In this document: piece after piece, positions 1-64,000 of the stretch
Layout of the letters: every line of letters starts with the position of its first letter
Numbering within the stretch: the stretch's first letter is position 1
NCBI RefSeq assembly: GCF_963677155.1
Contig: NZ_OY781884.1
Span: forward strand, 1,544,501-1,608,500
Length of the DNA: 64,000 nucleotides
From: an uncultured Draconibacterium sp.
GTDB lineage: Bacteria; Bacteroidota; Bacteroidia; Bacteroidales; Prolixibacteraceae
Direction of reading: 5' to 3'
Notes under the pieces: generated by a model
Told to the model about the DNA's origin: nothing
What the model saw: only the letters and a program-made list of their open reading frames with translations
Databases searched by the model: none
Translations under genes and position numbers: made by a program

Positions 1-2
1 AT

Positions 3-1307
3 TTCGGACGTGTTTCGTACAACTACGATAACAAATACATTGCTTACTTCACCATCCGCCAGGAAGGAACACAAAAGTACCAGGAGAAATGGGGTACTTT
101 CCCTGCCTTTGGTTTAGGATGGGTAGTTACCGAAGAGAGTTTTATGGAAAATGTTGGCTTTCTTAACTACCTGAAATTAAGAGGAGGTTGGGGAAAACTA
201 GGAAATGATAAAATTGCCCGTCAGGATGGAGCAAACACTACTAATCCGGTATACCTAGCTATCGACGATATGCAGGTTGACGGAACAACCACAACCAGTA
301 CATTTGGCTATTTGGGTTGGGAAACCGTCACCGGAACAAACGTTGGCTTAAACGCCGAATTATTTGACAACCGTTTAACCATTGATGCCGACTACTTTGT
401 CCGCGACACCGAAGATGCAGCTATTCCGGTAAGTTTAAAATTACAATCGGGAAGCGTTTTGCGTAACGTTGGAACAATCCGAAACTCAGGATTGGAACTG
501 GCAGTTACCTGGAGAAACGAAATTAACAAAGACTTTAGCTACACTTTTGGCGGTAACATCTCAACACTGAAAAACGAAGTACGCGACCTTTACGGGCAAA
601 CGTATATTAACGGAGGTTCGGCTGAATTCAGACAACGCTCTCAGGTGGGTGAGCCGCTGCTTTCGTTCTATGGTTACGAAGTTGCCGGAGTTTACCAAAA
701 CGATGCTGAAATTAGTGCCGATCCTGTTGCTGTTGCCAACTCGTTGGTTCCCGGCGATTTCAAATTTGTCGATCAGAACAACGACGACGTAATCAACGAC
801 GACGACAAAGTTTTCCTTGGCTCGTACATTCCAACATTCAATTACGGTGGATTTATCGGAGTGAATTATAAGGATTTTGAATTCTCGATGAATATTATGG
901 GACAAACCGGAAATAAAATTCTGAACCGTAAACGTGGCGAAATTATCTGGACAAACGATACCAATATCGATGCCGATTTGTCCAAGGGATTATGGACAGG
1001 CGAAGGAACATCAAACAAATATCCATCGGCTTCGGCACTGCGCCGCGGATGGAACCAGAACTTTAGCGATTACCTGGTTGAAGACGGAAACTTCTTCCGC
1101 ATCCAGAATATTCAGCTGGCCTACAATATTGATGGCAAAAAACTGTTTGGCGCGGGAATGCCCGATGCCCGGGTCTTTGTAACTGCAGAAAAGCCGCTTA
1201 CCGTATTTAAATACAACGGATTTAATCCGGAGGTTGACAACGGTATCGACCGTCAGTTTTATCCGGTTCCGGCCGTTTATACAATTGGGGTAAATCTAAA
1301 ATTCTAA
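3..1307 (+). CDS. SusC/RagA TonB-dependent transporter, 5' truncated
   Basis: The reading frame is open from the window edge, so only the C-terminal ~434 residues of what is normally a ~1000-residue outer-membrane barrel are present. The visible start of the fragment (FGRVSYNYDNKY, then GTFPAFGLGWVVTEESF) and the end (PAVYTIGVNLKF, closing on an aromatic residue as barrels do) are standard for SusC C-terminal strands. The protein would import oligosaccharides across the outer membrane, powered by TonB/ExbBD, with the SusD lid encoded 12 nt downstream. The plug and any signal peptide lie outside the window. Family assignment is firm; the substrate comes only from the neighbouring glycoside hydrolases, which suggest a beta-1,2-glucan. 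Confidence 0.95.
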   Translation, partial: FGRVSYNYDNKYIAYFTIRQEGTQKYQEKWGTFPAFGLGWVVTEESFMENVGFLNYLKLRGGWGKLGNDKIARQDGANTTNPVYLAIDDMQVDGTTTTSTFGYLGWETVTGTNVGLNAELFDNRLTIDADYFVRDTEDAAIPVSLKLQSGSVLRNVGTIRNSGLELAVTWRNEINKDFSYTFGGNISTLKNEVRDLYGQTYINGGSAEFRQRSQVGEPLLSFYGYEVAGVYQNDAEISADPVAVANSLVPGDFKFVDQNNDDVINDDDKVFLGSYIPTFNYGGFIGVNYKDFEFSMNIMGQTGNKILNRKRGEIIWTNDTNIDADLSKGLWTGEGTSNKYPSASALRRGWNQNFSDYLVEDGNFFRIQNIQLAYNIDGKKLFGAGMPDARVFVTAEKPLTVFKYNGFNPEVDNGIDRQFYPVPAVYTIGVNLKF

Positions 1308-1319
1308 ACACTTTAAGAC

Positions 1320-2852
1320 ATGAAGAAGAAACTTTTAATAAAATATTTTGCACCCGCACTAGTAAGCGGGATGCTATTGGTGTCGGGAACTGGATGCACC
1401 GACAAACTGGATCAACCTTTTGAGAACGAATCGTTTACCAGCGACGTGGATTACACCATTGACGAGAATATGATTTTGCCATTAATGGGAGCCTATCAGG
1501 GTTTATACACCCGCTCGTGGGAAGAGCCGTTAACGCTGGGAATTCGTGGCGACGATGTAAATGCTGCAGGCGACCAGGTTCCGATGCAGGAACAGGATAA
1601 TTACATATACCAGGCCAGCCACTGGAATCCAAACTCAGTGTGGCAGCTGCACTACAACGACATTGTAAATACATTTACTGCAATCGAAGAGATTAACAAG
1701 TACCGTGAAGCATCTGGAAACGATGCAATGGCCGATCAATACATTGCCGAATGTCGTGTAATGCGTGCTTACCTCTACCTAAACCTTGCACGAACTTTTG
1801 GTGGTTGTATCATTATCGACGAGTTGGATAATATCCAAAATACACCGGTAAGCAACAAAGCAAGGGTAATGCAGTATATTGTTGACGAAATGACTGACGC
1901 AATTCCAAACCTTGCTGATGTTCACCCGAACAAACGTACTGATATTCCGGGAGGAATGACGACTTACACGGCCTATGCAATTCAAGCTTTGGCTTACCAG
2001 GAAATGGAAGATTACCAGGGAGTGGTAAATGCAACTTCGCAAATCATCAATTCCGGCGAATTTCAGTTGTCCGATGATTATTACCACCTGTTTAAAGTGG
2101 CCGGGAAGTTAGACGATGAGAACATTATGGAATTTCAATATTCCGATTTCAACCAGGGCGAAGGCGATAGTTTTAATTTCTTGTGGGATCCGTTTGGAAT
2201 TGGCGGCTGGACACCCGTTGTTACCGGTGCTGGCGGTGGTTGGGGATTTTATGAACCTACGCTGAAATACATCGAATTTATGCTCGATAGAGGCGAGGTA
2301 GTTCGTTTGGAAACCAGCGTAATTTTCACTCCCGACGGAATTACTAAACTACAAAATGACTATAGTACAATTCCAGAATGGATAACCAATACCAACCGCG
2401 AAGGCGATATTTTCAACAACAACGCCCGTATGAATTTTTTGAGTGGAAAACACAGCCAGCCTTCCACTGAATTAATTCCCGGAAGAACATCTTACGGCAG
2501 TAACAAAAACTTTATTGTAATCCGCTACTCCGAAATATTGCTGACCTACGCCGAAGCGCTTACCCGCGGGGCATCAAGCAGTATTTCAATGACTGCCGAC
2601 CAGGCAGTAAATATGGTTCGTGCGCGTGCCGGACTGACCAACTTATCGGGTGTTACCACGCAAGATGTTCTGGATGAAAAATTTGCCGAACTGGCAATGG
2701 AATGGGGTACCCGCTACTATGATATGGTGCGTACAAAAAATACAAGTGCCCTTTCGTATGGTGGCAGAACTTTTACGATGGACAAAGCCTATTTGCCCTT
2801 CCCGGCCGATCAGGTTGCTGAATTACCACAACTGGAAGAAGGAATCCAATAA
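1320..2852 (+). CDS. SusD/RagB-family surface glycan-binding lipoprotein
   Basis: A 510-residue lipoprotein with signal peptide and lipobox SGTGC (Cys26). It has the helical TPR-type layout of SusD: an N-terminal stretch with LPLMGAYQGLYT, the middle RVMRAYLYLNLARTFGG block, and a C-terminal region with RYSEILLTYAEAL and MEWGTRYYDMVRT, all typical of the family. SusD caps the SusC barrel and captures glycan at the cell surface. It follows SusC by 12 nt and precedes the next gene by 11 nt, so the three are surely cotranscribed. It could bind any glycan; the beta-1,2-glucan assignment rests on the downstream GH144 enzymes. Confidence 0.95.
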   Translation: MKKKLLIKYFAPALVSGMLLVSGTGCTDKLDQPFENESFTSDVDYTIDENMILPLMGAYQGLYTRSWEEPLTLGIRGDDVNAAGDQVPMQEQDNYIYQASHWNPNSVWQLHYNDIVNTFTAIEEINKYREASGNDAMADQYIAECRVMRAYLYLNLARTFGGCIIIDELDNIQNTPVSNKARVMQYIVDEMTDAIPNLADVHPNKRTDIPGGMTTYTAYAIQALAYQEMEDYQGVVNATSQIINSGEFQLSDDYYHLFKVAGKLDDENIMEFQYSDFNQGEGDSFNFLWDPFGIGGWTPVVTGAGGGWGFYEPTLKYIEFMLDRGEVVRLETSVIFTPDGITKLQNDYSTIPEWITNTNREGDIFNNNARMNFLSGKHSQPSTELIPGRTSYGSNKNFIVIRYSEILLTYAEALTRGASSSISMTADQAVNMVRARAGLTNLSGVTTQDVLDEKFAELAMEWGTRYYDMVRTKNTSALSYGGRTFTMDKAYLPFPADQVAELPQLEEGIQ

Positions 2853-2863
2853 AACGAAACAAC

Positions 2864-4606
2864 ATGAAGACTTATAATAAATTATTTATACTTGCATTGA
2901 TTCTGTTTACTTTCAATGCATGCGATCAAAACTACATCGATGGAATATCGGCTGTAGATCCGGGAGCGGATGAAACAGCTCCACAGGTTACGATTAACTT
3001 TCCGCCCGAAGGTTATGAAATTCAAACAAACGCAGCTGTAGCTTCAGTAGATATCGATTTTGAAGTTAAAGACGATATTGAAATCGAATCAATTTCAGTA
3101 AACATCGACGGTACTGAAATTGCCAGCTACTCAGAGTTTCTGGATTATCGTGTGGCCATGAGAACATATACATTCGACAATGTAACAACCGGTTCGCACG
3201 TGTTAAGTGTTACCGCCACCGATCTGGATGGAAAAACGACAACGGCAACTGTAAATTTTGCCAAATCGCCACCATATGTGCCGCAATACGAAGGTGAGGT
3301 TTTCTATATGCCATTCAATAACGAATACCGAGAAATGAACAGCCTTCAGTTGGCAACAAAAGTTGGTAATCCTGGTTATGCCGATGGCATCCAGGGAGGA
3401 ACAGCTTACAGCGGAGCAACTGATTCGTACCTAACATTCCCAACAACAATTCTACAGGGAGCAACTGAAGTTAGTGCAAGTTTCTGGTTGAAAGTTGATG
3501 CCAGCATGGACCGGGCAGGGGTATTGGTTGTTGCACCTCCGGCTGATAATAATAATGATCGTTCAAAAGGTTTCCGTTTCTTCCGCGAAAATGCAAGCGG
3601 CATGCAACGTTTTAAATTGAATGTGGGCAATGGCGAAGCAGACTCATGGTTTGATGGAGGTACTGCTGCCGATGTAGAGCCAAATACAGGCGAGTGGACT
3701 CACTTTGCATTTAGTATTTCAGAAACCCACGCGGCAGTATATATCAATGGAGAATTGGTTAAAGATGGAGAATTTAGTGGTATCGACTGGACAGATTGTA
3801 ATGTGATTTCAATTATGTCGGGTGCTCCAAACTGGACAGACTGGAACCACCTTTCTGACGGTAGTTTAATGGATGAGTTGCGCATTTTTAATACGGCACT
3901 TACGCAGGAAGAAATTCACACCATTATGCTGAAAGAACAAGCTTCTTTCTACATGGATTTCAATGGTGATTTTAAAGAAGCCATTAGCAGTGTAGATGCT
4001 ACTGTTATTGGCAATCCTTCGTTGGATTATGGTAGTGGTGTTGATGGTGATGCCTACGAGGGAGCAGCTGATTCATACCTTTCTTTCTCAACCGCTGATG
4101 TTGATATTCAGGGAGAAGAATTTAGTGCCAGTTTCTGGTTAAACATTAACGCCACACCGGACCGCGCAGGTATTTTGGTGATGGGACCGGAAGATACCGC
4201 TAATCCTGATGCGCAAAATGACAGAACAAGTGGTTTCCGTTTCTTCCGCGAAAATGCCGGCGGAATGCAACGCTTTAAACTGAATGCCGGTAACGGAACT
4301 GCAGATTCGTGGTTTGATGGTGGTACTGCCGCCGATGTAGATCCAACAACAGGCAACTGGGTACACATGGCTTTTGCCATTTCGGCTACCGAAGCACGCG
4401 TTTATATTGATGGTGTTGAAGTAAAGCAAGGTGATTTCACAGGAATTGACTGGACAGGCTGCGACCTGCTTTCAATTATGTCGGGTGCACCACGTTTTAA
4501 CGGCTGGAACCACAAGTCGGACGAAAGTTTAATGGACGAGTTGTATCTGTTCCATAAAGCACTTTCGGCTGAAGAAGTTACTTTAATGATGCAAGACGGT
4601 TTGTAG
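2864..4606 (+). CDS. Tandem LamG-like surface glycan-binding lipoprotein (SusE/F position)
   Basis: A 580-residue lipoprotein (lipobox FNAC, Cys20). Residues ~40-140 form an Ig-like domain (APQVTINFPPEGYEI opening). Two concanavalin-A/LamG-like domains follow, at ~146-358 and ~360-580. They are near copies of each other: both carry GFRFFRENA, GMQRFKLN, DSWFDGGTAADV, a VYI(N/D)G strand and SLMDEL, and the similarity is visible at DNA level, so the gene holds a recent internal duplication. It sits where PULs encode surface glycan-binding proteins, directly after SusD, and no catalytic signature is visible. A hairpin terminator follows the gene. The glycan-binding role is inferred from fold and position. 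Confidence 0.85.
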   Translation: MKTYNKLFILALILFTFNACDQNYIDGISAVDPGADETAPQVTINFPPEGYEIQTNAAVASVDIDFEVKDDIEIESISVNIDGTEIASYSEFLDYRVAMRTYTFDNVTTGSHVLSVTATDLDGKTTTATVNFAKSPPYVPQYEGEVFYMPFNNEYREMNSLQLATKVGNPGYADGIQGGTAYSGATDSYLTFPTTILQGATEVSASFWLKVDASMDRAGVLVVAPPADNNNDRSKGFRFFRENASGMQRFKLNVGNGEADSWFDGGTAADVEPNTGEWTHFAFSISETHAAVYINGELVKDGEFSGIDWTDCNVISIMSGAPNWTDWNHLSDGSLMDELRIFNTALTQEEIHTIMLKEQASFYMDFNGDFKEAISSVDATVIGNPSLDYGSGVDGDAYEGAADSYLSFSTADVDIQGEEFSASFWLNINATPDRAGILVMGPEDTANPDAQNDRTSGFRFFRENAGGMQRFKLNAGNGTADSWFDGGTAADVDPTTGNWVHMAFAISATEARVYIDGVEVKQGDFTGIDWTGCDLLSIMSGAPRFNGWNHKSDESLMDELYLFHKALSAEEVTLMMQDGL

Positions 4607-4628
4607 AGTACAATAAGGTAGTTTAAAG

Positions 4629-4676
4629 AATTGGCCCGCCGAAATTCTTCGGTGGGTCAATTCAAACTTTTTCTTT
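4629..4676 (+). terminator. Hairpin terminator inside the PUL
   Basis: A long imperfect hairpin (arms about 4629-4643 and 4648-4662; aattggcccgccgaa against ttcggtgggtcaatt, 4-nt loop) is followed by a T-rich run. It lies between the SusC/SusD/LamG genes and the glycoside hydrolases. It probably ends or attenuates the transcript so that transport genes are made in excess of enzymes. Confidence 0.7.
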
Positions 4677-4705
4677 TATTCTAAAACTCTTATCTGCTGA
4701 TTCTG

Positions 4706-6691
4706 ATGCGTATATTCCATAAATTATTATTGCTTTTTTTTGTAACAGGAGTGATTGTTTCCTGCAGTAAGGATGATCCTGCGGAAGAAAAACCGACGGA
4801 AGACTTGGCAATCACTTACGCTTATATTGGCGAAACAGCACTTACCGCAAATGGCACCAATTCAAATGTGGCTATCGACGAAATGATAGAAATTCGCTTC
4901 AATACTGCGGCAAATACAGTATCAGCCGAGGCAAGCATCAATCTATTCGATGCAGATAATAATCCCCTGAGATTAACATTTTCTTATTTCAACAATAATC
5001 AGTTAGTAAAGATCGATCATCAGGATTTGGACGAGAATACAACTTACACCTTAACAATTTCATCCGATTTGGAAGGAGCAAACAAAGAGCCTTTTACCGG
5101 GCAAACGTATACCTTTTCAACACTCACAACGCCTTTGGTTTTAGAAAGTGTACAAATTGATGAAGTAGCTTACAATACTCTTTCGCGAAATATAGATATT
5201 AACCGCCAACCGGTGATCCGACTGAAATTTAACTCAGCCATTTCGAAAGACGACCTCTCCTTTTATTCATCGTATTCAAGCAATGGAGCTTCGGTAACTT
5301 CAACATTTAATCAGGTTGATGAACAAACAATTTCTGTTGAAATTTCGCAAAAGCTTGAGGGTTTTAGTAAAACCGTTTTTGCCATTTCATCAGAAATTGA
5401 AAATCGTATTGGCAAGCCATTCAATGGGCTCGAACTAAATTTTTACACGCAAGCCGATACCACTCCAAAATTCCCTCAGATTTCGGACGAAGCATTATTA
5501 ACGCTGGTTCAGCAGCAAACTTTTAAATATTTCTGGAACTTCGCGCATCCGGGAAGTGGATTGGCACGCGAACGAAATACTTCTGGAAATACGGTTACCA
5601 CAGGAGAATCAGGTTTTGGAGTAATGTCGATATTAGTAGGTATTGAACGCGGATTTATTACCCGCCAGCAAGGAATTGAGAGACTGGTAACCATTGTCGA
5701 TTTTTTAACCAACGCCGATCGTTTTCACGGGGTGTGGCCGCATTGGCTTAACGGCGAAACCGGAAAAACCATTCCGTTCAGCACAAACGACGATGGCGGC
5801 GACCTGGTAGAAACCGCATTTATGATGCAGGGCCTACTGACCGTGAGACAGTATCTGAATTCCGGCAATTCGCAGGAATCATCTCTGATTGACAAGATCA
5901 ATACCCTTTGGGAAACCATTGAATGGGATTGGTACACACAAGGCGGACAAGATGTGCTGTACTGGCACTGGTCGGCCAACAACGACTGGTTAATGAGTAT
6001 GAAGATCAGAGGCTGGAACGAAGCGCTTATTATTTACGTTCTGGCTGCTTCGTCGCCAACACACACCACCAATAAAGATGTGTACACCAAAGGTTGGGCG
6101 CAGGACGGCAATATGGAAAACACCAGTAACAGCTCGTACTACGGCTACACATTGCCCTTACGCACTGACATGGGTGGTCCTTTGTTCTTTTCGCATTATT
6201 CATTCCTTGGGCTTGATCCGCGAAATCTTTCCGATAAGTACGCCAACTACTGGGAGCAAAATGTAACACACTCAAAAATAAATCAGGCCTACTGTGCCGA
6301 TAATCCGCAGAACTTTGTTGCGTATTCTGATGAGTGCTGGGGACTTACAGCCAGCGACGGCTACTCTGGTTATTCGGCACACTCGCCAAACAATGACCGG
6401 GGCGTTCTGACACCTACAGCAGCGCTGTCATCGATGCCTTACACACCCGAGGAATCGATGAAAGCTTTACACTATTTCTACTACACACTTGGAGATAAAT
6501 TGTGGGGAGAATACGGTTTCTACGATGCTTTTGATTTAACCAATGGCTGGGTGGCTGATTCATATTTGGCTATCGATCAGGGGCCGATTGTAGTGATGAT
6601 AGAAAACTACCGGACTAACCTGCTTTGGGATCTGTTTATGTCGTGTCCTGAAGTTAAAGCCGGATTAACAAAACTTGATTTTACATACTAG
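4706..6691 (+). CDS. GH144 endo-beta-1,2-glucanase-family lipoprotein with two Ig-like domains
   Basis: A 661-residue lipoprotein (lipobox VIVSC, Cys20). Residues ~34-148 and ~149-256 look like two SbsA/Big_5-type Ig domains (EMIEIRFNTA, PVIRLKFNSA, each closing on an YTFSTL or NFYTQ strand). From ~262 to the end is the alpha/alpha-barrel domain formerly labelled 'glucoamylase' (PF10091), now GH144: TFKYFWNFAHPGSGLARER, GFGVMSILVGIERGFITR, FHGVWPHWLNG, DDGGDLVETAFMMQGLL, DVLYWHWS and AIDQGPIVVMIENYR. Characterised GH144 members cleave beta-1,2-glucans, either endo or releasing sophorose. The lipid anchor plus Ig spacers suggest display at the cell surface. The next gene encodes a paralogue one base after the stop codon. 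Confidence 0.88.
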   Translation: MRIFHKLLLLFFVTGVIVSCSKDDPAEEKPTEDLAITYAYIGETALTANGTNSNVAIDEMIEIRFNTAANTVSAEASINLFDADNNPLRLTFSYFNNNQLVKIDHQDLDENTTYTLTISSDLEGANKEPFTGQTYTFSTLTTPLVLESVQIDEVAYNTLSRNIDINRQPVIRLKFNSAISKDDLSFYSSYSSNGASVTSTFNQVDEQTISVEISQKLEGFSKTVFAISSEIENRIGKPFNGLELNFYTQADTTPKFPQISDEALLTLVQQQTFKYFWNFAHPGSGLARERNTSGNTVTTGESGFGVMSILVGIERGFITRQQGIERLVTIVDFLTNADRFHGVWPHWLNGETGKTIPFSTNDDGGDLVETAFMMQGLLTVRQYLNSGNSQESSLIDKINTLWETIEWDWYTQGGQDVLYWHWSANNDWLMSMKIRGWNEALIIYVLAASSPTHTTNKDVYTKGWAQDGNMENTSNSSYYGYTLPLRTDMGGPLFFSHYSFLGLDPRNLSDKYANYWEQNVTHSKINQAYCADNPQNFVAYSDECWGLTASDGYSGYSAHSPNNDRGVLTPTAALSSMPYTPEESMKALHYFYYTLGDKLWGEYGFYDAFDLTNGWVADSYLAIDQGPIVVMIENYRTNLLWDLFMSCPEVKAGLTKLDFTY

Positions 6692-6692
6692 C

Positions 6693-8051
6693 ATGAAGAA
6701 AATTATATTTCCAATACTATTGATGGCACTGGTTTCTACAATTGTCTTTTCCGGCTGTTCAAGCGGAAGCAAAAAATCAGTTGAGCAGAAACAGGAAGCC
6801 GAAAATTCTCTTGAAGATTCGTTGCTGAATTTGGTGCAATACCAAACCTTTCAGTATTTCTGGGACGGAGCAGAACCAGTTTCGGGAATGGCGCGCGAAC
6901 GTATCCATATGGACAAGGAGTATCCGCAAAACGATCAGGATGTGATTACACTTGGAGGTTCCGGTTTTGGAGTTATGGCCATCTTGGTTGGTATCGAGCG
7001 AGGATTTATCACACGTCAGCAAGCGCTGGAACGTTTTCAACGAATAGTGGCTTATCTCGGAAAAGCCGATCGTTTTCATGGTGCGTGGCCTCATTGGCTC
7101 GACGGGCCAACCGGAAAAGTAAAACCTTTCAGTAAAAAAGATGATGGCGGCGATTTGGTAGAAACTGCTTTTATGATCCAGGGTTTGTTGGCAGTTGCCG
7201 AATACTATAAAGACGGAAACCAAACCGAACAGAAGCTGGTGGCCGAGATTCAGCAACTGTGGGAAGATGTGGAATGGGACTGGTACACGCAGGGAAAAGA
7301 TGTGCTGTACTGGCACTGGTCGCCCAATTATGGCTGGGATATGAATTTCCCGGTGGGTGGCTACAACGAGTGCCTGATTATGTATGTTCTGGCAGCTTCT
7401 TCACCAACGCATCCTATTGATGCAGCCGTTTACGACAAAGGCTGGGCACTTAACGGAGACATTGCAAAGGATACCGTTTATTACGGACTAAGTACCGTGC
7501 TTGATTTTTACGAACACAACGACGATCCAATCGGGCCACTCTTTTGGGCGCATTATTCGTACCTTGGTTTGAATCCTAAAGGGTTAAAAGATAAGTATGC
7601 CGACTATTGGAAACTGAATGTAAATCATGCTACAATTCACTATCGCTATGCGCTCGATAATCCGAAGAATTACAAGGGTTACGGCGAAAATCAGTGGGGA
7701 TTTACATCGAGCTATTCCATGCACGGTTATGCCGGTCATCATCCGGGAGATGCCGATTTAGGAGTGATTTCTCCAACGGCGGCACTTTCATCGTTTCCAT
7801 ATACGCCTGAAAAATCGATGCAATTTCTGAAATACCTGTATCTGGATGCCGACTCACTGGTGGGAAAATACGGGCCGTATGATGCTTACAGCCAAACAGA
7901 AAACTGGTTTTTACCACATTATCTGGCTATCGATCAGGGACCAATTCCGGTGATGATTGAAAATTATCGCAGCGGACTTTTGTGGAGCTTATTTATGAGG
8001 AATGAAAATGTGCAGACAGGATTAACCAGACTGGGATTTGAAACGCCGTAA
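6693..8051 (+). CDS. GH144 beta-1,2-glucanase-family lipoprotein, second copy
   Basis: A 452-residue lipoprotein (lipobox VFSGC, Cys22) holding only the GH144 catalytic domain, without the Ig domains of the preceding paralogue. It shares GFGVMAILVGIERGFITRQQ, FHGAWPHWLDG, DDGGDLVETAFMIQGLL, WDWYTQG, DVLYWHWS and YLAIDQGPIPVMIENYR. The ATG at 6693 is chosen because it follows the upstream stop codon by one base and begins a classical signal peptide; an in-frame ATG at 6675 lies inside the preceding gene. In the family some members are endo-enzymes and others release sophorose from chain ends, so the pair may divide these tasks. That split is inference. Confidence 0.87.
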   Translation: MKKIIFPILLMALVSTIVFSGCSSGSKKSVEQKQEAENSLEDSLLNLVQYQTFQYFWDGAEPVSGMARERIHMDKEYPQNDQDVITLGGSGFGVMAILVGIERGFITRQQALERFQRIVAYLGKADRFHGAWPHWLDGPTGKVKPFSKKDDGGDLVETAFMIQGLLAVAEYYKDGNQTEQKLVAEIQQLWEDVEWDWYTQGKDVLYWHWSPNYGWDMNFPVGGYNECLIMYVLAASSPTHPIDAAVYDKGWALNGDIAKDTVYYGLSTVLDFYEHNDDPIGPLFWAHYSYLGLNPKGLKDKYADYWKLNVNHATIHYRYALDNPKNYKGYGENQWGFTSSYSMHGYAGHHPGDADLGVISPTAALSSFPYTPEKSMQFLKYLYLDADSLVGKYGPYDAYSQTENWFLPHYLAIDQGPIPVMIENYRSGLLWSLFMRNENVQTGLTRLGFETP

Positions 8052-8069
8052 ATAACTGAATAAGAAGAA

Positions 8070-9881
8070 ATGCAAACCTTAAAGAACCTCATTGGAACTA
8101 CTTTAATCACCCTGTTTATTATTAGCGGCGGTCAGGCACAAACTATTGTTCCAAAAACCTACTGCAATCCGCTCGATATTGATTACACCTACATGGTTTA
8201 CAATTCAGCCAGTAATATCTCTTATCGCTCGGGTGCCGATCCAGCCGTTATCGAGTTCCGCGGCGAATACTATATGTTTGTTACCCGCTCGTTTGGATAC
8301 TGGCACTCAACCGACCTGGTGAACTGGGATTTTATTAAACCTCAGCAATGGTTTTTCGAAGGATGCAACGCTCCAACCGCATCCAACTACAAAGATTCGC
8401 TGGTGTATTTTGCAGGCGATCCGGCAGGTTACGGAAGTATTCTTTATTCCGACGACCCGAAAAGTGGCAAATGGACACCTACCCCATCCATTTCGAATAA
8501 CATTCAGGATTCAGAACTTTTTATAGATGACGACGGAAAAACTTATTTGTATTGGGGCTCATCAAATTTGCATCCAATCCGGGTAAAAGAATTAAATAAA
8601 GATGACCGGTTTTTGGAAACAGGTGTAAAAAAAGACCTGATAAACCTGGTAGAGGAAGAGCACGGCTGGGAGCGTTTTGGCGAGAATAACTTTCATCCAA
8701 CTTTAAAAGAAGGCTACATGGAAGGTGCTTCAATGACCAAATACAAGGGAAAATATTACCTGCAATATGCTGCGCCGGGAACGCAATTTAATGTGTATGC
8801 CGATGGCGTTTACATAGGAGAATCGCCATTTGGCCCTTTCACATACATGAAAAACAATCCGCTGAGTTTTAAACCCGGTGGTTTTACCAACGGCGCGGGG
8901 CACGGAACTACAGTTAAACAAAACAACGGGCAATACTGGCATTTTGCAACGATGGCACTGGCATCGAACGCGCAATGGGAACGCCGTCTGTGCATGTTTC
9001 CTACCTATTTTGATGAAGAAGGTGTGATGCATTCGAATACGGCTTATGGCGATTATCCGCGTTTCGGCCCCGATCACCCAACAAAAGCAGGCGAGCACTG
9101 TGGCTGGATGTTGTTATCGTACAAAGGAAAGGTTACTGTATCCTCGTCGTTAAAACAAGTAATGAAATTTACCTCAAACAACGATGAAGTGGAAATACGC
9201 GAACTACCACTTGTGAAAAATGACAAAGGAGCAATTACTACCAATGTTTTAACCGATGAAAATCCTAAAACTTTCTGGGTAGCTGAAGCCAACAACGATA
9301 AACAATGGATAAAAATAGAAATGCAGAATCCTGGAGATATTTATGCCTTTCAACTAAATTTTCACGATTATGAATCGGGTATTTATACACGCACCGAAGG
9401 ACTGCGACATCGTTTTGTTATCGAAGTTTCGACACACGGAAATAACTGGCAAACAGTGGTCAACCGCTGCAACAGCTTTAAAGATTCTCCGAATGCATAC
9501 ATTGTGTTGAATCAGCCAGTGGAAGCAAAATTTGTTCACTATAAAAACATTGAAGTTCCGGGGAAAAACTTTGCCATGAGCGAGGTTCGGGTATTCGGAC
9601 TGGGACTGGGTAAAAAACCAGCAGAAGTAAAAGATTTTGAAATAACACGCCAAAACGACCGCCGGGATATTTCCTTCGAATGGAAACCAGTGAAAGGTGC
9701 GCAGGGATACAATATTAGGTGGGGAATTGCTCCCGATAAACTATACCAATCGTGGCAGCTTTATGATACCAACGAGCATTTTATGCGTTGCCTTGATCGC
9801 GACACACCCTATTATTTTTCGATTGAAGCATTTAACGAAAACGGAATTTCGGAACAGACGGCCCCCATTAAAATTGATTAG
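8070..9881 (+). CDS. GH43-like five-bladed propeller glycosidase with F5/8C and FN3 domains
   Basis: A 603-residue exported protein; the signal peptide ends near GGQAQ, residues 20-24. Residues ~50-330 form a GH43-type beta-propeller with the three expected acids: Asp57 in SGADPAV, Asp147 in QDSELFIDDDG and Glu218 in GYMEGASMTKYKGKYYL. Residues ~370-512 resemble an F5/8 type C (CBM32-like) domain (KTFWVAEANNDKQWIKIEMQ ... EVRVFGLG), and ~520-603 an FN3 domain. It is cotranscribed with the flanking enzymes (18 and 21 nt gaps). Known GH43 members mostly act on arabinose, xylose or galactose linkages, so it may remove side residues from the glucan or act on a different linkage. The substrate cannot be read from sequence. 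Confidence 0.8.
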   Translation: MQTLKNLIGTTLITLFIISGGQAQTIVPKTYCNPLDIDYTYMVYNSASNISYRSGADPAVIEFRGEYYMFVTRSFGYWHSTDLVNWDFIKPQQWFFEGCNAPTASNYKDSLVYFAGDPAGYGSILYSDDPKSGKWTPTPSISNNIQDSELFIDDDGKTYLYWGSSNLHPIRVKELNKDDRFLETGVKKDLINLVEEEHGWERFGENNFHPTLKEGYMEGASMTKYKGKYYLQYAAPGTQFNVYADGVYIGESPFGPFTYMKNNPLSFKPGGFTNGAGHGTTVKQNNGQYWHFATMALASNAQWERRLCMFPTYFDEEGVMHSNTAYGDYPRFGPDHPTKAGEHCGWMLLSYKGKVTVSSSLKQVMKFTSNNDEVEIRELPLVKNDKGAITTNVLTDENPKTFWVAEANNDKQWIKIEMQNPGDIYAFQLNFHDYESGIYTRTEGLRHRFVIEVSTHGNNWQTVVNRCNSFKDSPNAYIVLNQPVEAKFVHYKNIEVPGKNFAMSEVRVFGLGLGKKPAEVKDFEITRQNDRRDISFEWKPVKGAQGYNIRWGIAPDKLYQSWQLYDTNEHFMRCLDRDTPYYFSIEAFNENGISEQTAPIKID

Positions 9882-9902
9882 AAACTTTTAAATACTATAG
9901 AT

Positions 9903-12188
9903 ATGTCACGCTTTTTACTACTTATTGCAATACTATTTCTATTGTTCGGATGCGGATCACCGACAAACAATTCAGTTGATTCCGAAATGGATGTTTTTGT
10001 TTCCGACCTAATGAAAAAAATGACCATTCAGGAAAAAATTGGTCAGTTGAACCTGATCACTCCGGGAGGTGGAATTCCCACAGGATCAGTAGTAAGTACC
10101 GGCGTGGAAGAAAAGATAAAAACCGGGAAAGTAGGCGGGATATTTGGTGTTTATGGCCCTGAAAAAACGCGTCAGGCACAGCAACTGGCAGTGGAAGAAA
10201 GCCGACTTGGAATTCCAATGATCTTTGGTTCGGATGTGATACATGGTTACAAAACCACTTTCCCGCTACCGCTTGGTTTAGCCAGCACCTGGGATATGAA
10301 ATTGATTGAAAAAACTGCACAAATTGCAGCCAAAGAAGCAACGGCTGATGGCATTTTCTGGAACTTCTCGCCAATGGTAGACATATCACGCGACCCGCGC
10401 TGGGGTCGTATTTCGGAAGGAGCCGGTGAAGATCCGTATCTAGGCTCAGAAATTGCCAAAGCAATGATAAACGGCTACCAGCAAAACGACCTGACAGCAA
10501 CCACAACAATGATGGCAACTGTAAAACACTTTGCGTTGTACGGTGCTGCCGAAGCGGGCCGCGATTACAATACGGTTGATATGAGCCACCTGAGAATGTT
10601 CAATGAATATTTTCCGCCGTATAAAGCCGCTATCGATGCCAGAGTTGGTTGTGTAATGTCATCGTTTAATGATGTGGATGGTGTTCCCGCCAGTGGGAAC
10701 AAGTGGTTATTGACCACCGTTTTGCGCGACATGTGGGGTTTTGATGGATTTGTAGTTTCCGATTACACTTCGGTAAACGAAATGGTAGCACACGGTTTAG
10801 GTGACCTACAGAAAGTTTCTGCACTAGCGTTAAAAGCTGGTTTGGATATGGATATGGTAGGAGAAGGATTTTTGACTACGCTTGAAAAGTCGCTGAAAGA
10901 AGGAAAAGTGACAGAGGAAGATATAAACACTGCGTGCCGCCGGATTCTGGAAGCAAAGTATAAACTGGGACTTTTTGAAGATCCGTATCGTTACTTTGAT
11001 AAAACCCGCCCTGAAAACGATATTTTAACTGCAGAACATCGTAAGGTTGCTCGTCAGGCAGCTGCCAGTTCGATGGTATTATTAAAGAACGAGAACCAGC
11101 TGCTGCCACTAAAAAGATCAGGAACTGTGGCTTTGACTGGCCCGCTGGTTGACAGCCGCAGCAACATGCTCGGGACATGGGCTCCAACCGGTGATTTTAA
11201 CTTTGCAGTTACCGTTTTGGAAGGATTTCAGAATGTAGTAGGTAACGATGTAAATATTCTTAACGCAAAAGGTGCAAACATTTGCAACGATCCTGAGTTT
11301 GCAGAAAAAGTAAATGTGTTTGGTTCGAAGATTTTTATCGACAAACGGTCGCCCGAAACCATGTTGCGCGAAGCAGTTTCTGTATCGCAAAAAGCAGATG
11401 TGATTGTTGCAGTTGTTGGAGAAGCCACCGAAATGACAGGTGAATCAGCGAGCCGCACAGCCATTACCTTGCCCCCAAGTCAAAAGAAATTATTGCGGGA
11501 ATTGGCAAAAACAGGCAAACCGCTGGTAGTTGTAAATATGAGTGGCCGACCGATGGAGATTGCCGAAGAAGTGCAACTGGCTGATGCTTTTGTGCAAATG
11601 TGGCATGCCGGTGTTGAAGGCGGAAATGCCCTGCCCGACGTACTATTTGGCGATTACAACCCTTCGGGGAAACTAACAACAACCTTCCCTGTAAATGTTG
11701 GTCAGATTCCCATTTATTACAGCCTTAAAAATACAGGGCGTCCACAGGATGGAGACACTTTTGAGAAATTTAAATCGAATTATCTGGATGCTCCGAACTC
11801 GCCGCTTTTCCCATTTGGGTATGGGTTAAGTTACACATCATTCGAGTTTAAAAACTTAAGTATTGATAAAACAACCATCACCAACAACGAAGAATTGAAG
11901 GTTTCCGTGGAAGTAAGCAACACCGGCAATTTTGATGGAGAAGAAGTGGTACAATTGTATATCCGCGATATAGTAGCCAGTATTACTCCACCATTGCGTT
12001 TACTCAAAGGATTTGAGAAAATTTTTATTCCAAAAGGCGAAACGAAAAAAGTTGAATTTACAATAAGCAACGATGACCTGGCATTTTTTCATTCGGATTT
12101 GTCGTTTTATGCCGAACCCGGAGAATTTGAAATTTATGTAGGAGGCGATTCAAATGCCTCGCTGGCAACAGAATTTAGATTGAAATAA
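9903..12188 (+). CDS. GH3 beta-glucosidase (BglX-like) lipoprotein
   Basis: A 761-residue lipoprotein (lipobox LFGC, Cys17). The GH3 N-terminal TIM barrel (~30-370) shows EKIGQLNL, FSPMVDISRDPRWGRISEGAGEDPYLGS, the KHFALYGAAEAGRDYN substrate-binding block and the nucleophile Asp287 in GFVVSDYTS. The alpha/beta sandwich (~390-620) carries SSMVLLKNE and MWHAGVEGGNALPDVLFGDYNPSGKL. The C-terminal FN3-like domain (~660-761) ends with the usual EIYVGGDS. Length and order are those of E. coli BglX. In beta-1,2-glucan loci such enzymes split sophoro-oligosaccharides to glucose, a likely role here as last step. It is 8 nt from the sulfatase gene and in the same operon. Confidence 0.92.
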   Translation: MSRFLLLIAILFLLFGCGSPTNNSVDSEMDVFVSDLMKKMTIQEKIGQLNLITPGGGIPTGSVVSTGVEEKIKTGKVGGIFGVYGPEKTRQAQQLAVEESRLGIPMIFGSDVIHGYKTTFPLPLGLASTWDMKLIEKTAQIAAKEATADGIFWNFSPMVDISRDPRWGRISEGAGEDPYLGSEIAKAMINGYQQNDLTATTTMMATVKHFALYGAAEAGRDYNTVDMSHLRMFNEYFPPYKAAIDARVGCVMSSFNDVDGVPASGNKWLLTTVLRDMWGFDGFVVSDYTSVNEMVAHGLGDLQKVSALALKAGLDMDMVGEGFLTTLEKSLKEGKVTEEDINTACRRILEAKYKLGLFEDPYRYFDKTRPENDILTAEHRKVARQAAASSMVLLKNENQLLPLKRSGTVALTGPLVDSRSNMLGTWAPTGDFNFAVTVLEGFQNVVGNDVNILNAKGANICNDPEFAEKVNVFGSKIFIDKRSPETMLREAVSVSQKADVIVAVVGEATEMTGESASRTAITLPPSQKKLLRELAKTGKPLVVVNMSGRPMEIAEEVQLADAFVQMWHAGVEGGNALPDVLFGDYNPSGKLTTTFPVNVGQIPIYYSLKNTGRPQDGDTFEKFKSNYLDAPNSPLFPFGYGLSYTSFEFKNLSIDKTTITNNEELKVSVEVSNTGNFDGEEVVQLYIRDIVASITPPLRLLKGFEKIFIPKGETKKVEFTISNDDLAFFHSDLSFYAEPGEFEIYVGGDSNASLATEFRLK

Positions 12189-12195
12189 AACTAAA

Positions 12196-13809
12196 ATGAG
12201 AACTGTATCCGCATTAACTTTTTTTGCATTCGTTTTACTTTTAGGAGCTTGTTCGCAAAAGGAAACTGAACCGCAACGTCCGAATATTATTTTTATTATG
12301 AGCGACGATCATGCCTATCAGGCAATTAGTGCGTATGACGATAAATTGATGCAAACACCCAACATCGACAGGATTGCCGACGAAGGAATGTTGTTTACCA
12401 ATGCCTGCGTTTCCAATTCAATTTGTGCCCCTTCGCGGGCAACAATTTTAACCGGTAAACACACGCACATTCATGGAAAAATCGATAATAACTTTCCTTT
12501 CGATACTACAAATGTTACTTTCCCGCAGTTACTGCACGATGCCGGTTATCAGACAGCCATATTTGGTAAACTGCACTTCGGAAATAATCCAAAAGGCTTT
12601 GATGAGTTTAAAATCCTTCCAGGACAGGGCGATTATTACAATCCGGAGTTTATAACCAACAATGGCGATACAACCATACAAGGCTATGTTACCGATGTGA
12701 TTACCGACCTCGCCATCGACTGGATGGATAACCGAAGAAAGGAAGACAAACCTTTTTTAATGATGTACCTGCACAAAGCGCCTCATCGCGAGTGGTATCC
12801 GGCTGAACGTCATTATAAAGAATTTACCAAAATGACTTTCCCTGAACCGGAAACATTATTCGATGATTACAAAGGCCGGGGAACAGCAGCTAAAGAAGCA
12901 GAAATGAACCTGCTAAAACACATGACAGTTTCGGCCGATAACAAAATTTATCCGGAGTTGGCCGAAGAGCTTGGCGTTGAAGAAATGTCGGAATGGGGAT
13001 TTAATGTTTTTAAAAGTAAATATGCCCGTTTTACCGACGAACAAAAGGCAAAGTGGGATGCCGTTTATGGCCCAATAAACGAAGAGTTTGCAAAGCTATA
13101 CCCAACAATGAACGATTCGGCTTTTATGCGATGGAAATACCAGCGCTACATGCAGGATTACCTGGGCTGTATTGCATCTGTGGATGAGAATATTGGTCGT
13201 CTGCTCGATCATTTGAAAGAGCAAGGACTGGATGAGAATACAATTGTGGTTTATACATCGGATCAGGGATTTTATTTGGGGGAACACGGCTGGTTCGATA
13301 AACGTTTTATTTACAACGAATCGTTTAAAACACCGCTTTTGGTAAAGTGGCCGGGGAAAATTGCTCCGGGATCGGTTTCCAATGAGATGGTACAGAACCT
13401 TGATTTTGCCCAAACTTTTCTGGAAGCTGCCGGGATTGAAGCTCCATCGGATATGCAGGGCAAAAGCCTGATGCCCTTACTGGTTGGCGACACCGCTGCA
13501 TGGACACGCGACGCAGTTTATTACCATTATTACGAGTATCCAGGTTTCCATATGGTAAAACGCCATTACGGAATTATAACCACAGAATTTAAACTGGCGC
13601 ACTTTTACTATGATATTGACGAGTGGGAATTGTACGACCGCAAAAAAGATCCACTGGAACTGAATAACGTATACGACGATCCGGCGTATGCTGATGTAGT
13701 TACTACATTGACAAAACAATTACAGGATTTGCGTGTGCAATACAAAGATTCGAAGGAACTGAATGAGGCATTTATTCAAAAGTACAAAGACAGAGGGCTG
13801 ATTAAATAG
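12196..13809 (+). CDS. S1-family sulfatase, formylglycine type, lipoprotein
   Basis: A 537-residue lipoprotein (lipobox LGAC, Cys19). The sulfatase signature CAPSR sits at residues 77-81, so Cys77 would be oxidised to formylglycine. Metal-site residues are visible in IIFIMSDDH (Asp37, Asp38) and in YTSDQGFYLGEHGWFDKRF. The overall pattern (ILPGQGDYYNPEF, MYLHKAPHREWYPA, LFDDYKGRGTA) resembles the large Bacteroidota group around SulfAtlas S1_11, which includes GlcNAc-6-sulfatases; this subfamily placement is from memory. It closes the PUL operon. A sulfatase among beta-1,2-glucan enzymes is unusual and hints at a 6-O-sulfated or mixed glycan. No sulfatase-maturating enzyme is in the window. 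Confidence 0.9.
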   Translation: MRTVSALTFFAFVLLLGACSQKETEPQRPNIIFIMSDDHAYQAISAYDDKLMQTPNIDRIADEGMLFTNACVSNSICAPSRATILTGKHTHIHGKIDNNFPFDTTNVTFPQLLHDAGYQTAIFGKLHFGNNPKGFDEFKILPGQGDYYNPEFITNNGDTTIQGYVTDVITDLAIDWMDNRRKEDKPFLMMYLHKAPHREWYPAERHYKEFTKMTFPEPETLFDDYKGRGTAAKEAEMNLLKHMTVSADNKIYPELAEELGVEEMSEWGFNVFKSKYARFTDEQKAKWDAVYGPINEEFAKLYPTMNDSAFMRWKYQRYMQDYLGCIASVDENIGRLLDHLKEQGLDENTIVVYTSDQGFYLGEHGWFDKRFIYNESFKTPLLVKWPGKIAPGSVSNEMVQNLDFAQTFLEAAGIEAPSDMQGKSLMPLLVGDTAAWTRDAVYYHYYEYPGFHMVKRHYGIITTEFKLAHFYYDIDEWELYDRKKDPLELNNVYDDPAYADVVTTLTKQLQDLRVQYKDSKELNEAFIQKYKDRGLIK

Positions 13810-13916
13810 GCCTTTAAATCACTTTTTTTTTGCAAAATACAATACCAGCAAGTTGGGCCAAACATTCCTACTCAGCTTTGGAAGTTTAAAACGGCAAATT
13901 ATCGGTTTTAAGGTTT

Positions 13917-15878
13917 CTATTTAACACCTGGTACTGAAAGAGAGAAGGTACTCCCTTTTCCTTTTGTACTATCCACCTTAATTATTGTACCCATTTTTTG
14001 TGCCAACTCCTGACATAAAATCAAACCAAAACCACTGCCTGTTTCGCTGGCCGTTCCACTTGTAGATTTTGCTTTATCTACCCCGAACAAATTGGGCATT
14101 CTTTCTTCATCAATTCCAACTCCATTATCGGTAACTTTCACTACATAAGAGACCTCTCCTGCTACATTCTTCGACTCAACCGAAATGACCACCTCTCCAT
14201 TTTCAGGTGTAAATTTAATAGCGTTCGATATCAGGTTACGTAAAATTGTTTCAAACAAGTTTACATCGGCAAAAACTTTTATGGTCGTATTAAGTTGATT
14301 TAAAAGATGTACTCCTTTTGTTTTAGCCTGTTTACTATAATAGCCAGACAAATTGTTACAAACCTCCAGCAAATCGAATTCAACCGGCTGCACATCTATT
14401 TTTCCAGATTTCGACATGGACCATTTCAAAAGGTTTTCGAGTAGCGCAAATAAGTTGTGTGACGATTCCCGCAAAGAATCTAAAAATTTTTTACGTGTTT
14501 CTTCTCCCATCTCGTCATACTGCTCATATAGTAAATCCAGAACATTATTTTGACTTCCTAATGGCCCACGTAAATCATGAGCTAAAACCGAAAGAAACTT
14601 GTTCTGCATTTCAACTGCATTCTTCAGTTCAGCCTCCGATTTAATCAGGCGTTGTTCCCGTTTTTTGTTTTCAGTAATTTCATACGAATTAAAAATAACA
14701 GTATTGGTATCTTTGTTACTGATTCGCGCCGAAAACCATCGTTCTTCGTTACGAATAACAAGCGGGTATTCTACAACTACAAGCTCCCTGTTAGCAATAC
14801 ATTTGCGAATGGCCTCCTTAAAAATACGGGCTTTCTTCTTATCAAATATTTCATCTACATTTTTGCCACGCAACTCATTTTCGGGCAAAACAAGCATATC
14901 CGGGTTAGTTGAGTTAATATCCAGATAATTACCTTCACTGTCATACTCAATAATAATACTATCAAGCGAATTAAAAACAGCTTTTAACTGCAGTTCGTTT
15001 ATTCTCAATTTAATCACTGACCGTGCAAACAACCACATCAATACACTAATCACCAGCGCACTAATTATAAGCATATTAAGAAGCGTTTTATCCTGATTAA
15101 AATAAGCATTCCATCCCTTAACCGGAACTGCTGCCAAAACCCAATGCCCAATCGGAAGGTCGATATTAACGAGCACAGGATCTTTATCGAAAATTTCATC
15201 ATCGCCCCAAAAAGCAGCGCCGTTGTTCCCAGATCCGTCGTAACCCCGAAGTGCATATTCATAAGGGGAGCTCTCATCGTGGAGCCCCGCTTCATTAAAA
15301 AGTTTATTTTGATTTATTACGATATCAGTAAGCCCCCAAAAGTCATTTTCGAGGCCTTTTGTTTTATCAAAAATTGGTGTGTAACTAATAAAAGCAATAC
15401 CTCCTTCTACCAATTCAACCGGGCCAGCAATAAATGTCAGTTGGGTTTCAATGGTCTTTTCAACCATTTTTTTGCGTTCAGGATGATCCAACAAGTTTAA
15501 TCCTACCGCTTCTTCATGTCCATTTAAAGGATAAATTGAACTTATAATGCAATCTTTCGCCAACGCCATTGTTCCAATAACAGTATCGCCCTTTATGTAT
15601 TCTTTAGCCAACTCCGAGAATTCCGCATCAGTAATTACCGGATTCAGAGCAACATAACCAGCCACACCCCGCGTGTAGTAAATGCGCGAATAAAGTGCTT
15701 TCTCCAGGTTGGATTTTTTACCAGTCATTTGGGCTAGGATCTCACTCCGCACGTCTTTTTCCCATTGCCCCATCTTAAATTTATAAAAGGCAAAGGAACA
15801 TGCAACAAGAACAATAAAAACAAACGAAGCAAGCAACGCAGGACTTAGTTTAGCGGCAAGAGAGTTTCTCTTTCTCAT
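13917..15878 (-). CDS. CHASE-PAS sensor histidine kinase (orphan)
   Basis: A 653-residue membrane kinase. TM1 is ~11-33 and TM2 ~266-288; the extracytoplasmic part between them (~55-235) fits a CHASE domain (GVAGYVALNPVITDAEFSELAKEYI ... SSIYPLNGHEEAVGLNLLDHPERK). A PAS domain follows at ~295-405, then HisKA with the phospho-acceptor His434 in FLSVLAHDLRGPLG, then HATPase_c with the N box NLISNAIKFTPENG, G1 DNGVGIDEE and G2 GSGFGLIL. CHASE domains bind small external ligands, unknown here. No response regulator lies beside it. It converges with the PUL sulfatase, so a PUL-sensing role is possible but unsupported; true PUL hybrid two-component systems look different. Confidence 0.92.
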   Translation of the reverse strand: MRKRNSLAAKLSPALLASFVFIVLVACSFAFYKFKMGQWEKDVRSEILAQMTGKKSNLEKALYSRIYYTRGVAGYVALNPVITDAEFSELAKEYIKGDTVIGTMALAKDCIISSIYPLNGHEEAVGLNLLDHPERKKMVEKTIETQLTFIAGPVELVEGGIAFISYTPIFDKTKGLENDFWGLTDIVINQNKLFNEAGLHDESSPYEYALRGYDGSGNNGAAFWGDDEIFDKDPVLVNIDLPIGHWVLAAVPVKGWNAYFNQDKTLLNMLIISALVISVLMWLFARSVIKLRINELQLKAVFNSLDSIIIEYDSEGNYLDINSTNPDMLVLPENELRGKNVDEIFDKKKARIFKEAIRKCIANRELVVVEYPLVIRNEERWFSARISNKDTNTVIFNSYEITENKKREQRLIKSEAELKNAVEMQNKFLSVLAHDLRGPLGSQNNVLDLLYEQYDEMGEETRKKFLDSLRESSHNLFALLENLLKWSMSKSGKIDVQPVEFDLLEVCNNLSGYYSKQAKTKGVHLLNQLNTTIKVFADVNLFETILRNLISNAIKFTPENGEVVISVESKNVAGEVSYVVKVTDNGVGIDEERMPNLFGVDKAKSTSGTASETGSGFGLILCQELAQKMGTIIKVDSTKGKGSTFSLSVPGVK

Positions 15879-16239
15879 TAAATTTTTGTTTTATCGAACA
15901 ACTTCTTAAGAATGTAAAAATATAAATTATTAACGTAGCAATACAATGTTAATCTATTACAATACTTGCTAACTAAAGTTTGCCATTAATACTTCTTTTT
16001 TAATTAATATTTGAATATCCGCGGCGTGTCATATCCCATATCTTTCGGTCATGCCAAACTTGTTTAAACATTCATATAATATATTTATAAACACTACACA
16101 AACGAGCCCGGAAACAGGTTTCGTGCAACATAATAATTATGAATGATTACAAAAAACAAAGATTAATATTCATTTCTGCCATTAACTTTCAGAATGTAAT
16201 TCAGCCCAATAATTTAAAGGGATAAGATTGCAGCATAAT
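15879..16239. other. AT-rich intergenic gap, no gene seen
   Basis: About 360 bp between the histidine kinase start and the 3' end of the adaptor gene. Both strands are full of stops and no repeat or clear hairpin was recognised. It must hold the kinase promoter, but no good TAnnTTTG match could be fixed. Confidence 0.5.
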
Positions 16240-17418
16240 TTAAAGAGCAGATGTTGCAGAGGAACCTTCGCGCAAAATAATATCGCCTTCATTAACTCCT
16301 GATATTATTTCGCAGTAATCTTTACCAATAGTTCCTAAAACAATTTCGGTGCGTATAACCTCATCGTCTTTCTGAAGCAAAACATCAAAATGTTGCGATA
16401 ATGTCATTCCCGGCAATTTTCGTATTCGAAGTACATTTTCCTTGTCGTTGGCTTTTACCAGCAACACAACATTTTCAACCCCTGTCAGTTTTTGCTGATC
16501 ATTTTCGGCAACAAAAACATTAAACGATACCGACTCCGAATTTTCATCGTCGTAAACCTGACCGATAGTTCCTACAAACGTCTCGTTATTTACGCTCACG
16601 TCCACCACTCCCCCGGGCAGAATAAGATCGCGTTTATTTTTACCTGCTGTCCCAACAATTTTAGATGTGCTTTCATCGGCAATTTTCACCAATGCCTGAT
16701 CGAGCGAAACATAATCGCCTACGTTTCCGGCAACTTCCAGCAAAATGCCAGAAACAGGTGCTTTTACGTCCGTTTTTTGCAAAATGGTCCGTTGTGTATT
16801 AAGGCTTCTTTTAAACGACTGAATTTGCAATACAAGATTGCGCTCATCCATTTCAAGCTGCTGCAAACGTATCGAATTCTTTTCGGCCTGATTATTTAAA
16901 TCTTGCTCGGCCAACAGCAGATTTTGCTTTATTTGATCGACTCTCGCCTGCGATGTTCCACCAGCTTCCAATAGTTTTTCCTGCTGTTCGAGCGAATGCT
17001 GGATATTTTGAACACGTGACTTTTTCGCCTGTTCACTTTGATTTAGATCGAGCTGAATACTTCGTGCATTTAACCGGTTTTTCTCCAGCGCATTTTGTTT
17101 CTGTTGTATCTGGTTATTTAAACCAGCAATTTCATCCTGTATCTGTGCTTTGTCGAGCTGCAGAATAAGCTCCCCTTTTTCAACCCGTTCACCGGGCGTT
17201 TTAAGCAGGGCAACCACCGAGTTTCGCAAAGGGTTTAGTACCGCCACAACATTGGCAGAACGCACACTTCCCTGGCATTTAAACGAAGCCACCACCGGGC
17301 CACGGTCTACAACTTCAGTTTTAACAGCTGATTTATCCGAATTTCCTTTACAGGCAAAAAGTACGCTTGCAAAAATTGCCAGTATTCCAAAAACAAATAA
17401 TCGGGATCTGCTCTCCAT
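16240..17418 (-). CDS. HlyD/RND-type periplasmic adaptor lipoprotein (orphan)
   Basis: About 392 residues from the ATG at 17418, chosen because the signal peptide MESRSRLFVFGILAIFASVL-FAC fits; an ATG 21 nt upstream is possible. Lipobox LFAC gives Cys23. The two lipoyl half-motifs (PGERVEKGELILQLD near the start, VKAPVSGILLEVAGNVGDYV after the hairpin) bracket a long alpha-hairpin of repeated Gln/Leu heptads (~100-210). A beta-barrel and a C-terminal membrane-proximal region (LGTIGKDYCEIISGVNEGDIIL) follow. Such proteins link an inner-membrane pump to a TolC-like channel. No ABC permease, RND pump or TolC gene is adjacent, so its partner must be elsewhere. A terminator separates it from the upstream gene. 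Confidence 0.85.
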   Translation of the reverse strand: MESRSRLFVFGILAIFASVLFACKGNSDKSAVKTEVVDRGPVVASFKCQGSVRSANVVAVLNPLRNSVVALLKTPGERVEKGELILQLDKAQIQDEIAGLNNQIQQKQNALEKNRLNARSIQLDLNQSEQAKKSRVQNIQHSLEQQEKLLEAGGTSQARVDQIKQNLLLAEQDLNNQAEKNSIRLQQLEMDERNLVLQIQSFKRSLNTQRTILQKTDVKAPVSGILLEVAGNVGDYVSLDQALVKIADESTSKIVGTAGKNKRDLILPGGVVDVSVNNETFVGTIGQVYDDENSESVSFNVFVAENDQQKLTGVENVVLLVKANDKENVLRIRKLPGMTLSQHFDVLLQKDDEVIRTEIVLGTIGKDYCEIISGVNEGDIILREGSSATSAL

Positions 17419-17496
17419 AATGGTTCCAGTTTTATACAAAGTTAACCAAAGGTACTAAAAAAAGTAGGTTGACATATAGTTAAAAAGCCGGCACAA

Positions 17497-17526
17497 AAAA
17501 AGGCAGCAAGTTTCTGCTACCTTTTC
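17497..17526 (-). terminator. Rho-independent terminator after the 233-aa gene
   Basis: Read on the minus strand, a stem AAAAGGTAGC / GCTGCCTTTT with an 8-nt loop (one G-T pair) is followed by a run of T. It lies 20 nt past the stop codon of the gene at 17547-18248. Confidence 0.75.
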
Positions 17527-17546
17527 TAATATTTTAAATCAATTTA

Positions 17547-18248
17547 CTAATCAATCTTATCAGCATATAATTTTTTGATGTCACTTAAATAGTTAACATC
17601 CATTTTGTCTGAGAAAATACGGACGGCTTCAATAAGTACACCATTGATATAAAATGACGAACTCGCGGCATCAAACTCATGCCCTTGCCAGTTGTACTTT
17701 ACATCCATCGAAACTTTAATAAACTCTTCTGAGTTCAGATATTTAGGAACCTCAATATAAGCAAAAGAAGAATCCTGAACATTCAGGAAAATACCATCGG
17801 CCAGTTTTTCCAGCTCAAGAAACTTTACGATCTTAACATTGGCTTCCAGCTTACCTTTCAATTTCTTTTTCATCAGGAAATGAATCCCTTGATCCACATA
17901 AGCTTCCTGAATTTTCACCAACAAATCAAGCGATGGCAAATGTTTTATCCGAATTGCATTAAGAAAAGTTGAGCCAATAGACATGTAGGCTTTTCCGGCA
18001 TCAAAATTCCAGTCGTATTTTTTTTCAATGGCTTGCGTAGCCCTCAAAACTTCCTCTAATGGATATTGCTTATCCAGCACCAGGTAAATATACATTGATC
18101 CCGGATCAGTCGGTAAATTATGGTAATATCCGGGAAACGGATTTAATGATTCGAATACCAGGCTTTCAGGAAGAATTTTTTCCTCAACCGAAACAACCAT
18201 ATCTTTTTTTGTGAGGTTTACGAATACCTCCATCTTTTTATTTCCCAT
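17547..18248 (-). CDS. Conserved hypothetical cytoplasmic protein
   Basis: A 233-residue soluble protein without signal peptide or membrane segment. No family could be named. It begins KKMEVFVNLTKKDMVVSVEEKILPESLVFESLNPFPGYY and has two loosely similar halves: the region around YDWNFDAGKAYMSIGSTFLNAIRIKHL and that around YNWQGHEFDAASSSFYINGVLIEAVRIF share the order aromatic-aspartate-alanine-x-serine-strand-AIR/AVR, which suggests an internal repeat of ~110 residues. It is transcribed divergently from the metalloprotease gene with only 37 nt between starts, so the two may share control. The function is unknown. Confidence 0.75.
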   Translation of the reverse strand: MGNKKMEVFVNLTKKDMVVSVEEKILPESLVFESLNPFPGYYHNLPTDPGSMYIYLVLDKQYPLEEVLRATQAIEKKYDWNFDAGKAYMSIGSTFLNAIRIKHLPSLDLLVKIQEAYVDQGIHFLMKKKLKGKLEANVKIVKFLELEKLADGIFLNVQDSSFAYIEVPKYLNSEEFIKVSMDVKYNWQGHEFDAASSSFYINGVLIEAVRIFSDKMDVNYLSDIKKLYADKID

Positions 18249-18285
18249 GATTGATATCTTTGATTTTTATTTTTAACAATAACGT

Positions 18286-18984
18286 ATGGCAAGCCAAGTA
18301 GTTCAATTAAACCATATAGGTAAGGTTACATTTTCTCAGAACCAGCGATCTAAAAATATTAAACTTAGCGTAAAACCCGACAAATCGGTATTGGTTTCTT
18401 TTCCTTTTTTTATTACACATAAAGAGGCGTTGGCTTTTGTGGAAAAAAATAAACAATGGGTATTAAAGCAGCAGGAAAAGATGAAACCCCGTTCAACCAC
18501 TATAAAACCGGGCACCGAAATTGAAACCAAACTGCATAAAATATGTATCGTTCAGGGCGAAAAAAACGATGCCAACCGAAAAGGTGATATCATAACAATT
18601 TCGGTATCGGATTTTGAAAATGAAGATTCAATAGCTTTTATTGATGAAATTGTAACTACTGTTTACCGCCACGAAGCCAAACGCTTGCTTCCGGTACGAA
18701 TTTCCGATCTGGCCCAAAAACACGGTTTTAACTACAACAAAGTTACGATACGTAATAACCGCAGGAACTGGGGAAGCTGCTCATCACAAAACAACATCAG
18801 CCTGAATTTACAAATGATGAAACTGCCCATAAAACTGATCGACTATATTCTATTGCACGAATTGGTGCATACCGAAGTTAAAAATCACGGTCCGAAATTC
18901 TGGGAACGACTAAACCATATTACCGATGGCAAAGCACGCGAATTGGCGCACGAAGTAAAAAAATACTCCACTTACACGTTGTAA
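18286..18984 (+). CDS. YgjP-like (DUF45) zinc metallopeptidase
   Basis: A 232-residue cytoplasmic protein of the YgjP/SprT-like family (PF01863). The zinc motif HELVH is at residues 191-195 with the third ligand His201 in NHGPKFWERL, ten residues on. The family block NRRNWGSCSSQNNISLNLQMM (~158-178) precedes it. The N-terminal ~130 residues hold the usual beta-rich part with SVKPDKSVLVSFP and FVEKNKQWVLKQQEKM. Some relatives are encoded beside type I restriction genes, but none is present here. The cellular substrate is unknown. Confidence 0.9.
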   Translation: MASQVVQLNHIGKVTFSQNQRSKNIKLSVKPDKSVLVSFPFFITHKEALAFVEKNKQWVLKQQEKMKPRSTTIKPGTEIETKLHKICIVQGEKNDANRKGDIITISVSDFENEDSIAFIDEIVTTVYRHEAKRLLPVRISDLAQKHGFNYNKVTIRNNRRNWGSCSSQNNISLNLQMMKLPIKLIDYILLHELVHTEVKNHGPKFWERLNHITDGKARELAHEVKKYSTYTL

Positions 18985-19106
18985 AAAATATACCTTCTAC
19001 AACAACGGAGTTAAATAAACCTCAATTTTCAGCACTATTACAACAGTAGCGCACCACTGCTGAAAAAGAGAATCTAACTTTGCCGCATAATTTTAAAAGC
19101 TAAGTT

Positions 19107-19445
19107 TTGAGAGCACTGTTCACACTGCTTTTAATTTATTTTTTGACAGGGATACTACAGATTACAGGAAACCACACTTTTACAACAAAAGATAGTGGGT
19201 TTACTGCAGTAGCTGACACAACAGAAATTACATGTATTGTGTCATCAGATTTTAATTTGTGCGAATCCTTAATAGAAAACCAGGAAAATAACGACAATAA
19301 AACCCTGGCATTTCCCATCAGAAACAGGATTTCCGGAACGTTTCCGAGAAGTATGAATGTCTCAGCGAACAATGCAGTATCTGCTGGTTTTAAGAATATT
19401 CTTATTCATCACACTAACCTTCCACCACCCGGGTTATCCGCATAA
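19107..19445 (+). CDS. Small exported hypothetical protein (TTG start)
   Basis: A 112-residue ORF starting with TTG, no ATG being available at the signal peptide. Residues 1-17 form a hydrophobic signal (RALFTLLLIYFLTGILQ). The mature part has two Cys (in ITCIVSS and NLCES), a basic stretch RNRISGTFPRSM and a C-terminus ending LPPPGLSA. A TAACTTTG box (19075-19082) lies 25 nt upstream, matching the -7 consensus of Bacteroidota. No family was recognised. It sits upstream of trkH but 196 nt away, so cotranscription is uncertain. Confidence 0.5.
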   Translation: MRALFTLLLIYFLTGILQITGNHTFTTKDSGFTAVADTTEITCIVSSDFNLCESLIENQENNDNKTLAFPIRNRISGTFPRSMNVSANNAVSAGFKNILIHHTNLPPPGLSA

Positions 19446-19641
19446 AATTTCGGGTTGCTGCACTATCCCGAAAATGAGGGGATGATTTCGATTGGCTTAT
19501 CACTATTTCATTTTGTAAATTTATACAGTCATCGCAACACTTCTAATTCAAGAGTAAAAGCATTATAAGAACGAAACTATAAGAAAAGGGAAGCAGCAAC
19601 ATTATGATTCACTGCCACTTTAAAATACCATTCTGGAATAA

Positions 19642-21108
19642 ATGAAGCACCTGAAAATAAATATCGCTTTAATTTTACACATCATTTCGATTGTAATTAC
19701 GTTCGAAAGTCTTTTTATGCTCTTTGCGGTTATTGTCTCATTTATATACAAAGAGAGCGTTTTTACTGATCTGTCGCACACTTTTCTGATCACCTTTATT
19801 TTAGGCGTTGTACTAAACCTGCTAACAAAAAGACAACGGCAGGTTGAGCCTTCGTTGCGCGAGAGTTTCATTATTGTTACGCTGGCCTGGGTAGTAATGG
19901 CTTTAGTGGGTACACTCCCCTATTTGCTAACCGGTAGTATCCCGAATTTTACCAATGCTTTTTTCGAATCAATTTCCGGGTTTACAACAACCGGATCATC
20001 GATTTTAGCCGACATTGAAGCCCTGCCAAAAAGTGTTTTGTTCTGGCGTGCCGAAACCCACTGGATTGGAGGAATGGGAATTATTGTTTTGGTAGTAGCC
20101 ATTATGCCATTTCTGAAAATTAACGGTATTTACCTGTTTTACTCCGAGGTGTCGAGCGTGGCAACCGAAAAAGTGTCGACACGAATACGCAAAGTGGCAC
20201 GCCGGTTATGGCTGATTTACATGGGACTAACCTTTGCCGAAACCATTATTTTATGGATTGGTGGGATGTCGCTGTTCGATGCCATTTGTCATTCGTTTGC
20301 CACCATTGCCACTGGCGGTTTCTCAACAAAAAACGATAGTCTGGCCAGTTTTTCACCATTTATACAATACACGGTAACCTTTTTTATGCTGCTTTCGGGA
20401 ATCAACTTCGTGGTGCACATCTTCTGGTTACGGGGCGATTTTAAAACCGCTTTTAAGAATGAAGAACTCCGGTTGTATTTAAAAATAATATTGGTTGCCG
20501 GAACAATCATTACCCTGTCACTTTACTTTCATCATCAGGATATGGGATTTGAGCCGGCTTTCCGTCATGCTTTTTTTCAGGTAGTTTCCATTATTACCGC
20601 AACCGGTTTTGCCACTGCCGACTATTTACAGTGGCCCCTGCAATCCATTGGTATAATTGCTATTCTGATGTTGATAGGAGCATCTTCAGGATCAACCGGC
20701 GGCGGGGTAAAAGTTATCCGTCACCTTGTAGTTTTTAAGCGTATACGCACACTATATAAAGAATATTTTTCGTCGAGCACGGTTGTACGTGTAATTCGCT
20801 ACAATAAAAACGTGGTGCGCCCCGAGCTCATTAACCGCGTTTTCACTTTTGTTCTTTTTTACTATCTCATTCTTATTATCGGCACCATGATTATGATGCT
20901 TTGGACAAACGACCTGAAAACCTCGTTTGGTGCGGTGGCAACAAGTATGGCCGGCATTGGTCCTGGATTTGGAACTGTTGGCCCGGTGAGCAACTTCCTG
21001 CATTTACCCGATGGTGCAAAATATTTCTTAACCGCGTTAATGGTAATTGGCCGTTTGGAAATCTATTCGGTACTGGTACTTTTCACTCCGTCGTTCTGGT
21101 TGGATTAA
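19642..21108 (+). CDS. trkH: TrkH-family potassium uptake membrane protein
   Basis: A 488-residue polytopic membrane protein with the four-fold pseudo-repeat of Trk/Ktr/HKT channels. The four selectivity-filter loops are visible in order: SGFTTTGSSIL, ATIATGGFSTKN, ITATGFATADY and MAGIGPGFGTVGP. The ending FTPSFWLD is typical of bacterial TrkH. It would conduct potassium inward together with a cytosolic nucleotide-binding TrkA subunit, not encoded in the window. dgt follows at 49 nt and may be cotranscribed. Confidence 0.94.
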   Translation: MKHLKINIALILHIISIVITFESLFMLFAVIVSFIYKESVFTDLSHTFLITFILGVVLNLLTKRQRQVEPSLRESFIIVTLAWVVMALVGTLPYLLTGSIPNFTNAFFESISGFTTTGSSILADIEALPKSVLFWRAETHWIGGMGIIVLVVAIMPFLKINGIYLFYSEVSSVATEKVSTRIRKVARRLWLIYMGLTFAETIILWIGGMSLFDAICHSFATIATGGFSTKNDSLASFSPFIQYTVTFFMLLSGINFVVHIFWLRGDFKTAFKNEELRLYLKIILVAGTIITLSLYFHHQDMGFEPAFRHAFFQVVSIITATGFATADYLQWPLQSIGIIAILMLIGASSGSTGGGVKVIRHLVVFKRIRTLYKEYFSSSTVVRVIRYNKNVVRPELINRVFTFVLFYYLILIIGTMIMMLWTNDLKTSFGAVATSMAGIGPGFGTVGPVSNFLHLPDGAKYFLTALMVIGRLEIYSVLVLFTPSFWLD

Positions 21109-21156
21109 GGAGAGTTCAAGAATTTCTTATACATTCGTGCAAGAATTTTTGAGACT

Positions 21157-22479
21157 ATGAATTGGAACACACTTCTTTCGCCAAAACGATTGGGCAGTAA
21201 GGGTACTTTTGGCCCCGTAACAAATGAAGACCGCACGCAGTTTCAGCGCGATTACGACCGGATTATTTTCTCGTCGCCATTTCGGCGGATGCAAAATAAA
21301 ACGCAGGTTTTCCCACTTCCCGAGCACATTTTCGTGCACAACCGCCTCACGCATAGTCTGGAGGTTGCCAGTGTTGGCCGATCGCTGGGGAATTTATTAT
21401 CGGAATACCTGCTGGAAATTCATCAGGATAATCCGCTGATCCACGAAATCGGGACGATCGTTTCAACCGCTTGTCTTGCTCACGATTTAGGAAATCCGCC
21501 GTTTGGCCACTCAGGAGAAGCAGCTATTTCAAATTATTTCAACAAAGCAAGCGGCCAGAAATTTAAAGACCAACTTTCAGGAGGCGAATGGAAAGACTTC
21601 ACCTGTTTTGATGGAAATGCCAACGCTTTTCGCACACTCACCCACCAGTTTAACGGCAAACGAGAAGGTGGTTTTGCATTAACCTACTCAACACTGGCGA
21701 GCATTGTAAAATACCCGTTCGAATCGGTAAAAGCTACCAAACCCAAATTTGGCTTTTTCCAGTCGGACAAAGAAAATTACTACCACATTGCCAAAGAACT
21801 TGGAATTGCGCAACGCGAAGATGAAAGTTTTGCCCGGCATCCGCTGGTGTATCTGGTAGAGGCTGCCGACGATATTTGCTACCAGATTATGGATTTGGAA
21901 GATGCTTTTAAACTGGGCATTTTACACTACGACAGAATTCGTGCACTTTTTCAAAACTTCTTTACCGAAGAACGGATTGAACGTTTCGAGAAAACCTTTA
22001 CCCAGGTAAGCGATATAAACGAACAAATAAGTTACCTGCGCGCCAACGTTATCGGCGAGTTGATTTACCGTTGCATCGATATTTTCAAGGATAATTACGA
22101 TGCTATTATGGCCGGAACTTTCTCCGGCAGTCTTATCGATGAACTTCCGACGAAACAAGCCACTGCAATGAAAGAAGTGCAGCGTATTTCATTCAGTGAA
22201 ATTTATGCACACCGCTCGGTTGTTGAGATTGAAATTGCGGGTTACAAAATTATCGGTACGCTACTGGAAGAATTTGTTGATGCCATAATGAATACCGACG
22301 AAAACGACAAATACAGTCAGAAGATCTTGTCGCTGTTACCCGGCCAGTATAAAACCAACGATGATTCCGTATACCTGAAAATTCAATCGGTGGTTGATTT
22401 TGTATCGGGAATGACCGACATTTTCGCACTCGATCTATACCGAAAACTTAAAGGAATCAGTTTACCTGGGGTGGTTTAA
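21157..22479 (+). CDS. dgt: Deoxyguanosinetriphosphate triphosphohydrolase-family protein
   Basis: A 440-residue HD-domain enzyme. Metal ligands are seen as His66 in NRLTHSLEV, His109-Asp110 in ACLAHDLGNPPFGHSGE, and a later Asp in LVEAADDICYQIMDLEDAF. The N-terminal DRTQFQRDYDRIIFSSPFRRMQNKTQVFP is the classic dGTPase opening. Members hydrolyse dGTP (or other dNTPs) to deoxynucleoside and triphosphate, controlling the dNTP pool. The length fits the shorter Bacteroidota form. It lies 49 nt after trkH. The start at ATG 21157 is supported by the conserved N-terminus. Confidence 0.93.
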   Translation: MNWNTLLSPKRLGSKGTFGPVTNEDRTQFQRDYDRIIFSSPFRRMQNKTQVFPLPEHIFVHNRLTHSLEVASVGRSLGNLLSEYLLEIHQDNPLIHEIGTIVSTACLAHDLGNPPFGHSGEAAISNYFNKASGQKFKDQLSGGEWKDFTCFDGNANAFRTLTHQFNGKREGGFALTYSTLASIVKYPFESVKATKPKFGFFQSDKENYYHIAKELGIAQREDESFARHPLVYLVEAADDICYQIMDLEDAFKLGILHYDRIRALFQNFFTEERIERFEKTFTQVSDINEQISYLRANVIGELIYRCIDIFKDNYDAIMAGTFSGSLIDELPTKQATAMKEVQRISFSEIYAHRSVVEIEIAGYKIIGTLLEEFVDAIMNTDENDKYSQKILSLLPGQYKTNDDSVYLKIQSVVDFVSGMTDIFALDLYRKLKGISLPGVV

Positions 22480-22552
22480 TAAGTTAGCTTTATTCAGTCG
22501 CAGTTTACAGTGATAATCCTTCTGCAAAAGAGATTTGGGAAGTCGGACAACA

Positions 22553-22581
22553 ATGACGCAATAATGACGCAAGCATGACGC
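22553..22581 (+). promoter_or_regulatory. Three ATGACGC direct repeats at 11-bp spacing
   Basis: ATGACGC occurs at 22553-22559, 22564-22570 and 22575-22581, each start exactly 11 bp after the last, that is one helical turn. The block ends just before the expected -33 position of the TACTTTTG promoter for the Xre-type gene. This is the classic layout of an activator or autoregulator site; the binding protein is inferred. Confidence 0.65.
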
Positions 22582-22603
22582 TATCAACAATGCACACACA
22601 AAA

Positions 22604-22611
22604 TACTTTTG
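22604..22611 (+). promoter_or_regulatory. -7 promoter box for the Xre-type regulator gene
   Basis: TACTTTTG matches TAnnTTTG. It lies 25 nt before the start codon and has no clear TTG at -33, as expected for a promoter that depends on an activator bound at the adjacent ATGACGC repeats. Confidence 0.5.
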
Positions 22612-22636
22612 CCAGTACAATTTAAAAACTTGAAAA

Positions 22637-23236
22637 ATGAGTAATCAAAATCTGGCTACAAACATTAAAAAATTACGCAACAGAAAAGGAATTTCACAGG
22701 AATTACTTGCTGAAAAATCGGGTGTTAGTTTGCGAACTATTCAACGCATTGAAAATGGTGAAACAGAACCGCGCGGAGATACCCTAGTCCGTCTGGCAGA
22801 AGCGCTTGATACGGCCCCGGAAAACCTGAGTGATTGGAAACTAACCGAAGATAAAGGTTCGTTGATGACTCTGAATTTATCCGCACTGGGATTTTTACTA
22901 TTCCCTTTGCTAGGAATCGTTATTCCCATGATTATCTGGATTAGCAAAAAAGGAAAAGTGCGTGATCTGGATAACCTGGCAAAAAGTATTCTGAATTTTC
23001 AGATCCTCTGGACCGTTGTGTTACTGTTGGTATACATTTATTTTATTGCCAGCACATATTATCGAATAAATCAATCGGGCGATATTTCCATGTCAGTTAT
23101 TGGAAATCCTGTTTATAAAATTCTGTCATTGGGTGGATTATATGTTTACAACCTATTTTTGGTTGTCGCCAATACTTTTCGAATAAATGATGGTAGAAAG
23201 GTAAAATATTTTCCTCAACTACGAATTATTCGATAA
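22637..23236 (+). CDS. Xre-family HTH regulator fused to a membrane domain
   Basis: A 199-residue protein. Residues ~8-62 form a Cro/CI-type HTH (KLRNRKGISQELLAEKSGVSLRTIQRIENGETEPRGDTL seen across the region). The rest has about three membrane spans (~78-102, ~120-143, ~160-180), resembling DUF4870-type regulators. The DNA-binding part is therefore tethered to the inner membrane and may sense envelope or lipid state. The gene stands alone, with three ATGACGC repeats upstream as a likely operator and a strong hairpin terminator downstream. Its target genes beyond itself are unknown. Confidence 0.85.
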   Translation: MSNQNLATNIKKLRNRKGISQELLAEKSGVSLRTIQRIENGETEPRGDTLVRLAEALDTAPENLSDWKLTEDKGSLMTLNLSALGFLLFPLLGIVIPMIIWISKKGKVRDLDNLAKSILNFQILWTVVLLLVYIYFIASTYYRINQSGDISMSVIGNPVYKILSLGGLYVYNLFLVVANTFRINDGRKVKYFPQLRIIR

Positions 23237-23267
23237 TTGAAAGCACATCAGTACTTTCAACTACATG

Positions 23268-23298
23268 TATAAGGCGCTAAGTTGTTTAGCGCCTTATA
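23268..23298. terminator. Bidirectional hairpin terminator
   Basis: A perfect 13-bp stem (tataaggcgctaa at 23268-23280 pairing with 23286-23298) with a 5-nt loop lies between two convergent genes, the Xre-type regulator and the AIM24-family gene. AT-rich flanks on both sides fit use in either direction. Confidence 0.85.
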
Positions 23299-23342
23299 TA
23301 TATTAATCACAGCTGATTGGAAACTGAGACTGCAAACTAAAA

Positions 23343-24113
23343 TTATCCTTCCAGTAAATTATCGAGCAAACCGCCACGCGCTTCTTTCCGGGCATTTCCT
23401 CCTGCCGGCGACAATTCGGCAATCAGCTTCCGTATTGGCATACTTTGTAACCAAACTTTACCGGTTCCACGCAAAGTGGCCAAAAATAATCCTTCGCCAC
23501 CAAATACCATCGAGCGCAAACCTCCAGCTTGTTCAATACTATAATCAATCGAAGTTTCGAAACCAACAATACAACCGGTGTCTACCCGCAAGGTTTCGTT
23601 GTTTAACTGTTTCTCAATAACAGTTCCTCCGGCGTGGATGAAAGCCCTTCCATCGCCATCCAGCTGCTGGAGTATAAATCCTTCGCCACCAAAAAATCCG
23701 GCCCCTAGTTTACGGTTAAACGTTATCGAGATTTTTGTACCCAATGCAGCACACAAAAAAGCATCTTTTTGAACAATAACTCTTCCACCAAAATCAGGTA
23801 AGTTAAGCGGAATAATGGTTCCCGGATAAGGCGCCGAAAATGCCACGTGCTTTTTTCCCCAGCCTTGATTGGTAAAATGCGTAAGAAACAGCGACTCACC
23901 ACTGATCAAACGTGATCCTGCAGATAACACTTTATCAAAAAAACCGGCACGCGGATTTGAACCGTCTCCCATTCGGGCCTGAAAATCAATACCATCTTCC
24001 ATATACAACATGGCACCCGCTTCGGCAATCACCGTTTCTGCCGGATCTAACTCAATTTCAACCAATTGAACATCGTGACCGATGATTTTATAATCAATTT
24101 CATGCGAATTCAT
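23343..24113 (-). CDS. AIM24/TIGR00266-family protein
   Basis: A 256-residue soluble protein with the beta-rich AIM24 (DUF124) pattern: [24 protein letters not shown] near the start, then [32 protein letters not shown], a glycine-rich middle [31 protein letters not shown] and the late [23 protein letters not shown]. The yeast relative affects mitochondrial inner-membrane structure; the bacterial function is not established. No signal peptide. It is transcribed alone, diverging from the pseudouridine synthase gene. Confidence 0.9.
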
Positions 24114-24212
24114 AGCTTAAATTTTATGTTTGTGCTCCTAATTTAAGTGAATTCATTGAAATAAAATTCCATCTCAGAAAATTTAGCGATCTTTGCACAA
24201 AATAATTTAGCA

Positions 24213-25145
24213 ATGCGCAAGAATAACAATAGCAACCGGGGCAACTCACAAAGTAAATCATCCGGTAATTCGTCAAAACGTTCGGTGAAATCACCTTCAG
24301 GAAAACGAATTGGGAAATCGCGGGTGGTTGAAAAATCGGAACCCAAAAAAGAATTTAAGCCCCGGAATAAATACGGTAACCCGGCCGACAAGAAAAAAGA
24401 ACAAACTGCACCAGCGCCAAAACTAAAAACGCTTTCGGCCGAAGGAATGCGCCTAAACCGTTTTATCGCCAATGCCGGTGTTTGCTCGCGTCGTGAAGCC
24501 GACACTTTTATTACTGCCGGAGCAGTAACCATTAACGGAAAGATTGTTACCGAAATGGGAACACGCGTGCTACCGGGCGACGAAGTTCGTTTCGATGGAA
24601 GAAAACTGGAAGCCGAGCGCAAAGTGTACATTCTGCTAAATAAACCCAAAGATTATGTGACCACCACCGACGATCCGCATGCAGACAAAATTGTGATGGA
24701 TCTGATAAAAGACGCTTGTGATGAACGCGTTTATCCGGTTGGCCGACTGGATCGGAATACAACCGGATTGTTACTGTTTACCAACGACGGAGATCTTTCG
24801 AAAAAACTGACACACCCAAAACACAACAAAAAGAAGGTGTACCAGGCTACGCTCGATAAACCGGTTGAACGCGGACACATGGATATGATTGCTTCAGGAA
24901 TTGAGCTGGAAGACGGCCCAATTGCTGCCGATGCCATTAGCTACACCTCGGATGACAAAACTGAGGTGGGCATTGAAATTCATTCAGGAAAAAACCGTAT
25001 TGTACGCCGCATTTTCGAACACTTTGGTTACCGGGTAAAAAAACTCGACCGGGTACTTTTTGCGGGTCTCACCAAAAAGAATTTACCACGAGGAAAGTGG
25101 CGGATTCTTACCGAAAAAGAAGTGAAGTTCCTAAAAATGCTGTAA
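24213..25145 (+). CDS. RluB/RsuA-family rRNA pseudouridine synthase with basic N-terminal tail
   Basis: A 310-residue protein. Residues 1-70 are a low-complexity tail rich in Asn, Ser, Arg and Lys, likely unstructured RNA-binding. An S4 domain follows (~76-125, MRLNRFIANAGVCSRREADTFI), then the catalytic domain with Asp180 in PVGRLDRNTTGLLLFTNDG and the ends KKKVYQATLDKPV and SGKNRIVRRIFEHFGYRVKKLDR. The enzyme isomerises a specific uridine in 23S (RluB-type) or 16S (RsuA-type) rRNA. Which one cannot be decided without alignment; RluB/RluE/RluF-like is more usual in Bacteroidota. The basic tail is common in this phylum. Confidence 0.9.
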   Translation: MRKNNNSNRGNSQSKSSGNSSKRSVKSPSGKRIGKSRVVEKSEPKKEFKPRNKYGNPADKKKEQTAPAPKLKTLSAEGMRLNRFIANAGVCSRREADTFITAGAVTINGKIVTEMGTRVLPGDEVRFDGRKLEAERKVYILLNKPKDYVTTTDDPHADKIVMDLIKDACDERVYPVGRLDRNTTGLLLFTNDGDLSKKLTHPKHNKKKVYQATLDKPVERGHMDMIASGIELEDGPIAADAISYTSDDKTEVGIEIHSGKNRIVRRIFEHFGYRVKKLDRVLFAGLTKKNLPRGKWRILTEKEVKFLKML

Positions 25146-25290
25146 CAAAGAAGATGGAAGTCGGAAGCCCGAAGTCGGAAGAATAGCATAGTCAACTTCA
25201 GCTTCAAACTCCCATACATAATAAAAACGATTGCTGTTTGTTAACCATCAATTGTAATTATTCTCTCTACCAGTTACTAATAAATCGATT

Positions 25291-25779
25291 TTGGAAAAGG
25301 AATTCTTACACATAATCCAGAAAAACCAGGGCATCATCCACAAAGTCTGCAACATTTATTGCGACACGGAAGATGACCGAAGTGATCTCTTTCAGGAAAT
25401 TGTAGTACAGCTTTGGAAGTCGTACCCCAATTTCAGAAGAGAATCAAAGGTTTCTACATGGATGTATCGTGTGGCGCTGAATACCGCGATTACTACGTTC
25501 AAAAAAAGTAAAAGAAGACCTGACCAAAGCAGCCTGACGTACGATAATTTTCAGATTGAAGATGAGAAATACGACACCGAAACCGAAGAGAATATAAAAG
25601 TATTACACAAAGCCATTCAGCAGCTTACCGGAATCGAAAAGTCGATTGTGTTGCTGTACCTCGAAAACAAAAAGTACGAGGAAATTGCTGAGATTACCGG
25701 AATTACCCAAAACTATGTGCGGGTGAAAATGAACCGGATAAAAAAGAAGCTGAAGAAACTGATGGTAACTGAAGAGTAG
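25291..25779 (+). CDS. ECF RNA polymerase sigma factor (TTG start)
   Basis: A 162-residue sigma-70 family protein. Region 2 spans ~10-80 (DDRSDLFQEIVVQLWKSYPNF, STWMYRVALNTAI) and region 4 ~105-160 (LTGIEKSIVLLYLENKKYEEIAEITGITQNYVRVKMNRIKKKL). The start is TTG at 25291: no in-frame ATG lies near, and the N-terminus so defined (MEKEFLHIIQKNQ) fits relatives. The gene ends 5 nt before a membrane protein gene that probably encodes its anti-sigma factor. The stimulus is unknown. Confidence 0.92.
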   Translation: MEKEFLHIIQKNQGIIHKVCNIYCDTEDDRSDLFQEIVVQLWKSYPNFRRESKVSTWMYRVALNTAITTFKKSKRRPDQSSLTYDNFQIEDEKYDTETEENIKVLHKAIQQLTGIEKSIVLLYLENKKYEEIAEITGITQNYVRVKMNRIKKKLKKLMVTEE

Positions 25780-25784
25780 TAGTT

Positions 25785-26456
25785 ATGGAATTAAACGAAC
25801 TGAAAAAAACATGGAGTAAAATGACCCCCTCCAAAGAACTGGACGAAAACCAGTTGAACACTATGCTCAGTAAACGCACCAGTAGTCTTATTGAAAGGAT
25901 TGACCGAAATATCAAGATAGGATTTATTATTCTTCTGGGACTAATTGTTTTATTCACATTTGATGATATTTTTTATTCTTCAGAAAAAATAGAAAGCCTG
26001 AGCAAGACTCCTCTGCCTGATTGGAATACATATTTGTCCATTTTTGTGAATGTACTGATCGTATCTTCATTTCTTTATTTTGCAATAAAATACTATATGG
26101 TAAAACGTCATTGCGATGTTACCTGCGATTTAAAAGGTACACTAACAAAAATTATTGAGACTCTAATTCTGTATCAGCGCCTTTTTTATATTACACTCAC
26201 AAGTATTATTATTACAATGTTATCAGCTTTTTCAACCGGAATGTATATCGGATTACATCAAAAGGCAGAAAAACAAGGACTTCACATTGCAGACATGGAA
26301 GCTGTCAATCCTTTCGTCCCTATTGTATTTTCAATTCTTGTGATTGTGCTTATTGGAGGTGTTTTCCTTTTCCTGCGTTGGGGATTCCGCAAACTTTACG
26401 GCAACTACATCAAAAAATTAAAAGCCACATTGCTCGAGCTGGAAGAGTTGGATTAA
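25785..26456 (+). CDS. Membrane protein, putative anti-sigma factor
   Basis: A 223-residue protein with a soluble N-terminus of ~45 residues (MELNELKKTWSKMTP...) and four predicted membrane spans (~46-62, ~85-103, ~143-163, ~180-200), ending in a basic then acidic tail. It lies 5 nt after the ECF sigma gene. In Bacteroidota this arrangement, with the opening MELNELKxxW, is common, and the N-terminal segment is the likely sigma-binding part. It lacks the zinc HxxxCxxC of ZAS anti-sigma factors. The anti-sigma role is inferred from context. Confidence 0.7.
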   Translation: MELNELKKTWSKMTPSKELDENQLNTMLSKRTSSLIERIDRNIKIGFIILLGLIVLFTFDDIFYSSEKIESLSKTPLPDWNTYLSIFVNVLIVSSFLYFAIKYYMVKRHCDVTCDLKGTLTKIIETLILYQRLFYITLTSIIITMLSAFSTGMYIGLHQKAEKQGLHIADMEAVNPFVPIVFSILVIVLIGGVFLFLRWGFRKLYGNYIKKLKATLLELEELD

Positions 26457-26615
26457 ATCAGTTTTCAGCATACTTTGCATGGGCAAAGCCTTTCCAGTAT
26501 CAGGGATCAAGTTTATCCAAACACATTCTTCCAACAAATTGGCTGGTTTTATCGTCTGAATATCGAAATTCAGAATCGACTTTTTATCTTTACACCTCAA
26601 ACTGAACAATAGATT

Positions 26616-27998
26616 ATGACATTAATAAAATCGATCTCGGGAATACGAGGCACCATTGGAGGCAAACCGGGCGAAGGTTTAAGCCCGCTCGACCTGGTTA
26701 AATTTACTGCAGCCTATGCCACCTGGGCGAAAGAAAAAGCAAATAAGGAAAAGATTACCGTAGTTGTTGGACGCGACGCACGAATTTCGGGTGAAATGGT
26801 AGCATCAATCGTGGTTTCAACACTGTCGGGAATGGGATGCAACGTGGTAAACATCGGGCTGGCAACCACACCAACCACCGAGATTGCTGTAACAGAAGAA
26901 AAAGCTGATGGCGGAATTATCCTCACAGCCAGTCATAATCCGAAACAATGGAATGCGCTAAAACTGTTGAATTCTGCAGGTGAATTTCTGGATGCAGCAG
27001 AAGGGGCAAAAGTTCTGGCATTAGCTGATGCTGAAGATTTCAGCTTTGCAGAAGTGGATGATCTGGGAACAGTGGTGAAAAAAGACTATACCGACATTCA
27101 TGTGCAACACGTGCTAGATCTTGATTTGGTTGACGTGAAAGCTATAAAAAAAGCCAACTTCTCGGTGGCTGTTGATGCAGTTAACTCGGTTGGTGGTGTT
27201 GCCATGCCGGCACTTTTTAAAGCACTCGACATTAAAAACATTGTAGAAATAAACTGCGAACCGACAGGGCATTTTGCGCATACACCGGAACCAATTCCTG
27301 AAAACCTGGTTGAAACTGCAGAGATCATCAGCAAGAATAAAGTTGATGTTGGTTTTGTTGTCGATCCGGATGTTGACCGCCTGGTGATCATTAACGAAGA
27401 CGGCAGCATGTTTAACGAAGAATACACGCTGGTAGCCGTAGCCGATTATGTATTAAGTCAAACTCCGGGAAATACGGTATCCAACTTATCATCAAGCCGC
27501 GCACTGCGCGATGTTACAGAAAAACATGGTCAAAGCTACTCTGCCGGAATGGTCGGCGAAGTTAATGTTGTGGCCCAAATGCGCGAAACAAATGCGATTA
27601 TCGGAGGCGAAGGCAACGGCGGAATCATTTATCCTGCCAGCCACAGTGGTCGCGATGCCCTGGTTGGAGCTGCACTCTTCCTTTCTCATTTGGCAAAGTC
27701 GGGTCTAAAATGTTCGGAGCTGCGTAAAACCTACCCCGATTATTTCATCTCGAAAAACAAGATTGAACTCACACCTGACATTGATGTGGATGGAATTCTT
27801 GTAAAAATGAAGGAAAAGTACGCCCACGAAGAGGTAACCGCAACCGATGGGGTAAAAATTGATTTTGCTGAGTCGTGGGTGCATTTACGCAAATCGAATA
27901 CCGAGCCAATTATCCGGATTTATGCCGAGGCGAAATCAAGTGCTGAAGCTGATAAACTGGCTCAACAAATGATTGACGAAATGAAAAGCCTTTTATAA
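26616..27998 (+). CDS. glmM: Phosphoglucosamine mutase / phosphohexomutase
   Basis: A 460-residue alpha-D-phosphohexomutase. The catalytic serine is Ser106 in ILTASHNPKQWNALK; the magnesium loop DPDVDRL and the sugar-binding GEGNGGIIYP are present, and the C-terminal domain carries RKSNTEPIIRIYAEAK for phosphate binding. The start SISGIRGTIGG is typical. In Bacteroidota this form is annotated as GlmM, converting glucosamine-6-phosphate to glucosamine-1-phosphate for peptidoglycan and LPS precursors; phosphomannomutase activity cannot be excluded. It stands as a single gene. Confidence 0.88.
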   Translation: MTLIKSISGIRGTIGGKPGEGLSPLDLVKFTAAYATWAKEKANKEKITVVVGRDARISGEMVASIVVSTLSGMGCNVVNIGLATTPTTEIAVTEEKADGGIILTASHNPKQWNALKLLNSAGEFLDAAEGAKVLALADAEDFSFAEVDDLGTVVKKDYTDIHVQHVLDLDLVDVKAIKKANFSVAVDAVNSVGGVAMPALFKALDIKNIVEINCEPTGHFAHTPEPIPENLVETAEIISKNKVDVGFVVDPDVDRLVIINEDGSMFNEEYTLVAVADYVLSQTPGNTVSNLSSSRALRDVTEKHGQSYSAGMVGEVNVVAQMRETNAIIGGEGNGGIIYPASHSGRDALVGAALFLSHLAKSGLKCSELRKTYPDYFISKNKIELTPDIDVDGILVKMKEKYAHEEVTATDGVKIDFAESWVHLRKSNTEPIIRIYAEAKSSAEADKLAQQMIDEMKSLL

Positions 27999-28173
27999 TC
28001 GACAGGAAGGTTACTTAAACGTTAAGCAGTTCTTTGAAAATAGGGGTAGAAATTAAATTTGAGCTAAATATATGTTACAAAACATATTTTCCGTTTTTAC
28101 TATTTAAAAACAATCTACATTTGAACCGAAAACATCATTCAGTATAAAAGTTACTGGATTAAATAAACGAACA

Positions 28174-28647
28174 ATGAAAAGAAAAAAGAATATAGCGATC
28201 GTTGCACACGATAACCGCAAAAAAGATATTATGGAGTGGGTGGCTTTCAACTGGAAAGAACTGGCCCAGCATGACTTAATTTGCACCGGAACAACCGGAA
28301 AAATGGTTGAGGAGGCACTTGCTGAAAGCTGCCACAAACATGCCACAGTACCGCCAACCGTTACCCGTTTGAAATCGGGGCCACTGGGTGGCGACCAGCA
28401 ATTGGGAGCAATGATCTGCGAAGGAAAGATCGATATGCTCATATTCTTTTGGGATCCGATGCAGCCACAACCGCACGATGTAGACGTAAAAGCCTTGCTG
28501 CGTATCACGGTTTTGTATAATATTCCAACAGCATCGAACCGTTCTACGGCCGACTTTATGGTTACATCTGAATTATTTCACGAGCAGTACGACCCAATTA
28601 TAAAAGATTATCGCGAATATATTGCCCGTGATGTTGATATGGCATAA
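28174..28647 (+). CDS. mgsA: Methylglyoxal synthase
   Basis: A 157-residue enzyme, the usual size, that converts dihydroxyacetone phosphate to methylglyoxal and phosphate. Conserved elements are IAIVAHDNRKKD at the start, the phosphate loop TGTTG (residues 39-43), the catalytic Asp74 in GPLGGDQQLGAMI and the FFWDPMQPQPHDVDVKALLR block with His101. A TACATTTG box at 28116-28123 may be its promoter, 51 nt before the start. It provides an overflow route for triose phosphate under phosphate limitation or sugar excess. Confidence 0.95.
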   Translation: MKRKKNIAIVAHDNRKKDIMEWVAFNWKELAQHDLICTGTTGKMVEEALAESCHKHATVPPTVTRLKSGPLGGDQQLGAMICEGKIDMLIFFWDPMQPQPHDVDVKALLRITVLYNIPTASNRSTADFMVTSELFHEQYDPIIKDYREYIARDVDMA

Positions 28648-28730
28648 AACCATTTCTTAATTTTTTTAAAAAGACCGAGCATTCTTGATAATTTTTTCAA
28701 TATTTTTGTCGACATCATCCGACATTAATT

Positions 28731-29852
28731 ATGATTAGATCTATGCAAATTATCAAGAATGCCTTCCTCATCTCATTTTTTATAATCAGCAACCTGGCCT
28801 CGTCAGCACAAGAACTACCGGAGAACTATACTCACTTGTTTACAACTCCCAATAGTTATGTTGCAGGGGAAAGTGTTGCTACCATCAAAATTGACGGGCA
28901 AGCCAACGAGCCAGCGTGGGAAGATGCAGCATGGACATCTGAATTTGTGGATATTCAGGGTGCCAATATGCCTCAACCTACTTACCCTACGCGAATTAAA
29001 ATGCTGTGGGATGCCAATAACCTGTACATTTTTGCCGAATTAGAAGAGGAAAACATTTGGGCTTACTACGATAAACGAGACATGATCGTTTACCACGAGA
29101 ATGATTTTGAAGTCTTTATCGATCCCGATGGCGATACACATAACTACTACGAATTTGAAGTTAATGCCCAAAATACCTTATTCGACCTTTTTCTTAACAA
29201 ACCATACCGCAACGGAGGCAGGCCCGACATTGATTGGAACGCCAAAGGTTTCAGAAGTGCTATTTATCTGGATGGTACGCTAAATAAACCGACCTACACC
29301 GACCGAAAATGGTGCGTTGAAATGGCAATTCCTTTTTCATCGTTAACTACTAATGGCAATTTTATTCAACCGAAAGCCGGCGATATTTGGAAGATCAATT
29401 TCTCGCGTGTGCAGTGGCAAACCGAAATAATAGACGGGAAATACACACGAAAAACAAACAACGACGGAAAACTTTTGCCTGAAGACAACTGGGTGTGGAG
29501 TCCGCAGGGAATAATTAATATGCACTTCCCTGAACGTTGGGGACTAATTCAGTTTTCTTCTGAATCTCCAAAATCAACAAACACAACATTTCAATTGCCT
29601 GAAGAAGAATTGCTAGCCCATCACCTATGGCATGTATTCTATGCTCTACGCGATTACCAGCGTGAGCATAAGGTTTTTTGTAACCACCTTGACACACTTG
29701 GAATACCAGCAAACGGAAAAGCAAACAACACCAACTTCTCGCTGGAATTAAAAACATCGGGAAATACTTATACCGCAACATTAAAAACCAACAACGGCCT
29801 GATGATCTCTATCAATCAGGATGGCTTATTACGCTTATATACTGACAAATAA
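28731..29852 (+). CDS. Exported CBM9-like carbohydrate-binding protein
   Basis: A 373-residue exported protein. An alternative ATG at 28743 would start closer to the signal peptide, which ends near SSAQ. Residues ~48-275 match the carbohydrate-binding family 9-like fold (PF06452): IKIDGQANEPAWEDAAW, LWDANNLYIFAELEEENIWA, NDFEVFIDPDGDTHNYYEFEVNAQNTLFD and WCVEMAIPFSSL. The remaining ~95 residues form a small C-terminal region with no family seen. It is 11 nt upstream of the GHL10 gene, so the two work together, probably binding and processing a glycan. Whether it is catalytic is unknown. Confidence 0.82.
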   Translation: MIRSMQIIKNAFLISFFIISNLASSAQELPENYTHLFTTPNSYVAGESVATIKIDGQANEPAWEDAAWTSEFVDIQGANMPQPTYPTRIKMLWDANNLYIFAELEEENIWAYYDKRDMIVYHENDFEVFIDPDGDTHNYYEFEVNAQNTLFDLFLNKPYRNGGRPDIDWNAKGFRSAIYLDGTLNKPTYTDRKWCVEMAIPFSSLTTNGNFIQPKAGDIWKINFSRVQWQTEIIDGKYTRKTNNDGKLLPEDNWVWSPQGIINMHFPERWGLIQFSSESPKSTNTTFQLPEEELLAHHLWHVFYALRDYQREHKVFCNHLDTLGIPANGKANNTNFSLELKTSGNTYTATLKTNNGLMISINQDGLLRLYTDK

Positions 29853-29863
29853 ACAATCGGACG

Positions 29864-30937
29864 ATGAATAAAAGAGATTTTATTAAAACCACAATGCTAG
29901 CCGGAATGGGCCTAACAGTGGCAAGTGCCTGTGCCAGCGAAACAAAACCGGCAGCAGCCGAACAAGGGTTAAAACACTGGGTTTGGGAAAATCCAAATCA
30001 TAAAGAAACAGACGACGATCTGCAAAAGAAATACAGCAGTTATTACGAAGCCGGTGTGCGGGGTATGTTTTTCGAGCACGACAGCGAACGTCATTTTCGT
30101 ATCGCCAAAAAGGCAGGGCTGGAAACACATCGCTGGATGTGGACCATGAACCGCGGCGAAAAAGAGCTGCTGGAAAGTCACCCGGAATGGTATGCCGTTA
30201 GCCGCGATGGAAAATCGTGTGCCACAAATCCGCCATATGTAGGTTATTACCGTTGGTTGTGCCCATCAAAACCGGAAGTAAAAGAATACCTGGCTCAGCG
30301 CTCAAAAGAAATCCTGGATAAAGATTATGTAGATGGCCTACACCTTGATTATGTGCGATACTGCGATGTAATTTTGCCGGTAAACCTGTGGGATAATTAC
30401 GGCATCGACCAAAGCAAAGAGTTACCTGAATATGATTTTTGCTACTGCGATACCTGCCGCGAGAATTTCAAAAAGGAAACAGGTAAAGATCCTTTGGAGA
30501 TGGAACACCCTGACCAGAGTCCGGCATGGCGGAAATACCGTTACGAGCAGGTAAATGGCATCGTAAATCACCTGGCAGATATTGCTCACGCGCATAATAA
30601 ACCTATTACTGCAGCAGTTTTTCCCACACCGGAAATTGCGCGCCGCATTGTACGCCAAGACTGGACCAACTGGAACCTTGATGCGGTTTGCCCAATGATC
30701 TACCACGGTTTCTACCGCGAAAACGTAAGCTGGATTGGCGATGCTGTGGAAGAAGGAATTCATTTCCTTTGCGGCAAATTCCCTATATACGCAGGTTTGT
30801 ATTTACCCGATTTTAAATCAGATGAAGAACTGGAAGAAGGAATTCGTGTTGCCATTGCCAACGGTGCATCAGGAGTTTCGTTGTTTGGGAAGGTTGATGA
30901 AAAGACGTTAGCAATATTGAAAAGTACTTCAAAGTAA
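29864..30937 (+). CDS. GHL10-type putative glycoside hydrolase, Tat-like lipoprotein
   Basis: A 357-residue protein. The N-terminus NKRDFIKTTMLAGMGL resembles a Tat signal with KR in place of RR, followed by a lipobox ASAC (Cys23). The rest is a TIM-barrel of the glycosyl-hydrolase-like 10 group (DUF187/PF02638-like): EAGVRGMFFEHDSERHFRIAKKAG, DGLHLDYVRYCD (residues 157-168), a cysteine cluster CYCDTC (193-198) followed by RENFKKETGKDP, and DAVCPMIYHGFY. The clustered cysteines may bind metal. It forms an operon with the CBM9-like gene. The substrate is unknown. Confidence 0.78.
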   Translation: MNKRDFIKTTMLAGMGLTVASACASETKPAAAEQGLKHWVWENPNHKETDDDLQKKYSSYYEAGVRGMFFEHDSERHFRIAKKAGLETHRWMWTMNRGEKELLESHPEWYAVSRDGKSCATNPPYVGYYRWLCPSKPEVKEYLAQRSKEILDKDYVDGLHLDYVRYCDVILPVNLWDNYGIDQSKELPEYDFCYCDTCRENFKKETGKDPLEMEHPDQSPAWRKYRYEQVNGIVNHLADIAHAHNKPITAAVFPTPEIARRIVRQDWTNWNLDAVCPMIYHGFYRENVSWIGDAVEEGIHFLCGKFPIYAGLYLPDFKSDEELEEGIRVAIANGASGVSLFGKVDEKTLAILKSTSK

Positions 30938-30970
30938 GGAGCTTCTTCAATTTGATACTAAGGAGAGTCC

Positions 30971-31034
30971 GTCACCCTGAACTTGTTTCAGGGGCTTCGT
31001 TCTTTTTAAGATTCTGAAACAAGTTAAGAATGAC
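30971..31034. repeat. REP-like palindromic intergenic element
   Basis: Two arms, 30971-30993 (GTCACCCTGAACTTGTTTCA...) and 31011-31034 (...CTGAAACAAGTTAAGAATGAC), pair over about 20 bp with a few mismatches and a 17-nt loop. This GTCA...AACTTGTTTCAG palindrome is familiar from intergenic regions of several Bacteroidota (memory, not checked). It has no T-run and sits 34 nt after the GHL10 gene. Confidence 0.6.
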
Positions 31035-31140
31035 AAAAAAATCTTATCAGTCAGTTCTTGGGCTATACGCTTAGCATTTTTGAACCGCTTAGCTCATATT
31101 TCTCAAACAAAACGATAGGTACACTAACTCACCTTCTTTT

Positions 31141-31169
31141 TTGACTTTCAGCTTTTTCCATTACATTTG
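31141..31169 (+). promoter_or_regulatory. Promoter of the yhhQ transcript
   Basis: TTG at 31141-31143, 18 nt, then TACATTTG at 31162-31169: a full match to the Bacteroidota -33/-7 consensus. The expected transcription start is ~31176, leaving a ~60-nt leader that holds the preQ1-like aptamer. Confidence 0.75.
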
Positions 31170-31195
31170 CAGGCCAATTTCTAAGAAATAAAAAC

Positions 31196-31230
31196 GCGCA
31201 GGTGGCATCACCCTGCCTAGTAAAAAATTA
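31196..31230 (+). promoter_or_regulatory. Probable preQ1-I riboswitch
   Basis: The leader has a short stem GCAGG (31198-31202) / CCTGC (31212-31216) enclosing a loop that ends CACC, followed by an A-rich tail (AAAAAATTAA) running into the start codon. This is the size and layout of preQ1-I aptamers, and the gene 6 nt downstream encodes a queuosine-precursor transporter. Ligand binding by the pseudoknot would cover the ribosome-binding region and block translation. The P2 pairing is not clean by eye, so the call leans on the gene context. Confidence 0.6.
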
Positions 31231-31235
31231 AAAAA

Positions 31236-31940
31236 ATGCAAAACGAATTGTTATGGCTGGCCATGCTGCTGGCAAATTTTCTGCTTATCATTTTAGCCTA
31301 CCGTTTATTCGGGAAATGGGGTCTTGTTATGTGGATTCCCATCTCGGTAATTGTTGCCAACATACAGGTAATACAAACCGTTGAACTGTTTGGTCTGGTG
31401 GCCACACTTGGTAATATTGTTTATGCTACTTCGTTTTTAGTAACCGATATTTTGTCGGAGAACTACGGCAAAGAGGAAGCTAAGAAAGCCGTGTGGATTG
31501 GCTTCTTCAGCCTCATCTCCATGACTTTCCTGATGAACCTGGCACTCAAATTCCTACCATTAGAAGGCGACGAATTTGCCGGCATAACCCACGAAGCTAC
31601 CAGCACTATTTTCAGTCTGATGCCTAGAATTGCTGCAGCCAGTTTAGCAGCTTATCTGTTATCACAGCGCCACGATGTTTGGGCCTATCATTTCTGGAAA
31701 AAGCGTTTTTCGAAAGACCATCAGATCTGGCTGCGCAATAACCTTAGTACTATGGTTTCGCAACTGATCGACAGTGTTGTTTTTGTTGCCATTGCCTTTT
31801 GGGGCGTTTACGAATGGCCGGTCCTCATTGAAATTTTTCTAACTACCTATTTGTTAAAATGGGTTGTGGCCGCGGCCGATACGCCATTTGTTTACTGGGG
31901 AAAGAAAATTTACAAACGCAACCGTTTTTGGATGGAATAG
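31236..31940 (+). CDS. yhhQ: Queuosine precursor transporter (VUT family, YhhQ)
   Basis: A 234-residue membrane protein with about six spans, of the VUT/YhhQ family (PF02592). The signature TSFLVTDILSENYGKEEAKKAVWIGF is at ~66-91, and the second half has YLLSQRHDVWAYHFWKKRF and NNLSTMVSQLIDSVVFVAIAFWGVY. It imports preQ0/preQ1 for tRNA queuosine modification. A probable preQ1 riboswitch and a clear promoter precede it, which supports the function independently. Its last ~99 codons are duplicated downstream at 33298-33597. Queuosine synthesis genes are not in the window. Confidence 0.92.
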   Translation: MQNELLWLAMLLANFLLIILAYRLFGKWGLVMWIPISVIVANIQVIQTVELFGLVATLGNIVYATSFLVTDILSENYGKEEAKKAVWIGFFSLISMTFLMNLALKFLPLEGDEFAGITHEATSTIFSLMPRIAAASLAAYLLSQRHDVWAYHFWKKRFSKDHQIWLRNNLSTMVSQLIDSVVFVAIAFWGVYEWPVLIEIFLTTYLLKWVVAAADTPFVYWGKKIYKRNRFWME

Positions 31941-31961
31941 AAAGACTAGAAGTGTGTGAGC
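31641..31961 (+). repeat. Left copy of the 321-bp yhhQ 3'-end duplication
   Basis: This stretch, the end of yhhQ plus ~20 bp beyond its stop codon, is repeated in the same orientation at 33298-33618, offset by 1657 bp. By eye six substitutions and no gaps separate the copies (~98% identity). Confidence 0.95.
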
Positions 31962-31975
31962 GTGAGATTATACAC

Positions 31976-32008
31976 TAAGCCGCGCGAAAGGATTCGCACG
32001 GCAGCGGA
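31976..32008. repeat. GCCGCGCGAA palindromic repeat, copy 1
   Basis: TAAGCCGCGCGAAAGGATTC... forms a hairpin: GCCGCGCGAA pairs with TTCGCACGGC (9 of 10) around a 4-nt loop, followed by AGCGG. A close copy is at 33251 and a degenerate one at 40873. The three mark the edges of the accessory island and of the duplicated segment. Confidence 0.8.
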
Positions 32009-32067
32009 GGTCATTAGTAAAAGTATCCGGTCTGTATTTGCGTTAATTCAGATCGGATTTTTCTTTA

Positions 32068-32589
32068 TTACTGCTCATCCACGAGTACTGCATCTATTAT
32101 AAGCTCCAGGTTTATATCAAAATTCATTGGTGCTTTTCGGGTGGTTCCTTCTAAGGTAACTGTTATTTGTTTGTCCTCCATTAAAGCTTCTCCAAAAGCG
32201 GCATATCCGCCTCCGAACATTCCATTGGTTGTAAAGGTAAGCGAATCCGGCATATTTATTTCCGCAGCACTTTCTCCATCTGAAACTATTAAATAATTAA
32301 TGGTATCTCCTTCTGCAAGACCACTTATTCCATAGTTAATGAATTTTCCCTGAATGCGTGTGATATCATCCAATTTATCCTTCAGATCATCATTATCGCT
32401 AAGGTAATAAGTTACTGATACTGTAAATGCATAATCCGTTCTGCCCGACTCGTGCTCTGTTGCCGATGCTTCGGTTACTTCAATCGGAACCGTAAGCGGA
32501 AGACTGGTTTCAATCACTACCGGCTCGTCGTTATCACACGAAAAAAGGAATAAAGAAAAAATTAAAAGTAAAATGGAATTCTGTTTCAT
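32068..32589 (-). CDS. Hypothetical lipoprotein
   Basis: A 173-residue lipoprotein: signal peptide MKQNSILLLIFSLFLFSC with the lipid Cys18, then an acidic DNDEP linker. The mature part is predicted beta-rich, with YAFTVSVTYYLSDNDDLKDKLDDITRIQGKFINYGISG and a final strand block MNFDINLELIIDAVLVDEQ, reminiscent of a small jelly-roll or beta-sandwich. No family was recognised. It lies between the two copies of the yhhQ end, on the opposite strand, with a second lipoprotein gene upstream. Confidence 0.75.
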   Translation of the reverse strand: MKQNSILLLIFSLFLFSCDNDEPVVIETSLPLTVPIEVTEASATEHESGRTDYAFTVSVTYYLSDNDDLKDKLDDITRIQGKFINYGISGLAEGDTINYLIVSDGESAAEINMPDSLTFTTNGMFGGGYAAFGEALMEDKQITVTLEGTTRKAPMNFDINLELIIDAVLVDEQ

Positions 32590-32686
32590 GATCTTAATTT
32601 GTAATTTAAAAGGCTTTTGTTTTCTGCTTGATGGGTTGATTTTATTGTTTTCTATTTGCTATTTGAGTTTGTCTTAATTTCCAGGC

Positions 32687-33124
32687 TTATTTAAAATGCT
32701 TAAACCTTTCATAGCGCATTTCCATGTACTCTTGAGGCACACTTCCATCTACACGAGTGCATTTACCATGTTCATCAATATAGGCTTTAAAACTCGATGT
32801 GTTTTCTTGGTAGATGGTATATTCAGGGTCGTTAGTCGTTCTATTTACATTACTGGTGTAAGTCCATTGTTTTGTTTTGGGATTAATCTTAAGATTCGAC
32901 TTGTTTGGCGTAAGAAACATCCCTGTTTCAGTAAATTCGTACACCATAACCTTTCCGCCAGAGGGCGTATGTATTACTTGTGTCGGACTTCCTACTTGTT
33001 TTAGAATTGCCAATTCGTTCTGCCCCACCAAATCGTTGTAGTTCGATTCGTTTACCACCTTTTTGCTGGAAGAACAAGCAGCAAAAAAGGTAAAACAGAG
33101 TAATGTTATATAAATTTGTTTCAT
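32687..33124 (-). CDS. Hypothetical lipoprotein, possibly BamE-like fold
   Basis: A 145-residue lipoprotein from the ATG at 33124 (MKQIYITLLCFTFFAACSSSKK, lipid Cys after FAA); an upstream ATG would add ten residues before the signal peptide. The mature start NDLVGQNELAILKQVGSPTQVIHTPSGGKVMVYEF resembles the 'G-x(5)-hydrophobic-x-x-x-G-x-P' opening of SmpA/BamE-like lipoproteins, but similarity is weak. The later part is rich in Asn, Thr and Tyr. It shares orientation with the neighbouring lipoprotein gene, ~98 nt apart, inside the duplicated segment. Confidence 0.72.
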   Translation of the reverse strand: MKQIYITLLCFTFFAACSSSKKVVNESNYNDLVGQNELAILKQVGSPTQVIHTPSGGKVMVYEFTETGMFLTPNKSNLKINPKTKQWTYTSNVNRTTNDPEYTIYQENTSSFKAYIDEHGKCTRVDGSVPQEYMEMRYERFKHFK

Positions 33125-33250
33125 GATTAAGTTATTTAAAAGTTTGAGCGGCAATTTATGAGCATTTGTTTTTTAAAAAAAATATTTTCAGGTCAATTAA
33201 CAATTTTGCACCTATTTAACTTAATTTATATTAACAATAACAACATTAGC

Positions 33251-33282
33251 TAAGCCACGCGAAAGAATTCGCACGGCAGCGG
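33251..33282. repeat. GCCGCGCGAA palindromic repeat, copy 2
   Basis: TAAGCCACGCGAAAGAATTC..., differing from copy 1 at a few positions; arms GCCACGCGAA / TTCGCACGGC. It ends 15 bp before the second copy of the yhhQ 3' end. Confidence 0.8.
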
Positions 33283-33297
33283 GTTATTGCCATTGCA

Positions 33298-33597
33298 AGT
33301 TTAGCAGCTTATCTGTTATCACAGCGCCACGATGTTTGGGCCTATCATTTCTGGAAAAAGCGTTTTTCAAAAAACCATCAGATCTGGCTGCGCAATAACC
33401 TTAGTACTATGATTTCGCAACTGATCGACAGTGTTGTTTTTGTTGCCATTGCCTTTTGGGGCGTTTACGAATGGCCGGTCCTCATTGAAATTTTTCTAAC
33501 TACCTATTTGTTAAAATGGGTTGTGGCCGCGGCCGATACGCCATTTGTTTACTGGGCAAAGAAAATTTACAAACGCAACCGTTTTTGGATGGAGTAG
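33298..33597 (+). pseudogene. yhhQ: 3'-terminal fragment of yhhQ
   Basis: In-frame codons for the last 99 residues of the transporter (from SLAAYLLSQRHDVW to the stop codon), with no start region, promoter or riboswitch. DNA identity to the intact gene is ~98%; changes include GCA for GGA in YWAKKIYKRN and GAG for GAA before the stop. The duplicated block runs on to 33618. A displaced gene end like this is what site-specific or homologous integration into a gene 3' end leaves behind. It is presumably not translated usefully. Confidence 0.93.
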
Positions 33598-33639
33598 AAA
33601 GATTAGAAGTGTGTGAGCCGAGTGTTAAGCCCGGCTTGG

Positions 33640-33735
33640 CGGAATTAATACTTTGTCTGCCCCTTCGTTTGCAACAAGGGAAAGTGGGCAAAGGGAGACT
33701 TATCAGACCACTCCCCCTGCCATGTACAATTTATT
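33640..33735 (-). repeat. Degenerate cassette spacer
   Basis: The part 33675-33733 (GGGAAAGTGGGCAAAGGG ... CCCCTGCCATGTACAATTT) matches the second half of the intact spacer at 39755-39873 with a short deletion. The first half is lost or diverged. It separates the yhhQ fragment from the first cassette. Confidence 0.6.
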
Positions 33736-33922
33736 ATAGCCGATGCTTTATTTTCAAATGTTCAAGTACTATTTTATTGCATTGAATCTAAAGGTTGAAA
33801 TTTAGCTATTGTTTGTTCGCTTTCTAGCATGAACGCTAACAGTTCCTATAAGGGAAGCGGCTACAACCTATAAATATGATACTTTACTGGCAATTTTTTA
33901 TACCTCGTGTAGTGTTGCGTAT

Positions 33923-34924
33923 TTATTCAGACAGCGTCAAAACAGTTCTTCCTTTTAATTTTCCTTTTAGCATTAATTCAATTTTTTGCGCTACATCCTC
34001 CAATTTAATTTCATTGCAAGTATCGGCTAATTGATTGGGCTTCCATTCTTCGGCTAACTTATTCCAAACTATTTTGCGGTATTTCATTGGATAGTTTTGA
34101 GAATCTATTCCAATAAGTGTAACACCTCTCAAGATGAATGGAAAAACTGTCAAATCAAGTTTTGGAGATGCAACGTTTCCACAACAAGTAACAACACCTA
34201 TTGAATTAGTCGATTTAATTATATTTTCAAGTATTACACCTCCAACAGTATCAATAGCGCCAGCAAACAACGGTTTTAACAAAGGCTTTTTAGCAAAATC
34301 TTCAATTTCGCTACGTAATAGCACTTCCTCAGCTCCAAGATGAATTAAGTAGTCTCGTTCTGTTTCCTTGCCTGTTATTGCAACCACTGAATAACCGAGT
34401 TTACTCAATATAGAGACACTCAATGCTCCAACTCCTCCAGTTGCACCCGAAACCGCAATCTTTCCATCCTCTGGTTTTATCAATTCCGTGAGTCTCAAAA
34501 CAGACATTCCAGCAGTTAATCCGGCAGTACCATATATCATTGCCTCTTTCATAGTCATTTTTTCAGGCAATCTTACAACCCATTCCGCTGGAACCTGAAT
34601 ATATTCAGCAAATCCACCGTCGGTATTCATACCTAAATCATAACTTGTTACAATTACTTCTTCTCCAATAGTAAATAAATCACTGTTCGATTTTTCGATT
34701 GTTCCAACTGCATCAATTCCAGGTATATGCGGATAATTCCTTGTTACTCCTTTATTCCCCGAAGCCGATAATGCATCTTTATAATTCAATGAGCTGTAGT
34801 GTACTTTTACTCTTACCTCGTTGTTATTTAATGTACCAAATTCCATTTCTTTGATTGAGCCTTGAAAATTACCATCGATCTCTTCAATTCGAAATGCTTT
34901 AAATGTTGAACTATTTTGTACCAT
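33923..34924 (-). CDS. YhdH/AcuI-type zinc-free quinone oxidoreductase
   Basis: A 333-residue medium-chain dehydrogenase/reductase from the ATG at 34924 (MVQNSSTFKAF); an ATG 33 nt upstream is less likely. The NADP-binding loop is SGATGGVGALSVSILSKLGY, preceded by MIYGTAGLTAGMSV, both typical of YhdH/YhfP (acrylyl-CoA reductase group). The catalytic-zinc cysteines of alcohol dehydrogenases are missing. It would reduce an enone or acrylyl-CoA with NADPH. It diverges from an HxlR regulator gene, the classic arrangement for quinone or electrophile detoxification. The stop codon lies within the putative cassette end. Confidence 0.88.
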   Translation of the reverse strand: MVQNSSTFKAFRIEEIDGNFQGSIKEMEFGTLNNNEVRVKVHYSSLNYKDALSASGNKGVTRNYPHIPGIDAVGTIEKSNSDLFTIGEEVIVTSYDLGMNTDGGFAEYIQVPAEWVVRLPEKMTMKEAMIYGTAGLTAGMSVLRLTELIKPEDGKIAVSGATGGVGALSVSILSKLGYSVVAITGKETERDYLIHLGAEEVLLRSEIEDFAKKPLLKPLFAGAIDTVGGVILENIIKSTNSIGVVTCCGNVASPKLDLTVFPFILRGVTLIGIDSQNYPMKYRKIVWNKLAEEWKPNQLADTCNEIKLEDVAQKIELMLKGKLKGRTVLTLSE

Positions 34925-34977
34925 CTTTTGTCTTTTAATTTTACTTATTTTGTACAAATATCAGGATAAACATTTTA

Positions 34978-35003
34978 CCAACCAAGAACTTACCTTTGGT
35001 TGG
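34978..35003. promoter_or_regulatory. Candidate HxlR operator
   Basis: A perfect inverted repeat CCAACCAA (34978-34985) / TTGGTTGG (34996-35003) with a 10-nt spacer lies midway between the divergent oxidoreductase and HxlR starts. Size and position fit a dimeric winged-helix repressor; the protein-site match is inferred. Confidence 0.6.
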
Positions 35004-35059
35004 GATACGAACATTTATTTCTGTTTTTAGTATTTTAAAGACGTTGAGGGAAGAAAAAA

Positions 35060-35386
35060 ATGAAAAAAAGTTATTGTCCGATTGATACATTTATAAATGT
35101 TGTGAAAGGAAAACGAAAAGGAACGATCATTTTACACCTTTTTCAAGGAGATAAAAGATATAATGAATTGGTTAAATTATTAACTGATATTAGTGAACGA
35201 ATGCTGACCAAACAACTAAAAGAATTAGAAGCAGATGGATTAATCAATCGAACCGTTTTCCCGGAAGTTCCTCCACGCGTTGAATACAGCTTAACTGAAC
35301 TTGGTAAAGAAATTCATCCTGTCCTTAAAGGAATGTATAAAGGAGGACTCCTTTTTGAAAAGTCTATTGATGAATTGCATAACTAA
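35060..35386 (+). CDS. HxlR-family winged-helix transcriptional regulator
   Basis: A 108-residue protein, the usual HxlR length. The typical N-terminal CPIDTFINVVKGKRKGTIILHLFQGDKRYNELVKLL, recognition region DISERMLTKQLKELEADGLINRTVFPEVPPRVEYSLTELGKEI and dimer helix are present. Cys6 lies at the position used for redox or electrophile sensing in relatives such as HypR and QorR. It probably represses the divergent oxidoreductase gene through the inverted repeat between them. It is the only + strand gene in the cassette region. Confidence 0.92.
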   Translation: MKKSYCPIDTFINVVKGKRKGTIILHLFQGDKRYNELVKLLTDISERMLTKQLKELEADGLINRTVFPEVPPRVEYSLTELGKEIHPVLKGMYKGGLLFEKSIDELHN

Positions 35387-35495
35387 TTATTTACATGTTA
35401 TACTTTGGCTGTTAAGTATCCCAAATCCAACACAACGTGTTTGTGTATAAAATTAGAGCCAAGCCATTAATTTCATACTTTGCTGTGTAGTTTAT

Positions 35496-36503
35496 TTACT
35501 CAAAATTAGTATTTGCATAATCATTAAAACGCTCAAATTCCTGTGGGAAAGTATTGTTGACAAATTCATATTCCCAAAGCTCCATATATCTAATACCTAT
35601 TATATGTGCTTGCTCAAAAATAGTTGTGTAGTCGTTATTTTCAAATCTTGAAGTTTGGTCAGACCTCCCGATTGCCTGTGAATAAATATCTCCAGGGAAA
35701 TCAATTAAAGCATTTACTAAATTAGGCTGATAAATATTTTTCCCGGAAATCCACCACATTGCAGCGCCTACTCTATGATTTAAAGAAGGCTCATTCCATA
35801 AGTCTGTCATTATTCTGTTAGGAACTGAGGTATCTTCCATTATGTCGTGGACTTCAACAGCTATTGCCTTTTTTGTAAAAGCATTTGCAAATATCCGGGC
35901 TGTTTCTTTTACACCATTAACCCAATTATCTGCAGTTAGTCCGGCATCTAAAAGCTCATCTGTTGTAACACCATTAAAATGACCTTCTATACCATTTGCA
36001 GTCATTTGTGGAACATATACTAAAACCAAATCTTCGTCTTCATTATATTCATCAGAAAGTGCTTCCGCAAGTAGTGTTAGTCTTTCATTAACTCTAGTGT
36101 CCCAAATTTTAGGGATTCGTTTTACTGTATTATTGATTCCATTTATTTCAAAATAATCAGCGCCAATAGATTCTGTCAACCATAAAGGACTATCACCACC
36201 AGCCAGAATACCAAGACTCCACTTTAAATTTCGCTCTTTAATAACTTCACGAAATTGCTCTATGCCTGAAAAGTCATAAATCCCTTTATTTGGTTCTATT
36301 TCACTCCATTTTACTCGAATTAACGAACCATTAACTTGATCATTATCTAAAGCAGTTTCGTTTCCAAAAGAACTAGTGTAAAGTCCTTTAGGCTTTGTGA
36401 TATCAGCAGTATTATTTGAATTTTCAGGAATAGAATTATTATCATCTGAATTACAAGAAAATAAAAATAATATTATAAGAAAAGTTAAGTTGTATTTACA
36501 CAT
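35496..36503 (-). CDS. Lipoprotein with GH42-like TIM-barrel features
   Basis: A 335-residue lipoprotein (lipobox FLFSC, Cys17) with a Ser/Asn/Asp-rich linker to ~35. The body reads like a retaining TIM-barrel hydrolase: VKWSEIEPNKGIYDFSGIEQFREVIKERNLKWSLGILAG (barrel start as in GH5/GH42), WDTRVNERLTLLAEALSDEY, LVLVYVPQMTANGIEGHF, and a late MELWEYEFVNN. Candidate acids are the Glu in NGIEGHF and in MELWEYEF. No family could be named with confidence. It is in the cassette array and AT-rich compared with the flanking chromosome. Confidence 0.7.
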   Translation of the reverse strand: MCKYNLTFLIILFLFSCNSDDNNSIPENSNNTADITKPKGLYTSSFGNETALDNDQVNGSLIRVKWSEIEPNKGIYDFSGIEQFREVIKERNLKWSLGILAGGDSPLWLTESIGADYFEINGINNTVKRIPKIWDTRVNERLTLLAEALSDEYNEDEDLVLVYVPQMTANGIEGHFNGVTTDELLDAGLTADNWVNGVKETARIFANAFTKKAIAVEVHDIMEDTSVPNRIMTDLWNEPSLNHRVGAAMWWISGKNIYQPNLVNALIDFPGDIYSQAIGRSDQTSRFENNDYTTIFEQAHIIGIRYMELWEYEFVNNTFPQEFERFNDYANTNFE

Positions 36504-36584
36504 CCTTCGTGTTTAAATTAGTTGTCTAAATTTTAGAGTTCAAAAACAACTTAAGGTTTAATCAGCATTACATACCACGGAAAA

Positions 36585-36680
36585 TTATAAATTGTCGTTG
36601 CGGATTGCGGGTGATTTCCTGTCGTGCCACAATGTTGTTGTCAGCCCGAAAACTACAATGCAATTTACAAGGTGGTAGTG
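36585..36680 (-). repeat. Diverged cassette spacer
   Basis: ATTGTCGTTGCGGATTGCGG (36591-36610) resembles the start of the conserved spacers (TTGTCGTGGCGGATTTCGAAG), and the end ATGCAATTTACAAGG resembles their ...ATATTACAATTT end. The middle has drifted. It lies between the TIM-barrel lipoprotein gene and the GNAT gene. Confidence 0.4.
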
Positions 36681-36734
36681 GTAGTGTTTATTTGTTCTGC
36701 ATTTTATTCCGTTTGTAATACATTCATACTGTTC

Positions 36735-37181
36735 TTACAAATCCTTTTTAAGATAAATCATATCGATAAGTTGAATGTCGCCCTCGAAAATAGGGTGGTC
36801 GTAATTCTCTGTGAAAAAATTCTTTACCCGATGTGATTTCTCAAACCCACAACTTTCATAAAATGACAAGATTGTTGGTGTTTCGCCAGTTCCGACAAGC
36901 ATTGTTTTGTAATCGTTTTTGTAGAAATCAGAAATGAAATCTATCAGTGCTCTAGCGTACCCTTTACCTTGATATTTCTCGTATGTCGCTATGTTTTTCA
37001 ATTCGCAGGTTTCGTTATCTATCGGAACAACAACGCAAACACTTTTCAAATCATCGTCATATAAAACAAACAAATCTCCACCAGAAAGATACTTGTCAAT
37101 CATATTTTCCTGTTCGTCTGCCAGCAACAATAAATCAAGGAACTGCTTCTTATTTTCGACAATCTTTTTTATTGTCACCAT
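36735..37181 (-). CDS. GNAT-family N-acetyltransferase
   Basis: A 148-residue acetyltransferase. The acetyl-CoA pyrophosphate loop is [11 protein letters not shown] (Q71-GKGYA-R77), followed by the long helix [23 protein letters not shown] and the terminal [27 protein letters not shown]. This subgroup is widespread among small mobile genes; its substrate is unknown. It sits between two spacer elements of the cassette array, reading in the same direction as its neighbours. Codon use is AT-rich. Confidence 0.88.
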
Positions 37182-37245
37182 ATCTCTCTTTTTATTCTGT
37201 CAAATTTCATTTTTTGTCGCAAGGGGCTGATTACATTCCGTTAAC

Positions 37246-37361
37246 GGTTGGTACTTGTTGCGGAGCGGATTTCGAAGAGCGTTCATGTCTGGTAGAACGG
37301 AACGATGATGCGAGAGCCGCAGTTACGAACCGCACCAACCCCGCATTGAAATATGTTCTTT
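37246..37361 (-). repeat. Conserved cassette spacer, copy 1 (116 bp)
   Basis: Begins GGTTGGTACTTGTTGCGGAG and ends ...GCATTGAAATATGTTCTTT just before a GTT. It contains GCGGATTTCGAAGAGCGTTC at 37265-37284, identical to 20 bp of the copy at 38867. The end of the radical SAM reading frame lies inside it. Confidence 0.8.
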
Positions 37362-38426
37362 GTTCCCACACGTTGTTTTTTCTATTTTCTCATTATGGCA
37401 AACTAACACATTTTCCTTATTTCCATGCCAGTTATGAAATCCATTTCCCTGACAATCTTTAAAATCTTTGCACGATTCACATTGACCAATTTTTGTCCAT
37501 TCTCTGTTTCGAAAGGGTTGAAATTTGTTTTCCCAAACCTCATAAAGATTATCCGTGTAAATGTTTCCTTGTGAAAAGCTTCGATCGATATTTGGGCAAG
37601 CAGAAATCGAACCGTCTATAAGAATCGAACCAATATTAATCCCTGCTCTACAAAAAAAGTACGAATCCCTTACCAATGGTTCATATTTACCTACATACCC
37701 CTCGCAACTAAATTTAACATCAATCTCTTTGGATTTTCGACATGCTGCTATAAAATCCATTAATTGAACAAATTGATTGTCAGTTAACAACAAATCTGGA
37801 TTATGAACGGCTCTCCCGATAGGAATAATTGTAAATAATCTCCATCCCTTGACATTTTTCGAAATTAACAATTCTCTTATTTGTTCAAGTTCATTGATAT
37901 TCCGTTGATTTACACAAGTTACAATATCGAAGTTGATACGATTGGAAGATGATGCTAATTCAATTGCATTTATTACTTTATCGAAACTCTTTTCATTATT
38001 TCTCAACCAATTGTGAGATTTCTTGAATCCGTCTAAACTAATTGTCAATGCACCTATTCCTGCATTTAGTAATGAAATATGTCTTTGTTTATCGTATAAA
38101 TGTCCGTTTGAAACTATCGACCATTTAAAACCTCGTTTTCGCAGTTCTTTTCCACAAAGCTCTAAATCCTTTCGTAAAAGAGGTTCTCCGCCCGTAAATA
38201 CAACCGTAAAATTTTTTGGTTTATTCTTTATTGTGTCAATTGCTTTTAAAAAATCAGCAGCAGGCATGTCTCGATGCAAGCTATCTTTTGAGCAATCACT
38301 TCCACAATGCAGGCAATTTAAATTACATCGTGTAGTACACTCCCAAAACAAATAATTCAGTTCGTGCCGTTTTGTTTCTGAATCTTTAAATTTTCGGAAA
38401 CTGTATTTTTTTATTGATGATAGCAT
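37323..38426 (-). CDS. Radical SAM/SPASM enzyme of the rSAM/lipoprotein system
   Basis: A 367-residue radical SAM protein. The 4Fe-4S motif CNLNCLHC (Cys34, Cys38, Cys41) is followed by FTGGEPLLRKDLELCG and a C-terminal SPASM-type cysteine set: FCRAGINIGSILIDGSISACPNI, then CESCKDFKDC and VLVCHNE. It starts right at the stop codon of a small lipoprotein gene. This pair matches what I recall as the TIGR04133/TIGR04134 rSAM/lipoprotein system, in which the enzyme is presumed to modify the lipoprotein; the chemistry is not known. The last ~14 residues are encoded by the cassette spacer, so the C-terminus may be a product of cassette joining. Confidence 0.88.
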   Translation of the reverse strand: MLSSIKKYSFRKFKDSETKRHELNYLFWECTTRCNLNCLHCGSDCSKDSLHRDMPAADFLKAIDTIKNKPKNFTVVFTGGEPLLRKDLELCGKELRKRGFKWSIVSNGHLYDKQRHISLLNAGIGALTISLDGFKKSHNWLRNNEKSFDKVINAIELASSSNRINFDIVTCVNQRNINELEQIRELLISKNVKGWRLFTIIPIGRAVHNPDLLLTDNQFVQLMDFIAACRKSKEIDVKFSCEGYVGKYEPLVRDSYFFCRAGINIGSILIDGSISACPNIDRSFSQGNIYTDNLYEVWENKFQPFRNREWTKIGQCESCKDFKDCQGNGFHNWHGNKENVLVCHNEKIEKTTCGNKEHISMRGWCGS

Positions 38427-38792
38427 TTATTTTTCTTCCAACACTATATCTAAATACACATTTTCACTCAAATCTGTCAATACTGTATCCTTATCAACAT
38501 ATAGTCCGTTTTGATTAGAATCAATATCTTGAAATTGAAGTTTTAACCCTTCAAGCATTTCTGTGTAAAACGAAAACTTACCATTTTCATCAGTCAGCTC
38601 ATATTGCATATTATCGGCAACTGAAACTTTAATTCCTTTAATTGGTAATCCTGATGTATTAGCTTTTACTTGTCCTTCAATTAATAAATCAAGTCCAAAA
38701 TCTTGAGGTGTTCCATAGCACGCCTGAAAAATAAACATAGCAGATGTCAAACTTAACCCTCCAACTATTTTTCTAATTACATTTCTTTTCAT
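38427..38792 (-). CDS. Radical-SAM-associated lipoprotein
   Basis: A 121-residue lipoprotein from the ATG at 38792 (MKRNVIRKIVGGLSLTSAMFIFQAC-YGTPQDFG). Longer starts would run into the adjacent spacer repeat and are rejected. After the lipid Cys comes YGTPQDF, which I recall as conserved in the partners of this radical SAM enzyme. The mature domain is a carboxypeptidase-regulatory-like beta-sandwich (EGQVKANTSGLPIKGIKVSV ... ELTDENGKFSFYTEM ... VYLDIVLEEK). Its stop codon abuts the radical SAM start, so they are translationally coupled. The site of modification, if any, is unknown. Confidence 0.85.
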   Translation of the reverse strand: MKRNVIRKIVGGLSLTSAMFIFQACYGTPQDFGLDLLIEGQVKANTSGLPIKGIKVSVADNMQYELTDENGKFSFYTEMLEGLKLQFQDIDSNQNGLYVDKDTVLTDLSENVYLDIVLEEK

Positions 38793-38866
38793 GTTAATCA
38801 TTTTCTTTATGACGGTTTTTAATATCACTAGGTTGCTTTTACAAAGAATGCTAACGACAGTCTGAC

Positions 38867-38985
38867 GGTTAGTACATGTTGTCGTGGCGGATTTCGAAGA
38901 GCGTTCCTGCCCGAAGAACGCGGAACTGCGAAACGAGAATCCGCAGTTGGCGTACCACTGCCCCCCGCCCTGCAATATGGACTTT
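38867..38985 (-). repeat. Conserved cassette spacer, copy 2 (119 bp)
   Basis: Begins GGTTAGTACATGTTGTCG and ends CTGCAATATGGACTTT, followed by GTT. Its ends are complementary: CATGTTGTCGTGGCGG against the reverse of CCGCCCTGCAATATGG, so the element can fold back. The internal GCGGATTTCGAAGAGCGTTC is at 38887-38906. Confidence 0.85.
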
Positions 38986-39754
38986 GTTGGCGGTAGTTAT
39001 TTTGGCATAAACCTATTTGGGTCTTCTTTCTCTTTACGTCTTTTTATACGTTCAGCCTCTTCTGCGGCTTGTTGTTTCAATTTTTCGTCCTCTTCTAATT
39101 TTTCTTCACGAATGGTCTTTGCCGATTTAAAATCTGAATTTATGTTAGATTTTATTTGCTTATTTTGGTATCCAAGATTTGTCCAAGCAGACACATTATC
39201 TTTCTTAATCTGAAGTACTCCGTATAATACAGCTATTCCAACTAATCCAAATAACGATTGCACAATACCTAATCCAATGCTCAAGTTTACTACCAAGGCA
39301 GCAATACTTGTGGCAAGAAATCCCCAAAATCCAATTTTCATCCATTTAAACAACAAAATTGAGAAAGTTACATTACCAACTCCAAAAATTGCTAAAAGAA
39401 TCAACATTGAATTTGAAATCCCTCCTGGGAAATTTTGAGCAATCATGTCTCCAGCAAATAGATATAAAATAGCTGTCAATGAATTAGCAATAATCATCAA
39501 TATTAACCATGCCGTTACACAACCATGTCGTTGTTTTGAATTACTTGTCAACTCGCTCAATTTTTCCATTTATCATATATTTTAAGTTCTACTCATTTGG
39601 CATTTCAGTTTCAAACTGTTATTTAATTGATTTAAGGTCTCTAATATTATATAGCCGATCCGTTATTAAACCTATTTCTTTAAGTGTTCTTTTTATTGAG
39701 TTTGTCAGAGTTAAATTTCAAACACTTGATTTTGTTTTTATAATTACCGCCAAC
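38986..39754 (-). mobile_element. Putative gene cassette with 15-bp inverted ends (membrane protein)
   Basis: Left end GTTGGCGGTAGTTAT (38986-39000) and right end ATAATTACCGCCAAC (39740-39754) are inverse complements at 14 of 15 positions. The 769-bp unit encloses one gene whose stop codon lies in the left repeat. Conserved 119-bp spacers abut both ends. Confidence 0.7.
38997..39569 (-). CDS. Small membrane protein with charged coiled tail
   Basis: A 190-residue protein with four predicted membrane spans (~17-38, ~47-68, ~72-95, ~98-117), then a charged, probably coiled-coil tail (REEKLEEDEKLKQQAAEEAERIKRRKEKEDP) ending NRFMPK. The opening RHGCVTAWLILMIIANSLTAILYLF is common to a group of small Bacteroidota membrane proteins, of unknown function. 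It is the only gene of its cassette; the TAA stop sits within the 15-bp terminal repeat. Confidence 0.8.
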   Translation of the reverse strand: MEKLSELTSNSKQRHGCVTAWLILMIIANSLTAILYLFAGDMIAQNFPGGISNSMLILLAIFGVGNVTFSILLFKWMKIGFWGFLATSIAALVVNLSIGLGIVQSLFGLVGIAVLYGVLQIKKDNVSAWTNLGYQNKQIKSNINSDFKSAKTIREEKLEEDEKLKQQAAEEAERIKRRKEKEDPNRFMPK

Positions 39755-39873
39755 GGTCACTTGTATGTGGTCGGGCGGGATTTCGAAGAGAAATCCTGTC
39801 AGACCCGCAGGAAAGTGGGCGAAAGGTCTGACTTGTCAGACCGCTGAAACCCCCGCCTGCCATATTACAATTT
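39755..39873 (-). repeat. Conserved cassette spacer, copy 3 (119 bp)
   Basis: Begins GGTCACTTGTATGTGG and ends CCATATTACAATTT before GTT. Outer arms ATGTGGTCGGGCGGG (39765-39779) and CCCGCCTGCCATAT (39852-39865) pair imperfectly, and an inner perfect palindrome GGTCTGAC-TT-GTCAGACC is present. GGATTTCGAAGAG lies at 39778-39790, offset 23 bp from the start against 21 and 22 in the other copies. Confidence 0.85.
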
Positions 39874-40596
39874 GTTACCAACCGTATTTAATTTCTTTTT
39901 TATCTCAATAGCTTTTTTATTCATTGTTTTCCATTCCCCTGTCTCAATAAATTCATCAATCAAAGGAAGATTTTTAGGTGTTATATCTGCAATTGCATTT
40001 AGAGTTTCATCAAATTTCGATAACAATTTCAATTCAGTAGGATTAAATATTTGTATAAAATCATCTGACGCTGGAAAATAATAATCTTCCCATTGACAGA
40101 ATAATTCATCAGAGACTTGCGCTATTGGAACGTTTCTTTGATACTCCAATTGGCTTTCTTTTGATGCCCACAAGTCAATCACTCCGAACACGTTATTTCT
40201 TGTCAAGTCGATGAATTCCTCCTCGCTTATACTTTTTCCTTTAGTTTCAGTTCCTTCAATAGGTTTATTGATTTTATTTCTCAACGGTCTTTTTTTTATT
40301 TTTACTCGATAGTAATAAATTGGTGCATACAATGCGTTGAAAAAGAAAAGAGGAAATATTGATTTTGAATACCTGTCATACTTAAACAGAAACCATAAGC
40401 AATACCCCCCAAAAAAGAAGACTATTAAATTTAAGGATGTCGCAACCATATTAAAGATTGTCCGGTCTTTGCTGAATAGAATTTTGTCTATTGTTTCAGG
40501 GAATATAATTGCAATAAAAGGCAGTAGAATTACTGAAATTAGGAATATCAGATTTATTAGAAATGAGACAAATACTATTTTATCGAGTAGTTTCAT
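39865..40596 (-). CDS. Hypothetical membrane protein
   Basis: A 243-residue protein with two N-terminal membrane spans (~8-32 and ~45-72), then a shorter hydrophobic stretch FPLFFFNALYAPIYYYRV, a basic linker and a soluble C-terminal half (~120-243) with DDFIQIFNPTELKLLSKFDETLNAIADITPKNL. No family was recognised. The final residues NTVGNKL are encoded by the cassette end and the stop codon is 9 bp inside the adjoining spacer, as is seen for integron cassette genes. Strongly AT-rich. Confidence 0.78.
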   Translation of the reverse strand: MKLLDKIVFVSFLINLIFLISVILLPFIAIIFPETIDKILFSKDRTIFNMVATSLNLIVFFFGGYCLWFLFKYDRYSKSIFPLFFFNALYAPIYYYRVKIKKRPLRNKINKPIEGTETKGKSISEEEFIDLTRNNVFGVIDLWASKESQLEYQRNVPIAQVSDELFCQWEDYYFPASDDFIQIFNPTELKLLSKFDETLNAIADITPKNLPLIDEFIETGEWKTMNKKAIEIKKKLNTVGNKL

Positions 40597-40623
40597 TTGG
40601 TCTTTTCAATATGGTTGGTAACT
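39874..40623 (-). mobile_element. Putative gene cassette with 15-bp inverted ends (hypothetical membrane protein)
   Basis: Left end GTTACCAACCGTATT (39874-39888) and right end AATATGGTTGGTAAC (40609-40623) are inverse complements at 14 of 15 positions. This 750-bp unit has different end sequences from its neighbour, so each cassette carries its own repeat pair, as in integron cassettes. Confidence 0.7.
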
Positions 40624-41235
40624 ATTGTCCATCATCATTGTCGTTATATCGTTAATAGCATAAAAAAATTGTCATTACCAAAAAACGGAGTGATAACAAT
40701 ACTTTTATGTTTGGTGCAATTTCAACGATTGATATTTCAGGCCGCGCATTCAACGGTTATGGTTTTTATTGAGGTTTAAAGTTAGCATAATAAGAAAATA
40801 AAACAATACAGATAAGTTTTCTGCAACGACGCGTATCTCACGCGGGGTTTATTACTTCTTTAGGCTATAGTTTAGCCACGCGACTGAATCACGGGATAGC
40901 GGGAGGACAGAACCGGGCTTTAGCCCTTAAGGCTTACTGCAGGCGGGTTCCCAAATAGCCACATTCACAAAATATTGTAACTGACTGATTTTTCGTCTTC
41001 TTCAGCTAACGAAGCTGGTTTCAAACGTGTTTTTTCTTGAGCACAGGACATAGTTGGAGGGACAAAACATTTCGTTTTAAAGGGCTATCATTCAGGTAAT
41101 AGTTTATTATTACCCCTCGGCTATTGGGAGCGACCAAAAAAAGCTACTCAACAGTCTTTGGAGAAACAAGCAAGAACTGTGGTAACTTTAGCGGAAAGTC
41201 CGGTTGCCGGCCAGCTAAAATCAGGTGATTGGTAA
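40624..41235. other. Gene-free right edge of the accessory island
   Basis: About 610 bp with no convincing gene. It holds the third, degenerate GCCGCGCGAA-type repeat (40873), a small inverted repeat GGGCTTTAGCCC at ~40917-40928, and a + strand frame open from 41041 to 41235 without a start codon (GGTKHFVLKGYHSGNSLLLP ... QLKSGDW), perhaps the remnant of a lost gene. That frame ends one base before the MFS gene stop codon. Confidence 0.5.
40873..40906. repeat. GCCGCGCGAA-type repeat, degenerate copy 3
   Basis: TAGCCACGCGACTGAATCACGGGATAGCGGGAGG aligns in part (start TAGCCACGCGA, end AGCGGG) with the copies at 31976 and 33251, but the hairpin arms are largely lost. It lies beyond the last cassette. 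Confidence 0.5.
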
Positions 41236-42417
41236 TTATTCGCTCGCTTTTTGGGAAACATGCACTGTAGTAAAAATAATAAGCATCATTAACAAAGCCA
41301 TAACTGCCCCCGACAGGAAACTAGCTTCCAGACCGCCCAATGCATAAAATGCACCTACCAGCAAAGGGCCAAAGGTTTGTCCGCCGCGCAGCACCATGGA
41401 ATTTAACGACATAAAAGCTGCCCGCTCGTTAATACCCGCATAACCAACCAGCATATTTTGAATGGATGGGATGGTAATGCCATGCCCAAAACCAAATACA
41501 ATTACGGCAACACCCAACATTAAATAACTATTGGCTCCAAGCATTAGCAACGAAGCCAGCATATAAAATGCGCTACCGATAATCAGCTGTCGTTTTTGCC
41601 CCAGCAGGCGATTAAGCCGTGCCAGTTGCGAGCTCATAATAGCTGTTGTTATCGACATCAGCGACATCATCAGCCCAATGCGCGAAGAATTGGCACCGAG
41701 GCGTTTTTCCATCATCAGCGGAAAGTATGTAAGGTAGGTACCATAAAAAATAAGGAACAGAATAAAACTGAAAGCGAAAAGCCCCCAAACCGTACGTTGA
41801 TTAATGGCAAGCCAAACGCGCCCAAAATACGAACGTAATTTTGCTTTGTTCTTCAGTTCCGGATCTTTCAGCCCCTTCATTACCCAAATCCCCAGCGGAA
41901 TGGCCAAAATGGGCAAAGCAAAAATATACTGCCAGCCCAAAATAGCAATCACCCCTCCAACTGCCGGATACGATGCAGTGGCAATACTCAGCACACTGGC
42001 ATTGTAGCCCATTACAGCGGTACGTTTCTTCCCCTCGAAAAGATCGCCAACCAGCGTAATATTCATACTTGATAAAGAACTCGCCCCAGCTCCCTGTAGA
42101 AACCGGAGCACCAGCAACGTATAGAATCCAGGAGCAAACATACAGGCAAATCCTGCAAATCCGAAGATAAATAACGAGGGGACCAACACCACTTTCCGCC
42201 CATAACGATCGGCTAAAATTCCGGTAAAAGGCGTAAGAAAAATACCGGGCAGCGTAAAGGCGACAATAAGCCACCCCACCTGTTGCGGACTAATATCGAA
42301 ATAACGGATAATATCGGGGAAAGCAGGTGTAATACTTGCCACACCCATCATAGCAATAAGTGTTACCCCAAAAATGAAATAGAGATTTTTATTTTTAAAT
42401 ACAGATGTTTCGGCCAT
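41236..42417 (-). CDS. MFS transporter (12-TM, drug/sugar efflux type)
   Basis: A 393-residue major facilitator with 12 predicted spans. Motif A is GILADRYGRK (residues 66-75) between spans 2 and 3, and an antiporter-type stretch lies in span 5 (ASYPAVGGVIAILGWQYIFALPIL). The opening LYFIFGVTLIAMMGVASITPAFPDI is typical of the multidrug-resistance-like group. Substrate unknown. It is a single gene at the right edge of the cassette island and has the base composition of the chromosome rather than of the island. Confidence 0.9.
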   Translation of the reverse strand: MAETSVFKNKNLYFIFGVTLIAMMGVASITPAFPDIIRYFDISPQQVGWLIVAFTLPGIFLTPFTGILADRYGRKVVLVPSLFIFGFAGFACMFAPGFYTLLVLRFLQGAGASSLSSMNITLVGDLFEGKKRTAVMGYNASVLSIATASYPAVGGVIAILGWQYIFALPILAIPLGIWVMKGLKDPELKNKAKLRSYFGRVWLAINQRTVWGLFAFSFILFLIFYGTYLTYFPLMMEKRLGANSSRIGLMMSLMSITTAIMSSQLARLNRLLGQKRQLIIGSAFYMLASLLMLGANSYLMLGVAVIVFGFGHGITIPSIQNMLVGYAGINERAAFMSLNSMVLRGGQTFGPLLVGAFYALGGLEASFLSGAVMALLMMLIIFTTVHVSQKASE

Positions 42418-42545
42418 ACTTACAATTTGTGCCCCTAAATGTACTAAAAATGATAAGAGCTTAAACCGATGAATAAGATCCGGGAATATATATTGATTAA
42501 GTCAAAAAAGCGAACCCTCTGTTTTTCCAAAGAGGTATTATTAGA

Positions 42546-43415
42546 TTAAAAATGTATCATAGCCGAAAAACAATCTGCAATGTTCTTATTCGCTTTTAGT
42601 ACTGCATAAGCTTCGGGATACAGATATTTCTCGCGATTCAGGTAATTACTAATAAGCAGACAATGCAAAGCAGACAATTCATCAAGTTGGTTCACCAACT
42701 GCATCTGAGTTTTAAGTTTACGCAACAACTTTGCCTGATGCAATTGTTTCATTAGCAATGCAAGTTCACTGGCTGATAAATTTTTCAGCCCCGACAGTTT
42801 AGTATCCATGTTTTCGCTAGAATTGCTCTCAGGAGTTGTTCTGCCGAAATTCTCAGGAACCAAATTTTCGGTGTGCTGATTAACGATATTCCACAAAGTG
42901 AGGCAGGTAAACGCAGCCCCTCTCACCAAGGTTTCATTAGCTACATTTACCGTTGCGCCACTTTCTGCATCGGTTACTTCATGCTTTTCCCGGTTAACTT
43001 TAACCAGGTCTTTTTTTGTGTATTTGGCGATTTTCGAGTCAGGATGATTCAACAAGGTAAATAGTTGAAAATAATCCAGCTCGCTGAATTCTTTATGACC
43101 GGCTTTGGTTAGAGGCTTGTTATCAGGCACTGAAAATCCAAGAAAACTTCCTGCGTAGTCCCAAAAAAGGGTGAGCTGAATTGGGTAACAAATGCCAGTT
43201 TCGCAGGCTTCGGTAAAGACATCGCGGGTGAAGAAAAGCGGATCGCCATCGGTTGTAGAAACAAGTTTTGTGCTATCGTTTTTTAGTACCGACGAAACAA
43301 TCTGCACCTCATCCGAATACATCGGAAAAGTTACAGTTTCACTCGAGGATTGCTTGTTGCTGATATTTGCAACAAGAAATAACAAAACACTAAAAAGGAC
43401 GGATACACTATTCAT
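42546..43415 (-). CDS. Exported protein with FMN-attachment (DxxSGAT) motif
   Basis: A 289-residue protein with an N-terminal signal or anchor (SVSVLFSVLLFLVANIS). The middle carries DAESGAT (Asp149-Thr155), an exact match to the Dxx(S/T)GA(T/S) motif that ApbE transferases flavinylate, preceded by CETGICYPIQLTLFWDYAGSFLGF with Cys71 and Cys76. This matches FMN-binding-type domains of extracytoplasmic electron carriers. It overlaps the di-heme oxidoreductase stop codon by one base, so it ends a four-gene operon and probably shuttles electrons with it. No ApbE gene is in the window. The rest of the protein is helical with no family seen. Confidence 0.7.
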   Translation of the reverse strand: MNSVSVLFSVLLFLVANISNKQSSSETVTFPMYSDEVQIVSSVLKNDSTKLVSTTDGDPLFFTRDVFTEACETGICYPIQLTLFWDYAGSFLGFSVPDNKPLTKAGHKEFSELDYFQLFTLLNHPDSKIAKYTKKDLVKVNREKHEVTDAESGATVNVANETLVRGAAFTCLTLWNIVNQHTENLVPENFGRTTPESNSSENMDTKLSGLKNLSASELALLMKQLHQAKLLRKLKTQMQLVNQLDELSALHCLLISNYLNREKYLYPEAYAVLKANKNIADCFSAMIHF

Positions 43416-44812
43416 TACAGCGCATTTAAAAAATCGAGCAGTGCCTCACGATCGGCAGTACTTAGCGCTTTGAAATCGTCTTTCGCATCTTTTGCTTCGC
43501 CATCGTGCCACAAAATGGCTTCGGTTATACTGCGTGCCCGGCCATCGTGCAAAAAAGTTGTATGTCCGCTGGTAACACTGCTTAAACCAATTCCCCAAAG
43601 CGGTCGCGTTTTCCACTCTTTACCATTCGCTTTAAACTCGGGCCGGTTATCGGCCAGTCCATCGCCCATATCATGCAAAAGCATATCGGTGTACGGATAA
43701 ATCACCTGATTACTCACCTCAGGTACACCTTCCAGCGTTCCAGTGGTAAAAGATGCTGTGTGGCAATTAATACAGCCAATTTCATCAAAAACCTTACGTC
43801 CTTTAATCACTGTCGGGTCATCAAAATTCCGTGCTGCGGGCACCGCCAGTGTTTGCGAATAAAAAGTAACATCTTCCAAAACTTTCATATCAATCTCGGT
43901 TGAATCGGAAAGTTCAGTTTCCCCATTAGTTTGCCCATATGAACTCTCAATCGGACGAACAGGGTTTGTAATACCCATGTCTCCGTTATAAGCCCCAGCA
44001 CTTTGTACAAGAATACTGGGAGCACCTGCCTTCCATCCAAAACGGCCCAATGCGATTCTTTTATTGGCCGGATCCCACACATAATTGGCTTTCCCCGAGA
44101 TCCCGTCGTCATCGTTATCATTTTCATCGGCAAGCGCCAAAATATCCGATTCAGGAATGGCTTCCAGCAATCCCAATCCAAATACCGGCATTGCAATTCG
44201 CGGAGAAATCAACACATCAGATGGCAGCGACATGTACGGATCTTCAATTGCATACACCGGTTTTTGGAGAGTGATAATGGTACCATCAGCAAGTATTTCA
44301 TCAATATATTCGTAATTAACGGCCAGCGAAGCTTCTTTCTGATAACCGTAAATTGCCTGGTGTTGCAACTGGGTACCAAAGCCCGGAACCGGAGCCGGGC
44401 CTCCATGCTCATCCTGTCCTTCCACACTGATTCTAAAAAAGAAGCCACTCATATCGTTAATATTAGCCGGAGGTACAGCACGCCCATCAGCAACATGACA
44501 TCCTATGCAAGAGTTATGATTAAAAATTGGCCCCAGCCCTCCGTTTACCGGAGCATCTCCGGAAACAAAAATAGCCTCAAATGCCAAATCTCCATCCAAA
44601 TGTTTTTTAAGACTTTCTCCTGATAAATTGGGTGCCGGCGTTGAAAAAGCTTTGCTACTTTGCATAAATACAGTAGTAGCCCCCCCGGCGAGTTCACCTT
44701 CAATTTTTGAAGGGTGTGGGTCGTCGGTCTTACAAGCATTAAAAGATATAAATATTGCTAAAATACCGGTTACCCACAACCGATTTTTGATTTTCTTGTC
44801 AGATTGAACCAT
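43415..44812 (-). CDS. Di-heme c-type oxidoreductase (DHOR family) lipoprotein
   Basis: About 465 residues from the ATG at 44812, which starts the signal peptide ending in lipobox FNAC; an ATG 27 nt upstream is possible. Two heme-c motifs are present, CIGCH (~102-106) and CINCH (~347-351), with the family features GPIFNHNSCIGCHVADGRA, an acidic DENDNDDDGISGKANYVWD loop and LLHDMGDGLADNRPEF ... RTRPLWGIG-type ending (here WKTRPLWGIGLSSVTSGHTTFLHDGRA). Such proteins (COG3488) resemble cytochrome c peroxidases and are often found beside imelysins, as here, in periplasmic iron or redox systems. Confidence 0.88.
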   Translation of the reverse strand: MVQSDKKIKNRLWVTGILAIFISFNACKTDDPHPSKIEGELAGGATTVFMQSSKAFSTPAPNLSGESLKKHLDGDLAFEAIFVSGDAPVNGGLGPIFNHNSCIGCHVADGRAVPPANINDMSGFFFRISVEGQDEHGGPAPVPGFGTQLQHQAIYGYQKEASLAVNYEYIDEILADGTIITLQKPVYAIEDPYMSLPSDVLISPRIAMPVFGLGLLEAIPESDILALADENDNDDDGISGKANYVWDPANKRIALGRFGWKAGAPSILVQSAGAYNGDMGITNPVRPIESSYGQTNGETELSDSTEIDMKVLEDVTFYSQTLAVPAARNFDDPTVIKGRKVFDEIGCINCHTASFTTGTLEGVPEVSNQVIYPYTDMLLHDMGDGLADNRPEFKANGKEWKTRPLWGIGLSSVTSGHTTFLHDGRARSITEAILWHDGEAKDAKDDFKALSTADREALLDFLNAL

Positions 44813-44843
44813 AGTAAACGTTGTATTGAATGGCCTCAACTAT

Positions 44844-45974
44844 TTATTTTGTCAATGCGTCTTTTACTTTTTTCAGCGAATCGAAAAGATCATTGCATGC
44901 ACCAGTAGCAGCATCAGTAGCGACTTGGTTTGATAAATTGTTACGGAAAGGCTCACCAATGTTACTTATTTCTGTTTTGGCCGCTGCAATATTGGCTTTC
45001 ACTTCTGCGTCGAGATCTGCTGATTTTTCTTTTACGATGTCAGAAAGACTGCTGCCCCTGTCGATTTCAAGACCTCCCATGTATACATTTTCAATACTTT
45101 GGATATTGTTTTTGAAATCGGTGAGCGAGTTCCAGCTGTACCACGATTCAACATCTAATACATTCCCTGATTCTACCGGATCGGCAATTTTTGCATTACC
45201 CACTTCGTCGGCAATATCCATCGCTCCCTGAATGATTTCTTCCAGAGCAGCATACTGCGAAACATAACGACTACCACTTAATCCGGCATTAATCAGTTCG
45301 TTACCAAAAGCATCGCCAACTTCAATCTCAGCAGCCTCCAGCAAACTTTGTTTTTGCGATGTCAGGTTGTCACTTCCATTCCACCATGCTTCCAGCGTAA
45401 TACAATCTTCGGCAAGCACTTGTGCCACCGCTTCAAGATACGTTAACTCAGCTGCCGAGAAGCTGGCTGCAGCACGCGGTCCTCCATTGCGGAACAATAG
45501 GTATTCAACAGCATGAAATCCACGAAGTGAAGCTCCCAAACTATTTCTAACATAATCTGAATTCATTGAAATTGTTTCGTCTTCAACATCAGCAAGAACC
45601 TGATCGAGTTGGTCCTTATCGAGTGGCCATGAGTCGAGGAGTGGATCGAGGTTATTAAAGGCTGCTGGTCCAAACAAAAAGGCTTCGCTTTTTTCCCAAT
45701 ATTCACGAGTATCTTTCCAGGCCTCAGCCGCAGCTACAACTTCGTCATCAGTTAGTTCAGAATTAAATCCCTGAATAACATCAACCAACTGAATAGCATT
45801 GGTGGCCATATTTCCGTAAGTCGTAATTACCGTTTTATTGGTATAATCGGTAATCATTTGTGTAATTTTTTCATCGCGCTCACCAACATCGGCAACATCA
45901 TCGTCATCGGAACAGGCAACAATAAAAAGCGCCAGCAAGCCGGTGAGAAATAGAAATGGATTAAATTTTTTCAT
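44844..45974 (-). CDS. Imelysin-family (M75) lipoprotein
   Basis: A 376-residue lipoprotein (lipobox FIVAC, Cys21) followed by an Asp-rich linker. The imelysin GxHxxE motif is G152-F-H154-A-V-E157, and REYWEKSEAFLFGPAAFNNLDPLLDSWPLD is the matching first-half block. Imelysins are four-helix-bundle-pair proteins linked to iron uptake (EfeO/IrpA group); a peptidase activity is doubtful. It follows the outer-membrane barrel gene by 18 nt and precedes the di-heme protein. Together they suggest an iron-responsive envelope system. Confidence 0.9.
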   Translation of the reverse strand: MKKFNPFLFLTGLLALFIVACSDDDDVADVGERDEKITQMITDYTNKTVITTYGNMATNAIQLVDVIQGFNSELTDDEVVAAAEAWKDTREYWEKSEAFLFGPAAFNNLDPLLDSWPLDKDQLDQVLADVEDETISMNSDYVRNSLGASLRGFHAVEYLLFRNGGPRAAASFSAAELTYLEAVAQVLAEDCITLEAWWNGSDNLTSQKQSLLEAAEIEVGDAFGNELINAGLSGSRYVSQYAALEEIIQGAMDIADEVGNAKIADPVESGNVLDVESWYSWNSLTDFKNNIQSIENVYMGGLEIDRGSSLSDIVKEKSADLDAEVKANIAAAKTEISNIGEPFRNNLSNQVATDAATGACNDLFDSLKKVKDALTK

Positions 45975-45992
45975 AACATCTATAATTTTGAA

Positions 45993-47252
45993 TTATTTGA
46001 ATATACCCGAGAAAGTAACTCCCAAGCTAAATGTGTTTTCCTGATTATATGGTTTGTCGAATACACGCATACTGTATTCGGCTTTTAATGCGATTTGAGG
46101 AATAGGGAAATAGTTGAGACCAACAGTATATAACTGTCGTTTGTACCGGGTATCGGCAAGCATTCCCGACACCGTATTTTGCATCGAATTGTAATAGGTA
46201 TAATGCAAAAAGGTGTAGAGTTGGTCTTCGGTATGAGGGAAAAACGAAAGCACATTGTAGCCGGCTTCGACCATTACTGACATCGCATTTTTAGCTACAT
46301 CGGTATGCGGAGAAGGTGCCGCAGATGGCAGATTTTTATTGATTTTCGAAATTTCTGCGGACTCAGCAAGATCACCGTAAATAAAACATGCGCGGGCAAT
46401 CCAGTTTTTCGAGTTGTATTCTGCATCAAAAGAACCAATTAAAACCGTTCCATCCAATCCATCATAACGGTCGGCTTTTAAGCTGTTACCAGCACTGTTG
46501 CCAACATATCCGCTAATTCCCATACGTAATCCGTTTATCGAATAGTTGTCGATTCTGAAAGCACCCGCCAAGCTGCTTGCCAATTTGTATTCGTAAGCTG
46601 AAACGCTTCCGCCATTAACCCAATTGGCCGAGCCAAAAGCATCGACATCAAGCCCGTTTACAAGCATAAATTCGTAGTTCCACATACGCAAGCGGCCATG
46701 AACGCTGATTCCGTTTTCGTGCCAGGTTTGCGGAATTATAGTGCTCTCCCCTTCCGGGCGCATTACATTGAAGTATTCAGTAGGCAAATGTCTATAGTTA
46801 GTCAATCCAACCGGAACGATAATATGACCGGCACGTATATTAAAACTCGAACTAAAGCTTTTTTCAATCCAGAATTGCTCCAACACAACTTCGCCTCCTT
46901 TTTCAACTTCCTGTTCATATTCGCCAAATTCTTCAGCTTCAATCTCCATTTCGGAACCAACACCTCCATGTTCCAACTCAATCTCACTGCCAATTTTCCA
47001 GCCACCTCCAAAATCGTAGTTCAGGAAAAGCACAAGGTGTGGAACATCGGTTTGCGCCCTGCTTACTTTGTCTTTAAAATTTTCGGGGTAGGTGTAGCGG
47101 TTAAAATCCGCACTGTAATCGAAATGACGATAAACCACCTCGCCATAACCTCCAATAGTAAGATTTGATGATTTTTGATTATTTTCTTGTGCTAAAACAT
47201 TTTGCCCAAAAACCAGCAGGGTAAGCCCCAATGCAAACGTAACTAACTTCAT
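45993..47252 (-). CDS. Outer-membrane beta-barrel protein
   Basis: About 419 residues from ATG 47252, chosen because it begins the signal peptide MKLVTFALGLTLLVFGQNVLAQ. The mature protein alternates short hydrophobic strands and polar turns: LTIGGYGEVVYRHFDY, VPHLVLFLNYDFGGGWKIGSEIELEHGG, FWIEKSFSSSFNIRAGHIIVPVG, ending with strands such as LYTVGLNYFPIPQIALKAEYSMRVF. It resembles phosphate-selective-porin-like barrels often annotated in this phylum. It is first in the operon with imelysin, di-heme oxidoreductase and the FMN-motif protein, and a good promoter precedes it. Confidence 0.82.
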   Translation of the reverse strand: MKLVTFALGLTLLVFGQNVLAQENNQKSSNLTIGGYGEVVYRHFDYSADFNRYTYPENFKDKVSRAQTDVPHLVLFLNYDFGGGWKIGSEIELEHGGVGSEMEIEAEEFGEYEQEVEKGGEVVLEQFWIEKSFSSSFNIRAGHIIVPVGLTNYRHLPTEYFNVMRPEGESTIIPQTWHENGISVHGRLRMWNYEFMLVNGLDVDAFGSANWVNGGSVSAYEYKLASSLAGAFRIDNYSINGLRMGISGYVGNSAGNSLKADRYDGLDGTVLIGSFDAEYNSKNWIARACFIYGDLAESAEISKINKNLPSAAPSPHTDVAKNAMSVMVEAGYNVLSFFPHTEDQLYTFLHYTYYNSMQNTVSGMLADTRYKRQLYTVGLNYFPIPQIALKAEYSMRVFDKPYNQENTFSLGVTFSGIFK

Positions 47253-47271
47253 AGATAAATAGATTTTGGGA

Positions 47272-47302
47272 CAAAAGTAGACTGAGAGCAAGTGCGGGTC
47301 AA
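47272..47302 (-). promoter_or_regulatory. Promoter of the barrel-imelysin operon
   Basis: On the minus strand TTG (47300-47302), 20 nt, then TACTTTTG (47279-47272), about 20 nt before the start codon. It matches the Bacteroidota consensus. Confidence 0.65.
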
Positions 47303-47534
47303 TCCCCTTTACTTGGGATTTTTCAGGAGGAAAACATGTCTAAAATCAATAGTTCTTCAATTATTCCACATAAAAGACAATAAAAAAAACAAGCCAACAA
47401 TACCTCATTTTCAACAAATTAAAGACACCCTTCCAATAAAATTAGAATAAAATATCCGTTACTCCTATAAATAGGGATATGACATAACGAAAGGGGAAGC
47501 ACCATTTTGTGTATTCCTTCTTTTTATTTCGAAC

Positions 47535-49916
47535 TTATTTCAAATTCTCTTCAAACAGTTTAAAAATGCGTTTGTATTCGTCGGTCCAACTGCTGGGTTC
47601 AACAAACCCGTGAGCCTCTACCGGATAAACCGCCAGTTCCCAGTTTTCTTTGCCCAACTCAATAAGGCGCTGAGTTAAGCGCACGATGTCCTGAAACTCT
47701 ACATTATCATCTACCATTCCGTGGCACATCAATAAGTTGCCTTCCAGTCCTTCGGCAAAGTTTATGGGTGAACTTTTTGCATATGCAATGCTGTCCTGCA
47801 CCGGTGTATTCAGAATATTGGCTGTGTAACCGTGGTTGTAGTGCGCCCAGTCGGTTACCGAACGCAAAGCTGCTCCGGCAGCAAACGTTTCCGGTTCGTT
47901 AAACATCGCCATCAGCGTGATAAAACCGCCGTATGAACCACCGTAAATTCCAATCCGCTCGGGCGAAACACTGTATTTATCCACTAACAATTTTGCTCCA
48001 TCTACCTGGTCCGACAGATCAAGACCACCCATCCAGCGATAAATTCCGGTGCGCCAGTCGCGGCCATAACCGGCACTTCCACGATAATCGATATCCAGCA
48101 CTGTATAACCATTATCTACCAAAATATTATGGAACTGATATTCGCGGAAATAGTCGCTCCACCATTTGTGCGCATTTTGCAGGTAACCGGCACCGTGCAC
48201 AAAAATCACTGCCGGTCCGTTTTGCTCCGGCGACTCAGGACGATATAAACGAGCGTGTACTTCGGCACCATCTTCAGCATTAAAAGTTATGTATTCGGGC
48301 ATTCGCCAATTGTATTTGTTAAAAGCATCGGTAGTTGAGTGCGTCAACTGCTCAGCTTCTGCACCGGCTTTATTCTCCTGCAAATACAATTCCCAGGGTT
48401 TGTTGCCCTCCGAGTGGCGAATGGCCAAATATTTCTCATCAGGCGAAAGTGTTACTTCGTTTCCGCCTTCCATTGATGTGATTTGCGTTAGCTTACCACC
48501 CCAAACCGGCATTTTGTAAAAGTGTGTCACGCCAGGGTACTCTTTATTGGCTATGAAATAGAAACTTTTTTTATCGTTTGATATGGATGCTTCCGAAACT
48601 TCAAACTCGCCTTTGGTAAGCGTTATTTTCTTTTTTGTTTTGCAGTTAACAGCGTACAAGTGTGAGTAGCCCGACTCCTCGGAATGAAACCAAACCGATT
48701 CCCCATCAGGCATCCAACCTATGTTTCCGGTTGACATTCCCCAACCGCCAATTCCGGGGCCACCAATCCACGCCTCATCGCGCTGACGGTCGAGTAATTC
48801 CAAATCGCCTTTTTCAGGATTGAGCAGCAAAATCCAGCGGTCTTTATTGTCTTGCGACAGCGCCACAACTACCGCCATATCTTCCGATTCATTCCAGAGT
48901 GGTCCCAACAGATTTAATTCACGGTCTTTTACTTCTGCGCCTTCTTTTGGCAACCGTTCCGGGTAATCACTCAGGTAATCGGGCAAATCTTTCAAGCCGG
49001 GAATTTGTGTTTTATCAATCGTAATCAGCTTGTTGTTTTTCAAATCATAAATTCCCATTTCTACCGACGCCTGCGGACTTCCCACTTTGGCACGGGCATT
49101 CTTTTCTTCAGTATAGCCCGACTCCGTAACATGATGCGTTACCGAAGTAGCTTGTGCGTTGGCAGCTCTTTCGTAAAGACTGTAAATAATGTAATCGCCG
49201 GTCGGACTTAACGAAATATCGCTCAACAACTTACTCCCGATATATATTTCTAATGGCTCGGCTTCTTTCTCCGCTTCCTCGCGGTTTTCGCGTACTTTAT
49301 TTTTAGCCTCACGTTCCTTCAAAACCACAAACAATTCTTTTTGCTGATCTTCCAGCCATTTGGCTTGCTCCGACGAAGGCTGCTCCTTTTTTTCGTTCCC
49401 CGAAACAAAGTTGGTCAGCTGCGTAATCAGTCCGGTTTTCAGATCGATAGTGAATAAATTATTGTCCTTTGTAAACGCAATTTTCGAATCGCCTAAAACA
49501 AATTCGGGCGACGAAACACGCTCCAGCCAGGCTGTTAGCTGCTTTTCTTTACCATTTTTAATATCAAGCAAATAAAGATTCCCATTTCGGGTATAAACCT
49601 TTTTTGATTTGTCGCTGTTGTAATCGCCGCGATGGCCAGGCAGTGTACTTTTCTCTGCCAAACTTACTTTCTCTATTTCTCTGATCAACAGATCATACGC
49701 GTACAATGACTCAAGCGGATCTTGCTCCGGATTCCATTTAAAATAGATTTTTGCCCCATCTTCACTCCAACTTATATCGCTTGGCAAAGTCCCGATCCAT
49801 TTGGCAGGATCCTGCATTATCGTTTCAATGGAAAGTAAACTTTTATTGAGTTGGCTAACCTGACTAAATGCTGAAAAAGTAAACAGAATAAAAAATGACA
49901 GAATAAAATGTCTCAT
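47535..49916 (-). CDS. S9-family prolyl oligopeptidase-like serine peptidase
   Basis: A 793-residue exported peptidase (signal MRHFILSFFILFTFSAFSQ). An N-terminal beta-propeller (~40-560) is followed by an alpha/beta-hydrolase domain with Ser661 in GGSYGGFITL, Asp736 (or the adjacent Asp737) in GMVDDNVEFQ and His769 in EAHGFVEP. The order and spacing are those of DPP4/acylaminoacyl-peptidase-type S9 enzymes, common in Bacteroidota periplasm for peptide uptake. Specificity, for example post-proline, is not decided by sequence. It is a single gene, 282 nt from the barrel operon. Confidence 0.92.
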   Translation of the reverse strand: MRHFILSFFILFTFSAFSQVSQLNKSLLSIETIMQDPAKWIGTLPSDISWSEDGAKIYFKWNPEQDPLESLYAYDLLIREIEKVSLAEKSTLPGHRGDYNSDKSKKVYTRNGNLYLLDIKNGKEKQLTAWLERVSSPEFVLGDSKIAFTKDNNLFTIDLKTGLITQLTNFVSGNEKKEQPSSEQAKWLEDQQKELFVVLKEREAKNKVRENREEAEKEAEPLEIYIGSKLLSDISLSPTGDYIIYSLYERAANAQATSVTHHVTESGYTEEKNARAKVGSPQASVEMGIYDLKNNKLITIDKTQIPGLKDLPDYLSDYPERLPKEGAEVKDRELNLLGPLWNESEDMAVVVALSQDNKDRWILLLNPEKGDLELLDRQRDEAWIGGPGIGGWGMSTGNIGWMPDGESVWFHSEESGYSHLYAVNCKTKKKITLTKGEFEVSEASISNDKKSFYFIANKEYPGVTHFYKMPVWGGKLTQITSMEGGNEVTLSPDEKYLAIRHSEGNKPWELYLQENKAGAEAEQLTHSTTDAFNKYNWRMPEYITFNAEDGAEVHARLYRPESPEQNGPAVIFVHGAGYLQNAHKWWSDYFREYQFHNILVDNGYTVLDIDYRGSAGYGRDWRTGIYRWMGGLDLSDQVDGAKLLVDKYSVSPERIGIYGGSYGGFITLMAMFNEPETFAAGAALRSVTDWAHYNHGYTANILNTPVQDSIAYAKSSPINFAEGLEGNLLMCHGMVDDNVEFQDIVRLTQRLIELGKENWELAVYPVEAHGFVEPSSWTDEYKRIFKLFEENLK

Positions 49917-49994
49917 GAGTGCAGTTTCTTTTTAGTGTTTTTCTCGAAGGCATCTAAATTAACACTTTTAGTAAAATGAATTCGTATAAAGAAC

Positions 49995-50027
49995 TTGTAT
50001 ATTCTTAATTCAAAAAATATAGATTTG
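49995..50027 (+). promoter_or_regulatory. Possible promoter of the aspartokinase gene
   Basis: TTG at 49995-49997 and TAGATTTG at 50020-50027, 22 nt apart, at the long end of the allowed spacing; 50 nt before the start codon. Confidence 0.45.
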
Positions 50028-50077
50028 CAGTATAAAACAGTTCGTAATGCAGTGCTCAAAGCTTAAAGTCAATTTTT

Positions 50078-51328
50078 ATGAAGGTATTTAAATTTGGAGG
50101 TGCATCGGTAAAAGATGCAGCCGCCGTGAAAAATGTTTTTGAGATTATTAATAGTGAAAAAGGCAACCTTGCCGTTGTTATTTCGGCTATGGGAAAAAGT
50201 ACCGATCTGCTGGAAACATTGATAAAAACCTACTTCAACAGCGACGACGAAAAATGGACCATCTTCAATAACTTTAAAAATTACCACATCGAAATTATTG
50301 GCGATCTGTTTGGAGAAAAAGGAATGCCACAGGGTGTTTACGAACTGTTTACCGAATTGGAACACAAATTGAATTCGCGCCCTTCGTACGATTTTAATTT
50401 TGAGTACGACCAAATTATTTGTTTTGGCGAGCTTATTTCTACCCGAATTGTTAGCGACTACATTACTGCAACCGGTCATAAAAATGTATGGATAGACATT
50501 CGCAACTGCCTGAAAACCGACGACACGTTCCGCGATGCCCGTGTTGATTGGGAATGGACCGGGCAACTGATCCGCGAGGAATTCTCGTTCTCGGAAACAA
50601 GCTTATATATCACCCAGGGTTTTATCGGCTCTACAACCACCAACCTCACTACCACTCTGGGTCGCGAGGGATCGGATTTTACAGCTGCCATTATTGGTAG
50701 CTCGTTAAAGGTTGAGAGCGTGTCTATATGGAAAGACGTTCCCGGAGTTTTAAGTGGCGACCCTAAAAAAATGAGCGATACGGTGATGATCAACGAATTG
50801 TCGTACAAAGAAGCGGTGGAGATGACACATTCGGGAGCAAAAGTTATTCACCCAAAAACCATGCAGCCGCTACACAACGAAGGAATTCCGCTGCTGGTAA
50901 AATCGTTTGTTGAACCGCAAAATCCGGGCACTGTTATTCATAAGATCAATCATAAAATTGAGCTGCCTCCAATTTTTATTCTGAAAGAAAACCAGGTGCT
51001 GATCACCCTTTCAGCACTCGATTTCTCAATAATCTCGATCAGTGATATTGAGCATGTGGTAAAATTTCTGATGGAAAAATTGATTACGGTTACGCTAATG
51101 CAACAATCGGCCATCGACCTGAATATTGTTGCCGATGCATCAGACGAAAATCTGGAGGAAATTTTTAGTGAACTTTCAACAGATTACAATATCCGGTACA
51201 ACACCGATCTTACGCTGGTAACCATCCGGCACTACACCGAAGAAGTACTCGACTGGATGGTAAAAGAAAAGGATATTTATCTGGAACAGCACAGTCGGTT
51301 AACGGCGCGGATGCTGATTAAAGAATAA
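50078..51328 (+). CDS. lysC: Aspartate kinase
   Basis: A 416-residue monofunctional aspartokinase. It opens with KVFKFGGASV, the phosphate loop of the family, and has ICFGELISTRIVSDYI, GFIGSTTTNLTTTLGREGSDFTAAIIG and WKDVPGVLSGDPK, which form the kinase domain (~1-285). Two C-terminal ACT segments follow (~295-416), so feedback control by lysine or threonine is likely. It phosphorylates aspartate as first step to lysine, threonine and methionine. Bacteroidota often have further fused aspartokinases; this separate one is in no visible operon. FGGASV replaces the usual FGGTSV. Confidence 0.92.
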   Translation: MKVFKFGGASVKDAAAVKNVFEIINSEKGNLAVVISAMGKSTDLLETLIKTYFNSDDEKWTIFNNFKNYHIEIIGDLFGEKGMPQGVYELFTELEHKLNSRPSYDFNFEYDQIICFGELISTRIVSDYITATGHKNVWIDIRNCLKTDDTFRDARVDWEWTGQLIREEFSFSETSLYITQGFIGSTTTNLTTTLGREGSDFTAAIIGSSLKVESVSIWKDVPGVLSGDPKKMSDTVMINELSYKEAVEMTHSGAKVIHPKTMQPLHNEGIPLLVKSFVEPQNPGTVIHKINHKIELPPIFILKENQVLITLSALDFSIISISDIEHVVKFLMEKLITVTLMQQSAIDLNIVADASDENLEEIFSELSTDYNIRYNTDLTLVTIRHYTEEVLDWMVKEKDIYLEQHSRLTARMLIKE

Positions 51329-51605
51329 GAAACAGCGGCCAAAAGCAATATTTCCGGCAGCCTTTACCGCTCGATTTTAGACTACTTCAGGATAGCAATT
51401 GGCAGCTGATTGACATTTGATACTGATATGAAATAAAAATGAGCATTATTTCATTAAATCTTCTGTTCATCGGCATTAACTATTGAAAATTCAACGCTTC
51501 TCTTAAGGCTCACTCTGAAATACAACTGGTATAATTTACAGGAATCGATTTTTCTTGTAATTTTAGAACCCGATTTATTACCTATAAATAAAACAGCTGA
51601 CTGAG

Positions 51606-52919
51606 ATGAAGCAAAAAAAGACATTGCCATATATAATTGGAATTGCGGTTGTAATCATTATTGTGCTTATCGTGGGCAAAAAGCAAGGATGGCTGGGCAG
51701 CGATGTTAGCGTAAAAGTGTCGACCGAAACAGTAGAAAGTAAAACCATTACCGAGTTTATAACTGCCAACGGAAAAATTCAACCGGAAACGGAGGTAAAA
51801 ATCAGCCCTGATGTGGCCGGTGAGATCGTTGAACTACATGTTGAAGATGGCGATGCGGTTGAGCAGGGAAAATTACTGTGTGTTATAAAACCAGAAATGT
51901 ATGTTTCGGCAGTAAACCGATCGGAAGCCGCCGTAAACTCATCGAAAGCCAGACAGGCACAGGCCGAGGCACAACTAATTGAAAACGAACTTTCGTACAA
52001 ACGCTCCAAACAATTGTATGATAAAGGTACAATTCCGGTTTCGCAATTCGAATCAGCGGAAGCAGCATACAAAGTTGCACAAGCCGAAGCTCGTGCCGCA
52101 CAATATTCGGTATTAAGTGCGCAGGCATCGCTTGACGAAGCCAAAGAGCAGCTGATAAAAACAAAAATTTACGCACCTATTACAGGAACCATTTCGGCAT
52201 TAAATGTTGAAAAAGGCGAACGCGTGGTAGGAACCAGTATGATGGTGGGAACAGAAATGATGACCGTTGCTGACCTCAACAAAATGGAAGTGCAGGTTGA
52301 AGTAAACGAAAACGATATTGTAAAGGTAATGAAAGGCGACACTGCCCTGGTAGAAGTTGACGCATACCTAAACCGCAAATTCAAAGGTATTGTTACCGAA
52401 ATTGCCAACTCGGCAAGTGTTGCCGGAACCAGTTCCGACCAGGTTACCAACTTCGATGTAAAAGTGCTTTTGCTAAAAGATTCGTACGAAGATCTGATTG
52501 ATCCGGCGAATGGCAATCTTTACCCTTTCCGTCCCGGAATGTCGGCTACGGTTGATATTCTTACCGAAACCCGCGAAAATGTTATTTCGGTACCAATTTC
52601 GGCAGTTACAACACGGATAAAAAAAGAAAATGGCGGCACCAAAGAAGTTGGTACTGATTCGAAAAATTCTTCCGACGACGAAAACGCTACCCAGCGCGAT
52701 GAAAAACAGGAAGTGGTTTTTGTATATACCGATGGCCGCGTAATGAAAACCGAAGTGGAAACCGGAATTCAGGACAACAACAGCATTGAAATTCTGAAAG
52801 GAATTAAAGTTGGCGACGAAGTAGTTATCGCGCCTTACACCATTATTAACCGCACGCTAAAAGACAGTATGCTGGTTAAAAAGGTTAGTGAAGAAGATTT
52901 GTTTAATTCGGAAGATTAA
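51606..52919 (+). CDS. HlyD/MacA-type membrane-fusion adaptor (orphan)
   Basis: A 437-residue protein with one N-terminal membrane anchor (~8-25, IIGIAVVIIIVLIVG). Lipoyl half-motifs are SPDVAGEIVELHVEDGDAVEQGKLLCVI (~62-90) and IYAPITGTISALNVEKGERVVG (~184-206), bracketing a long alpha-hairpin rich in Ala and Glu. The beta-barrel has a variable Ser/Asp/Glu-rich insertion (~345-375). Adaptors of this kind usually precede MacB-type ABC permeases, but the next gene runs the other way and is separated by a terminator, so the pump partner is elsewhere. Confidence 0.88.
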   Translation: MKQKKTLPYIIGIAVVIIIVLIVGKKQGWLGSDVSVKVSTETVESKTITEFITANGKIQPETEVKISPDVAGEIVELHVEDGDAVEQGKLLCVIKPEMYVSAVNRSEAAVNSSKARQAQAEAQLIENELSYKRSKQLYDKGTIPVSQFESAEAAYKVAQAEARAAQYSVLSAQASLDEAKEQLIKTKIYAPITGTISALNVEKGERVVGTSMMVGTEMMTVADLNKMEVQVEVNENDIVKVMKGDTALVEVDAYLNRKFKGIVTEIANSASVAGTSSDQVTNFDVKVLLLKDSYEDLIDPANGNLYPFRPGMSATVDILTETRENVISVPISAVTTRIKKENGGTKEVGTDSKNSSDDENATQRDEKQEVVFVYTDGRVMKTEVETGIQDNNSIEILKGIKVGDEVVIAPYTIINRTLKDSMLVKKVSEEDLFNSED

Positions 52920-52930
52920 AATATTTTTAT

Positions 52931-52979
52931 ATAAACAAAACAGGGTTCCGATTTGATTCGCAACCCTGTTTTTGTTTAT
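52931..52979. terminator. Bidirectional hairpin terminator
   Basis: A 17-bp stem with one bulged A (52931-52947 against 52962-52979, core AACAGGGTT/AACCCTGTT) lies between the convergent adaptor and CarboxypepD_reg-like genes. A T-run follows on + and, by symmetry, on the minus strand. Confidence 0.85.
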
Positions 52980-52990
52980 GATTCTATCTC

Positions 52991-54112
52991 TTATTCTCCG
53001 GGGAAATAATTGCGCGAATCAATAACAGTAAGATTATTCGTGTGTGCCCGACTCATTTCAAGCACCGCTTGCTCCGAAACCTTTTCACCTTTATAGGTGT
53101 AGGTTTTGTCCTGCACCACACGTTTTAGCAAAAGGTCTTTATAATCCACTTCAAAAGTGTACAACACATCGGTATAATAATCCGTATTGTTTTGCCCGAT
53201 TGCAAGTGCCCGGCCCTGACGGTTACTTTTTGGAGCTACCGCTTCGCCTTCAATTTTTAATATCGAATAATCTTCTTTATTAATGCTGATTTTGCCTTTA
53301 AAAGTACCGGCATAATAATCGCCTGTAGTTGCTAGCGTAGGTACTTTCGGGCTGAAGGAAATCACCCAGTACTCTTTTCCATCGATAACGGGTTGGCTTT
53401 CCAGAGCCAGTTGATAGCTACTTAACAATGCAGGACTTAAAATACCCGATGCCGAGCGCACCCAGTCGAATCCCAACAAATCATCAATGTTTAATTGTGC
53501 GCTTGAGAAACTGTAATCGTCGTCGGTCTGTTCTTTTGTAACCGAGTAGTTCCGTGCTTTAAAAGCATCCGATTTGGAAGGATGAGTATAACCTGTTTCG
53601 TCGTAAAGCAACACAGTAGCAATTTGTGGCGATTTCACCTGCCCGTCAACTGCTTTTTCTTTTGAATAAGCAAAGTGCATATTAAACGGGCCCGAACCAT
53701 AATTGTATTTAATATTCTCTGAGGCCATACGCAAAATGCGGATCAGTACTTTATTTTGTGCGGCAACATCAACCTCTTCAACATCATACGACTGAGACTG
53801 CAATTTTACCACTGCAAACTCTTTCGAAAAAAGTTCCTTTACCGGAAATTGTTTGTTGGTGAACCCCACGGCAGAAAAGTAAATTTTTTTATCCACCATC
53901 TCTTCAGGAATCTTCAATTCAAAATTCCCCTCGCTATCGCTGGCAGTGCCAAAAAACGTACCTTCCAAACCAATATTGGTATACGAAACCGGACGATTTG
54001 TATTGGCATCAACCACCTTCCCTTTAATGGTGTGCGCCACCTTCGATCCGCTTTGCCCCAACGCTGTAAGGGCAACAAAGACTGTAAAAATGAATATAAT
54101 TGTTTTCTTCAT
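52991..54112 (-). CDS. Exported CarboxypepD_reg-like domain protein
   Basis: 373 residues from the ATG at 54112 that starts the signal peptide MKKTIIFIFTVFVALTALGQ; two upstream in-frame ATGs are rejected. Residues ~15-100 form a carboxypeptidase-regulatory-like beta-sandwich (GKVVDANTNRPVSYTNIGLEGTFFGTASDSEGNFELKIP), followed by YDVEEVDV, the linker usual in this group. The remaining ~250 residues (DYYAGTFKGKISINKEDYSILKIEGEAV...) resemble a lipoprotein-localisation-like half barrel with no firm family. Many Bacteroidota have such envelope proteins, function unknown. Confidence 0.8.
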   Translation of the reverse strand: MKKTIIFIFTVFVALTALGQSGSKVAHTIKGKVVDANTNRPVSYTNIGLEGTFFGTASDSEGNFELKIPEEMVDKKIYFSAVGFTNKQFPVKELFSKEFAVVKLQSQSYDVEEVDVAAQNKVLIRILRMASENIKYNYGSGPFNMHFAYSKEKAVDGQVKSPQIATVLLYDETGYTHPSKSDAFKARNYSVTKEQTDDDYSFSSAQLNIDDLLGFDWVRSASGILSPALLSSYQLALESQPVIDGKEYWVISFSPKVPTLATTGDYYAGTFKGKISINKEDYSILKIEGEAVAPKSNRQGRALAIGQNNTDYYTDVLYTFEVDYKDLLLKRVVQDKTYTYKGEKVSEQAVLEMSRAHTNNLTVIDSRNYFPGE

Positions 54113-54171
54113 GACCATCAATTTAAAAAAATAAAAGTAAGAAATAAATACCACACCCGCTTATTAAAACG

Positions 54172-54203
54172 TTGTAATACCCAATTATTATTGTGTATAT
54201 TTG
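54172..54203 (+). promoter_or_regulatory. Promoter of the coiled-coil lipoprotein gene
   Basis: TTG at 54172-54174 and TATATTTG at 54196-54203, 21 nt apart, 22 nt before the ATG at 54226. Confidence 0.55.
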
Positions 54204-54225
54204 TTTTGAACATAAAAAGATCATT

Positions 54226-54882
54226 ATGAGTAGAAAATATATCATTCTTGTTATCAGTGTTGTTTTGATAGGACTGTCGTCGTGTGTATCAAAAAAGAAA
54301 TACCTTGAAATGGAATCCGGCAGATTAAAAGCCGAAGAACTCTCGCGAAAACTCGATGCAGAGAACAATGCTAAAGCCGAACGTATAAAAGCTTTGATTG
54401 CCGATTTTGAAGCCATGAAAAATGAGTTGTTGGAAAATAATGCCATAAAAGAGCAGGACATTGCCGACCTAAAAAAAGAAATGGCTGTGCTGAATGAAGA
54501 ACTAAACAGCAAACAGGAGTCGTTACAGGAAACCAGTTTTAATCTTGATTTTGAGAAACAACGTTTAACCAATGCGTTAGAAAGTAAAGAAACATCAATT
54601 CAATCGTTGCAAAACGAAGTAAACACACTGGAAACCGAAGTTTCTGAGAAAAACTCGGCCATCGACCAAAAGGACTTTGAAATTAACAAACTGAACCAGG
54701 AGGCTAAAGTTTTGGAAGGCAAAATTAAAGCTGGCGAAAACAAATTCAACACCCTGCAGGGACAGCTTGATAATGTTCGTTCGGAAACGCAACAGTTGCA
54801 AAATCAGTTAAAAGAAAAAGACGAGCAGATTACCAAACTTTCTAATCAGGTTAAATTGTTAAAAGATCAGATTGGAAATTAA
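54226..54882 (+). CDS. Coiled-coil lipoprotein
   Basis: 218 residues from ATG 54226 (MSRKYIILVISVVLIGLSSCVSKKKY); an upstream ATG would overlap the promoter. The lipid Cys20 is followed by SKKKYLEMESGRLKAEELSRKLDAEN, then continuous heptads to the end. Three blocks of regularly spaced Leu, Glu and Gln (KEQDIADLKKEMAVLNEEL, LQNEVNTLETEVSEKNSAIDQ, LQNQLKEKDEQITKLSNQV) predict a long dimeric rod. It is comparable to lipoproteins with an OmpA-like C-terminus in this phylum, but no peptidoglycan-binding domain follows. It probably has a structural envelope role. Confidence 0.8.
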   Translation: MSRKYIILVISVVLIGLSSCVSKKKYLEMESGRLKAEELSRKLDAENNAKAERIKALIADFEAMKNELLENNAIKEQDIADLKKEMAVLNEELNSKQESLQETSFNLDFEKQRLTNALESKETSIQSLQNEVNTLETEVSEKNSAIDQKDFEINKLNQEAKVLEGKIKAGENKFNTLQGQLDNVRSETQQLQNQLKEKDEQITKLSNQVKLLKDQIGN

Positions 54883-55039
54883 TTTCTTTTGCTTCTTTTC
54901 AGAAACACTTGCAAATAATAAAGATAATTACAACAAACAAAATAAGCATTTGCTTGTTTAAGAGTTAGAATAGTGAACCGTTTTAATTAACTGTGTTTAT
55001 TATTTGATTGCAAAAATAATGAAAGTTTGCCCTTTCATT

Positions 55040-55072
55040 AGAAAGTCTGGTTTTCACCAGACTTTCTTTTTT
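55040..55072 (+). terminator. Terminator downstream of the coiled-coil lipoprotein
   Basis: An 11-bp perfect stem (AGAAAGTCTGG/CCAGACTTTCT) with a 6-nt loop is followed by TTTTTTC on the + strand, 158 nt past the stop codon. Confidence 0.75.
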
Positions 55073-55084
55073 CTTATAAAGCCT

Positions 55085-55118
55085 AAAAAAAAGGTATTTA
55101 CTATGGAAATACCTTTTT
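55085..55118 (-). terminator. Terminator downstream of the peroxiredoxin
   Basis: On the minus strand AAAAAGGTATTT pairs with AAATACCTTTTT (7-nt loop) and is followed by a T-run, about 40 nt past the peroxiredoxin stop codon. Confidence 0.75.
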
Positions 55119-55158
55119 AGTGTTCGAATGCAAACATACTTCTATGAAAATTGCTCCT

Positions 55159-55899
55159 TTATTTCTTAACAGCACTCTCGCCGATGCGTTTAAACCACAT
55201 TCGGTCGCCAACATTGTAATACTGATCTTTTAGTTCAGGCTCTAGCGCCAATTCCTCTTTGGTATATGGAAAATACGGAACCAGAACATCATCACCATCT
55301 TCCCAGTTTGCCGGAGTAAAAACCTTTTCATTGTCTACCAATTTAAAGGCTTCCACCATCCTAACATACTCGCTCATATTTCGCCCAACTTCAACCGGAT
55401 AGAAATTTACCGAGCGAACAATATTTTTGTCGTCAATAATAAATACCCCTCTTATATCGCGATCAGTACTAACGGGCTCATGTAACATCCCGTACAGTTT
55501 CGACGACTTTCCGTCAATATCCTCTATAATTGGAAATTCAATATCAATCGGCCCTCTGTTTTTGTAATCAAGTTCCTCGATATGAGCCTTCCACATATTA
55601 TGCAACTCCACATTATCAGTTGAAATTACCGCCACCTTAACACCCAATTTTTCGAATGTTGGTTGCAGATGTGCCAGTTCAAGTAATTCCGATGTACAAA
55701 CTGGTGTAAAGTCGGCCGGATGACTAAAAAGTATCTTCCAGCTATTTCCAAAATCATTTGGGAAAGTCATCTCTCCATTTGTAGTGTTTGCAGTGAATTC
55801 CGGCGCCTTCGATCCTATTAAGGGAATTTTATAATCGCCCGCCAAGGCGACTCCCATGGCCAGGACAAAGGCCATTAAGATGAACATTACTCGTTTCAT
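55159..55899 (-). CDS. Exported single-cysteine peroxiredoxin (Prx6/AhpC group)
   Basis: A 246-residue protein with an N-terminal signal peptide (MKRVMFILMAFVLAMGVALAG). The peroxidatic motif is PADFTPVCTSE with Cys68. No other cysteine is present, so it works as a 1-Cys enzyme with an external thiol. The C-terminal extension (EKVFTPANWEDGDDVLVPYFPYTKEE ... YYNVGDRMWFKRI) is that of the Prx6 subfamily. It would reduce hydrogen or organic peroxides. Prx6-group proteins are normally cytosolic, so export to the periplasm is unusual. A minus-strand terminator follows. Confidence 0.9.
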   Translation of the reverse strand: MKRVMFILMAFVLAMGVALAGDYKIPLIGSKAPEFTANTTNGEMTFPNDFGNSWKILFSHPADFTPVCTSELLELAHLQPTFEKLGVKVAVISTDNVELHNMWKAHIEELDYKNRGPIDIEFPIIEDIDGKSSKLYGMLHEPVSTDRDIRGVFIIDDKNIVRSVNFYPVEVGRNMSEYVRMVEAFKLVDNEKVFTPANWEDGDDVLVPYFPYTKEELALEPELKDQYYNVGDRMWFKRIGESAVKK

Positions 55900-56186
55900 A
55901 ACTCTTGAATATTAAATGATTGCACTACGCAAATTACAACCATTTAAAAAGCTATGTCTATGCTAAAGAACATATACCAAATGAGCGCAAAATTATTGCG
56001 TTTGATGCTTAATCACCAGTTCTCAATAAAAATAACGAAAATGAAACAGAAAAAAGAATAATACTTACAATTTAAAGATTTAACAATCTTTATTTATTTA
56101 ATCTAGAAGTTACACAATTTTAAATAAAAATACCAAATTGTATTTTATTAATAAATTACCAGTAGGCTTTCGAATATTCCAGTCGA

Positions 56187-56933
56187 TTATTCCAAGTCGT
56201 AATCCAACTTAAATAACTTATAATACTGCACAATTGACTCGCGAACCTGGTATTCGGTTGCTGTGTACGGAAGAACATTTTGTCCGTTAAACCACATCAT
56301 AAAAGTATCGGCATAAGCCTCATTCAAGCCGGTAAGTTTTATTACCATTTCTTTATTATAGTTTTTCGAGTGCATTTCCCAGTTTTTCATTATTGCCATG
56401 TCCTCGCGTACCTTTCGTTTGCGTTTTTCTCGTTTACCATAATATTGTGCAAACGATAAAGGACTTACCAGTGCTGCAATAACCGAAGGTTTTTTATTAA
56501 ATGCATCGCCTCTCAAAGTTGGGTCAAGGTCTGTTGGATTTCCGTGATCGAAGTAATCCAATTTTCGGGCTTCGCCTTCAACGGTAACTTCGCCAACATT
56601 ATAAAGTACAGGATCCATATAAAACGTCAGCATTTCGTAGCCGGTATAATAGGATGGCACTTTCAGGATAAAAGTTTTGAATCCCACTGAAGTAACTTCG
56701 AGCGAATCGACGTTAAGCATCTCCAGTGTAAATATTCCCTCGCTATTAGTAATAGTACCGCTGTGTGTGCGGTGGTTAATGATGTTTGCATAGGGAATTG
56801 CTGAACTATCGGAAGAACTCAGTATTTTAGCCTTTAGCTCAATCGCCATCGGATCAACTGGATAATTCTCATCCTGCGCCCAACCAGAAATACTCGTCAA
56901 AATAACTAATAGCAGCAGTAAATATTTATACAT
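56187..56933 (-). CDS. Exported CarboxypepD_reg-like domain protein
   Basis: A 248-residue protein with signal peptide MYKYLLLLLVILTSISGWAQ. Residues ~30-115 form a carboxypeptidase-regulatory-like domain (LKAKILSSSDSSAIPYANIINHRTHSGTITNSEGIFTLEM ... LEVTSVGFKTFIL), ending VGEVTVEGEARKLDY. The rest is helical with a basic patch GKREKRKRKVREDM at ~165-180. No known family for the C-terminal half. It lies alone between the peroxiredoxin and valS, in an AT-rich setting. Its relation to the protein at 52991 is limited to the shared domain. Confidence 0.8.
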   Translation of the reverse strand: MYKYLLLLLVILTSISGWAQDENYPVDPMAIELKAKILSSSDSSAIPYANIINHRTHSGTITNSEGIFTLEMLNVDSLEVTSVGFKTFILKVPSYYTGYEMLTFYMDPVLYNVGEVTVEGEARKLDYFDHGNPTDLDPTLRGDAFNKKPSVIAALVSPLSFAQYYGKREKRKRKVREDMAIMKNWEMHSKNYNKEMVIKLTGLNEAYADTFMMWFNGQNVLPYTATEYQVRESIVQYYKLFKLDYDLE

Positions 56934-57033
56934 AAGTGCGTAATTCTATTCCGTATGCAAATCTATGCAAAAGAATTTAACCATTTTGAAGATAACACTA
57001 TTTAACTGGTTTTTAACAGATGTTAAGGAGAAA

Positions 57034-57068
57034 TAGTCATAGCACGACTTAGAGCCATACTATGACTA
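57034..57068 (-). terminator. Possible terminator of valS
   Basis: A perfect 9-bp inverted repeat TAGTCATAG/CTATGACTA with a 17-nt loop lies 8 nt past the valS stop codon. The trailing sequence TTTCTCC is only weakly T-rich, so it could instead be an mRNA-end hairpin. Confidence 0.45.
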
Positions 57069-57075
57069 AATTAAT

Positions 57076-59712
57076 TTATTTCATTGAAGCGATGCGCTCT
57101 TCCAACACTTTTATATTGGCTTCGGCATCTGCCTGTTTTGCTTTTTCTTTGGCAACTACCGCTTCGGGTGCATTATTTACAAAGCGTTCGTTACTCAGCT
57201 TTTTCATTACCGAATTCAGAAATCCTTTGGCGTATTTCAATTCCTCTTCCAGTTTTGCCAATTCTTCTTCCACATCAATAAATCCATCAAGCGGAATATA
57301 GAAACTGGTCGATTTTACACGAAATGAAGCCGCTCCTTTAACCTCTTCCTCAACAATAGTCAGCTCAGTAAGATTACCCAGTTTAATAAGAATACTGTTG
57401 AATTTGGAATCAAAACCTTTATCTCCTTTTTGTACCGAAAAATCGATGGCATCTTTAAAGGCAATATTTTTGTCTTTACGGATTTTACGAATTCCCGAAA
57501 CAGCTTCTTTTACATCTTCGAAAGCAGCAAGTAATCCTGTATCGTAACTGGTATTTGCCGGCAACTGGCTGACCATGATACTTTCGCCTTCTTTACGCTC
57601 ATCAAGCAACTGCCAGATTTCTTCAGTAATAAACGGCATAAAAGGATGCATCAAGCGCAACATCTGGTCGAACAGTTCAACGATTTCAGCATAAGTTAAG
57701 GCATCAATTGGTTGTTGATAGCCCGGTTTTACCATTTCAAGTAACCACCCCGAGAATTCGTCGCGAACAGTAGTATAAACGGTCATCAACGCCTCCGAAA
57801 TTCGGAAGCTATCAAACTGTGTATTCAACGTTTCTACCACCTGAGCCAGTTTATTCTTAAACCACTCGATGGCCAGTCTTGAATGTTCCGGTTGTTCGAT
57901 ATCAGAAGATACTTCCCAGTTTTTTACCAAGCGGAAGGCGTTCCATATTTTTGTCGAGAATCCGGCACCTTGTTGCGGCAGGCCTTCGTCGAAAAGCAAA
58001 TCGCCACCTGCAGGAGAACAAAGCAACATTCCCACACGAACACCGTCGGCACCGTATTTGGCGATTAAGTCCAGCGGATCGGGTGAGTTACCCAGCGATT
58101 TCGACATTTTCCGGCGTTGTGCATCGCGCACCATTCCGGTAAAATACACGTTCTTAAACGGGAAATCATCGCGGTACTCGTAACCGGCAATAATCATTCG
58201 GGCCACCCAAAAGAAAATAATATCAGGCGCTGTTACCAAATCCGAACTTGGGTAATAATAGTTTACCTCTTCGTTTTCCGGCTCACGAACTCCATCGAAA
58301 ACCGAAATTGGCCACAACCAACTCGAAAACCAGGTATCCAAAGCATCTTCGTCTTGTTTTAAATCAGCAGCAGTCAATTCTGTATTGCCCGATTTTTCTT
58401 TGGCAATAGCCAGTGCTTCTTCTGCAGATTCGGCACAAACATAAGTTCCGTCGGGCAGGTAATACACCGGAATTTGGTGCCCCCACCACAACTGGCGGCT
58501 AATACACCAGTCTTTAATGTTGCCCATCCAGTGCTTGTAGGTATTTTTAAATTTCGGCGGATGAAAAGCAATGGTATCGTTCATCACGTTCTCCAAAGCC
58601 GGTTTTACCAGCTCTTCCATTTTTAGGAACCACTGTGCAGACAATTTTGGCTCAATGATTACATCGGTACGCTCCGAGAAACCAACTTTATTTGTATAGT
58701 CTTCTATTTTAGCCAGATTTCCTGCTTTTTCCAGTTCAGGAACAATTTTATCGCGAACATCAAAACGATCTTCACCAACAAACAGCTCCGCCTTTTCATT
58801 TAGCGTTCCGTTGTCGTTAAAAATATCGATGGATGGCAGGTTGTATTTCAACCCTATTTCGTAGTCATTAATATCATGGGCAGGTGTAATTTTCAAACAA
58901 CCGGTACCAAATTCCATGTCAACATATTCATCTTCGATAATCGGTATTGAACGGTTGATTAGTGGTACCAAAACACGTTTCCCTTTAAGATGCAAAAAAC
59001 GCTCGTCGTTCGGGTTTACACAAACGGCTGTATCACCCAAAATAGTTTCAGGACGTGTAGTTGCAATGGTTACAAAACCATCTTCTCCTTCAATTTTATA
59101 ATTCAGGTAATACAGTTTACCCTGCATTTCTTTGTAGATCACTTCCTCATCAGAAAGTGCAGTTTTTGCTGCCGGGTCCCAGTTTACCATACGCACCCCG
59201 CGGTAAATCAGTCCTTTGTTAAACAGGTCGACAAAGACTTTGATTACGGACTCGCTGCGGGCTTCATCCATAGTAAAAGCTGTGCGATCCCAGTCGCACG
59301 AGGCACCCAGTTTTTTCAGCTGCTCAAGAATAATACCACCGTGTTTATCGGTCCACTCCCAGGCATGTTTCAAGAATTCGTCTCGCGAAAGGTCATACTT
59401 GTCAACTCCTTCAGCATTTAGTTTATTTACCACCTTTGCTTCGGTAGCAATCGATGCATGGTCGGTCCCCGGCACCCAACAGGCATTTTTACCGGTCATA
59501 CGCGCACGGCGGACCAGAATATCCTGAATAGTATTGTTAAGCATGTGCCCCATGTGTAACACACCGGTTACGTTTGGCGGCGGAATTACAATTGTGTAAG
59601 GTTCACGCTCGTCGGGTGTGGAGTGGAAATATTTATTGTCCATCCAGTATTTGTACCACTTATCTTCAACCTCGGCCGGGTTGTACTTGCTCGGAATTTC
59701 CATCTGACTCAT
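57076..59712 (-). CDS. valS: Valine--tRNA ligase
   Basis: An 878-residue class I aminoacyl-tRNA synthetase, from the ATG at 59712 ([19 protein letters not shown]). ATGs further upstream would overlap the promoter. HIGH is HMGH at 53-56, after [14 protein letters not shown] is K535-MSKS with LGNSPDP after it. The editing domain ([17 protein letters not shown]) and the C-terminal coiled-coil arm ([33 protein letters not shown]) are present. It charges tRNA-Val. Full-length and intact, it is the shorter ~880-residue bacterial type. Confidence 0.97.
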
Positions 59713-59742
59713 CTTGAAATATCTAGCTAAAAATTTGAGGTG

Positions 59743-59772
59743 CAAAAGTACAATTAAAAGTTTAGAGTTCAA
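59743..59772 (-). promoter_or_regulatory. Promoter of valS
   Basis: On the minus strand TTG (59772-59770), 19 nt, TACTTTTG (59750-59743), 30 nt before the start codon. Both boxes fit the Bacteroidota consensus exactly. Confidence 0.75.
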
Positions 59773-59962
59773 TGTTTAGAGATCAGAGTTTATTGAAAGG
59801 TTAGGAGTTCAGAGATAAGAATTATGAGTCTGACAAATAAAAAACCACGAACAGAATAGCAAAAACTAAATGTCCGTGGCTGAAAATATAATATGTTATT
59901 GGTTTTTCTTATTGTCGAGCAACCTCTCCGTGGTAGCCGAGGTCAAGACCTTTTTTTCGTCC

Positions 59963-60187
59963 ATGCGCCCTACTTTTACAGGCACAACTCGATTTATTGC
60001 TTTTAAGACGCCTAATGTAAAAACATTAACAGTGGGGAGGAATGCACAAGGTCTTTGGATTGATTCTGAGCAACTGATACCTATCTCCATTTTGCAAGAG
60101 CTTATTGAGCTAAAAGATGAAATTGCAACGATACTTTCTATTTTAACTGGCGATGTTCTACTTTTCACCCTAGAATTGCACCGATAA
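59963..60187 (+). CDS. Doubtful small ORF between valS and the nucleoside transporter
   Basis: A 74-residue frame from an ATG (MRPTFTGTTRFIAFKTPNV...) within a longer open stretch from 59870. The latter half (RNAQGLWIDSEQLIPISILQELIELKDEIATILS) has protein-like composition. It overlaps the last codons of the convergent transporter gene by 23 bp and shows no promoter or RBS. The opposite strand is also open, for 90 codons. It may be a small real gene or chance. The rest of this 450-bp gap holds only the valS promoter and a CCACG/CGTGG hairpin near 59843-59878. Confidence 0.25.
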   Translation: MRPTFTGTTRFIAFKTPNVKTLTVGRNAQGLWIDSEQLIPISILQELIELKDEIATILSILTGDVLLFTLELHR

Positions 60188-61634
60188 TGGTTGCCGACAT
60201 TAAAGAAGCCAAAGTCCCGGCTAATAAAGCACGCATTCCGTATTGCGAAAGCAACACCCTACGTTTTGGTGCCAGCGCTCCGATTCCGCCAATTTGAATA
60301 CCGATTGATGAAAAGTTGGCGAAACCACACAATATATAGGTAGCCATAATAATCGACTTGGGTTCAGCAAATACACCAGCTGCTTTTAAGTCGGCCAGCG
60401 AAACATAGCCGATAAATTCGGTAAGAATCAGTTTTTCGCCCAGCAAACGACCAACCACAGCAATATCTTCAGGACACACTCCAATTAGCCACATAATCGG
60501 CGAAAAGGTATAGCCCAAAATAAATTGCAGCGACAGTTCATTGTATTTTCCATCGGTAACATTGGCAATAACATCGTTTAAATGTGTGATGGCACCCACT
60601 TTTGTAAATATAAAATTGAACATAGCAATAAAAGCAATAAAAGCCAAAAGCATTGCAGCCACATTTACCGCTAGTTTTACTCCTTCTGTTGTTCCGTTTG
60701 TAATGGCATCCAACACATTGCTACCAATTTTATCGCGATTCACATCAATGGTTTTATTAATTGCGTCGGTAGGAGGCACTAGCATTTTCGAAAAGACAAT
60801 AGCTGCAGGAGCTGCCATTACTGATGCAGTAAGCAGGTGTTTTGCAAATTCAAGTCGTAGTTGTGGATCGTCGCCACCAAGCAAAGCAATGTATGCCGCC
60901 AAAACACCTCCGGCAAGCGTTGCCATCCCACCGGTCATTACCAACAGAATTTCCGATTTGCTCATTTTATCCAGGTAGGCTTTAATCATCAATGGCGATT
61001 CGGTTTGCCCAAGAAAAATATTCCCGGCTACCGAAAGCGCTTCTGCTCCTGAAATTCGAAGGACTTTGGTAAACACCCACGCCAATCCGTAAACAATCTT
61101 CTGGATAATTCCCCAGTAAAATAACAAACTGGTTAAAGCCGAAAAGAAAATAATTGTTGGTAACACCTGAAAAAGAAATATATAACCATAGGTATCAGCA
61201 TCCATCAGATCGCCCAAAAGAAAAACACTCCCCTCTTTGGTGAAGTCGAGCACCTTAACGAATATCTTTCCGAAAAATGCAAAGCCGGCCTCCACAATAG
61301 GTACGTACAAAACTCCTAATGCCAATAAAATTTGCATTAACAGGCCAATTCCAACAGTTCTCCAGGGAATATTGCGTCGATCGGAACTAAAAATATAACC
61401 GATAAAGACCAATACAACCATTCCTAATAATCCCCGAAAAAGGGTCATAATTGAGAAAGGAGTTTGTCGTTCTTTTGCCAAAAGAATATTTGAAGTATCG
61501 GTTTGTTGTGCCACTGCGTCGGCTGTCGCAAGCATTGTTTCGCCGGCATGAGCAGCGAGCGGTTGTAAAAAGAAAATGCCGGTAATTACGACCAGCAACA
61601 ACATGATGCGTTTCATATTAATATTTTTCTTCAT
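60165..61634 (-). CDS. CNT-family nucleoside:cation symporter (NupC-like)
   Basis: A 489-residue membrane transporter; a second ATG six codons in is also plausible. Unusually it has an N-terminal signal-like segment (MLLLVVITGIFFLQPLAAHAG) before the usual eight or more core spans. Family motifs are GNIFLGQTESPLMIKAYLDKMSKSEI and MTGGMATLAGGVLAAYIALLGG in the middle, and GYVSLADLKAAGVFAEPKSIIMATYILCGFANFSSIGIQIGGIGALAP near the end. It imports nucleosides with a proton or sodium ion. It is not in an operon with valS; 80 nt separate it from the bifunctional-nuclease gene upstream. Confidence 0.92.
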   Translation of the reverse strand: MKKNINMKRIMLLLVVITGIFFLQPLAAHAGETMLATADAVAQQTDTSNILLAKERQTPFSIMTLFRGLLGMVVLVFIGYIFSSDRRNIPWRTVGIGLLMQILLALGVLYVPIVEAGFAFFGKIFVKVLDFTKEGSVFLLGDLMDADTYGYIFLFQVLPTIIFFSALTSLLFYWGIIQKIVYGLAWVFTKVLRISGAEALSVAGNIFLGQTESPLMIKAYLDKMSKSEILLVMTGGMATLAGGVLAAYIALLGGDDPQLRLEFAKHLLTASVMAAPAAIVFSKMLVPPTDAINKTIDVNRDKIGSNVLDAITNGTTEGVKLAVNVAAMLLAFIAFIAMFNFIFTKVGAITHLNDVIANVTDGKYNELSLQFILGYTFSPIMWLIGVCPEDIAVVGRLLGEKLILTEFIGYVSLADLKAAGVFAEPKSIIMATYILCGFANFSSIGIQIGGIGALAPKRRVLLSQYGMRALLAGTLASLMSATIIGAILG

Positions 61635-61713
61635 TTTGTCACTTCTTCCCTGCTGTGCAGCGATTGTCCCCTCATGGGCGACAGGTGTGAATTTAGAACT
61701 TATTATAATTGGT

Positions 61714-62304
61714 TTACTTTTCTCGTTTATTTAATTCATCACGAATTATAGACGCTTTTTCATAATCCTCGTCTTCGATGGCTTCATTCAGCAATTCCTG
61801 CAAATCGTTGGTTGAATATTGCGCATATGAAGAACCGGTTGTCTCAAGCTCATCCTCATCGATCATACTGCGCACCGGAGAATTTTCATCATCCGATTCC
61901 AATACAATTCCGGCTTTCTGTAAAATTTCTTCCGAGGTATAAATCGGGCACCTGAAACGAAGCGCCAAAGCCACCGCATCGGATGTTCGCGAATCAATTC
62001 GGATTTCCTTGCCGTTCATCTCACACAAGAGTTCGGAATAAAAAATTCCTTCTTCTAACTTGTATATAGTTACCTCCAGCAACGCAATATCAAAAGCCAG
62101 AGCCATGTTTTTTATTAAATCGTGAGTAAGTGGCCGCGGAGGTTTTAATCCTTCCAGCTGAATGGCAATCGCCTGTGCTTCAACTGGCCCTATAATTATA
62201 GGAATTCTGCGTTCACCTTCTTCTTCTGCCAACACCAACGCATAAGCCCCCGACTGGGTTTGACTTACCGATAATCCTAAAATGTTTAAGCGTATTTTTT
62301 GCAT
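61714..62304 (-). CDS. Bifunctional nuclease (DUF151) family protein with UVR motif
   Basis: 196 residues from ATG 62304 (MQKIRLNILGLSVSQTQSGAYALVL); an ATG 39 nt upstream is less likely. Residues ~5-130 form the BFN domain (RRIPIIIGPVEAQAIAIQLEG, RPLTHDLIKNM, RIDSRTSDAVALALRFRCPIYTSEEIL). Residues ~166-194 match the UvrB/UvrC (UVR) interaction motif (LQELLNEAIEDEDYEKASIIRDEL). The plant relative has RNase/DNase activity; the bacterial role is not established. The nuclease-plus-UVR form is common in Bacteroidota. A TATATTTG box on the minus strand (62348-62341), 37 nt upstream, may be its promoter. Confidence 0.9.
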   Translation of the reverse strand: MQKIRLNILGLSVSQTQSGAYALVLAEEEGERRIPIIIGPVEAQAIAIQLEGLKPPRPLTHDLIKNMALAFDIALLEVTIYKLEEGIFYSELLCEMNGKEIRIDSRTSDAVALALRFRCPIYTSEEILQKAGIVLESDDENSPVRSMIDEDELETTGSSYAQYSTNDLQELLNEAIEDEDYEKASIIRDELNKREK

Positions 62305-62595
62305 GCTAACGTTTGCCGTGTACCTTTTTTTCGATGCAAACAAATATAATAATCATTTTGGTTCCATTCCATTTTATTTTGCCCGTTTTCAAAGTAACAT
62401 CCTTAAAACAGTGCCTCAAAGGGCTATTACCAAAGGCAGGCAAAGTGCAAAAACAGAGATATTTATTTAATTCAAAATCTCGATATCCGAAGCAACGTAA
62501 AGGAAAAATTTTATGAAAAACCAAATTCCAAATAAAAAATAGTCTAACGGAAAAAACCAGTGTCAAATGAATCCAAAATCGGTGTGAGGTTAAAA

Positions 62596-64000
62596 TTAAG
62601 GAAGCGGGATAGTAAAATGAAATTTCGCTCCTTTTCCTTTTTCGCTTTCGCCCCAGATCACTCCGCCATGTCTCTCCACCAGCTCTTTACAAAGAACAAG
62701 CCCCAGTCCGGTACCCGACTCTTTGTTGGTACCTGCTGTTGAAAAGCTTTCGTCGACTTTAAACAATTTCCTGAAATTTTCGGGGCCGATTCCAATTCCT
62801 GTGTCGGCAACGGTAAAAATGGACTTTCCGTCATTAAATTTTGCGATGAATGTAACAGTACCGCCTTCGGGAGTAAATTTAATTGCATTGCTTAGCAGGT
62901 TGCGCACAATGGTACTAAACATATTCCTATCAGCTATCAATTCCATTTTTTCAGGAACAAACTTCGCAAGTGTTAGTTTTTTATTCAGGGCACTTAGCTC
63001 TAAAACCTGAAAAATTTCATCCACACAACGCTCCACATCAATCGTTTTAGGCTCAAAGGCCACTTTATGCCGTTGCAGGTTGGCCCAATCGAGCAACCCA
63101 TTGAGCAAATTATAGGTTTTCTGTATCCCACTATACAAATAATATGTATATTCTTTTAGATGCTCTGTTTTTTCATTATCAACCTCCTCTTTCAGCATTT
63201 CGCCAAAACCAAGCATGGTATTAAACGGACTTCTCAGGTCGTGTGCAATAATCGAGAAAAAGCGATCTTTTGTTGCATTCAAATCCTGAAGTTTCATGAG
63301 ATTTTCATGAATTTTTTCTTCAGCTAATTTGCGTCTGTTTATCGAGCGCGCCAGCACCCATGCACCCCATCCGCTCAGAATTATTAATAACAAATAAACA
63401 ATCAGCAACTCAATACTTCTTTCCCTGTTACTTTCACACAGTTCATCTCTGGAAACAAACGCTACTGCTTTCCAGTAATAGTTTTGAGCAGCCTGAAATG
63501 CCTCTTGCTCGGTCCATATAAATTCTGAATCGTTATTTTCTAACGGATAAATAGTGTTAAACGTAAAAAGTCCCCTGTCATTTTCGAATTGCCCCGAAGT
63601 TTGAGATGAGATTATTTTCCACTCCTCAGGATGGTAATATTGAAAGTTTACCGACTTTTTATTATCGAACATAAAACCCCACTCCAATTTCTCCTCGGGA
63701 GCTTTTAGCCAGTAGCTGTCCTTATTCAACAACATAAAATGCTTCTTAAAACGACTTATGTCACCTGGTTCCGAATTCCGAAGCATGTACTCTCCAAGAT
63801 AATTGAACACCAGTATTCCTTTCTTCTCACCCTTCTCATCAAACACTGGAGTCGCAAAACGCAAAATCGGTTTTAATGGAATTTCAATCTTTTTATTTTC
63901 AATGTTCAGGTCGAATGGAGATACATAAACTTCGTTGCGGTTAAGTTTTAAAGTATTAAAAAAATAAGGGCGTTGACTTTTGTTTTGCAAGTCCTTTTCT
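62596..64000 (-). CDS. Sensor histidine kinase with Cache-type sensor, 5' truncated
   Basis: The frame is open to the window edge, so the N-terminus and first membrane span are missing. The visible part starts with a Cache-type extracytoplasmic domain (RNEVYVSPFDLNIENKKIEIPLKPILRFATPVFDEKGEKKGILVFNYLGEYML). A membrane span follows (LLIVYLLLIILSGWGAWVLA), then HisKA with FFSIIAHDLRSPFNTMLGFGEML and HATPase_c with NLLSNAIKFTPEGG, DTGIGIGPENFRKLF and GTGLGLVLCKELVERHGG. No PAS domain lies between. It is an orphan as far as seen; the ligand is unknown. The C-terminal half resembles that of the kinase at 13917. Confidence 0.9.
   Translation of the reverse strand, partial: EKDLQNKSQRPYFFNTLKLNRNEVYVSPFDLNIENKKIEIPLKPILRFATPVFDEKGEKKGILVFNYLGEYMLRNSEPGDISRFKKHFMLLNKDSYWLKAPEEKLEWGFMFDNKKSVNFQYYHPEEWKIISSQTSGQFENDRGLFTFNTIYPLENNDSEFIWTEQEAFQAAQNYYWKAVAFVSRDELCESNRERSIELLIVYLLLIILSGWGAWVLARSINRRKLAEEKIHENLMKLQDLNATKDRFFSIIAHDLRSPFNTMLGFGEMLKEEVDNEKTEHLKEYTYYLYSGIQKTYNLLNGLLDWANLQRHKVAFEPKTIDVERCVDEIFQVLELSALNKKLTLAKFVPEKMELIADRNMFSTIVRNLLSNAIKFTPEGGTVTFIAKFNDGKSIFTVADTGIGIGPENFRKLFKVDESFSTAGTNKESGTGLGLVLCKELVERHGGVIWGESEKGKGAKFHFTIPLP

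Follow-up and report, generated by a model that had tools for sequence, protein, structure and literature searches.

The gene array in this window, a 64,000-nt stretch of an uncultured Draconibacterium sp. (GCF_963677155.1, NZ_OY781884.1:1,544,501-1,608,500; coordinates without a contig prefix are window positions), is most likely an integrase-less satellite of an integron-type system that is served in trans by a tyrosine recombinase encoded at C1:1149812-1150948. We put the probability of this reading at about 0.88. The fold-back spacers between its genes very probably serve as recombination sites for an integron-like gene-collecting system that is widespread, largely unrecognised and apparently equipped with a different kind of recombinase. 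The preliminary description had likened the array to integron cassettes, and this comparison is supported in silico by copies of the site across the genome and the class, stems that covary, complementary ends specific to each cassette, an attI-like block, a tyrosine recombinase gene co-localised with arrays, and identical cassettes joined by exact junctions in different contexts. From these observations we infer recombination itself, the candidate recombinase as its agent, the folded bottom strand as its substrate and the service of satellites in trans.

Three spacers of near-identical length lie where they had been described and, extended to their AAC and GTT ends, occupy positions 37243-37364, 38864-38988 and 39752-39876 of the minus strand, with a general site layout, in gene orientation, of AAC-(~119-nt hairpin)-GTT. 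All three contain GGATTTCGAAGAG, which occurs 14 times in the 5.27-Mb genome, compared with no occurrence of a reversed control pattern. The covariance model R1 scores them at 93.2 bits (E = 2.6e-19), 115.1 bits (E = 1.0e-24) and 119.4 bits (E = 9.1e-26), respectively, values that are not independent of the model, as the three spacers are among the 32 sites from which it was built. R1 matches 92 sites, which are spread across the genome rather than confined to this locus. Two diverged copies had also been proposed: the one near 36585 is recovered as a decayed attC-like site (36576-36676, minus strand; 34.2 bits, E = 1.1e-4) from outside the R1 training set, but the one near 33640 gives a weak match (33674-33735, minus strand; nhmmer E = 0.03) and is kept as a possible remnant outside the confirmed parts.

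The array starts at an attI-like leader (40623-40811, minus strand), which ends in ...GATATAACGACAATGATGATGGACAATA|GTT and carries its motif at 40631-40650, and all genes of the four cassettes that follow lie on the minus strand. Cassette 1 (39755-40622) consists of one gene (39865-40596), whose 243-residue product has no match in a Pfam scan, and the site at 39752-39876; its start, GTTACCAACC, pairs at 10 of 10 positions with the bases preceding that site. Cassette 2 (38867-39754) likewise joins one gene (38997-39569) to a site (38864-38988, with a GTC core in place of GTT), and its ends pair at 13 of 14 positions, the first 10 of them consecutive; the 190-residue product looks like a membrane protein by eye and has no Pfam match. 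Cassette 3 (37246-38866) holds two genes and the site at 37243-37364, the first gene weakly resembling a carboxypeptidase regulatory domain (Pfam, 38427-38792) and the second belonging to the radical SAM/SPASM group (37323-38426; Pfam scan on 37370-38426). Its ends are unpaired (4 of 14 with the start one base out of register; 3 of 14 by eye once the register is corrected), and it is possibly fused or decayed. Cassette 4 (36579-37245) carries a GNAT acetyltransferase gene (36735-37181; PF13508, 2.5e-11) followed by the decayed site. The array was absent from the same place in all four relatives checked.

The window was said to hold no visible integrase, which is true of the window itself, where tblastn returned two chance-level matches (E = 3.8 and 5.3) and where the array is headed by a separate attI-like copy (40623) yet shows no integrase remnant; a candidate is encoded elsewhere in the genome, ~430 kb away. 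This 378-residue tyrosine recombinase heads a co-directional array, and an attI-like site follows its gene. An alignment of 12 integrases shows no variation at the residues that correspond to the usual catalytic set, nor at W42 and W49 within an extra N-terminal stretch of ~95 residues, a domain with a possible resemblance to the HARP domain, for which a Pfam search gave no match. Residues 278-295 of the recombinase face residues 183-242 of VchIntIA, which leaves ~42 residues, in the part of IntI that contains the I2 helix, without a counterpart, and no I2 insertion is seen by eye in any of the 12 aligned rows. The genome contains 13 PF00589 matches, and one of its other tyrosine recombinases could act instead.

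An unlikely alternative is a classical integron whose IntI is degenerate or was overlooked, the sites of the array being ordinary attC. The overall logic of attI, hairpin sites and cassettes is the same, and in each of the seven recombinases scanned the integron integrase model TIGR02249 (191.5-222.2 bits) outscores those for XerC and XerD. NF040815 (XerA, 'site-specific tyrosine recombinase/integron integrase') gives the candidate 222.2 bits against a cut-off of 220, which four of the seven pass. All seven nevertheless fall below the TIGR02249 cut-off of 265, and their best stretch reaches no further than profile position 179-181 of 315. The missing I2 region argues against a classical integrase, as does the near-absence of the GTTRRRY core; the preliminary description had not seen this core, which is nearly right, as it is present at only 7 of 99 cassette starts. 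The accessible text of PMC8618304 and PMC9668308 reports integrons in Bacteroidota, but IntegronFinder 2.0, in the accessible part of PMC9024848, names a single complete integron from Bacteroidetes proper, in Salinibacter ruber M1.

The satellite reading is further supported by attI-like sites. A conserved block ending at GTT stands right after the integrase stop codon, and its motif occurs 14 times in the genome, compared with none for a control pattern; 12 of the 14 copies are followed by a co-directional site within 2.2 kb. Between the G000 and G008 blocks, 52 of 60 bases match to the left of GTT and 27 of 60 to the right, although left-side conservation is weak, at 27 to 42 of 60, where the paired blocks are more distant. 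Over the 40 bases left of GTT, the window leader matches the G000, G008 and G003 blocks at 31, 32 and 32 positions and that of G007 at only 16 (ungapped), and it aligns over 139-196 bp with the leaders of five other arrays in the genome at 66-72% identity.

Site and integrase also occur together across genomes. With a broader covariance model, matches were found in 101 of 149 genomes sampled from the same class. At an integrase threshold of E<=1e-60, 76 of the 149 have both site and integrase, 25 the site alone, 10 the integrase alone and 38 neither; a recombinase co-occurring with spacer-bearing genomes is what the preliminary description had proposed to look for. The exceptions amount to 25 of 101 site-bearing genomes and 10 of 86 integrase-bearing ones, and the Fisher p value of 3.7e-10 is optimistic because related genomes are not independent. 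Where the two are linked, the integrase lies directly upstream of co-directional arrays: at other integrase loci, 12 of 13 site matches in the R1 search and 10 of 10 in the R2 search share the strand of the integrase and lie downstream of it. A downstream match was found at only 6 of 80 integrase loci with R1 and at 8 of 19 with R2, and among the matches listed with site and integrase on one contig and <=20 kb apart, the arrangement differs by eye in 5 of 23 genomes. A de novo search for cassette chains at the 80 loci, based on exact end pairing and an inner stem, proved insensitive and was set aside; the palindromic nature of the pattern deprived its opposite-strand control of independence.

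The paired spacer ends noted earlier are real, but the key pairing instead spans the gene, the start and the end of each cassette carrying a cassette-specific sequence and its reverse complement. Pairing over six variable bases is perfect in 65 of 99 cassettes, compared with 0.8% of cross pairs between mismatched ends and 0 of 59 across one linear site, and at least five of the six bases pair in 72. Summed end matches reach 478, against a permutation mean of 217 and a maximum of 263 (2,000 permutations). The remaining 27 of 99 cassettes, with fewer than five bases paired, may reflect missed sites, fusions or decay. Among the 72 well-paired cassettes, the longest open reading frame is co-directional in 68. 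In a separate fold prediction, the opposite strand gives the more stable fold in 71 of 72 cases (predicted energies of the unshuffled sequences only). Within the stems of 41 sites, covariation scores 0.739, a value reached by 0 of 500 shuffles, compared with 0.195 for shuffled alignments and <=0.106 for slid ones, and 152 stem cells are changed on both sides versus 51 when shuffled; counts made on the model-fitted alignment A4 lean toward its structure. Unlike these measures, which do discriminate, the presence of changes on both sides in all 13 stem pairs is not discriminating, as 102 of 500 shuffles also reach 13. A4 replaced an alignment of distant sites made with plain MAFFT (A3), in which the stems were misplaced.

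The same cassette can be present in as many as four identical copies, each flanked by different neighbours and joined to them at C|GTT. One such four-place cassette, in a single genome, is 100% identical over the compared bases, with right junctions to four different neighbours and, in the three copies listed, left junctions to three different sites; in silico, of 21 pairs of homologous cassettes, 8 show 100% identity between members in different contexts. It is very improbable that homologous recombination between dispersed palindromic repeats (REP- or MITE-like, perhaps spread by a Y1 transposase) does this shuffling. The sites are conserved enough to sustain it and the genome has five Y1 transposase matches, but identical cassettes keep their C|GTT junctions even though the sites before them diverge close to that base, complementary ends specific to a cassette would not be predicted, and the nearest Y1 match lies ~3 kb from an R1 site, at odds with a REP/RAYT or MITE association. 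That the hairpins are only transcription terminators or RNA elements, their repetition reflecting regulation rather than mobility, fits their position after stop codons and strong predicted folds but is less probable still, as it leaves the end pairing across whole genes, the attI-like head, the integrase linkage and the identical cassettes in different contexts unexplained, and no Rfam family matches the window at gathering score; the sites may nonetheless have a side role in termination.

For the integron-type system we favour, we propose the following mechanism. A gene cassette would comprise one or a few genes and then a ~125-nt site; on excision, the circle would bring the cassette end (...NNNNNNAAC) against the cassette start (GTTNNNNNN...), and the joined ends, with the intervening hairpin, could fold into a single-stranded stem. 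Supplied in trans, the recombinase would cleave at C|GTT and connect the folded cassette site to the attI-like site heading an array. We lean slightly toward a broader reading, in which a phylum-wide, largely unrecognised Bacteroidota integron lineage carries out structure-guided recombination without I2. Its N-terminal double-tryptophan domain might recognise the hairpin, only within-cassette self-complementarity would be read, one integrase would serve many dispersed attI-headed satellites, and rAID islands would be a specialised branch; the outer box would then be free to vary because self-complementarity, not sequence, is read.

Integrons are rarely found in Bacteroidota; here, one genome has 92 sites, and 101 of the 149 class genomes sampled have matches. 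According to the accessible text of PMC9668308, IntegronFinder requires the IntI-specific domain, and the present system would therefore probably escape it. In searches of an open-access library with few subscription journals, we found no description of the general system. The accessible text of PMC7790495 presents I2 as the probable enabling innovation of integrons, found in no other protein and essential in IntI1. If the recombinase works as proposed, structure-guided cassette capture is possible without I2, and the origin of integrons becomes testable with a comparison group at hand. The system may explain how genes are gathered and shuffled in many Bacteroidota and offers a mechanism for the possible collection of T6SS immunity genes by rAID islands. 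Self-complementary ends also provide a simple rule for recognising cassettes where a genome seems to have no integron.

Of the systems already known, the closest is rAID of gut Bacteroidales, first described by Ross et al. (2019); the preliminary description knew of no account of such palindromes as a mobile system, and the wider system overlaps with rAID as described. As PMC12247911 describes it, recombinase-associated acquired interbacterial defence features a predicted tyrosine recombinase, short genes in a common orientation and intergenic motifs that are conserved, all of which the present system shares; the terms integrase, hairpin, cassette and integron do not occur in its accessible text. 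In a rAID-like array on a plasmid of Parabacteroides distasonis (L255), the recombinase is 52.6% identical to our candidate (residues 47-375) and the same end-pairing rule is obeyed. All seven cassettes pair at 8 of 8 end bases, whereas a match at all five compared bases is seen in 0 of 42 cross pairs, a description rather than a blind test because the paired ends were visible when the eight site boundaries were set by eye; an earlier automatic scan, which took inner TAAC motifs as site starts, fully paired 2 of 5 cassettes over six bases. The L255 sites measure 39-43 nt (AAC to CC), 7 of 8 then followed by ATT, compared with ~125 nt and GTT here. Unlike rAID, which is defined by orphan T6SS immunity cargo, the window array has no Pfam match to such cargo among the eight window proteins scanned.

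Like classical integrons (IntI/attI/attC), the present system combines an integrase, an adjacent attI-like site with repeated motifs, and co-directional cassettes with folded sites, one half of each outer box lying at the cassette start and the other at its end, and it shares the predicted opposite-strand folding bias and the existence of integrase-less arrays. It differs from them in a recombinase that lacks the I2 region and carries an extra N-terminal domain, in a hypervariable outer box in place of GTTRRRY, in an attI-like site 3' of the integrase gene, and in several attI-like-headed satellite arrays within one genome. With XerA, XerC and XerD it shares the catalytic fold family; unlike them, its recombinase is linked to cassette arrays and bears the additional N-terminal stretch.

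The three spacers are located where the preliminary description had placed them, and in gene orientation the site layout runs from a stop codon and variable bases through AAC, the hairpin and ACC|GTT into the variable bases that start the next cassette; of the three sites in the window, one has GTC at its end where the others have GTT. Of the two diverged copies also proposed, the one near 36585 is supported by R1, a covariance model built from 32 sites whose E-values are rough (36576–36676, E of 1.1e-4), and the one near 33640 is not supported (33674–33735, nhmmer E of 0.03). At a threshold of E ≤ 0.01, R1 yielded 92 sites across the 5.27-Mb genome (150 scored of 768 candidates), many of them clustered with one orientation per cluster. 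The genome also contains 14 occurrences of the motif GGATTTCGAAGAG and none of a reversed control pattern. In an alignment of 41 model hits from the genus Draconibacterium and other Bacteroidota, the outer stem covaries, with 89.1% paired cells (57.3% shuffled), 152 cells changed on both sides (51 shuffled) and a covariation score of 0.739 (0.195 shuffled, at most 0.106 slid), values that none of 500 shuffles reached but that lean towards structure because the alignment was fitted to the model. The number of stem pairs changed on both sides (13/13) was discarded as an uninformative measure, since 102 of 500 shuffles get there too. Sites in 38 of the 41 rows span 121–127 nt from AAC to GTT, and the inner sequence varies widely.

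Cassettes were delimited between consecutive sites of the same orientation, each running from a GTT to the AAC that follows it. Applied to 165 sites in the Draconibacterium genome and ten others of its genus, this definition yielded 99 cassettes of 150–3500 bp with both ends recognized; longer cassettes and those lacking a recognized end were dropped. In 65 of the 99, the six variable bases that follow GTT are perfectly reverse-complementary to the six that precede the cassette's own AAC, compared with 0.8% of all other start–end combinations. End matches add up to 478, whereas 2000 permutations averaged 217 and never exceeded 263. When the two sides of one linear site are compared instead, so that the start comes from the next cassette, 0 of 59 pairings are perfect. 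The 5′ box of a site thus has as its partner the beginning of the cassette it belongs to, which is what re-formation of the complete hairpin in a circular cassette would predict. At position 11, 87/99 cassettes have A at the start and C at the end, which gives a mismatch on the gene strand and a G·T pair on the other. When we folded model circle junctions of the 72 cassettes with at least five of six end bases paired, the opposite strand was predicted to fold better in 71, with a mean strand-versus-strand difference of 4.2 kcal/mol. Excluding the site, the median length of these well-paired cassettes is 0.9 kb, and their longest open reading frame runs with the array in 68 of 72. GTTRRRY is matched by 7 of the 99 starts.

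Of 21 homologous cassette pairs, 8 show 100% identity across the compared bases. An 866-bp cassette (GTT to AAC; 836 bp compared) is present at four places in G009, a relative's genome, with four different following cassettes at its right end, three different preceding sites in the three copies with a printed left end and C|GTT junctions in every case; one of the four copies lies within a longer stretch where a site was missed. An 834-bp cassette (804 compared) in the same genome and a 751-bp cassette (721 compared) in another, G010, each at two places, behave likewise. Separately, several cassettes in two species carry, ~14 nt in from their start, a ~1.3-kb element whose 393-aa transposase looks IS481-like by eye (C1:1152773–1153954, locus L030; array cassettes near C1:5130104 and 5137078; contig C3 of G009), as though cassette starts were its target.

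At the window locus, we compared four relatives, drawn from eight other genomes that have the flanking transporter gene. The genes flanking the array are conserved in all four, and the DNA between them contains neither a site at nhmmer E ≤ 1e-3 nor an attI-like motif; the flanks are ~1.0 kb apart in one relative (G006) versus 9.3 kb in the window. Beside the array, the 3′ part of a VUT/YhhQ-like gene (named by eye; 31236–31940) is duplicated (33285–33601 versus ~31626–31944), with ~1.3 kb and two small genes separating the copies, both of which match one identical place in each relative. This duplication may be a trace left by a further integration event.

The preliminary description had proposed searching the genome for a tyrosine recombinase, and we found a candidate directly upstream of a co-directional array. 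This 378-aa protein (C1:1149812–1150948), ~430 kb from the window array, adjoins the 5′ side of this array, where the first sites begin at positions 1151761 and 1152550. Further along the array, genes at C1:1154024–1158142 resemble by eye a phospholipase-D-type pair plus a large protein, possibly a defence operon. The best named matches of the recombinase are Bacteroidales and Marinilabiliaceae contigs, and 10 of 12 other same-genus genomes have full-length homologues, several with arrays downstream. Among the best 80 of 574 related stretches in GTDB contigs, near full-length relatives occur in Flavobacterium, Pontibacter, Algoriphagus, Pedobacter and Chitinophaga, and many others lack the N-terminal part. 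R1 hits came from 6 of these 80 loci, 12 of 13 lying downstream on the integrase strand (the exception, at locus L145, has an E of 0.05). A second covariance model, R2, gave hits in 8 of 19 loci that had supplied no sequence to it, all 10 downstream on the integrase strand. Across 149 genomes of the class, R2 sites occur in 101, a minimum because 23 candidates were scored per genome, and the integrase in 86; both occur in 76, sites only in 25, integrase only in 10 and neither in 38 (odds ratio 11.6, Fisher p of 3.7e-10, ignoring kinship). Among the matches listed, 23 genomes have a site and the integrase no more than 20 kb apart on one contig, and in 18 of these the site is, by eye, downstream and co-directional.

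The stretch from integrase stop to first GTT measures 87–88 bp in four genomes and is conserved between close species, with conservation falling at GTT. The Draconibacterium genome and G008 share 52 of the 60 bases left of GTT and 27 of the 60 right of it; in the remaining five genome pairs the match is weaker (27 to 42 and 18 to 29 of 60, respectively), partly because the comparison was ungapped. This attI-like block contains repeated TATAACAACA-type motifs. Allowing ≤2 mismatches, GATATAACRACAATGATGAT occurs 14 times in the genome (0 for the reversed control), and a co-directional site follows within 2.2 kb of 12 copies, with two lacking one. One copy heads the window array, which starts at window position 40623. 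Nine dispersed copies (C1:74420, 101406, 152181, 220622, 532888, 2814699, 4256189, 4336102 and 5127922) head arrays away from the integrase, and their upstream leaders are partly shared, over ~30 to >190 bp and, in one pair, >800 bp. With such dispersed copies heading arrays, the genome resembles a single integron accompanied by some ten satellite arrays.

The alignment of the recombinase with the Vibrio cholerae integron integrase (2a3v) falls into two stretches, and 18 of its residues face 60 of the other protein in what we take to be the region of the I2 helix; none of 12 aligned homologues has an insertion there. R230, K255, H320, R323, H346 and Y355, presumably the usual catalytic set, are invariant in these 12, as are W42 and W49 in an N-terminal stretch of ~95 residues that gave no convincing family match. 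For seven recombinases, TIGR02249 scores 191.5–222.2 (cut-off 265) and outranks the XerC and XerD models, and four of the seven pass NF040815, titled 'site-specific tyrosine recombinase/integron integrase'. These scores and the lack of an insertion indicate that the recombinases are, by score, near relatives of IntI without its insertion. The recombinase is thus not a canonical IntI. According to PMC7790495, no other protein has been found to contain I2, deleting it abolishes IntI1, and it probably made single-strand recombination possible; in its treatment of an integron-like subgroup, a tyrosine recombinase survey describes the insertion as not fully conserved yet essential for integron function (PMC8138268).

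The nearest plasmid relatives, among the matches listed, include Parabacteroides, Bacteroides, Pontibacter, Rufibacter and Chryseobacterium. An array on a P. distasonis plasmid carries Tdi1 and SMI1/KNR4 immunity-type genes and so resembles recombinase-associated acquired interbacterial defence (rAID), which, as outlined in PMC12247911, combines a tyrosine recombinase, co-oriented short genes and conserved intergenic motifs. Its sites are ~40 nt, and with boundaries set by hand all 7 of its 7 cassettes obey the same end-pairing rule (2 of 5 in an earlier automatic scan). Many Acinetobacter plasmids, among the matches listed, carry a relative ~52% identical over residues 137–373 (H10–H34), named TnpF in one uncultured-bacterium record. 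In Saccharibacillus kuerlensis (Firmicutes), a shorter-site array (L141, 11303–12670) lies downstream of a recombinase matched from residue 106 onward only, and its cassette ends also pair by eye (GTTATCTGAA.../...TTCAGATAAC); the end-pairing principle may reach beyond Bacteroidota. Because the rAID-like plasmid array obeys the same rule, we do not regard the system as categorically new; the novelty seems to lie in the general cassette logic, the attI-like site, the phylum-wide reach and the missing I2.
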